DNA from: Patescibacteria group bacterium
GTDB taxonomy: Bacteria; Patescibacteriota; Patescibacteriia; JAHIZJ01
Assembly: GCA_018814765.1 (NCBI GenBank)
Contig: JAHIZJ010000027.1
Span: 1-39,321, forward strand
Length of the DNA stretch: 39,321 nt
Reading direction: 5' to 3'
In this document: piece by piece, positions 1 through 39,321 of the stretch
How positions within the stretch are numbered: position 1 is the first letter of the stretch
Layout of the letters: each line of letters opens with the position of its first letter
Notes under the pieces: generated by a model
Seen by the model: the letters and a program-made list of their open reading frames with translations, nothing else
Told to the model about the DNA's origin: nothing
The model's database searches: none
Translations under genes and position numbers: made by a program

Positions 1-225
1 GTTGGTCGGATACCAGACGGTTCTTCTCAGCCAGCAGTTCGTGTGAACGGATGGATTGGAACACTGATTGTGGGTAATGTATTCCGCAATGCAAAAGTGA
101 GAGCACCAGAGGAACAAGATTGGGTAACACGAGCCCAGACCAGAGAAGGGGACATTACGACGACAGAGGTTAAAGCGGTTGCTCAAGCGGCAAGATCAGA
201 ACTGTCTGCGGTTAGTACAAAATAG
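1..225 (+). CDS. C-terminal fragment of an unknown protein (5' end outside the window)
   Basis: The reading frame is open from the first base, so this is the last 74 residues of a longer protein whose start lies upstream. It is a short glycine/valine-containing stretch (NGWIGTLIVGNVF) followed by a charged tail. I recognise no domain and propose no function. A Rho-independent terminator follows the stop codon within about 25 bases, which supports this being a true gene end. An internal ATG at 43 exists but has no convincing ribosome binding site, so a start there is unlikely. Confidence 0.6.
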   Translation, partial: VGRIPDGSSQPAVRVNGWIGTLIVGNVFRNAKVRAPEEQDWVTRAQTREGDITTTEVKAVAQAARSELSAVSTK

Positions 226-249
226 GATTGGTTCCATGAGGAGTCAGCC

Positions 250-278
250 TGAGCCGGTTATATATCGGCTCCTTTTTT
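250..278 (+). terminator. Rho-independent terminator
   Basis: GAGCCG and CGGCTC pair across a nine-base AT loop and are followed by CTTTTTT. It closes the partial gene at the left edge. Confidence 0.8.
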
Positions 279-309
279 ATATCCACCACTTTACAGGGGG
301 GCCTTCTTC

Positions 310-1078
310 TCCAAGACCTAACTTTAGTTGGGGTTGTATAGCTTTAGCTATCAAAGCTTACAAATGGTTATATATCCATCAGCATCTTCATTGGATTGTA
401 TTACGCTTCGTACCAGTGTCTTAGCCTGATCAATTCCGTGTTTTTTTGAAAAATCATAAAAACTACAGAATGGATAATTCAGTAAATCATCAAATCTACT
501 TACTTCACGATGTTTAAGTGGATTTCCTATTATATATCTAGATATCTTCCAGTTAATTACTTCTGAATCAATTCGTCTAGAGTGGAAACTCTGCCAAAAA
601 TGTTCATATGGTTTAGGGAATAATTTCCGATAGTCATATGATGTTCCTCCGTGTAGAAATTGACGGATTTTCGGAATTAGATTATTTGAATTTAATCTGA
701 ACTTAAGATGGTAATGATTCATTGAAATTGAAAAGACTATGTAATCCATTTCAAATTTATTTCGAAGCCCATCAATTCTATTTAGAATAATCTGTTTTTG
801 ATTTTCTTCTCTAAAATACGGATAGTGGATATACGTTGTTCCTGTTAAAAAATAGATGGCGCTATTGGACATATAGATCTCCTATATCTCTCCTGCCATC
901 TTATGAATTGAGAATATATTTATATAGTGAATGTGTCAAGCTTTATATAACTGAGAAGGGCTTAATCTTAGCTACACCCGGACTGAAGTCCTCTTCACCG
1001 GCGTTAAAACGCCGTCTTGGAAGGAAGTGCTTTTCCCAAAGACCTCGCTTTAACGGGGTTTGTATAGCTTTAGCTGTC
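310..1078. mobile_element. RAYT/IS200-like element bounded by structured direct repeats
   Basis: A Y1 transposase gene lies between two imperfect direct repeats of about 43 bases (310-352 and 1035-1078). Both share the sequence tgtatagctttagct, and both begin with a small hairpin whose stem bases differ but still pair (CCTAAC/GTTGGG on the left, CCTCG/CGGGG on the right). Compensatory change suggests the fold is what is kept. The right flank also has a GGCGTT/AACGCC hairpin near 1000-1013. This resembles REP-type ends used by RAYT transposases; exact element ends are inferred. Confidence 0.55.
351..872 (-). CDS. REP-associated tyrosine transposase (RAYT, Y1 transposase family)
   Basis: Predicted single-strand DNA transposase of the TnpA-REP type, 173 residues, the usual size for this family. 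The HUH metal-binding motif is visible as NHYH (His53 and His55). The later segment with HFWQSFHSR and the ISRYIIGNPL block are typical RAYT signatures; the nucleophilic tyrosine is probably one of those around residues 79-89. The stop codon lies in the left flanking repeat, so gene and repeat overlap. Such proteins nick and join REP hairpins; the substrate here is presumably the structured repeats on either side. The MNHYH spelling departs from the common PNHxH, so activity is uncertain. Confidence 0.75.
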   Translation of the reverse strand: MSNSAIYFLTGTTYIHYPYFREENQKQIILNRIDGLRNKFEMDYIVFSISMNHYHLKFRLNSNNLIPKIRQFLHGGTSYDYRKLFPKPYEHFWQSFHSRRIDSEVINWKISRYIIGNPLKHREVSRFDDLLNYPFCSFYDFSKKHGIDQAKTLVRSVIQSNEDADGYITICKL

Positions 1079-1153
1079 TTTAGAGTGCCCGACATAGATT
1101 GAAATTATCAAAGTATAGTGATATATTAGAAGCACATTATTAACGACAAAGCC

Positions 1154-1888
1154 ATGCCAATTGATTACCCCCCTCCCGATGAGGGAGGACCTGACAAAGA
1201 AATTAGAAATGCTCTTTGGAAGGGAATAATTCAGAAAACAATCGGAGCAGCTATTATTCTCCTGGTATTTGGTATGGTCTGGTGGTATTTCAGTTTAGAC
1301 GAAACGAGCAACGAAAACACTAACCAAGCTACAACGAATACTAATACCACTGAAGTAGTTACAGGTCCGACCGTAACAGAAATAAAAAACAAATTCGGCG
1401 ATGAGTTTAATTTTTCGCTACAAAACAATGTCGAAGGGCGAAATAGTTGGCTTGGTTTAAATGGAACTGACTATATTCAAATCTTCAGTGATGAAGAAGA
1501 GATCGAGCAAGTCTCATATGTTTTTTCAATTGGGGCTGATGGTAAGCTAACTGACCTGCAATTAGATCTTGCCCGACAAATTGCCGAAGCTTCTGTGAAC
1601 CATGGATATGCTGATTGGGTAATGGAACAATTCGACGAATATGTACCAGACAAAGACTACACCACTTTTAAAGTTGAAGAAAATTTCAATGACTATTCAT
1701 ACTATGGAAGAATAAGATGCGATGAAATTAGCAATACTCGATTCTGTAGTACAACTATTCGTTGGCCAGCGCCTGTATTAAGAGCGCAACCAACCGATGA
1801 TTCAGTGTTTAACTTTGAATATATAGGTGAGAGTGAAGAAAATGAAGAACTGGAGCCAGTAGAATCGCCTGAGGGAACATTTTTCTAA
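1154..1888 (+). CDS. Membrane-anchored protein of unknown function
   Basis: 244 residues. A short acidic, proline-rich cytoplasmic start is followed by one hydrophobic segment (about residues 30-50, AAIILLVFGMVWWYF), then a Thr/Asn-rich linker (about 52-75) and a soluble outside domain with two cysteines close together (RCDEISNTRFC), which could form a disulfide. The tail is rich in glutamate. No family recognised. The topology, with one N-terminal anchor, a low-complexity linker and a globular domain, is common for Patescibacteria surface proteins. No good Shine-Dalgarno sequence precedes the ATG. A terminator follows the stop codon. Confidence 0.7.
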   Translation: MPIDYPPPDEGGPDKEIRNALWKGIIQKTIGAAIILLVFGMVWWYFSLDETSNENTNQATTNTNTTEVVTGPTVTEIKNKFGDEFNFSLQNNVEGRNSWLGLNGTDYIQIFSDEEEIEQVSYVFSIGADGKLTDLQLDLARQIAEASVNHGYADWVMEQFDEYVPDKDYTTFKVEENFNDYSYYGRIRCDEISNTRFCSTTIRWPAPVLRAQPTDDSVFNFEYIGESEENEELEPVESPEGTFF

Positions 1889-1904
1889 TCACGCAACAAT
1901 AAGA

Positions 1905-1933
1905 AAAGAGCCTCCAGACCGGAGGTTCTTTTT
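1905..1933 (+). terminator. Rho-independent terminator
   Basis: GAGCCTCC pairs with GGAGGTTC across a short loop and is followed by TTTTT. It ends the gene at 1154-1888. Confidence 0.8.
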
Positions 1934-1952
1934 GTATTAAGATGCTTATTAT

Positions 1953-2609
1953 TTATGAATCATAACAGACATATAAACAAGGATCTATCCAGCTGGTAAG
2001 CTCTGGTTCAGAGCCGACATAGCCTAGAAGGTTTATGGTGCTTCCTTTGTGCATTCCCAGGTGGAGGTGTTTACGCTCTCCGTCTGTTTCTATGCTTTTA
2101 TCAGCACCTAGTACACCAACGACTTGGCCAGTTTCCAGCTCGTCATTTATGTTAGCAATACTTGATAATTTTAAATGCCCATAAATTACTATTATGGGCT
2201 CATTGTTCAGTTTGCAGGCCTGGACAGCGACTCCACCGTAGCCACTAACCGTTCTTTTCGAAATTAAGCCTCCAGTACAGATAGCTATGATTGAAACATC
2301 TTGATTAAATTCTTCAGGAAATATTTCAAAATCTGTACCGGTGTGATATCCTTGAAACCGTTCTGGCTGAATGGGGGATGTGCTTGGAGTAATAAAAACA
2401 CCAAACTCTTTGTTTGTTACTCTTTCGCTTGCCCTGTCTAATGGGGGTTTGAGAATATGGTTATTCTTGATATCTATTGGTTCATTCTTAGGTTGTTGAT
2501 CAGCAGTCACCACTAGTTGACTTTCAATAGTACCAGAGTCGTTATTTATAAGAACAAAAATTACGTAAGCAATCATTACAATAAGTACTACCAGAAATAT
2601 TTTTTTCAT
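1953..2609 (-). CDS. Membrane-anchored M23 family (LytM-like) peptidase
   Basis: Predicted zinc metallopeptidase acting on peptidoglycan cross-links or peptides outside the membrane. The start MKKIFLVVL is chosen because it opens directly into a signal-anchor (residues 3-21); an in-frame upstream extension to 2678 has no signal logic. The M23 signature is complete: His89 and Asp93 in HTGTD, His145 in YGHLK, and His181/His183 in HLHLG. The 218-residue length fits one anchor plus one M23 domain. Tandem cysteines near the end (CLYVC) are unusual. It is transcribed towards, and ends near, the converging gene at 1154. A TATACT box lies just upstream of the ATG, so a very short leader is possible. 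Confidence 0.8.
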   Translation of the reverse strand: MKKIFLVVLIVMIAYVIFVLINNDSGTIESQLVVTADQQPKNEPIDIKNNHILKPPLDRASERVTNKEFGVFITPSTSPIQPERFQGYHTGTDFEIFPEEFNQDVSIIAICTGGLISKRTVSGYGGVAVQACKLNNEPIIVIYGHLKLSSIANINDELETGQVVGVLGADKSIETDGERKHLHLGMHKGSTINLLGYVGSEPELTSWIDPCLYVCYDS

Positions 2610-2671
2610 ATGACAAGTATACCAAAAAACGGACCATTGTGGACTATATACATCTGGGGGCATGTATTTAT

Positions 2672-2699
2672 TTAACACTTATATTTATCTATGTAAAAT
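2672..2699 (+). promoter_or_regulatory. Candidate promoter for the short-gene unit at 2764-3203
   Basis: TTAACA and TAAAAT are separated by 16 bases and lie about 65 bases upstream of a strong Shine-Dalgarno site. The match is partial, so this is tentative. Confidence 0.4.
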
Positions 2700-2763
2700 G
2701 AAGCTAGTTCTTTCAAATAGATTGAAGTCAATCGGACAAGAAGTCTAAATAAGGAGGTTTTGG

Positions 2764-2904
2764 GTGAAAGGAACTACCAGAAAAGGGCTAAGAGAGTTGC
2801 TCTCGCCCTTATACTGCCTTGTGGCCGTTTTTTTCAATGGTGGCAATTGTGTTGACTACTCTACTTCTATCCCGGGCCGTTCAGGTTATGACGGGTGCAA
2901 ATGA
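2764..2904 (+). CDS. Very short protein behind a strong ribosome binding site
   Basis: A GTG start follows AAGGAGG at good spacing and opens a 46-residue frame beginning MKGTTRKGLREL with a hydrophobic middle (YCLVAVFF). An overlapping frame read from about 2819 to 3004 has no ribosome binding site, yet it looks more like an exported protein: hydrophobic stretch VAIVLTTLLL, then a Cys-containing tail ending GGRTIVW. A single frameshift near 2800-2820 would join the strong start to that longer tail, giving about 80 residues. I cannot tell which is real; either way this is a small, possibly exported, orphan protein. Confidence 0.4.
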   Translation: MKGTTRKGLRELLSPLYCLVAVFFNGGNCVDYSTSIPGRSGYDGCK

Positions 2905-3065
2905 ATTGTGTACTATACAACTTCAGATTGAGCATCCAGATCGTTACACCTGTGTCGGATTTAACCGCAGGTGTGTTGACGGGGGCAGAACCATTGTCTG
3001 GTAACAAAGCTGGCCTTTCTTGAACTGATCACCCGGAATAGACACCTTAATTTGGAGGTTTCTCG

Positions 3066-3203
3066 ATGATAAGACATGAATTGGACATGATCGGGCCTTA
3101 TGGGTTCATGGTGCCATATGGGATGGACCCAAGGCGCTACTTCCCGTTGCCATTCGGTGGATTCTACTACCGGATGCCCGGTTTGACCATCATCGTATGG
3201 TGA
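3066..3203 (+). CDS. 45-residue aromatic/glycine-rich small protein
   Basis: ATG preceded by TTTGGAGG, a clear ribosome binding site. The peptide is unusually rich in Gly, Pro, Met, Tyr and Phe (for example PYGFMVPYGMDPRRYFPLPF) and ends TIIVW, echoing the RTIVW end of the upstream alternative frame. It is followed at once by a strong terminator, so it is the last gene of a small transcription unit that starts near 2700. No family recognised. Its composition could suit a secreted or membrane-active peptide, but nothing shows that directly. Confidence 0.5.
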   Translation: MIRHELDMIGPYGFMVPYGMDPRRYFPLPFGGFYYRMPGLTIIVW

Positions 3204-3220
3204 TCTCTAACGGACATCAT

Positions 3221-3255
3221 AAACTGATCTTCTCTGAGGGTCAGTTTTTTTATTT
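3221..3255 (+). terminator. Rho-independent terminator
   Basis: AAACTGA pairs with TCAGTTT around an internal loop and runs into T7. It closes the unit of short genes at 2764-3203. Confidence 0.75.
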
Positions 3256-3284
3256 TGCGAAAATATTACCAGGCTGTAAACCCA

Positions 3285-3312
3285 GTAGACGAGATTCCGG
3301 AATCTCGTCTAC
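3285..3312. repeat. 28-bp perfect palindrome
   Basis: Two 14-base arms (GTAGACGAGATTCC and its exact complement) meet with no loop. It sits between two terminators and has no T-run of its own. It may be a palindromic interspersed element or a dyad protein-binding site. Confidence 0.7.
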
Positions 3313-3330
3313 GAAATAGAAATTGATAAT

Positions 3331-3364
3331 AAAAAATAGCGCCTCAATCAGATTGATGAGGCGC
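3331..3364 (-). terminator. Rho-independent terminator for the minus-strand gene at 3372-3620
   Basis: On the minus strand GCGCCTCA pairs with TGAGGCGC and is followed by TATTTTTT. Confidence 0.8.
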
Positions 3365-3371
3365 TTGATCA

Positions 3372-3620
3372 CTACCATGTGCTGCGTCGACTACTGTCCA
3401 CGATATTGACGTTTTTCCGCAGCCACCTTGTGTGTCTTGGTTTGTCGGCTTTACGTCCCTGTTGGACCCAGAGAGTAACCGGCACATGGCTAGATTCACA
3501 CGGGAAGATCTCTTCTGGATTGTTAGGATCCTTACGAACCTCTCCCACCAGCCCACTCTTGGTGTTTTGCAGATCCATGCCGGGCTTGAGTATGTCTTGG
3601 GTTACCTGTGTGTCTGCCAT
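3372..3620 (-). CDS. Small hypothetical protein
   Basis: 82 residues starting MADTQVTQDILKPGM. This start is chosen because GAAGG lies about 10 bases upstream; the frame extends further to 3740 but those extra codons have no ribosome binding site and would run through the probable promoter (3680-3707). The middle (KPGMDLQNTKSGLVGEV) followed by VPVTLWV reads like a small beta-barrel of the SH3 or KOW sort, but this is only an impression. The tail is basic. Promoter, ribosome site and terminator together make it a complete single-gene unit. Confidence 0.55.
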   Translation of the reverse strand: MADTQVTQDILKPGMDLQNTKSGLVGEVRKDPNNPEEIFPCESSHVPVTLWVQQGRKADKPRHTRWLRKNVNIVDSSRRSTW

Positions 3621-3679
3621 AGTTTCTATACCTTCGTTTTGTGTTGCAGCCATTGGTCGACAAAAAAGCGAGTAGAGAA

Positions 3680-3707
3680 ACTTTATCATAAGCAGATTGC
3701 TTATCAA
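3680..3707 (-). promoter_or_regulatory. Candidate promoter for the gene at 3372-3620
   Basis: On the minus strand TTGATA and TAAAGT are separated by 16 bases, about 60 bases before the chosen start. Confidence 0.45.
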
Positions 3708-3801
3708 GACCTTTCTGGTTAACTGATTTATAATAAACAAGTCAGACGTGGAAGACTGACTAGCTGATAAAGAAAACCTCGCTTATCAGACAGGTTCAGT
3801 C

Positions 3802-3830
3802 TTGACAGCCAATCATAAAGCGGGTATACA
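3802..3830 (+). promoter_or_regulatory. Promoter for the gene at 3884-4261
   Basis: TTGACA, 17-base spacer, TATACA; a near-consensus housekeeping promoter about 50 bases upstream of the start. Confidence 0.75.
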
Positions 3831-3883
3831 GTAAGTAAGTACTTTTGTTACGAGGGAGGTTGGACGATAACGGAGGATCAACG

Positions 3884-4261
3884 ATGAGACATTTGCTCGT
3901 TATATTGTCATGCATGCTGATTATGGTGGCTGTAGCGCCAAATCAGTGTAGCGGGTGTCAGGAGGGCGCAGTCCTTATTGTAACTAGCCCAGAGAAGGTG
4001 GACATTACTGTTGACAGAGAGGAGAGGAGCAAGAGAGTACGGCTAACCTTTTCTATTGTCGAGGCAGGGCCAGTCAATCTGGATATCGGATGGATATCAA
4101 GATATTGTCTCGACTTTAACGGGGTAGTCATGATTTTCGACAAGAAATGGTTTGAAGTTGGCACGTACGAGTTGTTCGTTGATTTGCCTGATCCGCATGC
4201 GGACAACTATTACGTGTTTAATCTGGTCGTTAATGGCCAGTTGATTCAAGCTGATCTTTAG
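3884..4261 (+). CDS. Small exported or lipoprotein-like protein
   Basis: 125 residues starting MRHLLVILSCMLIMVAVAP; the ATG is preceded by CGGAGGA, whereas the longer frame from 3845 has no such site. The N-terminus is a signal peptide whose hydrophobic core ends near residue 18; the cysteines in NQCSGC just after it might be lipidated, although the preceding residues are not a classic lipobox. The rest alternates like an all-beta domain (VRLTFSIVEAGPVNLDI, TYELFVDLP) and may be Ig-like. It has its own promoter and terminator. No family recognised. Confidence 0.6.
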   Translation: MRHLLVILSCMLIMVAVAPNQCSGCQEGAVLIVTSPEKVDITVDREERSKRVRLTFSIVEAGPVNLDIGWISRYCLDFNGVVMIFDKKWFEVGTYELFVDLPDPHADNYYVFNLVVNGQLIQADL

Positions 4262-4276
4262 GAACAACCTAAACAA

Positions 4277-4314
4277 TACCACCGTCACTATGAATTAGTT
4301 GGCGGTGTTTTTTT
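4277..4314 (+). terminator. Rho-independent terminator
   Basis: CACCG pairs with CGGTG across an imperfect stem and is followed by T7. It ends the gene at 3884-4261. Confidence 0.7.
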
Positions 4315-4330
4315 GTTATGAAAATAATAT

Positions 4331-4363
4331 AAAAAAGGCCCTGTCCAAAGAATCAGACAGGGC
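4331..4363 (-). terminator. Rho-independent terminator for the gene at 4371-5129
   Basis: On the minus strand GCCCTGTC pairs with GACAGGGC and runs into CCTTTTTT. Confidence 0.85.
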
Positions 4364-4370
4364 AAAGGAA

Positions 4371-5129
4371 CTAGTCAGTAGGGGTAACCGGGATGGCGGT
4401 GGACCATTCGGGAGACTGGTATTCGCGACCACCCACGCTTGGTTCATGCTCTACTGTTGAGCCTAGATCGACCAGATCTGGGTCTGATGCCACCACAGAC
4501 ACCTCTTTGGCTGTTAGTTCGTAATGATTGATTGCTTCACAGGCTTTGAGAATTCGCGTTACGAACCCATGAAGACTACGGTAGTTTTCAGATGCTCCAC
4601 GTAATCTCCCCAGAGCTTTCTCGAGACGTCTTAGGCCAGTCCTGAGACTGCTGGCCTCTTGATAAAAACGAGCACGACCTCGAACCACGGACTGATGATA
4701 AGTTAGCGCTTCTCCAAGGCCACTATTACCCGCTGCCCAGAGCCAGAAGAGCTCTTGAAGCTCCTCTGGAAATTCAGTATTCTGTAGCTCCAACCTTCCA
4801 TGCATGACAGGGAATGTGCACTTGTAATCCCAGTCCGTACATGGATCAGGGCAGGATTCGGTATTGAGGCGAACTGTTCTTATTCGTCCGTCTACTTTTA
4901 CCAGCACCACTAGACGAGGGTCCTTTTTAGCGTGCTTGATCCAAAAAGGGTTTGGCTCGCTGATGTACATGACATGACGATTTAGTAAGCTACAGCGATG
5001 GTTTTTGTAGCCCTTGAGAGCCATAACCATGTTCCGCCAGATGCCGGAAATCTTATACTTGCCGAACAAGTAGAGAATGGCGGTCACTGGCCAGATCGTA
5101 TTGGTCCAGCACTTAGGTATAACCTTCAT
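4371..5129 (-). CDS. Hypothetical protein with structured leader and operator-like promoter
   Basis: 252 residues; the start is well supported by AAGGAG nine bases upstream. The N-terminal part is basic and may hold a weakly hydrophobic segment (VTAILYLFG). A middle portion has two close cysteines (CPDPC) and another in YKC. A long helical region (about 140-200) is rich in Arg, Leu and Ala and may form a coiled coil. The tail is acidic. I recognise no family. The gene stands alone between a terminator and a promoter that contains a perfect inverted repeat, which suggests it is specifically regulated. Confidence 0.6.
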   Translation of the reverse strand: MKVIPKCWTNTIWPVTAILYLFGKYKISGIWRNMVMALKGYKNHRCSLLNRHVMYISEPNPFWIKHAKKDPRLVVLVKVDGRIRTVRLNTESCPDPCTDWDYKCTFPVMHGRLELQNTEFPEELQELFWLWAAGNSGLGEALTYHQSVVRGRARFYQEASSLRTGLRRLEKALGRLRGASENYRSLHGFVTRILKACEAINHYELTAKEVSVVASDPDLVDLGSTVEHEPSVGGREYQSPEWSTAIPVTPTD

Positions 5130-5139
5130 ACTATATCTC

Positions 5140-5276
5140 CTTATTATCTATCGCACTCTGTCATTCAGATGCCTAAGCATCCTTTGCAGCCGGGGATAGA
5201 CGGAGGGAGACTGTCTCTGGCAGTTAGCAATGTGGACAAATATTGACCACAAACCTGTTTTAGGCAGAGACAGGGT
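5140..5276 (-). promoter_or_regulatory. Structured 5' leader of the gene at 4371-5129
   Basis: About 140 transcribed bases precede the start codon. CTGTCTCTG near the 5' end is exactly complementary to CAGAGACAG about 60 bases later, forming a long-range 9-bp stem. Further small hairpins follow. No known riboswitch class is recognised. With the promoter this accounts for the gene-free stretch 5130-5444. Confidence 0.45.
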
Positions 5277-5305
5277 ACTATATCACTAACTGATATAGTT
5301 GTCAA
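5277..5305 (-). promoter_or_regulatory. Consensus promoter overlapped by a palindromic operator
   Basis: On the minus strand TTGACA, 17 bases, TATAGT. The spacer and -10 box together form a perfect 9-5-9 inverted repeat (ACTATATCA / TGATATAGT, 5277-5299). A dimeric repressor bound here would block RNA polymerase. The cognate regulator is not identifiable in the window. Confidence 0.75.
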
Positions 5306-5444
5306 TAGACATACGACCTACTTGTAAATATTGAATAATGGAATTTATTGTTCATTTTACTAGCTGTCGTTTATTAAATCTCAAGAATATTGGGCAGGTG
5401 CTTGACTTAATGATGTTTTTAAATAGTATATGACTAATGGAGCC

Positions 5445-6257
5445 CTAGTCGCTTTTATTGAAGAGAAAAACTCCAAAGGTTACCATAATGACACCGAACA
5501 CCGATACTATCAATAAATCAGTCCAGAGGTTTACCTGGTGACCAAATAAGTCAATACTCAATAAATCGATTACTTGAGTAGGGGTGTCCATGAATTTAAA
5601 AGATACTTGGCGTACCAGATCGATAGCATAAGAGGCGGGATTAATCTTTGATAAGATATCCATCCAATTGGGCAGGTTTGACAAGGGGAACATGGCGCCA
5701 GAAAGAAAAAACATTGGCATCATGATAAAGTTCATTATCATCTGGAAACCCTCGGCTGATTTCATACGTGATGCCACAACCAGACCGATAGACGTCAGGG
5801 CTATTGAAGCAATAAACATGACCGGTAGCATGGCCAGAACTAATCCGAGTGAAAGCTTTATACCGACAATCGGGGACAATAAGATCATTATAGTACCCTG
5901 GATCATAGCTGTGGTAGATCCGCCGAGTATTTTACCGAGAGCTATGGAGACGCGTGAAACTGGAGCAACCAATATTTCTTTCAAGAAGCCGAATTGACGA
6001 TCAGTTACTATCGACATGACCGAAAATATTGAAGTAAACAATATGGACATACCGATTACGCCCGGAAAAAGAAACTGGATAAAGTCGAATCCAGCCTGTC
6101 CTCCGCCAATGGCAAAAGCTGATTTCATCCCCGAGCCGAAAAGCACCAGCCAGATAAGTGGCATGGCTAGAGATGATATAAGCCGGGGCTTAGTGCGCCA
6201 ATAGCGGATCATTTCTCTTAGCCAGATAATATATATTTCTTTAAATAATTTTTTCAT
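5445..6257 (-). CDS. ABC-2 type transporter permease
   Basis: Membrane half of an exporter of the DrrB/NodJ sort, 270 residues with about six hydrophobic segments and the charged N-terminal WLREMIRYWRTKPRL typical of ABC-2 permeases. The FLKEILVAPVSR motif after the second membrane segment is the conserved coupling region of this family. It follows the ATPase gene by one base, so the two are co-translated. Substrate cannot be predicted; relatives export drugs, lipids or polysaccharides. The gene ends with NKSD just after the last membrane segment. Confidence 0.9.
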   Translation of the reverse strand: MKKLFKEIYIIWLREMIRYWRTKPRLISSLAMPLIWLVLFGSGMKSAFAIGGGQAGFDFIQFLFPGVIGMSILFTSIFSVMSIVTDRQFGFLKEILVAPVSRVSIALGKILGGSTTAMIQGTIMILLSPIVGIKLSLGLVLAMLPVMFIASIALTSIGLVVASRMKSAEGFQMIMNFIMMPMFFLSGAMFPLSNLPNWMDILSKINPASYAIDLVRQVSFKFMDTPTQVIDLLSIDLFGHQVNLWTDLLIVSVFGVIMVTFGVFLFNKSD

Positions 6258-6258
6258 A

Positions 6259-7233
6259 TTAATGTCTTATTCTCATTTTATAGAATTTTTTTGCTTTATC
6301 GTACGTTGAAGCTTCTTCATCTCTGATTTCACGGCCGGTCAGCTTTAGGAAAACGTCGTTTAGGGTAGGCTTTCGCAGATCAACACTTTTTACTTTCATG
6401 GACAAGCCACGAAAAAGTAGGGGTATGAATTCCTCGCCTGTCTCTTTTGTAATTAGTAATCCATCATCTTTTTTATTAACCTCAAGACCGAATTTATTTT
6501 TTATTTCTTGAGTTGCCTGATCGTTGTTGTCAGTAATTAAGGTAATAACATCGCCCCCAATCATATCTTTCAGTTTTTTCGGAGTATCAATAGCAATTAT
6601 TTCACCTTTATCCATAATAGCTATTCTATCGCAGTATTCAGCCTCATCCATGTAATGAGTGGTCATAAACATAGTTATGTCTTCTTTTTGTCTTAATTGC
6701 ATGATATATTCCCAGATACGGTTTCTGGTTTGCGGATCCAGACCAATTGTCGGCTCATCCAGAAAGAGAACCTTCGGATAATGTAATAAACCACGAGCTA
6801 TTTCCAGACGTCTTTTCATGCCGCCGGAGAAAGTCTCTACCAGATCCTTTTTTCTAACAGCCAAGTCAAGCAACCCTAACATGTTATCAATCCGCTGGTC
6901 CATTTTTTCGCCTGATTCTCCGTATAGCCAGGCATGAAATTTTAAGTTTTCCTTGGCTGTCAGCTTGTCATCCAGCGAAGGATCCTGAAAAATCAGGCCG
7001 ATAGATGAGCGTACTTTGTCTTTGTCTTTCACTGCATTAAAGCCGTTTATTAGAGCTTGTCCGGATGTGGGCTTAAGAAGAGTGGTTAGCATGTTTATAG
7101 TGGTCGTTTTACCGGCGCCATTTGGTCCGAGAAATCCAAAAATCTCCCCCCTGTTGACTTCAAAGGATACATTGTTGACCGCTGTTAAATCTTTAAACTT
7201 TCTGGTTAATCCTTTAACTTCAATAATACTCAT
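6259..7233 (-). CDS. ABC transporter ATP-binding protein (DrrA/CcmA-like)
   Basis: ATPase partner of the downstream permease, 324 residues. Walker A GPNGAGKTT is at 36-44, signature ETFSGGMKRRLEIARGL near 139, Walker B KVLFLDEPTIGLDP after it, and the H-loop TTHYMDEAE near 190. The extra C-terminal domain (about 225-310), including the LRKPTLNDVFLKLTGRE block, is characteristic of daunorubicin-resistance type ATPases. It hydrolyses ATP on the inner face of the membrane to drive export. The ATPase-permease order is the usual one for this family. Confidence 0.92.
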   Translation of the reverse strand: MSIIEVKGLTRKFKDLTAVNNVSFEVNRGEIFGFLGPNGAGKTTTINMLTTLLKPTSGQALINGFNAVKDKDKVRSSIGLIFQDPSLDDKLTAKENLKFHAWLYGESGEKMDQRIDNMLGLLDLAVRKKDLVETFSGGMKRRLEIARGLLHYPKVLFLDEPTIGLDPQTRNRIWEYIMQLRQKEDITMFMTTHYMDEAEYCDRIAIMDKGEIIAIDTPKKLKDMIGGDVITLITDNNDQATQEIKNKFGLEVNKKDDGLLITKETGEEFIPLLFRGLSMKVKSVDLRKPTLNDVFLKLTGREIRDEEASTYDKAKKFYKMRIRH

Positions 7234-7328
7234 ATGCTTATTTACTATGCTTCTTAATGTTTTTTTTCATAATATTCATAAAATAAGAATTTTAAAAAAT
7301 CATTCATATATAGGGAACGACTCCCTGA

Positions 7329-7401
7329 TGGGGTGGTAGATGGACCCAGTACCACTCACTTCGTTCGGGTACTGGGTGAAAAACCACAACCGCCGGTACC
7401 A
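7329..7401 (-). pseudogene. Broken tRNA-His 3' half with a palindromic insert
   Basis: Bases 7329-7343 resemble the acceptor/T-arm end of the intact tRNA-His at 7444, and 7383-7401 match its anticodon 3' stem and variable region almost exactly. Between them a perfect 10-bp hairpin (ACCCAGTACC / GGTACTGGGT, 7344-7377) replaces the T-arm. The 5' half is missing here; a matching broken 5' half lies on the other side of the intact tRNA. Confidence 0.6.
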
Positions 7402-7443
7402 CCCAGTCCCGCCAAGCAAGCTGGTTGATTAGGAAACGATGTC

Positions 7444-7519
7444 TGGGGTGGCCGATGGGGCTCGAACCCACAACCGCCGGTACCACAAACCGGTGCTCTA
7501 CCATTGAGCTACGGCCACC
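7444..7519 (-). tRNA. tRNA-His (GTG anticodon)
   Basis: A full cloverleaf folds on the minus strand: acceptor GTGGCCG/CGGCCAC, D-stem GCTC/GAGC, anticodon stem CCGGT/ACCGG with loop TTGTGGT (anticodon GTG), and T-stem GTGGG/CCCAT with loop TTCGAGC. The discriminator is C, matched by the extra G(-1) typical of tRNA-His, and CCA is encoded. It is flanked by broken partial copies of itself. Confidence 0.95.
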
Positions 7520-7595
7520 CCAGACATAACTTCTTTATTATATTCATATTTAATAATGCACATACTTTTATTTTGGCTTGGCGAGCGGGGCGGGG

Positions 7596-7736
7596 CAAAC
7601 CGGTGCTCCCTGTCCCGCACCCAGGGTGGTGCGGGATACCATTGAGCCCCGACGAGATCGCTCTGCGATCTGTCGGGATCCTGGATCCCGAACGGCTCTG
7701 CCGCTTCGGAACATCGGGACTACGGCCACCCCAGAC
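7596..7736 (-). pseudogene. Broken tRNA-His 5' half with two palindromic inserts
   Basis: Three blocks identical to the intact tRNA-His (7596-7608 anticodon/D side, 7639-7647 D-arm, 7721-7736 acceptor and upstream flank) are separated by two insertions. The first (7609-7638) is a hairpin with arms TCCCGCAC/GTGCGGGA. The second (7648-7720) is nested hairpins, including CCCGAC/GTCGGG around AGATCGC/GCGATCT. The homology stops inside the anticodon loop, so this copy has no 3' half. Confidence 0.65.
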
Positions 7737-7790
7737 CCTACTTGCTGTAACGTCTATATTGTAATGGAACTTTAACCAGATGGCAAGATA

Positions 7791-7843
7791 AAAAAATGGT
7801 CCGGAGGAACACTAATCGCGCGAGCGATAGCGTTCCCCGGACC
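7791..7843 (-). terminator. Large hairpin with T-run on the minus strand
   Basis: GGTCCGG...GTTCC and the complementary GGAAC...CCGGACC pair over about 47 bases, with an inner ATCGC/GCGAT stem. On the minus strand it runs into ATTTTTTT, so it can serve as a terminator for the genes upstream (8047-9647). The remaining bases 7844-8046 are GC-rich with small palindromes and no gene that I can support. Confidence 0.55.
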
Positions 7844-8046
7844 GGCCCGGACGGATCCCTTTTTTGGACAAGAACAGGAGCGGGAAACCGCCGGGCAGAC
7901 GAGATCAAAACCGCGTCCAAGGCCGGGTCAAGACCGACTCATGGTGCTACACGGCTGACCTCCCAAAAAGCATTATATAAAGCTAGGATTATGTTATCGT
8001 AAGATAATTATATTGTCAAGGGGGTGTATTGAAAATAGCCGAGTAA

Positions 8047-8670
8047 CTATAGTATAAATTCTTTCCCTGATCCGTGGAAAGTAACTTGATTATCTTTTAC
8101 AACGAAAAACTGTCCGTCAGCAAGTAGTCGGATGGGATATTTGAGATTAGCATATATATTTCTAAAGTTGGGAAGCTTTTCTTCTGTGACGTGGCATTTA
8201 ACCAAGAATGGTACCAATTTCATCGCTGTGAAGTCTGTCAGACCGACTGTGTTCCACTTAGGTTTCAATATTGCATGTTGGTCGATTGACGGACCGGCCA
8301 CATAAGCTCCTGAACTGCTACCGGTATATACACCACCTTGGTCTAGGAATTCTCGGACAACTTGTTCGAATCCACTTTCTCTGATTGCGAGTAGCATGTG
8401 AAAGCCGTTACCGCCGGTTAGATGGACAACGTCTTTATCTTTTAGGGCATGCCTAACCTCGTCCTGATCTTTGCCCTTTATATCATAATCCTCCAGATCC
8501 ATTCCCAACGAAGTCCAGACGCTTGCCCCTCTCTCAATGTAGGTTGTATCCGGAACATCGCGACAGGCAGAAGTAATACGTAAAACCCTGGTTTGATCCG
8601 GGCTCTTGGGAAAATGTTTGGAAAATTCTTTTACGTCTTTATTGGCTGAGGCCAATATTATTGTACCCAT
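8047..8670 (-). CDS. Peptidase E-like serine peptidase (family S51)
   Basis: 207 residues, a little shorter than classic dipeptidase E (about 230). The class I glutamine-amidotransferase-like fold is suggested by LTGGNGFHML (about 84-93) and the nucleophile elbow YTGSSSGAYVAGP with probable catalytic Ser119. Known relatives cleave N-terminal Asp-Xaa dipeptides or act as cyanophycinases; the exact substrate is open. It is cytoplasmic, with no signal peptide. It is the downstream member of a tight minus-strand run with the HAD hydrolase and the coiled-coil protein. Confidence 0.8.
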   Translation of the reverse strand: MGTIILASANKDVKEFSKHFPKSPDQTRVLRITSACRDVPDTTYIERGASVWTSLGMDLEDYDIKGKDQDEVRHALKDKDVVHLTGGNGFHMLLAIRESGFEQVVREFLDQGGVYTGSSSGAYVAGPSIDQHAILKPKWNTVGLTDFTAMKLVPFLVKCHVTEEKLPNFRNIYANLKYPIRLLADGQFFVVKDNQVTFHGSGKEFIL

Positions 8671-8688
8671 AAATCGGTAGTTACGAAA

Positions 8689-9297
8689 TTATTTATTAAC
8701 AGATTTACCTATTTCTGTGTTTATATAACGTCTAACCTGTTCTACATTCCTATAGAGTAACGTGTGAACATGATGTTGTTTAGCGCGCTGTAAATAATTT
8801 TCTTTATTATCAATGAAAAGGATTTCGGTGGGCTTAAAGTATATTTTAGAGAATACAGCATCCCATATTTGGTCTTGTGTTTTACTAAAACCAAGCTTGT
8901 GAGATAACAGCAGTTTATCGAAGTACTCGTTGAAATTAATCTGTTTCTGATAATTTGGAAAGACAGCCCCAAAGTTGTTGGAAAATAAATATATAGTAAA
9001 TTTGCTCCTGAGCGCTTTTATGTAGTCAAGTAATTCTGTGTTGAGTTCGGGGATTGCTCCAAACAAATACTCAAAATCTTTTGGGTTGGCTTCTTTGTCT
9101 AATGAGCCAATAAATTTTTCCAGAAACTGATCAGGAGACAGCTCGTTGCGGGCAAATGGCTGAATGAGTGTGTGAAAAACACCTCTGACTGTTTGCTCGT
9201 CAACCCCAAGAGCTTTGTTTAGCTCTCTACCTAAACAATTTCCCCAGTTCTCTTTTGTACAGACACCGAACCAGTCTATTAATAATGCTTTGATCAT
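8689..9297 (-). CDS. HAD superfamily hydrolase (subfamily IA-like)
   Basis: 202 residues. Motif I is LLIDWFGVC with nucleophile Asp8; the usual second Asp is replaced by Phe, as in many DxFGV members. Motif II LFSNN, a lysine in LGFSKTQ, and motif IV ILFIDNKENYL are present in order. A helical cap lies between motif I and II. Such enzymes remove phosphate from small metabolites; the loss of the second motif I Asp makes the reaction less certain. The start codon overlaps the stop of the upstream gene, indicating translational coupling. Confidence 0.85.
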   Translation of the reverse strand: MIKALLIDWFGVCTKENWGNCLGRELNKALGVDEQTVRGVFHTLIQPFARNELSPDQFLEKFIGSLDKEANPKDFEYLFGAIPELNTELLDYIKALRSKFTIYLFSNNFGAVFPNYQKQINFNEYFDKLLLSHKLGFSKTQDQIWDAVFSKIYFKPTEILFIDNKENYLQRAKQHHVHTLLYRNVEQVRRYINTEIGKSVNK

Positions 9298-9647
9298 TAT
9301 TGTTCAGCTTGGCCGGTTTCCTCTTCTTGTCCAAGCTGAGCTTGTAGTCTTTGCTCTTGAGCACGTAAACTCTCCAGCGTGCTTACATTTGCCCGATCAC
9401 CCATGCCCTCTAGGGTTTTTATCTGGCCTTGAACTGCCTCTAATTCTCCTTGTGCTGCCTCAGTTTCCTCTGCTGTTCTTGGAGGGCGTTCTTGTTGTGA
9501 AGCAAGCCTGTTGGTTTCTTCTGGTGGGGGATATGTTTCTTTGGCTGAGGCAAGCCTGTTGGTTTCTTCAGCAGGTTTTGCGCCCCCTTCTGGATTATCT
9601 GGAGTAAGCCCAGATTCTTGAGCTAATCTATTAGTTTCTCTTCCCAT
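9297..9647 (-). CDS. Coiled-coil protein with three ETNRLA repeats
   Basis: 116 residues starting MGRETNRLAQES; the frame extends upstream through a palindromic repeat, but this Met is the natural start. The hexapeptide ETNRLA occurs three times (residues 4-9, 28-33 and 44-49) with Pro-rich linkers between. From about residue 58 the sequence is Glu/Gln-rich and almost certainly a helical coiled coil (ELEAVQGQIKTLEGM, LRAQEQRLQAQL). No family recognised; it is presumably cytoplasmic. Its stop codon overlaps the start of the HAD gene. Confidence 0.65.
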   Translation of the reverse strand: MGRETNRLAQESGLTPDNPEGGAKPAEETNRLASAKETYPPPEETNRLASQQERPPRTAEETEAAQGELEAVQGQIKTLEGMGDRANVSTLESLRAQEQRLQAQLGQEEETGQAEQ

Positions 9648-9690
9648 GTTTTTGTAGTTAGATAATAAGATACTATATATTAGTTTTTTA

Positions 9691-9772
9691 TAGACTGTCG
9701 AATCAAGCCTGCCTGCATACCTTCGGCATGTAAACCGGCAGGCAAGCTGGATAGTGACAATGGGTAGAACCC
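9691..9772. repeat. Palindromic interspersed repeat, copy A
   Basis: Begins TAGACTGTCGAATCAAGC and ends GGATAGTGACAATGGG, with an inner GCCTGCC/GGCAGGC hairpin. It shares both ends with the copies at 10171 and 10243. Confidence 0.7.
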
Positions 9773-9792
9773 TAAAAGCCACAACGATTGTC

Positions 9793-9815
9793 ATTGTCGA
9801 GTTTAACTCGACAAT
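9793..9815. repeat. Short perfect palindrome forming the 3' end of the GIY-YIG gene
   Basis: ATTGTCGAGTT, one base, then its exact complement. The stop codon and the last residues (GLSS) of the neighbouring GIY-YIG gene are read from it. Confidence 0.75.
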
Positions 9816-10117
9816 CCAGAAATTCCACCAAACCAATCTTCAGCTAAATCAAGCCAGTTGGGATTTGAATTCTCTATTAGAGCTAACTTCCACTCACGAT
9901 TCCAGCCCTTTAGTTGTTTCTCACGACGGATTGCCTCAGCCACATCATCGGTTTCTTCAAAGTAAACAAGCCTATTAACATTGTACTCTTCCGTGAAGCC
10001 TTTGTTGAATTTTGTTTTGTGTTCATATGCTCGTCGCTCAAGGTCGTTGGTTACACCGATGTATAATGTTCCATTGCGTTGGCTGGCGAGGATATAAACA
10101 TAGTAGGTTCGTGACAT
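9803..10117 (-). CDS. GIY-YIG domain endonuclease-like protein (UPF0213/YhbQ type)
   Basis: 104 residues starting MSRTYYVYILASQRNG; the upstream extension to 10222 reads through a palindromic repeat and is rejected. The GIY-YIG core is seen as YYVYIL...TLYIGVTNDLERRAYEH, with the conserved Arg in LERR and Glu in the AIRREKQLKGWNREWK segment. Small single-domain members of this family are widespread and poorly understood, though the fold is a DNA-cleaving one. The C-terminal GLSS-stop is supplied by a palindrome, so the original end of the gene was probably replaced. Confidence 0.85.
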   Translation of the reverse strand: MSRTYYVYILASQRNGTLYIGVTNDLERRAYEHKTKFNKGFTEEYNVNRLVYFEETDDVAEAIRREKQLKGWNREWKLALIENSNPNWLDLAEDWFGGISGLSS

Positions 10118-10170
10118 ATGACGGGCGGTAAATATTAAATATAACCCGTCATGTTTTTTGTCTTTATTTC

Positions 10171-10224
10171 TAGGCTGTCCGATCAAGCCTGTCTGCCGAC
10201 AAGGCAGGTTGGATAGTGACATAG
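10171..10224. repeat. Palindromic interspersed repeat, copy B
   Basis: TAGGCTGTCCGATCAAGC on the left and TTGGATAGTGACATAGG on the right enclose a GCCTGTCTGCC/GGCAGG hairpin. It is aligned end to end with copies A and C. Confidence 0.7.
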
Positions 10225-10242
10225 GACGTTTGTTTGTTTTTC

Positions 10243-10285
10243 TAGACTATCGAATCGAGTTCGATAGTGACATTGAGTGGTACCC
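10243..10285. repeat. Palindromic interspersed repeat, copy C (short form)
   Basis: TAGACTATCGAATCGAG is followed directly by TTCGATAGTGACATTG, i.e. the same outer arms without the inner GC-rich hairpin. ACTATCGAA and TTCGATAGT are exact complements. Confidence 0.7.
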
Positions 10286-10311
10286 TCGAGAGCCTGCCCG
10301 CCTGACTCGTC

Positions 10312-10386
10312 TGGTGTCCCCAGTAGGAATCGAACCTACATCTAGGGCTTAGAAGGCCCTCGTTCTATCCGTTGAACTATAGGGAC
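10312..10386 (-). tRNA. tRNA-Arg (TCT anticodon)
   Basis: Cloverleaf on the minus strand: acceptor GTCCCTA/TGGGGAC, D-stem GTTC/GAAC, anticodon stem AGGGC/GCCCT with loop CTTCTAA (anticodon TCT), T-stem GTAGG/CCTAC, discriminator A and an encoded CCA. An imperfect inverted repeat (CCCGCCTGACTCG on one side, CGAGTTGGGCGGG on the other) brackets it. Confidence 0.93.
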
Positions 10387-10405
10387 CTCAGGCGAGTTGG
10401 GCGGG

Positions 10406-10440
10406 GAAGGCCGCTGTTCTATCCGTTGAGCTACAGGGGC
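10406..10440 (-). pseudogene. Truncated tRNA 5' half (Arg-like)
   Basis: The minus strand reads as acceptor 5' strand GCCCCTG, D-arm GCTC/GAAC and anticodon 5' stem ending CTTC, then stops being tRNA-like inside the anticodon loop. The D-arm closely resembles the adjacent tRNA-Arg. No 3' half is seen nearby. Confidence 0.6.
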
Positions 10441-10526
10441 ATAAGTAAGTATGTTGTCAAGCTACGCTTGATCCGGCATAGCCGGAAACTACAGAGACAA
10501 GAAATGTGTTAATAAATATACGATGA

Positions 10527-11492
10527 TTATGATTTATCGTCAACGCCTTTGTCTTTTTTAGGACGACCACGTTTACGCGCGTGGAAAGCATTATAAACAT
10601 CTTTTAGCTGTTGATTAGTAATGTGGGTGTATATCTGTGTGGTGGTGATCGAAGCGTGACCCAAGAGTGATTGAACAGAGCGAATGTCTGCTCCACTGGT
10701 CAGAAGATCGGTGGCATAGGAGTGCCTTAACACATGAGGTGTAATTCGTTTGGTAATGCCGACTGACTTGGCGTAGTATTGTACCAAGCGCTGAATACTT
10801 CTAGGGGTTAAGTGTTTGGTGTCGTTTGATTTGTTGGCAGCTCGATCATGTCTGACAAAGAGGGCCAGTGAAGCATCTTGGCGTGCATCCAGATATTGTT
10901 TAAGCCAATACTTTGCCTGGTTAGATAGAAAGACTAAGCGCAACTTACTTCCTTTGCCACGGACAGTGAAGTCGTCTTTTTTCAGGTTGATCTGGTCTTG
11001 TGTCAGATTGGCTAGCTCAGAGACACGTAAACCGGTTGAAAAAAGGAGCTCGAGGATAGCCTTGTCACGTTTTTGAATGATTGGTGGCTCTTTTGACTTT
11101 AGCGGAGCTTCGAGAAAACGCTCCAGATCTTCCCCTTCGAGAAAGGTAACCTGACGATCTGGCATCTTGGCCAGCTCTATCTTTTCCGGGGCTAGAGCCT
11201 TGATATCACGTTTAGCTAAATATTTTAGGAACGAACGCAGAGCAATCAAATAGTAATTCTGGGTACTTTTATTAAGTGGTTCTTTGCGCTGGTTCTCTTG
11301 GCGATTTAACCAAAGGCGATATTTTCTCACAACTTCAATTTCTAGATCGTCAGCGGTTTTGATTTTTGAAAACTCCAAGAATCTATTCAAGTATGATTTG
11401 TAATTCCTTTTTGTGGCTAAGCTACAGTTTCTTTCAATTTCCAGATGATCCAGGAATTCTTTGATGAGTTGTTTGAGAGAAGGTGAGGTCAT
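10527..11492 (-). CDS. Tyrosine recombinase (XerC/XerD-like)
   Basis: 321 residues with the core-binding domain at about 5-110 and catalytic domain at about 118-300. All catalytic residues are visible: Arg156 (GLRVSEL), Lys183 (GKGSK), His253 and Arg256 (HVLRHS), His279 (LGHAS) and Tyr288 (QIYTH). The length fits a Xer chromosome-dimer resolvase plus a short basic tail (KRGRPKKDK). It lies next to a tRNA-Arg gene with a broken tRNA half, a setting also typical of integrases, so a mobile-element role is possible. The divergent promoter at 11532 serves the gene on the other side. Confidence 0.88.
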   Translation of the reverse strand: MTSPSLKQLIKEFLDHLEIERNCSLATKRNYKSYLNRFLEFSKIKTADDLEIEVVRKYRLWLNRQENQRKEPLNKSTQNYYLIALRSFLKYLAKRDIKALAPEKIELAKMPDRQVTFLEGEDLERFLEAPLKSKEPPIIQKRDKAILELLFSTGLRVSELANLTQDQINLKKDDFTVRGKGSKLRLVFLSNQAKYWLKQYLDARQDASLALFVRHDRAANKSNDTKHLTPRSIQRLVQYYAKSVGITKRITPHVLRHSYATDLLTSGADIRSVQSLLGHASITTTQIYTHITNQQLKDVYNAFHARKRGRPKKDKGVDDKS

Positions 11493-11531
11493 AAGGATAT
11501 TTTACGACACTATGTAATATATTTCAAGGGG

Positions 11532-11560
11532 TTGCAAAAAGCTAATAAATAAGGTATAAT
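11532..11560 (+). promoter_or_regulatory. Promoter for the giant exported protein genes
   Basis: TTGCAA, 17 bases, TATAAT. The leader of about 120 bases ends in GGTATTTTTTTAT, and no ribosome binding site is visible before the start codon. Confidence 0.7.
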
Positions 11561-11690
11561 AACAGGGTAAATGACTATTTATTAAGCTTTTATTATGATC
11601 CATGTGGTTGACAAAGCGAATAAAACAAAAAACAAAACAATATTACACATAAGCTATTCTAGTACCACCTAAAGAGCGGTATTTTTTTAT

Positions 11691-14600
11691 ATGAACCCTA
11701 TGGCTACAAAAACCAAGATCACGACCAATACTTTTACCAAAGTGTTCATTTATATTACCGGTGGAATGTTTGTTGTAACTGCGGGTTTCGGGATTTACCT
11801 TTCGGGAAATATTAAAGTATTCAACAAAGAGGCTGCTATTAAAGAATCAGGGGCAGCGAACTCCGCTCATTCAAGAAATGTTAGTAGTATTTCTTCAGAC
11901 CGCGTACTGGTAGCCTATAGTGCTGATTGGCCCGAAGACCTAGATAATAATGGAACACAAGACTCGTTGCAGGTTGCCGAGTACTATATGCAGAGGCGAG
12001 GAATCCCAATAGAGAATATTATCAGTCTTCCCATCACAGACGTTACAAGTTACAACCGTTTTCAACTTTCTTATGATAGATTGCATGACGAGATAATAAC
12101 TCCGTTAAAAGAGAAGCTGGCAATTCTTGGTCCCTCCAATATTGATGTGATACTTCTTTGCTATGGCCTACCATATAAAACAGTAGCGTACGCCGGTACA
12201 GACCCACTTACGGTTAGTGTAGATAATGCGGTTATGGGATTATATCGTCTGGTTCCAGAGGTTGACCTATTTAAAGATAACAACCCTTATTTTGAAGTGA
12301 GCCCGATTTTTAACTTACCAGACAAAGGGCACTTTAATCATGATGACTACAAGTATGGTGGTCAAACAATGTACCTGGTCTCTCGTCTCGATGGACCAAA
12401 CGGAGTTACCGGTACGCTTGAGCTTATTGACCAGGCGCTCTATGGGGAGCAATACATATCAGCTCAAGATGGATACTATAATGGTATTGGCTATGCAGAC
12501 AGCTATGGTGAGTTTGGCGGAGATGAAGGACTGGCAAACGATCCGGCAGTGCAGAATGGCTGGTACAGTACGGTTAACGATGCCGCAAAGAATATTGCCT
12601 GGACTGAACATTTCGTTGTTGAAGGAGAATTTCCCCTGAAGTGGGAAGTTACAAGCAATGAAATCGGAGAGCCGGGCGCAGAATATTCTGATAGCAGCTC
12701 AGCCGAAGAATCACCGGAACAGCCATTGTTTTATGGCGGGTGGTATGTGATGAATGAGGACGTCTGGGATTGGCTACCGGGTTCATTGGGAATTGATTTG
12801 AATAGCTATTCGCTGTCTGATTTAAAAACTGGCACAGGCTATATGGGCGAAGGCTTGGTCCGTGGTTTAACAGGCACATCAGGGGTGATCAACGAGCCCT
12901 ATGTAAATGGTCATGCTCGTCCGCATATATTTATGGCATACATTGTGAGGGGGTATCCATTTGTCGAAGCGGCTATGTTAGCAACCCCTTATTTGGGATG
13001 GATGGCCGTAAATATTGGCGATCCGCTCTATACTCCATTAGCAGCAGATAAACCTCTTATATATGATACACAGGAGCCTGTAATCAGCAGTGGTTATCCT
13101 GTTCTGATCGGAGAGATTGATTCCGGATCAAGGGTGGTAAGTGTAAAAGTTGATGACTCTCCTGAACCTGAGGTGGTGAAAGTAAGTATCGACTATGGTG
13201 TTGACACAGACTATGAGGTGACCGTTGATTCAGGTCCAGGATATTTCCGCCGCCATGAAATTACTTTGCCAGACATTGATGCAGATACAATATATCATTA
13301 TCGCCTTACGCTAGAGGATCCGGTTGGAAATATAACAGTGAGTGATGATTACAACTTTAGTAATGTGTCCATTCCGGCCATCGAGAGCGTAAAAGCCAAT
13401 CAGATAAATGAAATAGATGTAGCTTTCAGCGAAACAATGGATCGGGTCAGCGCAGAGACAGTCTCAAATTACTCTATTGATCAAGGTATTACCGTTTCCT
13501 CTGCCTCGCTTAGTTCCGATGAAAGGACGGTTACACTATCCACCGCTCCGTTAACACCGGGTACAATTTATACTCTGACAGTTAATAATGTGGCTGACCT
13601 AGCGGGACACCCCGTTAATCCGAACACTCAAGCAACGTTTTTTTACGCAGCTAGAGTGTATAGGTCTGTCGGTCCGGGTAATACAGCCGCACTGGCCATA
13701 GGTGCAAGTAACGCACTAAGCATTTCAAATTTCACGGCATCATTTATTTTACCTTTACCAGATAATGTAGGAGTAGGTGATGCTATCCAGTACGATTCTA
13801 GTGGCGATGGAATTATCGACACCATAGCTTTTATTAGTAGCCGTATCTCATCTACCGAATACGTATTAACAAATTCTCTGGGTGGTACACCGGACCAGGT
13901 ATCAGGAGACAGTGACTGGTCGATATTTCGAGCTTATACTTCATTAACTAACGCTGAAAGTGGCTCTGAAAACAGCGGTATCGACTCGTCTGTAAGTGAT
14001 TTTGATAGCTGGACTGATGGAAAAGACTTAGTATCTGCTGGAGAGATTAGGATGATTGCTTGTTATGCTGATGCTATCGATACCGAACGAGTCGATGTAA
14101 ATGGTTGGACCACAAGCCAAGAAGCCTATCTGAAGATTTTTGCTCCGGTGGCTCCTAACGAGGTGGGTGTGACTCAACGTCATAATGGAATTGCCAATGA
14201 ACAGGGGTATAAGATTACCAATGGTACAAACTGGCAGGCAGTTATTAAGGTTTCCAGTAATAATGTTCAAATTGAAGGATTGTGGGTTGAATCAACCGGA
14301 GATAACTGTAAAGGGATTTCTACAAGTGCACACATAACCGATACAAAAATCTTTGGAAACTTAGTGTCTTCAGTTGCTATAAATCCAGGTCTAAACTCCA
14401 ATGTTGGAATATCTATGGAAACAGCGGACCAAGGGCATTCTACATATGTAACGAATAATATTGTTATCGGATATGGAACAGGTATCTATGTTAAGGGTAG
14501 TTGGGATAGTTTTGCCAATTTTTTTATATACAATAATACTGCCGTGAGAAATATTAACGGTGTTAAATGCTATCATGGGGCCGATAATGGTAGCTTTATC

Positions 14601-15251
14601 TTTAAAAATAATCTTGTAGCTGATAATACTTCAGCAGATTGGTATCAGGCTAGTGTAAGTACGGGCTCTACTCACAATTCATCCAGTGATGACACAGTAC
14701 CCGAGGAAGGAATATATTACGCCGATGCCGTGGTGACATTTATTGATGAAAGTAATAATAACTATCACCTTGATACTTTAGACACAGGCGCTAAGGACAA
14801 AGGAACTAATTTGTCCGAAGACGAGTATTATGCTTTTAGTGTCGATGTTGACGTTGAGGGTCGAACCGGCATTTGGGACATTGGTGCAGATGAGGCCCTG
14901 GGAGGGCAGATAAATCAACCGCCAAGCGTGGATGCGGGATATAATCAGGAGATAACTTGGCCTATAGTAACAGTGAGCCTTGATGGAACAGTTGATGATG
15001 ATAATTTACCAGCTGTAGCGACTCTGTGGGAGAAAGTTGGAGGAGATGGTGAGGTAAGCTTTGGTGATCCAAGTGCAATAGATACGACCGCATCGTTTAG
15101 TGAGGCAGGTGCTTATGAGTTAAGGCTGACCGCAGATGATGGTGAGTTTCAGATAAGCGATATTGTTACTATCATTGTGCACGAAGCCCCTACGCCAGGT
15201 GGTTCACCGGTGATGTTAAAAGAGGTGTTTCATTATATCTTTCAGGATTAG
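11691..15251 (+). CDS. Giant exported multidomain protein with TIGR03790-like domain
   Basis: 1186 residues. A lysine/threonine-rich start and one hydrophobic segment (about 17-38) form a signal-anchor. Residues about 65-460 resemble the TIGR03790 family (SDRVLVAYSADWPED, QVAEYYMQRRGIPIENI, DVILLCYGLPYKT, then ATPYLGWMAVNIGDPLYTP). Next come Ig-like segments, including a Big_5-like one with IDVAFSETMD and GTIYTLTVNNVADLAG. A right-handed beta-helix-like stretch follows (about 850-1000), and a PKD/REJ-like domain lies near the end (PPSVDAGYNQEI...). The function is unknown; it is probably a cell-surface protein. The anchor closely matches that of the next gene. No Shine-Dalgarno site is evident, and ATG at 11700 is an alternative start. 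Confidence 0.8.
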   Translation: MNPMATKTKITTNTFTKVFIYITGGMFVVTAGFGIYLSGNIKVFNKEAAIKESGAANSAHSRNVSSISSDRVLVAYSADWPEDLDNNGTQDSLQVAEYYMQRRGIPIENIISLPITDVTSYNRFQLSYDRLHDEIITPLKEKLAILGPSNIDVILLCYGLPYKTVAYAGTDPLTVSVDNAVMGLYRLVPEVDLFKDNNPYFEVSPIFNLPDKGHFNHDDYKYGGQTMYLVSRLDGPNGVTGTLELIDQALYGEQYISAQDGYYNGIGYADSYGEFGGDEGLANDPAVQNGWYSTVNDAAKNIAWTEHFVVEGEFPLKWEVTSNEIGEPGAEYSDSSSAEESPEQPLFYGGWYVMNEDVWDWLPGSLGIDLNSYSLSDLKTGTGYMGEGLVRGLTGTSGVINEPYVNGHARPHIFMAYIVRGYPFVEAAMLATPYLGWMAVNIGDPLYTPLAADKPLIYDTQEPVISSGYPVLIGEIDSGSRVVSVKVDDSPEPEVVKVSIDYGVDTDYEVTVDSGPGYFRRHEITLPDIDADTIYHYRLTLEDPVGNITVSDDYNFSNVSIPAIESVKANQINEIDVAFSETMDRVSAETVSNYSIDQGITVSSASLSSDERTVTLSTAPLTPGTIYTLTVNNVADLAGHPVNPNTQATFFYAARVYRSVGPGNTAALAIGASNALSISNFTASFILPLPDNVGVGDAIQYDSSGDGIIDTIAFISSRISSTEYVLTNSLGGTPDQVSGDSDWSIFRAYTSLTNAESGSENSGIDSSVSDFDSWTDGKDLVSAGEIRMIACYADAIDTERVDVNGWTTSQEAYLKIFAPVAPNEVGVTQRHNGIANEQGYKITNGTNWQAVIKVSSNNVQIEGLWVESTGDNCKGISTSAHITDTKIFGNLVSSVAINPGLNSNVGISMETADQGHSTYVTNNIVIGYGTGIYVKGSWDSFANFFIYNNTAVRNINGVKCYHGADNGSFIFKNNLVADNTSADWYQASVSTGSTHNSSSDDTVPEEGIYYADAVVTFIDESNNNYHLDTLDTGAKDKGTNLSEDEYYAFSVDVDVEGRTGIWDIGADEALGGQINQPPSVDAGYNQEITWPIVTVSLDGTVDDDNLPAVATLWEKVGGDGEVSFGDPSAIDTTASFSEAGAYELRLTADDGEFQISDIVTIIVHEAPTPGGSPVMLKEVFHYIFQD

Positions 15252-15271
15252 TTAAAAATACAAAAATTATT

Positions 15272-18200
15272 ATGATAACCATGACTACAAAAACCAAGAC
15301 TTCAACTCCAACAGTCGTAAAAATTTTTATTTATCTGGCTAGCGGAGTATTTATCTTGGCGACTGGTTTTGCAATATTTGTTATTGGGACAGGTAGATTC
15401 CAAACGGGCACTATTGGTTTAAGGACAAAAGAAGAAAGGAATTATCTTTATAATACTGAAATTGTTGAGAAACGCAATACCGGGCTGTATAAGGAAACAA
15501 GACTTGGAAACCACTTGATGTTTGTCCGTGAGGTTGAAAATGATTATGGTGATGAAGTATTGATTGATAATCACTACGACTGGTACATGTTTGACTTAAG
15601 TACCGGAGATATGGTTTTGACCAGAACACATTGGCGTTATGATTTGCCTGATGTATTACCTGAAACGATTAGCAAGTCAGAGATAGAAAGTACAGCCAGC
15701 GAAATGTTTGGATTGGAAATAAATTATAGCAGAATTGTTTTGATCTCTGAGGACTCAAAAATGTACCAACTACCGGAGCCACCAGTTAATCCTACTTGGG
15801 TTGTTTATTTGGATAATAAACAGTCAAAAATATTTGACTCAGTAACCGGTGACTTTTTGGGTGATGGCCCAACACTTTTAGCTCAAGATGCATATCTAAC
15901 ATCGGGTCCGGAGAGTTGTAATCCCCCTATTGTTGGCGAAGGATGGCCTGATTTGATGAGCGATGCGGAAGAATTTATATCATCTATGAATTATGATACT
16001 GGCACTGTTAGTACAATGCCGTCAAAAAATGAGATTGAAGCAAAAATATCTAATGAAGAAGTCGCCGTTTTTTATACAATAGGTCACACTGGATATGAAG
16101 GTGCGGGTATTATTACCGGATGTTCTGGTAACGATGATGAAATATTATCAGTAACAGACATTGCGATTGCTCTCGATGGATATCCAAAAATGCCTTTTAC
16201 TTACCTGGCCAGCTGTGATGGCATGTGTGACACCGGCGAATTTTCATTAGCCCAGTCTTTTACTAAAGGAGTAAGTGAAGATGCGGCTGTGGTGGGTTTT
16301 TGCGGTATGGCTGAGTCAAGCTGTGCTGACTGTTGGAATAACATTTACGATTGGCAGTGGAGCTTCTTTAGTTTGCTTTCAGAAGGAAATAATGTAGGTA
16401 CTGCATTTACTGGTGCAGATGCATCGGTTTATAATGAGTGTACCAGTTGCATTGATTATTATGGTGATCCAGAATTAAAACTAGTTCCGAAGATAAGTCG
16501 ACGTTCCTTTAGCGGTTCTTCTCCGGCACCGTCAGTCTGTGATGATTTGTGGGAGAACAATGTTTGTATTTTGCCGACGGATAACATGGAAGACCCGAGA
16601 TTATTCGGCATACCAACCGATGATACTTTGACGGAGGCTAATCGGATAATGGTTTGGGTAAAAAATGACCTGGGACAACCGGTACAAGATGCACACGTAC
16701 ATCTTAATATAAATGGAGCCTGTAACTTTTGTTACTGCGATTCTCTTGAGGTTGATGCTATTACCGATATTCTTGGATATGCAGAGTTTCAATTAGCTTA
16801 TGGTGGATATTGTAATATGCCAGGAAGTTACGCAGTCCGAGTACTTGTAGATAATCAGCCAGTCCGCTATATAAAAAAAATGGTCAGTGCCGATTATAAT
16901 AATGGAACATGTGATGGAGATGTAGGTTTAGCTGATTTTACGGTTATGGGTAATAATTTCCAGGACAATACCAAGGACTGTAATCAACCGACTGATTTTA
17001 ATGGAAATTGCCAAACGGATGATTTGGAAGATTACGAAATCTTTTCCCAGGCTTGGGACCAAACCTGTGATTATGAATATCTGAAAAATGCTGGAGAAGA
17101 TTTAGGGAATACTGATAACGAAGAATTACCGGAATTTATGACACCGCTTCCTGACCCGGGTGTTTATTGTGGTGGATTAATAACGGGAGACACTGTCTTA
17201 ACTGAAGATCTAGATTGTTCCAGTAATTCCAGCGGATTGAAAATTGGTAGCAGTGACATTACTTTAGACTGCAATGGTCATTCGATTATCGGTGGAGAAA
17301 ATTCTGGAACGGGGATTAAGGTTGGAACACAATATCCCGCAGAGCAGCACTATAACAACATATCCATAATAAACTGTACTATAAAGAATTATGACAATGG
17401 CATATGGTTAATCGGGACTTCTGACTCTTTGATTAATATGAATACAATAAGCTCCAGAGATGGCGGTATTTTACTCCATGATTCTGACAATAATGATCTA
17501 ATAGGTAATAAAATTGTTGGTGCTAGTGACCCAGGTGCAATATTTTTAAGTTATGATTCTGAGTTTAATAATATTGCTTCCAATGAAGCTTGCTATAATG
17601 ATACCGATATTGATTGTTGGGAAAACCCGACTGTCAATTATGGAGAACAGAATAAATTTCATATAATGGAAAATTGTCCCTTTATAGAAAATTTGAGATG
17701 TGAAAATGTGTGTTTATCGATGGATCAAGATTATGTTGATAATCATCCGGAAGAATTAAAAATTGACCATGGATGTGTAGAATTGCAGGAAGATATAGTT
17801 ACAAACACGGCAATTATTTTGGGTGACAATGTAACATTCAACTGCAATAACAATTCAATAACCAGCCCCGGATCAGATGCAGGCTTTCTGCTTGATCACA
17901 CGGAGAGTGCCACAATTGAAAACTGCGAAATAAGCGGCTTCTATACCCAAATACAACTCTTGTACAGTTCTGGCAATACAATAATAAACAACACCCTTGA
18001 CGGGAACGGTTACTTGGGTATAAATGCCACGAATAGTCCCAGCAATACTATCACAGCCAACACTCTACAAAGTAATACAAACATAAAAATTAATTACAGT
18101 CCGGATAACACCATCACTGAAAACACACTGGGTAATTATTCAACCATCTACTTATTCGGAGACTGCCAAGGTAGCACGCTCAATGGCAATACATCCTGTA

Positions 18201-19153
18201 ATAACGTTACCAATGACCTAGTCTGCTACCCAGAAGATAACAGCGTTATAGGATACGGAAACCAATTTAATACAACGCTCCGCTGCTCAAACGTTGAATA
18301 CAATACCTGTAACTCCGAGAACAATGAAGTCGCACTCAATAATTCTTTCGAAGTTGATTATGGATTTGATTACTTTCCAGATTGGGATACTGACAATGCA
18401 ACAACTGGAGACAGCTTACCGGATGGGTGGTACTCTAACACAACTTTCCCTGGAGTAATCGATGACAGTGAAATACACGATGGACAGTATTCAGTCAAAA
18501 TAGAAAGAGACACCCAAAATACAGCCAATGCCTATTCATTCCAGGACATTCCGGTAGAAAACGGAAAAACATACAGAGTCAGCGGATACGTAAAAACAGA
18601 CCAAGTTTGTACTGCAGATGACGAGTGCTTTGCAACCATAATAACCGAGTGCAGAAATGCAGACCATGATATTCAATATAACTGCGGACTGAAGCTCACA
18701 TCAGACAAATGGCAAAAAAGAAAGAGCCGTGAATCTCAAACCTGGACAAAGATAGATTTCACTGTCACGGCAGATAATCCAAACGCAGAGTTTTTAAGAG
18801 TACTTTGCTATAATACGCCACACGAAACAGGTGACCCGTTAGGAGAGGGAACCATATGGTGCGACAATATAGAAGTCAAAGAGTATGAAATTCCGGAAAC
18901 CTGCGGAAACGGATTGTGTGAAGCCAGTGAGGCTTGTCTTCCATCATACAATGATTGCCAAAGCTCACCCTATTATGCTTGCACTGACTATGAGTGTAAT
19001 TATGGAGAGTGCGAGCCAGTATATGCGCATAACTGTGAACAGTTCACGCGCTGCCAAGACTGTGGAGGAGGCAGTGATCGTTGTATCTGTTATCAAGAAC
19101 ATCCACTCTACTCTAACTGTGTTGAGGATTTTGGGCAGTGCTCTGAGGAATAA
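15272..19153 (+). CDS. Giant exported protein with caspase/gingipain-like peptidase domain
   Basis: 1293 residues. A signal-anchor (about 16-40) nearly matches the previous gene's. A propeptide-like region (about 50-200) precedes a clan CD cysteine peptidase-like domain with probable catalytic His272 (IGHTGYEG) and Cys315 (LASCDG), ending in YYGDPELKLVP as in C25 relatives. Then follow an Ig-like segment, a dockerin-like pair (DGDVGLADFTVMGNNF and DFNGNCQTDDLEDYEIF), NosD-type beta-helix repeats, a carbohydrate-binding-like jelly roll (about 1030-1210) and a Cys-rich tail (about 20 Cys). It is presumably a surface-attached or secreted peptidase. It starts 20 bases after the previous gene and is probably co-transcribed. 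Codon choice changes noticeably in the last third. Confidence 0.8.
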   Translation: MITMTTKTKTSTPTVVKIFIYLASGVFILATGFAIFVIGTGRFQTGTIGLRTKEERNYLYNTEIVEKRNTGLYKETRLGNHLMFVREVENDYGDEVLIDNHYDWYMFDLSTGDMVLTRTHWRYDLPDVLPETISKSEIESTASEMFGLEINYSRIVLISEDSKMYQLPEPPVNPTWVVYLDNKQSKIFDSVTGDFLGDGPTLLAQDAYLTSGPESCNPPIVGEGWPDLMSDAEEFISSMNYDTGTVSTMPSKNEIEAKISNEEVAVFYTIGHTGYEGAGIITGCSGNDDEILSVTDIAIALDGYPKMPFTYLASCDGMCDTGEFSLAQSFTKGVSEDAAVVGFCGMAESSCADCWNNIYDWQWSFFSLLSEGNNVGTAFTGADASVYNECTSCIDYYGDPELKLVPKISRRSFSGSSPAPSVCDDLWENNVCILPTDNMEDPRLFGIPTDDTLTEANRIMVWVKNDLGQPVQDAHVHLNINGACNFCYCDSLEVDAITDILGYAEFQLAYGGYCNMPGSYAVRVLVDNQPVRYIKKMVSADYNNGTCDGDVGLADFTVMGNNFQDNTKDCNQPTDFNGNCQTDDLEDYEIFSQAWDQTCDYEYLKNAGEDLGNTDNEELPEFMTPLPDPGVYCGGLITGDTVLTEDLDCSSNSSGLKIGSSDITLDCNGHSIIGGENSGTGIKVGTQYPAEQHYNNISIINCTIKNYDNGIWLIGTSDSLINMNTISSRDGGILLHDSDNNDLIGNKIVGASDPGAIFLSYDSEFNNIASNEACYNDTDIDCWENPTVNYGEQNKFHIMENCPFIENLRCENVCLSMDQDYVDNHPEELKIDHGCVELQEDIVTNTAIILGDNVTFNCNNNSITSPGSDAGFLLDHTESATIENCEISGFYTQIQLLYSSGNTIINNTLDGNGYLGINATNSPSNTITANTLQSNTNIKINYSPDNTITENTLGNYSTIYLFGDCQGSTLNGNTSCNNVTNDLVCYPEDNSVIGYGNQFNTTLRCSNVEYNTCNSENNEVALNNSFEVDYGFDYFPDWDTDNATTGDSLPDGWYSNTTFPGVIDDSEIHDGQYSVKIERDTQNTANAYSFQDIPVENGKTYRVSGYVKTDQVCTADDECFATIITECRNADHDIQYNCGLKLTSDKWQKRKSRESQTWTKIDFTVTADNPNAEFLRVLCYNTPHETGDPLGEGTIWCDNIEVKEYEIPETCGNGLCEASEACLPSYNDCQSSPYYACTDYECNYGECEPVYAHNCEQFTRCQDCGGGSDRCICYQEHPLYSNCVEDFGQCSEE

Positions 19154-19270
19154 TATTTATTGCATATCATACTAACGTGTTTAAAATTAGGCCTTTTTAT
19201 GCCATAACATGCTATTTATTAGTATAATGTTCATATTCACCTTCTGAGATTTATTATCTAATAACGGCCC

Positions 19271-19299
19271 TTGATAAATATTAATGTCTGTAATAAAAT
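19271..19299 (+). promoter_or_regulatory. Promoter for the frameshifted gene at 19360
   Basis: TTGATA, 17 bases, TAAAAT, about 60 bases upstream of the AGGAGG site. Bases 19154-19270 hold no gene that I can support. Confidence 0.6.
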
Positions 19300-19359
19300 G
19301 CCCTGTTGTCCCATGGGTTTTTTTGGCAACGCAGAGCTCATTCCACATAGGAGGTTTCG

Positions 19360-19621
19360 ATGAGTGATATGATTACATTTTATGCTGTTAGAGTTGACCA
19401 GCTTATAAAGAGCACCAGTAGGGGTTCAGAGGTTTGTCACAGAGTTCTTCGCAGAACAAGAAGTTCACGGCGTTAAGTGTATGGTGGCGGTTGGCATAGA
19501 CCATAGGGCCCCTTGGATTGATTGTGATGATGATTGCGAAGAGGGTCTTGATGGCGAACAATCAGTTTATGATTGGTTTGGTGCTAATCCAGACGTAGTC
19601 TATGTCTTTAATTGGTCATAA
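19360..19621 (+). pseudogene. Small acidic protein gene split by a +1 frameshift
   Basis: ATG follows AGGAGG and opens MSDMITFYAVRVDQLIKSTS, which stops after 38 residues. The next frame continues RFVTEFFAEQEVHGVKCMVAVG and an acidic Cys-containing segment to VVYVFNWS before TAA. Joining the two anywhere between 19409 and 19430 gives a sensible protein of about 86 residues. Promoter, ribosome site and terminator are all intact, so this is either a recent mutation, an assembly/sequencing indel, or a programmed shift. No family recognised. Confidence 0.55.
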
Positions 19622-19638
19622 TCCTCAATTACCCACTA

Positions 19639-19671
19639 CCCCCGTTATACAATTGTGTGATGGGGTTTTTC
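19639..19671 (+). terminator. Rho-independent terminator
   Basis: CCCCGTTATAC pairs (with wobbles) with GTGTGATGGGG and is followed by TTTTT. It ends the gene at 19360 and lies just before the rpsO promoter. Confidence 0.75.
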
Positions 19672-19700
19672 TTGACAACAACAATAATACGTGATATTTT
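19672..19700 (+). promoter_or_regulatory. rpsO promoter and leader
   Basis: TTGACA, 17 bases, TATTTT. The leader of about 125 bases (to 19831) contains paired elements such as AAGCT/AGCTT near 19760-19775. In many bacteria S15 binds its own leader to control translation; that is possible here but no known fold is recognised. Confidence 0.7.
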
Positions 19701-19831
19701 ATGTTCAGTTAAATTTTAATTCTACGAATCCTTGGTTATGCCAGCTTACGCTCGTTCGACAAGCTCAAAGCTTCGTCTGACAGGCCATTTTCAGGACATT
19801 TCTCGGGATTCGCGGACAAGAGGAAACAAGC

Positions 19832-20101
19832 ATGGCTATTGAGAAAAAGAAAAAGGAAGAACTGATTAAAAAATTTAAAACACATGCGCATGATACGGGT
19901 TCTTCCGAGGTTCAAATCGCTATCTTATCAGAAGAGGTCAACGAGCTGACTGAACATCTTCAGCAGCATAAAAAAGATTTTTCGTCCCGTCGGGGACTTC
20001 TACGCAAGGTCGGTCAGCGCCGACGTCTTTTAAAATATTTGGAAAAGGAAAACGAAGAGAGCTACTTATCTTTAATTAAAAAACTTAAACTAAAAAGATG
20101 A
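19832..20101 (+). CDS. rpsO: 30S ribosomal protein S15
   Basis: 89 residues, the standard length. Conserved stretches include HAHDTGSSEVQIAILSEEVNELTEHL and SSRRGLLRKVGQRRRLLKYL, the three-helix core that binds the 16S rRNA central domain. AGAGGA precedes the start. The last codons overlap the start of the NYN gene (ATGA overlap), and pnp follows; the rpsO-pnp pairing is conserved across bacteria, here with one gene in between. Confidence 0.97.
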   Translation: MAIEKKKKEELIKKFKTHAHDTGSSEVQIAILSEEVNELTEHLQQHKKDFSSRRGLLRKVGQRRRLLKYLEKENEESYLSLIKKLKLKR

Positions 20102-20697
20102 TAAAACATTCGGACCAACGAGTCGGTGTATTCGTTGATGTCCAGAACTTGTACTATTCAGCTAAGAATATCTATAATTCAAAAGTTAACTTCGGTGAAA
20201 TATTAAATACAGCTATTGCCGGACGAAAATTAATTCGCGCGTTTGCCTATGTTGTCAGAGCTGAGGCCCCGGAAGAGCAAAGTTTTTTTGATGCCTTGAG
20301 CAAGCAAGGGTTTGAACTACGCATGAAAGATTTACAGATTTTTTTCGGTGGTCAGAAAAAAGGAGACTGGGACGTGGGCATTACAATTGATGCCATAAGG
20401 CTATCAGACAAGCTTGACGTGGTGGTTTTAGTCAGTGGTGATGGTGACTATATTCCTCTGGTGGAGTATTTGAAGTTTTCCGGCCAGCAGGTTGAGGTGA
20501 TTGCTTATCAGAAGTCCTCATCCTCGAAGCTTATCGAAGCGGCTGATGATTTTATTGATTTATGCCTTGATGAAAATAAATATTTAATCCGTGGCAGCAA
20601 AAAAGCTTTTAACCTAAAGCGGCTGGTAAACCCGATTCAAAGAGTTACACGACCACGGCGCAGAACAGACAAAATTCAAAAACCAAACATTACGTAA
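20098..20697 (+). CDS. NYN domain (LabA/DUF88-like) nuclease
   Basis: 199 residues with a PIN-like NYN fold. Acidic metal-binding residues sit in VGVFVDVQNLYY (about 10-20), KGDWDVGITIDAIRL (about 90-105) and VLVSGDGDYIPLVEYL (about 112-128), followed by SSSKLIEAADDFIDL. A basic tail (RVTRPRRRTDK) could bind nucleic acid. Family members are thought to be ribonucleases acting on RNA. Its start overlaps the rpsO stop and pnp follows about 100 bases later, which fits a role in RNA turnover. Confidence 0.88.
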   Translation: MIKHSDQRVGVFVDVQNLYYSAKNIYNSKVNFGEILNTAIAGRKLIRAFAYVVRAEAPEEQSFFDALSKQGFELRMKDLQIFFGGQKKGDWDVGITIDAIRLSDKLDVVVLVSGDGDYIPLVEYLKFSGQQVEVIAYQKSSSSKLIEAADDFIDLCLDENKYLIRGSKKAFNLKRLVNPIQRVTRPRRRTDKIQKPNIT

Positions 20698-20799
20698 ATT
20701 ACTAATTAATATCATCCTGGTCCCCGGACCAACAGGCTTTTATGAAACTATACTGAAAGTCTGGAGTCCGTGGGGCAGGTGTTTAAAGGGGTAACTGAC

Positions 20800-23052
20800 A
20801 TGTCAGTTCAAAAATTTGAGACCGATATTGGCGGTCGCAAGATGACAGTTGAAGTCGGTAAATTTGCCGGCCAAGCTGATGGCGCTTGTACTGTCCGCTA
20901 CGGTGACACCGTTGTACTTGCTACTGCGGTGCTTAGTGATTCCATCCGAGAAGGAATTGATTACTTCCCATTGATGGTGGATTATGAAGAACGGCTCTAT
21001 GCAGCCGGTAAGATCAAGGGTTCGCGCTTTATCAAACGCGAGGGACGACCAACCGATGAAGCGGTATTGACCTCGCGGCTGGTTGACCGCTCTATCAGAC
21101 CATTTTTCGATCCAGTCATTCGTAATGATGTTCAAGTTGTCATTACAGTTTTTTCAGTTGATCAGGAAAACGATCCAGACGTTCCAGCTCTTGTAGCTGC
21201 CTCTTGCGCTTTAATGATTTCGGATATTCCCTGGAATGGCCCGGTCGCCGGTGTGCGTGTTGGTCAGATCAACGATGAATGGGTTCTCAATCCCTCATAT
21301 GAAGCACGGGAGAAATCAGCACTGGATTTATTTGTAGTAGAGAATGATGGCAAAATAGTCATGCTTGAGGCCGGTGGCCAGGAAGTTTCGGAAAAGACTA
21401 TGGTAGAAGCTTTGAAGTATAGCCAGAAACATATTAAGAAAATTGTTGAGTTAATTGCAGAAGTACAATCCAATCTGGGAAAAAAGAAGATTGTTCCCGC
21501 AAGCACTATAGTTGAGTCAGCCGATGTCTTGATTAATAATAAGGTTATGGAGTATAGTCAGGAGCGCATCGTTGATATCATAAAGATTAAAGACAAGGCC
21601 GAACGTGAAGAAAAAACCAAACAGTTAATGGATGATCTTGAAGTCAAGCTCAAAGATGACAACGAAGTAACTAAAGAGATGCGTGTTCAAGCGCCTCGCA
21701 TAGTAGACAGGTTACTAGAAACAGCAGTCCGAAAAGTGGTTCTTGAGACGGGAAAGCGAGTTGATGGTCGTGCCATCGATGAACTTAGACCGCTTGAATC
21801 TGAAGTAAGTGTTCTTCCTCGGACCCACGGAACAGGCCTGTTTAATCGGGGTGAAACCCAGGTTCTTTCAATTGTTACCCTTGGTTCACCAGGTGATGAG
21901 CAGCTACTCGACACGATGGAAGAGAGTGGCAAAAAACGCTACATGCATCATTATAACTTTCCGGCTTTTTCGGTCGGTGAAACTGCGCCATTGCGTGGTC
22001 CTAGCCGTCGGGATATTGGTCACGGGGCTCTGGCAGAGAAGGCTCTTGTGCCCGTTCTGCCAAACCAAGAAGACTTTCCATATACCATTAGAGTTGTTTC
22101 AGAAGTGCTTTCGTCAAATGGATCAAGCTCAATGGCTTCTACTTGCGGATCGACTCTTGCCTTGATGGATGCAGGCGTACCCATCAGCAAACCGGTGGCT
22201 GGCATTTCAATCGGTATGATGTCAGACTCAAAATCAGGTGAATATAAGATTCTAACAGATATACAGGGACTGGAAGACCACGTGGGAGATATGGATTTCA
22301 AAGTGGCCGGAACAAAAGACGGGATTACCGCGATACAGCTTGATGTAAAAAACGATGGTTTGACCAACGAACAATGTGCCGAGACACTGGAGCGTGCTAA
22401 AATAGCTCGAGAGCAAATCCTTGATGTGATAACCACAGCTATAAAAGAGCCAAGAGCCGAGCTTTCACAGTATGCACCAAGAATAACTACGCTAAGGATT
22501 GATCCTGATAAGATCCGAAATGTTATTGGTAAGGGTGGTGAGACGATTAATGGAATCATCGATAACTGTGGTGGAAAAGATGTGACCAAGATTGATATAG
22601 AAGATGATGGTCTGGTCATGGTTACTTCACACAGCTCTGAAATGGCCGAACGAGCTATAACCACAATTAAAGATTTAACTCGTGAGCTAAAGGTTGGCGA
22701 AGAATTTGATGGAACGGTTACACAGATCATGACTGATCGAAATACCGGCAAGGAAATTGGCGCCATCGTCGAAGTTCTACCGGGCAAGGACGGCATGGTT
22801 CATATCTCTGAACTGTCAGCCAAAAGGGTTGAAAAAATCGAAGACGTAGTCAAAGTCGGTGATCCACTCAAAGTAAAAGTGGTCGCAGTTGATGCAGAGC
22901 GCGATCGAATAAGTCTCTCTCACCGAGCCTTAACCGAAAGCGATGAAGACCGGGAAAGACGCAAACAGCAACAGCGCGAACGCCGACCGTTCAATAGTCA
23001 TCGTGGCGGTGGCGGTGGATACCGTAATGATAGAGGATCACGAAGCAGATAA
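20800..23052 (+). CDS. pnp: Polyribonucleotide nucleotidyltransferase (PNPase)
   Basis: 750 residues; the ATG at 20800 is preceded by AAAGGGG, while the upstream in-frame GTG is not. It degrades RNA 3' to 5' using phosphate. The architecture is complete: first RNase PH domain (about 5-215), helical linker, second RNase PH domain with ILTDIQGLEDHVGDMDFKVAG carrying the active-site Asp residues, KH domain with IGKGGETI, S1 domain (about 620-700), and an Arg/Gly-rich tail (RGGGGGYRNDRGSRSR). A TGGTCC/GGACCA hairpin at about 20718-20731 lies in the leader. Confidence 0.97.
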   Translation: MSVQKFETDIGGRKMTVEVGKFAGQADGACTVRYGDTVVLATAVLSDSIREGIDYFPLMVDYEERLYAAGKIKGSRFIKREGRPTDEAVLTSRLVDRSIRPFFDPVIRNDVQVVITVFSVDQENDPDVPALVAASCALMISDIPWNGPVAGVRVGQINDEWVLNPSYEAREKSALDLFVVENDGKIVMLEAGGQEVSEKTMVEALKYSQKHIKKIVELIAEVQSNLGKKKIVPASTIVESADVLINNKVMEYSQERIVDIIKIKDKAEREEKTKQLMDDLEVKLKDDNEVTKEMRVQAPRIVDRLLETAVRKVVLETGKRVDGRAIDELRPLESEVSVLPRTHGTGLFNRGETQVLSIVTLGSPGDEQLLDTMEESGKKRYMHHYNFPAFSVGETAPLRGPSRRDIGHGALAEKALVPVLPNQEDFPYTIRVVSEVLSSNGSSSMASTCGSTLALMDAGVPISKPVAGISIGMMSDSKSGEYKILTDIQGLEDHVGDMDFKVAGTKDGITAIQLDVKNDGLTNEQCAETLERAKIAREQILDVITTAIKEPRAELSQYAPRITTLRIDPDKIRNVIGKGGETINGIIDNCGGKDVTKIDIEDDGLVMVTSHSSEMAERAITTIKDLTRELKVGEEFDGTVTQIMTDRNTGKEIGAIVEVLPGKDGMVHISELSAKRVEKIEDVVKVGDPLKVKVVAVDAERDRISLSHRALTESDEDRERRKQQQRERRPFNSHRGGGGGYRNDRGSRSR

Positions 23053-23069
23053 TTAGATATATAACAGAG

Positions 23070-23094
23070 CCGGGTCGTTGAGACCCGGTTTTGT
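23070..23094 (+). terminator. pnp terminator
   Basis: CCGGGTC pairs with GACCCGG and is followed by TTTT. Confidence 0.8.
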
Positions 23095-23129
23095 GATCTA
23101 CTTGACCTTATTATAAAAATATCATAAAA

Positions 23130-23462
23130 TAAGGAATGCCATACAATATGGTGGTGACGTTGCGTCATCAATGATCATTGAACCTATTAAATATTCACCT
23201 CCTCATTTCGCGCGGTATCCGCGTCCCCGAAAGGGGTCATTTTTCTGGGGCAGGAGATTGATGTGAAGTTACTTCTCTGTAGTTGTTAATTAAAACCATG
23301 TCATCAATTATGTTATCTTCTTTACCAAATAGAAGTAGAATCATAGTTGTATACTTTACGCAATACCTGTTATCCAGTAAGGCAGTAGTTTTAGTATGCT
23401 GTCTTTTAAGGATTCGTTTCTTATTCCTAAAAGATCATTAACAAATTAAAGGGGGTGATAAA
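23130..23462 (+). other. Gene-free structured leader upstream of the reverse transcriptase
   Basis: No gene is supportable here. Several hairpins are visible: GCCATA/TATGGT and GACG/CGTC around 23138-23165, the palindrome TCAATGATCATTGA near 23167-23180, CCCCGAAAGGGG near 23224, and TTTTAAGGA/TCCTAAAA around 23404-23432. Retrons encode their msr-msd RNA just upstream of the RT, so this is where one would be expected; I could not define convincing a1/a2 arms by eye. Confidence 0.4.
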
Positions 23463-23675
23463 ATGGAAAATAATAGGTGGATAAAGATAGAACAACACCG
23501 TACCACTACTACACTGTTAATCAAGTACAACAGAAAATCCAAAAGGCCAAAATTGAGAGAAAACCCAGTGTTGAAGGTATTAAGTGCTGTAATAGCAAGA
23601 GTGATAATGAGTGTTCTAAGAATTCCTTACAAATTAACTCGTCTTATACAAACAGACGAGAATAATATATGTTAA
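23463..23675 (+). CDS. Possible small basic protein preceding the RT
   Basis: ATG preceded by a strong AAAGGGGGTG. The 70-residue product is basic with an amphipathic stretch (VLSAVIARVIMSVLRIPYKL) and overlaps the RT start by seven bases. Another frame (23477-23665), in register with the RT and ending just before it, is more hydrophilic, so the coding status is uncertain and the stretch may be RNA. A CTCGTC/GACGAG hairpin lies within its last codons, right before the RT start. Confidence 0.3.
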   Translation: MENNRWIKIEQHRTTTTLLIKYNRKSKRPKLRENPVLKVLSAVIARVIMSVLRIPYKLTRLIQTDENNIC

Positions 23676-24591
23676 AAATAAATCATTTATCACAGTTGTC
23701 TAATTTAATAAAGACTCCCGTTTCTGTAATACGAGAGTTAATTAAGGTTCGTCAGAACCTTTATAGGTTAAAAGTTGAAAAGAAGAAAGATGGATCGGAT
23801 AGAATCTTGCATATTCCTAGCCCTGAGTTAAAAACTACACAGAAAAAGATAAATAGAAATATCTCAAACTTTTTAAAGCTCCCTAGTTATATTCACTCTC
23901 AGTCTGGGCATTCACATGTTCACCATGCAATGAGTCACATTGGTCGGCCGATGGTATATGTATTTGATATCGAGGATTTTTTTCCTAGCATTACAGGTAG
24001 AATGTTAAAAAAAATATTAATGAAGCATGGCATGAGTGAGATAGTTGCAAACTCTATAACAAAGTTATGTACATATAGCGGCTTTCCTCAAGGAAGAAAA
24101 AAAAATTTGTTAGAAATTTTCTTCCACAAGGAGCACCGACTAGTCCAGCACTTGCCACAATGGTTGCTACAAGAATAGATAGTCGACTGGCTAGAATGTG
24201 TGAAAAAAATAATTGGGTCTATTCAAGATATGCTGATGATTTAGCAATATCTGGCGGAACAGGAATTAAAAAAGCCAGGAATACGATAGAGAAAATTATT
24301 ATGGATGAAGGCTTCTTTATTAAAAAAGCTAAAATAGAAATGATCTTACCAAAAGAAGGGAAAATACTTGTTGGACTCCGCATTGTAAAAAATCAGGTAT
24401 TGTTACCAAGAAGTTATTACAAGAATTTAAGGTCGATGATATTCAAGTTTAATAAAGGCATAGAGGGCGCGAAGCCCAAAGAGACAAACTTAGAATATCC
24501 ATCCAATCTAAGCTTGCATATGCTTTGTACATTGAAAAATTCTTTAGTACAAATGGCAAATATTCGAGACTATCCGCTACAGTCTCTATAA
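23669..24591 (+). pseudogene. Retron-like reverse transcriptase interrupted by a frameshift
   Basis: Two overlapping frames together encode about 307 residues, the normal size of a retron RT. The first frame (23669-24178) holds HVHHAMSHI (like the retron NAxxH motif) and catalytic FDIEDFFPSIT. The second frame (from about 24106 to 24591) holds LPQGAPTSPALA, the catalytic YADDLAIS, and ILVGLRIVKNQVLLPRSYYKNLRS, which matches the retron VTG region. A -1 shift on the A9 run at 24097-24105 joins them as QGRKKKFVRNFLPQG. The shift could be a mutation, an indel error, or slippage. The gene stands alone, preceded by a structured leader. Confidence 0.75.
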
Positions 24592-24739
24592 CATAGTATT
24601 ACATTGCATGTGAAAGTAATTTGGCGACCTTGAAACAATATATTTCGAATATATGATAAGTTTAGTTCGGGAAAATATCGATCTTAAATAGGTCCGACTT
24701 TTTATTTACTCTAATAGGATTATTTGTTAGAGTAACAGT

Positions 24740-25321
24740 ATGATCATATCCATATCAGGTAAGCCGGGCTCAGGAAAAAGCTCAGTTGCTAAGGCGATTG
24801 CTAAAGAGTTTGGACTGGAACGATATTACATGGGCAGACTTTGGCGCGAGAAGGCTCGTGAGAAAGGCTTAACATTAGTTGAAGGGCTGATAGAAGGTGA
24901 GACAGACTCCGTTACAGACAAAGAAATAGATGACTATCAGATAAAGCTCGGTCAGACCAAAGATGATTTCGTTATAGAAGGCCGAACCTCATTTCACTTC
25001 ATTCCTCAATCATATAAGATATACCTGGATGTGGAGCCGGAAGAAGGGGCCAAGCGCATCTGGGGCGACCTGCAAAAGAACGCAGATAAAAGAAACGAAG
25101 CTCAGCAATTAAACAGCGTTGACGATGTGATAAAAAGCGTAGCCAGACGTATTAAAAGCAGTCAAATACGTTACCGGAAGTACTACAATATAGATGTATT
25201 TGATCCAAAAAATTATGATTTTTATCTGGACACAACTAAGATAGATAAGCCAGGTGTGATAAAAAAAGTTATTGAACAAATAAAAAAAGATGTGGTCACT
25301 AGAATCAAAGAAAGGAATTGA
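24740..25321 (+). CDS. Cytidylate kinase-like nucleoside monophosphate kinase
   Basis: 193 residues. The P-loop SGKPGSGKSS (about 5-14) starts a small kinase fold like archaeal-type CMP kinase, with YYMGRLWREKAREKG as the acceptor region, DDFVIEGRTSFHFIP as Walker-B-like strand and the Arg-rich RRIKSSQIRYRKYYNIDV lid/LID-following segment. It would phosphorylate (d)CMP using ATP in the cytoplasm. It overlaps the next gene by 32 bases. Confidence 0.8.
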   Translation: MIISISGKPGSGKSSVAKAIAKEFGLERYYMGRLWREKAREKGLTLVEGLIEGETDSVTDKEIDDYQIKLGQTKDDFVIEGRTSFHFIPQSYKIYLDVEPEEGAKRIWGDLQKNADKRNEAQQLNSVDDVIKSVARRIKSSQIRYRKYYNIDVFDPKNYDFYLDTTKIDKPGVIKKVIEQIKKDVVTRIKERN

Positions 25322-26876
25322 TAAACAGGCGGTAATCGCGCTAATTGGGGGGTTTTTTGTTATTGTGATAATTATAGTCCTTACTGTTGTTATTGAAAAA
25401 AATAATCCATTTAATGGTCAGGGGGCATTTGATCGTTTAATACCCAGCCAGTCACAGTTGTATATACACGCTGATATAAGCAGGATACCAAAAGATAGTG
25501 AATCTGTTGCTAACGAGGAGCTGACTAAGTTTGTCCTAAATGGTGAGCAGGAGCTAAAAAGGCTGATGCCCGGAGGGATTAACCTGACTGTTTTTGCATC
25601 TAATCTTAACAATGAATTGGCGTTTTTCAAGTTAACCGAAGGCTATGGCTTATTGGTCAGAGTAAAATCAGAGGAGCAGTTTCGTGAGTTTATGGCTGAT
25701 TCGTTTAAGGATGAAATAAAGAGTGAGGAGTTTGAAAGTACCAAGATAGTTACACAGACCGCAGATAGTTCTATCAACCTTAGTTGGGCTCGGGTGAATA
25801 AAAAAGTTTATATAATTGCCAGCACAACTGATGTAATTAAAGAAGTTATTTCCGTTGATAAGAAAAAGACAGAGTCGATCGAAGCGCGAATCAAAGTATA
25901 TAATCCCGGTGCTCATTTTATCTATGGGATAGCTAACCCAAAACAATTGGTTGGTACATATAATATTCTTGATTCTATCACTGAGATAGGTTCACAAAGT
26001 CTGAATGAATTCACTGAAACATATTTTGACCTGGACACAAAGGATGGAATGCTTTTTGGAACGATCAGTAATTATGCACCGACCTTGCTAGAAAGATTAA
26101 CTGCCGGTGACTTGCCAAACATTTACAGACAGTCAAGCAGGTACATGCCGGATGATTTGAATCTGGCTTGGCTAAATACAAATCCCGGTGAGTTCATTGA
26201 TAATCTGCAGATGTTTCAACTAGCTTTTCCCGACGAACTGAACTTTGACTGGCCAGACTTTGTAAATCAGGCGCTGGGCTTTGATTGGGAAAAAAACATC
26301 TTGCCTCTTCTTGACATTCAGACCGATATATATGTTGCTCCAACGGATCAGCCAGATGATATGAGTAAACCATTTGTTATTTCCTTTATCCCAGACGAGT
26401 TGGAACAATTGACGGAGACACAAAATAATTTAGAAGCAGTCCTAAGACAAGTACTGGGAACTATGTATCCCAGTCGCTTAGAAAAGATATTATCCGACGG
26501 TAGTAGTGTAGTTGAGCTACTGCCAAATCCCCAAGCAGGTGAGACGACACAGTATCAATATGAAGATCAAACGATTGATAATCTTTGGCGAATTGATTTA
26601 CCGAAATCCGAGATGGTCATAGTTTTTGGTCAGCTGGATAAGCGGATAATCTTTTCGAACTCTACAGAGTTGGTTGATTCTATAATCCAGCAATCGGCTA
26701 TAGATACTGAAGCCACACCCAAGTGTCTGGAAGAAATAAAAGGCAGTCGTCTAATCGTTCTGGATAATAAGCAGATTGAGTCACTAAATTCGCTCGGGCA
26801 TAACATTTCACATCTCTATATAGGAGACGGAATCACAGATAATAAGATTTTGTTAAATTATTGTCTGGAATTCTAA
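25290..26876 (+). CDS. Membrane-anchored protein, DUF3352-like
   Basis: 528 residues. One hydrophobic segment (about 14-36, AVIALIGGFFVIVIIIVLTVVI) anchors a large outside region beginning FDRLIPSQSQLYIHADI, which resembles the opening of DUF3352 proteins where a short 'drop of strands' pattern is repeated (compare FYAHADxxR-like openings). Repeat units with FFKLTEGYGLLVRVKS and YIIASTTDVIKEV support a tandem alpha/beta layout. No enzyme motif is seen. The start overlaps the kinase gene, suggesting coupling. The family assignment is tentative. Confidence 0.55.
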   Translation: MWSLESKKGIDKQAVIALIGGFFVIVIIIVLTVVIEKNNPFNGQGAFDRLIPSQSQLYIHADISRIPKDSESVANEELTKFVLNGEQELKRLMPGGINLTVFASNLNNELAFFKLTEGYGLLVRVKSEEQFREFMADSFKDEIKSEEFESTKIVTQTADSSINLSWARVNKKVYIIASTTDVIKEVISVDKKKTESIEARIKVYNPGAHFIYGIANPKQLVGTYNILDSITEIGSQSLNEFTETYFDLDTKDGMLFGTISNYAPTLLERLTAGDLPNIYRQSSRYMPDDLNLAWLNTNPGEFIDNLQMFQLAFPDELNFDWPDFVNQALGFDWEKNILPLLDIQTDIYVAPTDQPDDMSKPFVISFIPDELEQLTETQNNLEAVLRQVLGTMYPSRLEKILSDGSSVVELLPNPQAGETTQYQYEDQTIDNLWRIDLPKSEMVIVFGQLDKRIIFSNSTELVDSIIQQSAIDTEATPKCLEEIKGSRLIVLDNKQIESLNSLGHNISHLYIGDGITDNKILLNYCLEF

Positions 26877-26991
26877 TTATCTTCATGTGGATAAGCCATA
26901 ACCATACTAACAAGCAGTCCACCTTTTTGTATTTGGCTGGATTTCACGTTTCTTGGCTAAGACTATACAAAAAGATGACAAAATACTGCTC

Positions 26992-27020
26992 TTGACAAGA
27001 TGCTTTTTCTTTGCTATACT
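26992..27020 (+). promoter_or_regulatory. Consensus promoter of the structured RNA
   Basis: TTGACA, exactly 17 bases, TATACT. It is the strongest promoter match in the window. Transcription should begin near 27027. Confidence 0.85.
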
Positions 27021-27026
27021 CCTAAT

Positions 27027-27434
27027 AGAATCATTGACAACCCAAATACTTCATGCCGGAATGGTGTGAAATACCACTTCCACGTAGCGCGGAATTGGAT
27101 TTTCATACTGTTCGAAATAACTGCCCTTCCGACGGGCTGAAAACCAAAACAAATTCCCCCAAAACAGGGGAAAACAAAAACAAAAAGGTGTTTTTCTGCG
27201 ACTTCGGTTAAAGTGAAATACCGTAAGAACGGTGTGAAGAGCTGCACATTTGATAGTCGGATATAATGTGTGTAAGAGCATTGAACGGAATGCCTTGCGC
27301 TGGCTATACGAATACCTCATTTGAAAAAAGTTAAATTGGGTGCTCGTATAGCCGGACTCGGCTTATTTAATGCTTTGGGCGTAGCTAGCCATTTACTAAT
27401 CGTTTAGGGCTTGAACTACGCCCTTTTCTTTTTG
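27027..27434 (+). ncRNA. Unidentified structured RNA of about 400 nt
   Basis: The stretch lies between a consensus promoter and a strong terminator and has no convincing gene. Stems include GGAA.GGT/ACC.TTCC (about 27058-27081), GCCC/GGGC near 27123-27137, CCCC/GGGG near 27155-27169, ACCG/CGGT near 27220-27233, and a perfect 10-bp GGCTATACGA/TCGTATAGCC (27302-27353). GTGAAA followed by CCGTAAGAACGG, and later CGGCTTAT, recall conserved RNase P RNA blocks in the right order, but the essential GAGGAAAGTCC block is missing. A 52-codon frame (27053-27211) lacks a ribosome site. It could be an independent RNA or an lspA leader. Confidence 0.6.
27377..27434 (+). terminator. Terminator of the structured RNA
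   Basis: GGGCGTAG pairs with CTACGCCC over a long loop and runs into TTTTCTTTTT. It lies about 45 bases upstream of lspA. Confidence 0.75.
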
Positions 27435-27479
27435 TTGTAATTCGTTGTAGAAATTATATACTTGTTGTAGGAGATTATT

Positions 27480-27947
27480 ATGTTAAATCCATTTCGTTAT
27501 CCCGTATTACTTATTTCAGCTTGTGCTGTTTTATTTTTCTCTGATCGGTTGGGTAAGCTTATATCACAACTAAATGTCAACACCAACGTCATAATAAATA
27601 AGTGTTTTGCTTTTGGATATTATCCAAATCAGGGAATAGGCTTTGGGATACAGATGAACAAAACGATCATTATTGTTACGTCGGTAATAATCATTTTAGG
27701 ACTAGCCGGTTGGCTAGTTCATGTATGGAATAAAGAATATGCAATGCAAGCTTGGGGCATCAGCTTTATTGTTGCGGGAGCTACTAATAATTTGTTAGAC
27801 AGAATATTTTTTGGTCATGTGATTGATTATATAAAGTTATTTGATTGGTCACTGTTTAACCTAGCTGATGTAATGATAGTTGTTGGATTGATCATTGTTT
27901 TGTTGGGACTGCATAAGCCTGAAAAGAATGACTTTACAAAAAATTAG
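27480..27947 (+). CDS. lspA: Lipoprotein signal peptidase
   Basis: 155 residues with four membrane segments. LspA (signal peptidase II) cleaves the signal peptide of prolipoproteins after lipid attachment. The two catalytic aspartates are Asp107 in AGATNNLLDR and Asp130 in FNLADVMI, and the NQGIGFG loop corresponds to the conserved NxGxAF block. GTAGGAG precedes the ATG. The sequence is divergent (SDRLGK for the usual DQxTK). It follows the structured RNA and ends in its own terminator. Confidence 0.85.
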   Translation: MLNPFRYPVLLISACAVLFFSDRLGKLISQLNVNTNVIINKCFAFGYYPNQGIGFGIQMNKTIIIVTSVIIILGLAGWLVHVWNKEYAMQAWGISFIVAGATNNLLDRIFFGHVIDYIKLFDWSLFNLADVMIVVGLIIVLLGLHKPEKNDFTKN

Positions 27948-27967
27948 TATTGAGTTAGGCTAATAAT

Positions 27968-27996
27968 AGCAGGCGAGATTTGTGGCCTGTTTTTCT
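27968..27996 (+). terminator. lspA terminator abutting the comM start
   Basis: CAGGC pairs with GCCTG and is followed by TTTTT; the comM start codon lies two bases after. Confidence 0.65.
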
Positions 27997-27997
27997 T

Positions 27998-29506
27998 ATG
28001 CCTGCAAAAGTATATTCAGCCGGAGTGGTCGGTCTCGATGCCCAATTGATTGAAGTTGAGGCGGATATTGCTTCGGGTTTACCCAAATTCCTAATTGTTG
28101 GTTTACCTGATATTGCAGTACAGGAAGCACGCGAAAGAGTACGATCAGCAATTAGAAATAGTTTACTGCGCTATCCTTCAACTCGGGTAACAGTTAACCT
28201 GGCTCCAGCCGATATAAAAAAAGAAGGGCCGGCTTTTGATTTGCCAATGGCTGTCAGCATTCTGGCCGCCTCGAGTCAGATACCTATAATACCGCCACGT
28301 TCATTGTTTATAGGTGAACTATCTCTTGAAGGAAGACTACGACCGGTAAATGGTATCCTCTCTGTGATGCTGGAGTGCCAGAAAAAGGGCTGGCAAAGAA
28401 TCTTTCTTCCGTCTAGTAATGCTACCGAAGCTTCGATTATTAAAGACGTAAAAATCTACCCTGTAGAAAACCTTAACCAATTAATCAATCATTTGATTGG
28501 TGCTGGTAAAATCAGTCAATACAAGGCCGGTCCATCAGTTTATCAGGCACCTGTATTCTCCGTGGATTTTAGTCAGGTAAAGGGACAAGAACAAGCCAAA
28601 AGAGCACTAACAATTGTTGCAGCTGGTGGCCACAATGCACTACTATCAGGTCCACCAGGCTCTGGTAAAACATTATTGACCAAAGCTTTGGTGTCCATTT
28701 TACCTGAGATGGAGCTGGAAGAAGCTCTTGATGTTACGCGGATCTACAGCGTTGCCGGATTAATACAGACAGACCAGCCACTTTTACGGCAAAGACCATT
28801 CAGGTCACCTCATCATACTGCTTCAGCTGCTTCGCTAATCGGCGGTGGCCGGATACCCCGCCCTGGTGAAATCTCATTAGCTCATAGGGGGGTTCTCTTC
28901 CTAGATGAATTACCGGAGTTTCCCCGTTCGGTTCTGGAAAGTTTACGCCAACCTCTTGAAGAAGGTGTGATATTTGTCACCCGGGTACAGGGTAGCTTGA
29001 AATTCCCGGCAAAGTTTATTCTCATGGCAGCCCAAAATCCCTGTCCCTGTGGATACTATGGCGATCGGGACAAAGAATGTTCCTGTACCCCTTGGCAGAT
29101 TTCTAAATACAATAAAAAGATCTCCGGACCGTTACTTGATCGGATTGATCTGCATTTGAGAGTGTCTCGAGTAAAGTTCGAAGAGCTAACCTCTATTTCA
29201 CCTGCTGAGAAGTCTGACAGCATACGAGAAAGGGTAGTTCAAGCACGCCAAGTACAGTTAAAAAGATTTAAGAACGCAAAAATATTTACAAATACAGAGA
29301 TGGATTCAAGAGGCATTAAAATGTTCTGTCAGATTGATACAGTTAGTCAAGAAATCTTACACAAGGCCATGAGTCTACATCAATTATCTGCCCGTTCCTA
29401 TACCAGGATCTTGAAAGTGAGTCGTACAATCGCGGACCTGGAGGGGAGTGAGAGTATTAAATCACGACATATTGCTGAGGCGCTTCAATATCGAGCGGTT
29501 GATTGA
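27998..29506 (+). CDS. comM: YifB/ComM family AAA+ ATPase (Mg-chelatase-like)
   Basis: 502 residues. The N-terminal ChlI-like domain begins VYSAGVVGLDAQLIEVEADI and includes PAFDLPMAVSIL and IGELSLEGRLRPVNG. The AAA+ core has Walker A LLSGPPGSGKT, RPFRSPHHTASAASLIGGG, Walker B HRGVLFLDELPEF, a Cys cluster in AAQNPCPCGYYGD, and the C-terminal domain LSARSYTRILKVSRTIADL. ComM is a hexameric helicase that promotes branch migration during natural transformation. The ATG sits directly after a hairpin T-run and lacks a clear ribosome site; a start at 27980 is a weaker choice. Confidence 0.92.
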   Translation: MPAKVYSAGVVGLDAQLIEVEADIASGLPKFLIVGLPDIAVQEARERVRSAIRNSLLRYPSTRVTVNLAPADIKKEGPAFDLPMAVSILAASSQIPIIPPRSLFIGELSLEGRLRPVNGILSVMLECQKKGWQRIFLPSSNATEASIIKDVKIYPVENLNQLINHLIGAGKISQYKAGPSVYQAPVFSVDFSQVKGQEQAKRALTIVAAGGHNALLSGPPGSGKTLLTKALVSILPEMELEEALDVTRIYSVAGLIQTDQPLLRQRPFRSPHHTASAASLIGGGRIPRPGEISLAHRGVLFLDELPEFPRSVLESLRQPLEEGVIFVTRVQGSLKFPAKFILMAAQNPCPCGYYGDRDKECSCTPWQISKYNKKISGPLLDRIDLHLRVSRVKFEELTSISPAEKSDSIRERVVQARQVQLKRFKNAKIFTNTEMDSRGIKMFCQIDTVSQEILHKAMSLHQLSARSYTRILKVSRTIADLEGSESIKSRHIAEALQYRAVD

Positions 29507-29518
29507 TTATGGATGATT

Positions 29519-29604
29519 GGCGGGGACGCCTTCATGTAAATTAATAATATATTATATTAAGAAATAGCATTCCTCTTTTTATCCCATTCGTAGGCGTCCC
29601 CGCC
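29519..29604. repeat. Inverted repeat upstream of the second RAYT gene
   Basis: GGCGGGGACGCCT and its exact complement (13 bp each) enclose about 60 AT-rich bases, 15 bases before the transposase start. It may be the element's end or target structure. Confidence 0.7.
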
Positions 29605-29619
29605 GTAGACTCTAAATAT

Positions 29620-30171
29620 ATGAAAAACAAGATTTATTACAACAAAGACCATTTTTATTTCTTGACATCCACCATCAGTGGTCATCGTATTATATTTGAT
29701 CGAGATAATTACGCAACAATAGTTATCGATAGTTTGAAGTATCTTCGTGAAAAAAGATATATGAAATTATATTCGTTTGTACTCATGCCAAACCACATCC
29801 ACATTTTACTGAAAGCTATAGATGGATCAACAATTAATGAAATTGCACAAAAACTTCATTCCTATACAGGACACGCACTTCTTGCTCAAATGCGAAATGA
29901 AAAAGATTGGGGATTATTAAAGTATTTTAAAGAGTTTGCTTATTATTCAAAGAACGATCGTAGCCATTGCTTCTGGTATGATGCATTAGTAAGAAGTATA
30001 GTTGACGAAAGATCAGTATTTAGATTTATGGAATATATACATTCAAATCCTTTTAACAAAAAGTGTGAGTTAGTCAAAGATAGATCGGAGTATAAATACT
30101 CAAGTGCTTGTTACTATGATTCGGGTATACAGTCGATTATAGAGGTGGATGATGTGAGGGAAGAGTGTTAA
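29620..30171 (+). CDS. REP-associated tyrosine transposase (RAYT), second copy
   Basis: 183 residues of the Y1 transposase family. The HUH motif is canonical here: LMPNHIHILL with His59 and His61. The later FWYDALVRSIVDERSVFRFMEYIHSNPFNK block is the family's typical C-terminal region and supplies tyrosine candidates. It is not closely similar to the RAYT at 351-872, so the two elements arrived separately. A perfect 13-bp inverted repeat precedes it; I found no matching structure downstream. The gene appears intact. Confidence 0.82.
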   Translation: MKNKIYYNKDHFYFLTSTISGHRIIFDRDNYATIVIDSLKYLREKRYMKLYSFVLMPNHIHILLKAIDGSTINEIAQKLHSYTGHALLAQMRNEKDWGLLKYFKEFAYYSKNDRSHCFWYDALVRSIVDERSVFRFMEYIHSNPFNKKCELVKDRSEYKYSSACYYDSGIQSIIEVDDVREEC

Positions 30172-30213
30172 ATAAGCATTATGAAACCGTATGAAAGTTT
30201 ATGCAGTTATTGC

Positions 30214-30242
30214 TTGACATTGTCTGACAGTATTCAATAATG
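30214..30242 (+). promoter_or_regulatory. Candidate promoter for the redox gene pair
   Basis: TTGACA is followed 16-17 bases later by an AT-rich -10-like box (AATAAT). It is about 55 bases before the thioredoxin gene. Confidence 0.5.
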
Positions 30243-30274
30243 ACTATACTACTAATAATTCATATGGAGGATAT

Positions 30275-30781
30275 ATGAGTAATAAAACAGTAATGGTAAT
30301 TATCGTCATATTGGTCGCTGGCGGGCTAGTGTGGGTAGCATCATCAAATACATCAGAGACAATAAATAACGACAACAGCAATACAGCGAACACTAGTGTG
30401 AATGTGAACTCAGTAAATAACAATGAAAGCAACATCAACGAAAACAGCAATGCCGTAATGGCTGAGGATAATTCAGCAGGGCGATATATTGACTATTCAG
30501 AATCAGCTGTAGCCCAGACAAAAAGCAAGAAACAGGTTTTATTCTTCCATGCCGGCTGGTGCCCAACTTGCATAGCGGCTAATATTGAGTTCAATGAAAA
30601 CCTAGATGGCATTCCTAATGACGCTGTGCTTGTTAAAACGGATTATGATTCTCAAACCGAGCTCAAGAAAAAGTACGGCATTACCTACCAACATACATTT
30701 GTTCAGATTGACGAAAGTGGAGATGAGATTACCAAGTGGAATGGTGGAGGCATTGATGAGCTTACTTCAAATATTAAATAA
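30275..30781 (+). CDS. Membrane-anchored thioredoxin-like protein
   Basis: 168 residues: signal-anchor at about 5-23, an Asn/Ser/Thr-rich linker (about 24-60), then a thioredoxin fold with active site HAGWCPTC (Cys96, Cys99). The domain therefore faces outside. The downstream cis-Pro region is not classical (YQHTFVQI), as in some thioredoxin_7-like proteins. GGAGGA precedes the ATG. It lies six bases before the DipZ-like gene, so they probably work together: DipZ would pass electrons outward and this protein would reduce or isomerise disulfides. Confidence 0.85.
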   Translation: MSNKTVMVIIVILVAGGLVWVASSNTSETINNDNSNTANTSVNVNSVNNNESNINENSNAVMAEDNSAGRYIDYSESAVAQTKSKKQVLFFHAGWCPTCIAANIEFNENLDGIPNDAVLVKTDYDSQTELKKKYGITYQHTFVQIDESGDEITKWNGGGIDELTSNIK

Positions 30782-30787
30782 TCCAAT

Positions 30788-32512
30788 ATGTTTGTATTAT
30801 CCGGATTTGCGTTTATTGCCGGGGTGGTTACAATACTATCGCCCTGCATACTTCCCCTTCTACCAATCATTCTATCTAGCTCTACAGCTGGTAGTAAAAG
30901 ACGGCCCTTTGGTGTTGTCTTTGGGTTTATTGCCAGTTTTACATTCTTCACATTATTTCTGACCTCAATAGTTAAAGTGACAGGCTTGTCAGCTGATTTT
31001 CTGCGTAATTTTGCGATTATAGTTTTACTGGGATTTGGTGTCAGTATGCTATTACCCCAAACACAAGTACTACTGGAAAAATCATTTACCAGTTTATCCA
31101 GTAAAGCACCTCAGCCAAAAAGACGAAGCGGATTCAAAGGAGGGGTATTAGTTGGCATCAGTCTGGGCTTGATCTGGACTCCTTGTGTCGGACCAATTTT
31201 AGCATCTGTGATCTCATTAGCTCTGACCGGCAGTGTCACCGGAACAGCATTTCTGATTACTTTAGCGTACTCGATAGGTACTGGTCTGCCGATGTTGGCA
31301 ATAATATTCGGTGGTCGGCAATTATTACAGCGCGTACCGTGGTTATTGCGCAATACTGCCATAATAAAAAAAGTATTTGGCGTCCTGATGATACTTACAT
31401 CGATTGGTATATTTTACAACATTGACCGATCGTTCCAGACATATATTTTGGATAAGTTTCCTAGTTATGGTACCGGTTTAACCGAGATAGAGGACAATGA
31501 AACAGTCCGCCAGGAGCTAGAAAAAGTTGATGAACAAACAATTAATGATGAAAACATGGGCCAACCAATGGACGAGTTTATAGATAGCGAAAAATTAATA
31601 GCCCCTGACTTAATACTAGGTGGCAGTTGGTTAAATTCAGATCCGCTGACAATATCAGAGCTTAAAGGAAAGGTCGTTTTGGTAGATTTCTGGACCTATA
31701 CCTGCATAAACTGTATAAGAACACTTCCTTATGTACAAAGTTGGCAGGAAAAATATTCAGACAAAGGACTGGTCATTATAGGTGTGCATGCGCCGGAATT
31801 TGAATTTGAAAAGAAATCAGCTAATGTTCAGAAAGCTATTGAAGATTTTGGATTAACTTATCCGGTAATGCAAGACAATGATTTTCGTACCTGGAGAGCC
31901 TATGACAATCACTATTGGCCGGCAAAATATTTGATAGATAAAGATGGTCGAATACGCTATACGCATTTTGGTGAGGGTAAGTATGATGAGTCTGAAAAAT
32001 GGATTCAGAAACTATTGGACGAGGCCGGTCAGGAGGTTAATGATTCGATCAATAATGCCACCTATTCTATCAGTGCGTTGACCCCGGAGCTATATTTTGG
32101 CTATTGGCGGATTGATTATTTAGCATCACCTGAAAAATTAGTAAAAGACCAAGTCATTACCTATAGCTCGCCCAACTCCTTACCGCAACATCACTTTTCT
32201 TATGAGGGTGACTGGAAGATAGCTAGACAGCATGCCATACCAGGGGAAAAATCCAAACTGATTCTCAACTATGAGGCAAAAAATGTTTTTCTGGTCATGC
32301 GACCACTAGAGAAAAAGGCTACAGTCAGTGTTAGTCTAGATGGAGCTACGGTATCTGAAAAAGATTTAGGTGATGATCTTAAAGATGGGCAGGTAATTGT
32401 TGATACGGATAGGCTTTACTCTATAATCCAGTCAAATTCTTCAGGTATACATGAGCTCACTTTGGAATTTCCTGATGGTGGGGTTGAGCTATATGCTTTT
32501 ACGTTTGGTTAG
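30788..32512 (+). CDS. DipZ-like fusion: CcdA membrane domain plus TlpA-like thioredoxin
   Basis: 574 residues. Residues 1-215 are a CcdA/DsbD-type membrane domain with six hydrophobic segments and the paired cysteines Cys20 (LSPCILP) and Cys133 (WTPCVGP). Residues about 268-425 are a TlpA-like thioredoxin domain with DFWTYTCINCIRTLPY (Cys306, Cys309). The C-terminal 150 residues form a beta-rich domain as in mycobacterial DipZ. The protein should carry electrons from cytoplasmic thioredoxin across the membrane to outside thiol proteins. It follows the thioredoxin-like gene within six bases. Confidence 0.9.
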   Translation: MFVLSGFAFIAGVVTILSPCILPLLPIILSSSTAGSKRRPFGVVFGFIASFTFFTLFLTSIVKVTGLSADFLRNFAIIVLLGFGVSMLLPQTQVLLEKSFTSLSSKAPQPKRRSGFKGGVLVGISLGLIWTPCVGPILASVISLALTGSVTGTAFLITLAYSIGTGLPMLAIIFGGRQLLQRVPWLLRNTAIIKKVFGVLMILTSIGIFYNIDRSFQTYILDKFPSYGTGLTEIEDNETVRQELEKVDEQTINDENMGQPMDEFIDSEKLIAPDLILGGSWLNSDPLTISELKGKVVLVDFWTYTCINCIRTLPYVQSWQEKYSDKGLVIIGVHAPEFEFEKKSANVQKAIEDFGLTYPVMQDNDFRTWRAYDNHYWPAKYLIDKDGRIRYTHFGEGKYDESEKWIQKLLDEAGQEVNDSINNATYSISALTPELYFGYWRIDYLASPEKLVKDQVITYSSPNSLPQHHFSYEGDWKIARQHAIPGEKSKLILNYEAKNVFLVMRPLEKKATVSVSLDGATVSEKDLGDDLKDGQVIVDTDRLYSIIQSNSSGIHELTLEFPDGGVELYAFTFG

Positions 32513-32544
32513 AAGGATATAAAACGACAACAATATGTAGCATG

Positions 32545-32620
32545 GTAATGGAAAGCTAAAGCTATCCGTTTTAAAGATCCATAATTTATTCATGACGCGC
32601 ACCCACAGAGGGGTGCGCTA
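32545..32620. repeat. REP-like remnant and hairpin
   Basis: GAAAGCTAAAGCTATC is the reverse complement of the core of the RAYT-flanking repeats at 310 and 1035. A perfect GCGCACCC/GGGTGCGC hairpin follows (32597-32618). It is probably a decayed repeat. Confidence 0.4.
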
Positions 32621-32695
32621 TGAGGCGTGTTGTCTCTTTGCAAAGAAAAAGGACCAGCCTAGTGAAAGGTGGCCCAAAGATTGGAGAAGTGTGAT

Positions 32696-33016
32696 CTAGC
32701 TGGCATATGGCCGCATTATTGTGCCACAGCCTTGGCACTTGCCCATTTGTCTGGCCTTGTCACGGCATTCAACCTTTACGGTTGGGTTATTTCCGAGGAA
32801 GCAGCTGGGACATTTGTTGTGATGCCAGCGTGCCTGCGGATACGAGCCAAAGGTAGGCAGGTGGATACGAGGATTCATCATCTGCTGGAACACTGCGAGT
32901 GGAATGGTCCCGTGTTGCCAGAACGGGAAAACGATATCACCTGCGATATAGCCTTGGCGCACTCCGCCATCTCTAGGGTGTCGTCCATCTTTCGTTAAAA
33001 CCACTATACCTGCCAC
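32696..33016 (-). CDS. Small protein with C-terminal zinc-ribbon-like cysteines
   Basis: 106 residues if it starts at the GTG at 33016, five bases after AGGAGG; a GTG six bases earlier is too close. The C-terminal third has CPSC and later CQGCG, a spacing suited to one zinc ribbon (about 70-100). The N-terminal part (MAGIVVLTKDGRHPRDGG) has no recognisable family. A consensus promoter lies 50 bases upstream. An overlapping plus-strand frame (32669-32998) has neither ribosome site nor promoter and is rejected. Confidence 0.55.
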   Translation of the reverse strand: MAGIVVLTKDGRHPRDGGVRQGYIAGDIVFPFWQHGTIPLAVFQQMMNPRIHLPTFGSYPQARWHHNKCPSCFLGNNPTVKVECRDKARQMGKCQGCGTIMRPYAS

Positions 33017-33065
33017 GGCCACCTCCTGTATTTATTGCCTATGACTTGATAAAGAACACGGGTGT

Positions 33066-33094
33066 ATATTAATCGATTGTGGGGTGGGTGTCAA
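33066..33094 (-). promoter_or_regulatory. Promoter for the small zinc-ribbon-like gene
   Basis: On the minus strand TTGACA, 17 bases, TAATAT. Confidence 0.75.
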
Positions 33095-33107
33095 TATACA
33101 GACTGTC

Positions 33108-33127
33108 ATGCCGGACCGCGATCCGGC
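33108..33127. repeat. Short palindrome
   Basis: TGCCGGA and TCCGGCA pair around CCGCGA, just upstream of the minus-strand promoter. Confidence 0.5.
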
Positions 33128-33154
33128 ATCTCCAAAGGAGCCAGGCCTCTGAAT

Positions 33155-33223
33155 AAAAAAAACAAAAACCCCGCTTCGTCCATGCTAAGTAATGCCATGG
33201 GTTAATTGAGTCGACTACGCGGG
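33155..33223 (-). terminator. Minus-strand terminator
   Basis: On the minus strand CCCGC pairs with GCGGG across an inner CATG...CATG stem and is followed by GTTTTTGTTTTTTTT. No gene is visible immediately upstream (33224-33302), so it may end a small RNA or back up the terminator at 33303. Confidence 0.6.
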
Positions 33224-33302
33224 ATTATTTACGGTGACTAAAGATATTGCTTATTCGTTTATTTATTAGCATAAAGTTGCTTTAAGGATTGGTTCTATGT
33301 AA

Positions 33303-33351
33303 ATAAAAAGAGGCGTTTCGCTGACACCCGTTAGAGTGAAAACGAAACGCC
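33303..33351 (-). terminator. Rho-independent terminator for the small gene at 33392-33499
   Basis: On the minus strand GGCGTTTCG pairs with CGAAACGCC and is followed by TCTTTTTATTT. Confidence 0.85.
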
Positions 33352-33391
33352 GAAGCCAGCAACCAGGCGTGGCGAGTTCGCGTCATATACG

Positions 33392-33499
33392 CTACTTATC
33401 GCTTGTGGCCTCGAGGTTGCCGGTGTTGGTGGTGGTCACCGGGGAATGTACGTAGGAAGTCGTGGGGGCCCGAGTCCGGGCCCGTCCAGAGTTTTTCAC
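33392..33499 (-). CDS. 35-residue Thr-rich small protein
   Basis: GTG preceded by AAGGAGG at about six bases; product begins MKNSGRARTRAPTTSY and is rich in Thr, Ser and Asn. A strong terminator lies 40 bases downstream. About 130 bases upstream another AAGGAGG (near 33632) is followed only by very short frames, so the transcript may carry more than one tiny gene. No family recognised. Confidence 0.45.
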   Translation of the reverse strand: MKNSGRARTRAPTTSYVHSPVTTTNTGNLEATSDK

Positions 33500-33866
33500 C
33501 GATACCTCCTTGGAAAAGGTCCAGAAGGATTGCTTCGTTCCGCGAGGATTGAATGCGGGAGCTAAGCGGGTTGGCCTGATAGACTGGAACCGGATCTATC
33601 AGTGACCACTGTCAGACTTCCAATTTGGTTACCTCCTTTGTTTCGAAGACCAGGAAGCAACTGGAAAAAACATGCGCAATGCCGAGCGCATTTATGATGC
33701 TAACACGCATAAGCATTTTGGTCAATATGACATATATACGAGTATGTGGAAATCTCAAGCTGTCTATATTACCATTACTTCTCAAGGAGAATAGTGATAT
33801 TATACCTTTGTAAATGTACAAAAATCGTGATACTGTTAGATTATAATTATTTATGATAAAAAAACT

Positions 33867-34574
33867 ATGGATCCATCATCTATTCCCGAAGAAAAATCTG
33901 AAAAGAAGAAACGTCATATCGGGCTTTGGATACTTTTAGTCATTGTTATTCTAATTGTACTATTTTTTGGATGGACTGGTATTTATAACATTCCATTGCT
34001 GACAAACTTAATGGGCACCAATGAACCGATTGACCTTGGTGTTGAAGTAAGTGAAGAGGCTCTAGCTAGTGCTATGGTAAACAACCCAATGGATTTACAG
34101 GGTAGTGCGACTGAATATTCCGGTGTGGCTAAAAAGATATTCACGGGAGAGGTGCCGATTGACGGTGAAAATACGTCCGAAGAGCTAACCTCGTTCTTAC
34201 AGCATTACACACAAAACGCACCCCATGTCCGGGATCTGCAGGTTAAATACATTGAGGGAGGGATGGAAATATCTACTTTTGTAAAAACGCGTATCAATGC
34301 CCCAGTCTATGTTAGAGTAGGTGTGACTAAAACCGGTGCTAAGTCAGTGGACATTGATTTACAGAGCGCTAAAGTTGGCCGATTACCTATACCCAGCAAT
34401 TATTACGACCAGATAGAGGAGATTGCCGAAGAGATTATTAATGACAGGATAGCGAGTATCGAAAGCTTCTCTATTGATACGCTTGAATATCACGATGGCT
34501 ATGCCTATTTTAAGGGATCAATGCCAGAGACTGTTGAGGTGGTATCAGGTGAAGAGAATGGTTTATTGGATTAG
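33867..34574 (+). CDS. Membrane-anchored protein of unknown function
   Basis: 235 residues: a charged cytoplasmic start (EEKSEKKKRHIG), one hydrophobic segment (about 19-41, LWILLVIVILIVLFFGW), then an outside domain with the pattern of a lipid- or ligand-binding beta/alpha fold (DLQVKYIEGGMEISTFVKTRI, VYVRVGVTKTGAKSVDIDL, HDGYAYFKGSMP). That layout is reminiscent of DUF2140 or LmeA-like proteins, but I cannot assign it. A terminator follows within 15 bases. Confidence 0.65.
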   Translation: MDPSSIPEEKSEKKKRHIGLWILLVIVILIVLFFGWTGIYNIPLLTNLMGTNEPIDLGVEVSEEALASAMVNNPMDLQGSATEYSGVAKKIFTGEVPIDGENTSEELTSFLQHYTQNAPHVRDLQVKYIEGGMEISTFVKTRINAPVYVRVGVTKTGAKSVDIDLQSAKVGRLPIPSNYYDQIEEIAEEIINDRIASIESFSIDTLEYHDGYAYFKGSMPETVEVVSGEENGLLD

Positions 34575-34587
34575 TTAATATATCAGA

Positions 34588-34617
34588 AAGCCAGCTTACA
34601 GATAGGCTGGCTTTTTT
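34588..34617 (+). terminator. Rho-independent terminator
   Basis: GCCAGC pairs with GCTGGC and is followed by TTTTTT. Confidence 0.85.
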
Positions 34618-34711
34618 ATACTTTACAAAAACGATACATTGAGTTAACATCATTCCACGAGTTCTTTAGAATAAACAATCATCGTATTGGTCTGCAACAT
34701 AGGAGGTTTAC

Positions 34712-35326
34712 GTGGATGAAACACGGAATATATTCGGGACGGAGGACATTTGTGCATACTTTCCAGATGGACGATTTGGGCGGTTTCGCTCATTCATCGA
34801 CCAAGGTCTAGGGGGGGCGAGCCTTTTGTCGGTAGTTACTCGAGGTTATCAGAATCCATTCGCAGACTTAGCCTCGACTGGCTATCAGTTCTTGTCAGTC
34901 AAGCTGGCTGATGGGACCGTCTTTCTGGCTCTCAAGGGATTTGAAGTGTTCAATGGTAGTAACCCCCCAACTCGTTCAGATGGATCGGGGGCGGTTTATC
35001 TGGCTCAAGGCGTGGGGCAAATGAATGGTTTGCTGGTTCAATGGCTACCACCAAACAGTCGCACTTCCTGGCATACTCACCGGAGCAAAACCGAGTGGGT
35101 CATTAATCTGGCTGGCTCGTGCCAAAGAGGTCAAAATGATGAAGGTGCGGTAGTGGATGCTACGGATTGCAGCTATCTGGTACTGCCCAACCAGGCACAC
35201 TTTCTTCAGACCGGTGTGCTCCCCGCCTTGAATCTATTGGTTATCACTAGCCATAATGGCGGTGATCCACTCAATGCGGATGATTATACTTATCGTGAGT
35301 TTGATCATTCCTACCCTCCAACCTAG
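34712..35326 (+). CDS. Cupin-like protein
   Basis: 204 residues from a GTG start with TAGGAGG upstream. The cupin signature is SWHTHRSKTEWVINLAGS (two His and one Glu as probable metal ligands), followed by YLVLPNQAHFLQTG with a third His. The N-terminal 90 residues do not match a known domain. Cupins range from isomerases to sugar-binding and dioxygenase enzymes, so the reaction is unknown. The stop codon lies inside a terminator hairpin. Confidence 0.65.
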   Translation: MDETRNIFGTEDICAYFPDGRFGRFRSFIDQGLGGASLLSVVTRGYQNPFADLASTGYQFLSVKLADGTVFLALKGFEVFNGSNPPTRSDGSGAVYLAQGVGQMNGLLVQWLPPNSRTSWHTHRSKTEWVINLAGSCQRGQNDEGAVVDATDCSYLVLPNQAHFLQTGVLPALNLLVITSHNGGDPLNADDYTYREFDHSYPPT

Positions 35327-35344
35327 TAGTGGGGGGTCTTTTTA
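35313..35344 (+). terminator. Terminator overlapping the cupin stop codon
   Basis: ACCCTCCA pairs with TGGGGGGT and is followed by CTTTTTATT. Downstream (35345-35578) only a GCCCGCC/GGCGGG hairpin is seen. Confidence 0.75.
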
Positions 35345-35578
35345 TTATGTCGAAATACTAATACTTGCCCGCCATGCCAGACAAAGTAGGCGGGTTGAAT
35401 GTCGAAGGAAATCCCAATATATAAATGTTCAAAATTCAAAGTATGTCTGTGGAAGGAGAGTAGTTTAGACATTCTTGTTTTAATGATTAGATATTCCTTC
35501 GAAATTCGGATTTTGAAATTTGGGATAATAAAAAAAATGATCCAAACGATAGATCGCATTAGATAATTAATTTTGGAA

Positions 35579-36868
35579 CTATAGATACGACAACGGATTC
35601 ACTTTGCTACCATTTATTTGTACCTCAAAGTGTAAGTGCGTACCTGTACACCAGCCGGTACAGCCCATCATACCTAGGGTATCGCCTGTAGAAACAGTCT
35701 GGCCGGCATTAACATATGATTTGCTTAAATGAGCATAGACTGTTTTTTTGCCTCCGCCATGGTTGATAATCACATGCAGACCATAGCCGGTTCCCCAGCC
35801 AACATTTGCAATCGTACCGGATTCAGCCGCATAAATTGGTGAGGAGTAATCTCCGTCAATGTCGACACCATGGTGACGCCAAGTATAGTATTGGTTAATT
35901 TTATGGCTAGGGGTGGGCCAGAGCATTTTTTCGGAGGATACTACGCGTGCAGGAGGCGGAGGAGAGCCACTAAAGTATTTGTCAATTGTATTGCTCGGAG
36001 AGATGATTTTTACAGCTTCAGGAGCTTGACCACCGGGGATTATCAATATTTGATTAACTGTAATATCATCAGCTGAAGCTAATTTGTTGTATTCAATAAT
36101 CTTATCAGCTTCTATTTTATATTTACTCGCAATAGAAGAGATGGTGTCTTTGTTCTTAACTTGGTGGGAAACGCCGGACATTGGCAAGATAGTCAGTTTA
36201 TCGCCTGGTTTGATGTAGTCTTTCTCGCCTAGTTTATTTTCCCATAAGATAGTATTTGTTGATACGTTATAGTCTTCAGCAATAGTGCTGATAGTATCGC
36301 CTTGTTCTACAATATAGTACTCAACCACATCTCTAACACGATCACCAAGGTCGGTGGTGGGAATGTTTGGCTTGACTATTGTGCCGGAGCCTTGAGTCAG
36401 GGCTAGTGATTGATCGGTCTCATCTACAGTAGTGTCCTGGGCTAGGCCGGATGCTCCGCCAACTAAACCCTTGTAATTAAGATAGCTGGTAGGCATATTA
36501 ACGGCATCTTCCGCAGTCTCTGTTATGATCTCTTGGTTACTATTGCCAAGTATTTTTGAAACCAAGCTATCATTGGCAAACTCTTCTGCATAAACTTCAC
36601 GTGTTTGAATGCTATGTATCAGAACTCCGGCAGCAATCAATATAATAAATCCATGTACTATGTAACGCGTAGCAAATGGATACCAAACCTTGCTCTTCGC
36701 GTTTGAGAATTTGAGAATGACGAATTTTTTTATAGGAAAATAGATATTTAAATAGACGCGTGATAGCACTGAATGAAGCAACCAATGGCTCACTATGAAA
36801 ATTGGTTTTATTGCAGACCAATAGAGCAATAAGCCTAATCCTTTGAATAAATAAGAAACACCGCTCAT
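35579..36868 (-). CDS. LysM-domain M23 peptidase
   Basis: 429 residues. An N-terminal region with hydrophobic segments near 8-35 and 72-88 places it at the membrane. Two LysM domains (about 183-228 and 233-278; VEQGDTISTIAEDYNV and VKNKDTISSIASKYKI) should bind peptidoglycan. The C-terminal M23 domain has HHGVDIDG and HLHFE, the zinc and catalytic residues, and YAHLS between. It presumably cleaves peptidoglycan peptides during growth or division. No Shine-Dalgarno is evident at this start. It stands alone. Confidence 0.9.
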   Translation of the reverse strand: MSGVSYLFKGLGLLLYWSAIKPIFIVSHWLLHSVLSRVYLNIYFPIKKFVILKFSNAKSKVWYPFATRYIVHGFIILIAAGVLIHSIQTREVYAEEFANDSLVSKILGNSNQEIITETAEDAVNMPTSYLNYKGLVGGASGLAQDTTVDETDQSLALTQGSGTIVKPNIPTTDLGDRVRDVVEYYIVEQGDTISTIAEDYNVSTNTILWENKLGEKDYIKPGDKLTILPMSGVSHQVKNKDTISSIASKYKIEADKIIEYNKLASADDITVNQILIIPGGQAPEAVKIISPSNTIDKYFSGSPPPPARVVSSEKMLWPTPSHKINQYYTWRHHGVDIDGDYSSPIYAAESGTIANVGWGTGYGLHVIINHGGGKKTVYAHLSKSYVNAGQTVSTGDTLGMMGCTGWCTGTHLHFEVQINGSKVNPLSYL

Positions 36869-37121
36869 GAGATAGCGGAGGAAGACTAGACTGTATTTTG
36901 TTAGGTGAATGCTAATTGCTTTTCTTTATTATTGAGATAAAAAGCGTAGTGTTTAAGCCAATATTAGCTAAATAATGATGGCTTAGTCAGTTACTGCAGT
37001 CAGCATAATAGATAGACTATCATGACCCTAAGTGGTTGTCAAGCAAAATTGTTATGTCAAAAAGCGATGGTCTAATACGTTAAAAAGTGATATTATTTAT
37101 TGGAATAAAGGCAAAAATGTA

Positions 37122-38582
37122 ATGATAAAAAAAGAGAGCACAATAAACGACAGACCAAGATACCAGCCTGAAGAAATTGAGCCTAAGTGGCAGGAGATTT
37201 GGGATAAGACTAAGGCAAGTCTTGTTAAAGAGGATCCAGACAAAAGGAAATACTACATACTGGATATGTTTCCCTATCCTTCGGGCGATGGTCTTCATGT
37301 TGGTCACCCTGAAGGTTACACAGCAACGGATATAATGGCGCGGTATCAGACTATGCACGGTAAAAATGTTCTTCACCCGATGGGTTTTGATTCGTTTGGT
37401 TTACCGGCAGAGAACGCTGCCATAAAACGCAACATCCATCCGCAAGAATATATGGCTCACAATATAGAGCGATTCCGACAACAGATAAAACGTCTGGGTT
37501 TTATGTATGACTGGTCACGCGAAGTAGACACTTCGGATCCTGAATATTATCGCTGGACCCAGTGGATGTTTTTAAAGATGTTTGAACGAGGCCTGGCCTA
37601 TCAAGCTGAGGTGCCGATTAACTGGTGTCCATCATGTAAAACAGGGCTGGCCAATGAAGAGGTGGTTGATGGCAAATGCGAACGCTGTGATACACCGGTT
37701 CAGAAAAAGAAGCTTAAACAATGGTTATTAAAGATAACAGATTATGCCGATAAACTATTAAAAGGACTGGATGATATTGACTGGCCCGAATCTATCAAGA
37801 CACTTCAGAAGAATTGGATTGGTCGATCAGAGGGAGCAGAGATTGAATTTAAAATTTATAATGAAGAATTAAAAATAAAAAGTAATGAAAAAAGTCAGTG
37901 CCTAATTATTCATGGCATAGGCGGCCACAGAAGAGAAAATTGGTTCCCTTGGTTAAAATCAGTTTTGAAGAAAAATGGATATACGGTAAATTTGCCAACA
38001 CTTCCCATCACAGATCATCCAGAGGTGGATGTGTGGAATGAAGCACTAAAAAAGGAAAGTAAGTCATCATCAGTTCTGATTGGTCATAGTATAGGGGCTA
38101 CAGCTGCTTTAAATTTAGTACAAACAACTGATCGACCAGTAGATCAAATTATCTTAGTAGCACCGGTTAATCCCGAGCAAGATTGGAAGCACTCTCAGGA
38201 GGAGTTTCCTGAAGCTGATTGGAACGCTATAAAGCAATTCGCTGATATTAAGTTTGATTGGAAAAAGATTAATAAGCTGGTAAAACATATAGTTATATAT
38301 TATTCCGACAATGATCCGTTTATTTCTGTTAAGTCGATTGGCTTTTATAAACGACATTTACCAAATGCCACATTTAAACTGTTGCCTGGTAAGGGGCATT
38401 TTAATGAACGAGATGGAATTACCGAATTTCCCGAGATACTCGATGTATTAACTCCTAAAATAAAAGTCTTTACCACTAGGCCCGACACCTTGTTTGGTGC
38501 TACCTATCTCGTGCTCGCGCCTGAGCACTCGATAATTAATAATTTAGCCTTTGATTGTCATCAAAATAAGCAGGTACTGTGA
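37122..38582 (+). CDS. leuS: Leucyl-tRNA synthetase, 5' part, with inserted alpha/beta hydrolase domain
   Basis: The start is the Met of [10 protein letters not shown]; upstream codons to 37032 are not LeuRS-like. Residues 1-245 are a typical bacterial LeuRS N-terminus, with HIGH-type [12 protein letters not shown] (51-62) and a zinc pair CPSC...CERC (169-189). At about 248-446 lies an RBBP9/YdeN-like hydrolase domain ([14 protein letters not shown] with Ser323; SDNDP with Asp398; GKGHF with His426). LeuRS resumes with [24 protein letters not shown] of the editing domain. True homology ends near 38545, where DnaK sequence on the other strand takes over; the last ~11 codons are not LeuRS. Catalytic KMSKS and anticodon domains are absent. 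Confidence 0.85.
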
Positions 38583-38964
38583 TAACAGCCTTTTTTATTG
38601 GCTCTCCAACAAACTCCTCAGCATCTTTCTTTATTTTTTGCAGAATAAAAGCAGAAATCTGCTGGGGAGTATAGTTTTTTCCATTGATTTTATACTCAAA
38701 ACTTTTTCCCATCTTTCTTTTTGCAGCAGTTATTGTGCCTTGCGGGTTGCTTATAGCCTGTCTTCTTGCTGGCTCTCCTACAAGCATCTGCCCGTCTTTT
38801 GTAAATGCCACAACACTTGGAAATGCTATCCCGTAAGCAGTTGTTCCTTCTGCGCTTGGTATGATTGTTGGCTTTCCAGCCTGCAATACCGCTGCAGCAG
38901 AATTTGATGTGCCTAAATCTATTCCAATAATTTTTTCTTTCTTCATTTTTGTTTTTTCAGCCAT
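38536..38964 (-). pseudogene. dnaK: N-terminal fragment of an archaeal-type DnaK/Hsp70
   Basis: The first ~138 residues are a clear Hsp70 ATPase start: [47 protein letters not shown], and [14 protein letters not shown]. The wording (GTSNSAAAV) is like DPANN-archaeal DnaK. After DDNQR the next expected residues (QATKDAG) are replaced by LNY and a stop, exactly where leuS ends on the other strand. It is therefore cut at a join rather than by simple mutation. Full-length DnaK is about 600 residues. Confidence 0.85.
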
Positions 38965-39009
38965 TGTTAATCACCTTGTTAATTTTGTTTTAATTATCTG
39001 TTTTCAAAT

Positions 39010-39321
39010 TTATATCATCTCAAAACTTAATATTTTCTTTAACTTTTCTTTGTCAGGAATCAGATCCTCTAATTCAGCCCCCAATAATGTTTTTCCACCG
39101 CTTTTCAGGTAAATCGCAAATTGCCTTACACTTTCTGGCTCATTTTCATTTACAAAATGATTAAGCATGAACCATAAGCTTAATTGCTCACCATAATCTT
39201 TGCACCCCATTGTGACTTTGCATTCCAATGGTTTTACTTCGTGGACCCTGCATCCAACTTCTTTATCAAAAAAGACGCATTTCCCATAAGGCTTGCCTTT
39301 TCTTAATATCTTTGGACGGTA
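39010..39321 (-). CDS. YkgJ-like cysteine-cluster protein (N-terminus outside the window)
   Basis: The frame is open to the right edge; the visible part begins RPKILRKGKPYGKC and continues CVFFDKEVGCRVHEVKPLEC, then MGCKDYGEQ. This cysteine pattern matches the zinc/iron-chelating YkgJ family, whose function is poorly known. An internal TTG start would discard the conserved cysteines. It precedes dnaK by about 45 bases on the same strand, so they share an operon, and both look archaeal. Confidence 0.75.
   Translation of the reverse strand, partial: YRPKILRKGKPYGKCVFFDKEVGCRVHEVKPLECKVTMGCKDYGEQLSLWFMLNHFVNENEPESVRQFAIYLKSGGKTLLGAELEDLIPDKEKLKKILSFEMI

Follow-up and report, generated by a model that had tools for sequence, protein, structure and literature searches.

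The locus and its transcription signals

The stretch of DNA analysed here, henceforth the window, comprises 39,321 nucleotides from the genome of a Patescibacteria group bacterium (contig JAHIZJ010000027.1 of assembly GCA_018814765.1). On its forward strand lies an RNA gene of about 400 nt (27027–27434) with its own promoter and its own terminator, flanked upstream by a gene for a 528-aa protein (25290–26876, plus strand) and downstream by lspA, coding for signal peptidase II (27480–27947, plus strand; PF01252, E 9.5e-25). Farther along are a Mg-chelatase/ComM-like gene (27980–29506) and, downstream of it, an IS200-like transposase (Y1_Tnp) gene (29620–30171).

A sequence-only reading of this DNA had described a gene-free, heavily structured unit delimited by a consensus promoter with a 17-base spacer and by a terminator, and the present analysis bears this description out. 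The sigma-70 promoter (26992–27020, plus strand) consists of TTGACA (26992–26997), a 17-nt spacer, TG before the second hexamer and TATACT (27015–27020); it scores 11/12 and predicts a transcription start near 27027. The intrinsic terminator (27377–27434, plus strand) is built of an 8-pair stem (27377–27384 with 27416–27423), a loop of about 30 nt and the T-rich tail TTTTCTTTT. It was missed by our consensus scan because of this long loop (the rule allows loops of 3–8 nt), and the same long-loop type was found again in homologues. The loop (about 27385–27415 in the window) measures some 30–40 nt in the window and its homologues; in many lineages its apex is rich in A/T, and it is perhaps a binding site. 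At the other end of the RNA, a motif like GTTC/GAACATTGAAAA recurs within the first 10–25 nt of many homologues, other classes included (about 27030–27042 in the window); no pairing partner was found for it.

No protein gene fits the interval 27027–27434, the sole open reading frame of at least 80 aa being an antisense frame (27051–27320). A protein-coding reading was rejected, as this 89-aa frame has no counterpart in the homologous locus L003, where no antisense frame of at least 50 aa spans the homologous stretch. The predicted fold of the RNA has an energy of −139.8 kcal/mol, compared to −97.5 ± 5.2 in 100 dinucleotide shuffles (z −8.2), none of which was equally stable.

Homologues across the Patescibacteria

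When relatives were searched at the DNA level, two clear homologues came to light within the same family, together with a weak one from another. From the three family sequences we built a covariance model (R1), judged its matches by eye and built a second model (R2) from nine sequences, which in a first pass matched 79 of 287 class genomes at E 0.1 or better. This is not an exact count, since the weak matches are mixed and some near E 0.1 are doubtful; 66 class loci among the R2 matches were examined further. A third model (R3), which includes the closing helix P1 described below, also matched genomes of other Patescibacteria classes, and the full set of hallmarks is present in 16 of these matches (L085–L095, L097, L099, L100, L101 and L104). 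Within the class, at least 66 genomes have a homologue, and in other classes of Patescibacteria at least 16. These counts are lower bounds, because a deeper search of 20 formerly negative class genomes recovered four more (L112, L113, L114 and L117). Low-scoring matches without hallmarks were judged false by eye (L013, L017, L019, L072, L073, L102, L103, L105, L107, L115, L116, L119, L120 and L121).

The class of the window genome and of the main homologues is most likely ABY1. The core of L083, from Candidatus Kuenenbacteria, which we take to belong to GTDB class ABY1, is shared with L021. A strict pattern scan of a collection of bacterial and archaeal genomes returned three records, all from Patescibacteria, and no matches to the RNA were found in viral contigs, plasmids or phages. 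There is usually one copy per genome.

A conserved core with a kissing pseudoknot

From 5′ to 3′, the order of parts is promoter, W/X region, strand Y, hairpin P3, an A-rich strand, hairpin P5, the motif ACCNNAA, strand Z, hairpin P6, the 3′ domain P7 and the terminator (all coordinates on the plus strand). Strand Y (27100–27113), with the conserved core ACTGTTC, forms the 5′ side of the closing helix P1, and strand Z (27227–27240; GAACGGTGTGAAGA; GAACGGT...), preceded by the conserved ACCNNAA, forms its 3′ side; the two make 14 bp. Within P1 lie hairpin P3 (27123–27137), with the loop TCCGAC (27128–27133), the conserved A-rich single strand AAAACAAAAACAAAAA (27171–27186) and hairpin P5 (GGT...ACC, 27187–27222), supported by covariation. 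The A-rich strand is preceded in the window by a family-specific hairpin, P4 (27154–27172), found in the nearest relatives only. After Z comes hairpin P6 (27245–27270), whose loop GTCGGA (27256–27261) is complementary to the loop of P3, and then P7 (27278–27373), a long imperfect hairpin defined by the fold and by comparison within the family.

Covariation supports this structure at two depths. In the nearest-family alignment (three sequences), 26 of the 96 predicted pairs showed a compensatory change. The main test used 46 sequences and an alignment model that contained neither P1 nor the kissing pair. Here 86.7% of the cells were paired, versus 63.3 ± 0.8% after shuffling, and changes on both sides were seen at 41 of 42 pairs, all six kissing pairs included. 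The covariation score was 0.546, against 0.190 for shuffled alignments and at most 0.105 with the partners slid by one to three columns. The counts for P3, P5 and P6 are biased toward structure because these hairpins are part of the model, a bias from which P1 and the kissing pair are free. P1 was 86% paired and showed two-sided changes at each pair; the kissing helix, part of no search model, was 84.4% paired and showed them at six of six pairs. The heavy structure claimed from the window is therefore one that relatives keep by covarying, and covariation was a check that the sequence-only reading had itself proposed.

The two loops change together across lineages: TCCGAC/GTCGGA in the window, TTCCGAG/CTCGGAA in G023, GACTAGG/CCTAGTC in G036 and GCTCAC/GTGAGC in G026, with TCCAACC/GGTTGGA, TCTAACC/GGTTAGA, CCGATCAC/GTGATCGG and TCAAGTC/GACTTGA in other classes. 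This comparison shows a predicted kissing pseudoknot between the loops of P3 and P6. When loop pairing was scored automatically on regions that had not been trimmed, the excess was only modest (5.9 versus 5.2 bp), as the signal was swamped by chance A/T matches; the aligned count is the better test. Six loci, mostly of family f54 (L020, L021, L022, L027, L029 and L033), have a near-constant P3 loop GGAG...CGAG and a P6 loop TCGGCCC; in them the two loops seem to make their kissing contact in another way.

Alternative folds

Strand X (27059–27071) resembles Z and can form a hairpin, P2, with Y, making it a rival of Z for the same partner. Its pairing with Y averages −17.7 kcal/mol, compared to −11.0 when the X strands are taken from other loci. 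A strong X:Y helix (−17 kcal/mol or better) was found in 32 of 59 loci, most of the remainder having a weak one, and base-pair probabilities computed without pseudoknots favour X as the partner of Y in 31 loci, Z in 24. By this comparison, Y is predicted to pair equally well with X in about half of the class loci examined.

For the window RNA the two folds lie only 3.7 kcal/mol apart, fold A (W:Z with X:Y) at −139.8 and fold B (W:X with Y:Z) at −136.1. Fold A includes the 10-bp long-range pair that had been noticed in the window alone and is indeed there, between strand W (27049–27058) and 27230–27239. W:Z is clear only in the family of the window, where it includes one compensatory change; as a general outer helix it was rejected, since over the whole set of loci it did not stand out clearly from the control. 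Y:Z is backed by covariation across the class. If both folds are used, the choice between X:Y and Y:Z would allow the core to open and close.

Gene neighbourhood and the possibility of a cis-acting leader

The promoter and terminator of the RNA are retained while the neighbouring genes vary. An upstream promoter scoring at least 11, equivalent to that of the window, was present in 59 of 65 homologous loci (1.0 expected from shuffles), with an almost constant 17-nt spacer. The distance from start to terminator ranged from 305 to 553 nt (median 381.5, 62 loci), some ends having been mis-set by the automatic scan.

The usual gene order is a DUF3352-like gene, the RNA, dksA/traR and lspA. The upstream protein of the window has no Pfam match of its own and shares a single HMM with 30 further open reading frames from upstream of the RNA, one of which matches PF11832; a DUF3352-like gene of this kind was upstream in 31 of the 77 loci examined, one of them in another class. 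Downstream, lspA was found in 46 of 66 class loci, 36 of which also have dksA/traR. Other next genes in the class were those for RNase HII (rnhB, five loci), a PolyA_pol/HD protein (cca-like, two) and ribosomal protein S2 (rpsB, one), and in other classes dksA/traR (two loci), LGT, guanylate kinase and others.

This arrangement bears on a suggestion already made from the window, that the RNA is an attenuation leader for lspA. In its broader form, the RNA would sense something in cis and the terminal hairpin would attenuate whichever gene follows (lspA, dksA/traR, rnhB or others). In 61 of 63 loci the terminator does stand shortly before a co-directional gene, lspA is the frequent neighbour, and a strong separate promoter between the terminator and the next gene is present in only 14 of 66 loci, all of which speaks for a leader. 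Against it, the next genes are unrelated, those 14 loci do have a strong promoter after the terminator, and the RNA is about 400 nt long and usually present once per genome. No conserved antiterminator was found either: the 5′ arm of the terminator pairs with its own upstream RNA no better (−11.4 kcal/mol) than with that of other loci (−11.6). We therefore regard a leader, for lspA or more generally, as unlikely. In the window itself, a promoter-like match (9/12) at 27435–27462 possibly gives lspA a weak promoter of its own.

Comparison with Rfam and other identities

Against Rfam 15 (4227 families) no family reached its gathering score at the locus; the window stretch, searched to E 10, gave chance matches only, and 20 homologous loci searched to E 0.5 gave no family, the single match at E 0.034 being to a microRNA model and falling well short of that model's cut-off. 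Neither the window nor the 20 loci matched 6S, OLE, GOLLD, ROOL, raiA, T-box or riboswitch RNAs, as far as Rfam holds them, and the tmRNA model (RF00023) and the SRP RNA models (RF00169, RF01854) had no match at the locus. The Rfam searches proposed in the sequence-only reading, the RNase P and tmRNA models included, thus identified nothing at the locus, and that reading's other option, a new RNA family, is strongly supported by the combination of no Rfam match, homologues across classes and covariation. We found no description of the RNA in the open-access literature, a search that covered neither subscription papers nor most preprints.

A regulator of the 6S kind that binds RNA polymerase would suit the neighbour dksA/traR, which lies on the downstream side in 36 of the 66 loci of the class and in two loci of other classes, and the strong promoter as well. 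Synteny by itself is weak evidence, however, neither the window (E 10) nor the 20 loci (E 0.5) matched 6S in Rfam, and the pseudoknotted multi-hairpin body differs from the single long hairpin with a central bubble of 6S RNA, so that we consider such a role improbable.

The signal recognition particle (SRP) gave a result of separate interest. Of 23 relatives none had a detectable Ffh M domain (PF02978), and of 380 Patescibacteria genomes one did (14 of 14 controls were positive); contamination is possible in the sole positive genome, G555. The bacterial small SRP RNA was detected in 0 of 57 relatives and the large SRP RNA above cut-off in 0 of 28, the window genome likewise having no SRP RNA above cut-off. 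The literature searched, as far as its text was accessible, contained no statement on a missing Ffh M domain or SRP RNA in Patescibacteria. An identity of our RNA as SRP RNA was rejected, as the locus gave no match and the Ffh M domain, too, was undetectable in the relatives examined. This result raises the interest of whatever RNAs the phylum conserves, but it is not evidence that the present RNA replaces SRP RNA. A conserved RNA of such a size could form the core of a replacement particle; that ours goes back to the ancestor of Patescibacteria as a core component, in place of a universal RNA machine since lost, is in our judgement very improbable.

The several gene neighbourhoods might recall a selfish or mobile RNA element, but the usual single copy, the lack of an inserted open reading frame, the mostly conserved synteny and the empty searches of plasmids, phages and viral contigs make such an origin very improbable. 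A very divergent RNase P RNA, similar in size and suggested from the window by GTGAAA/GTAAGA-like words and the CGGCTTAT block, is refuted, because the genome has a separate rnpB (C130:5200–5701; 132.9 bits, cut-off 100), as the sequence-only reading had thought worth checking, and the conserved blocks are missing: the covariance model RF00010 has no match at the locus to E 10, CR-I to CR-V are not kept in the homologues, and CGGCTTAT, which sits in P7 of the 3′ domain, already differs among the nearest relatives.

A probable housekeeping RNA and its place among known RNAs

The explanation that we favour, with a probability of about 0.72, is that the locus is a stand-alone gene for a non-coding RNA of the housekeeping type, which forms a family of its own, is widespread in Patescibacteria and probably acts in trans. 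Sequence comparison shows a conserved core in which P1 closes a domain containing P3, the A-rich strand and P5, and the P3 loop pairs with that of P6. Transcription would be strong and constitutive, and the RNA would act as a compact body rather than as the leader of the next gene, probably as the core of an RNA–protein particle. Distribution, promoter, low copy number and the compact conserved core are the reasons for reading it as constitutive and trans-acting. As to partners, dksA/traR as a recurrent neighbour might point to RNA polymerase, and lspA and LGT to the membrane.

Patescibacteria are among the largest bacterial groups, tiny in cell size and mostly uncultured. An RNA kept across several of their classes and driven by promoters among the best that a genome can have likely serves a basic task. 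With the alignment and consensus structure it can be looked for directly in metatranscriptomes already available, and in cultured members should one prove to have a homologue.

Several known RNAs share features with it. tmRNA is similar in size, in having a pseudoknot and in an A-rich stretch, but the tmRNA of this genome is encoded elsewhere (91.4 bits). Attenuation leaders and riboswitches likewise end in a terminator before a co-directional gene, but differ in the points given above (unrelated next genes, no conserved antiterminator, usually a single copy). The closest likeness in kind is to the large structured non-coding RNAs of bacteria such as OLE, ROOL, GOLLD and raiA, which stand alone, fold intricately and are widely distributed. 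These are RNAs of obscure function, hundreds of nucleotides long (e.g. PMC12286853, PMC11706538). Our RNA differs from them in matching no Rfam family, in belonging to another bacterial group and in having its own A-rich strand and P3–P6 kissing core. The kind, a large structured bacterial non-coding RNA, is thus known; the family, outside Rfam and with its own predicted core architecture, is new.
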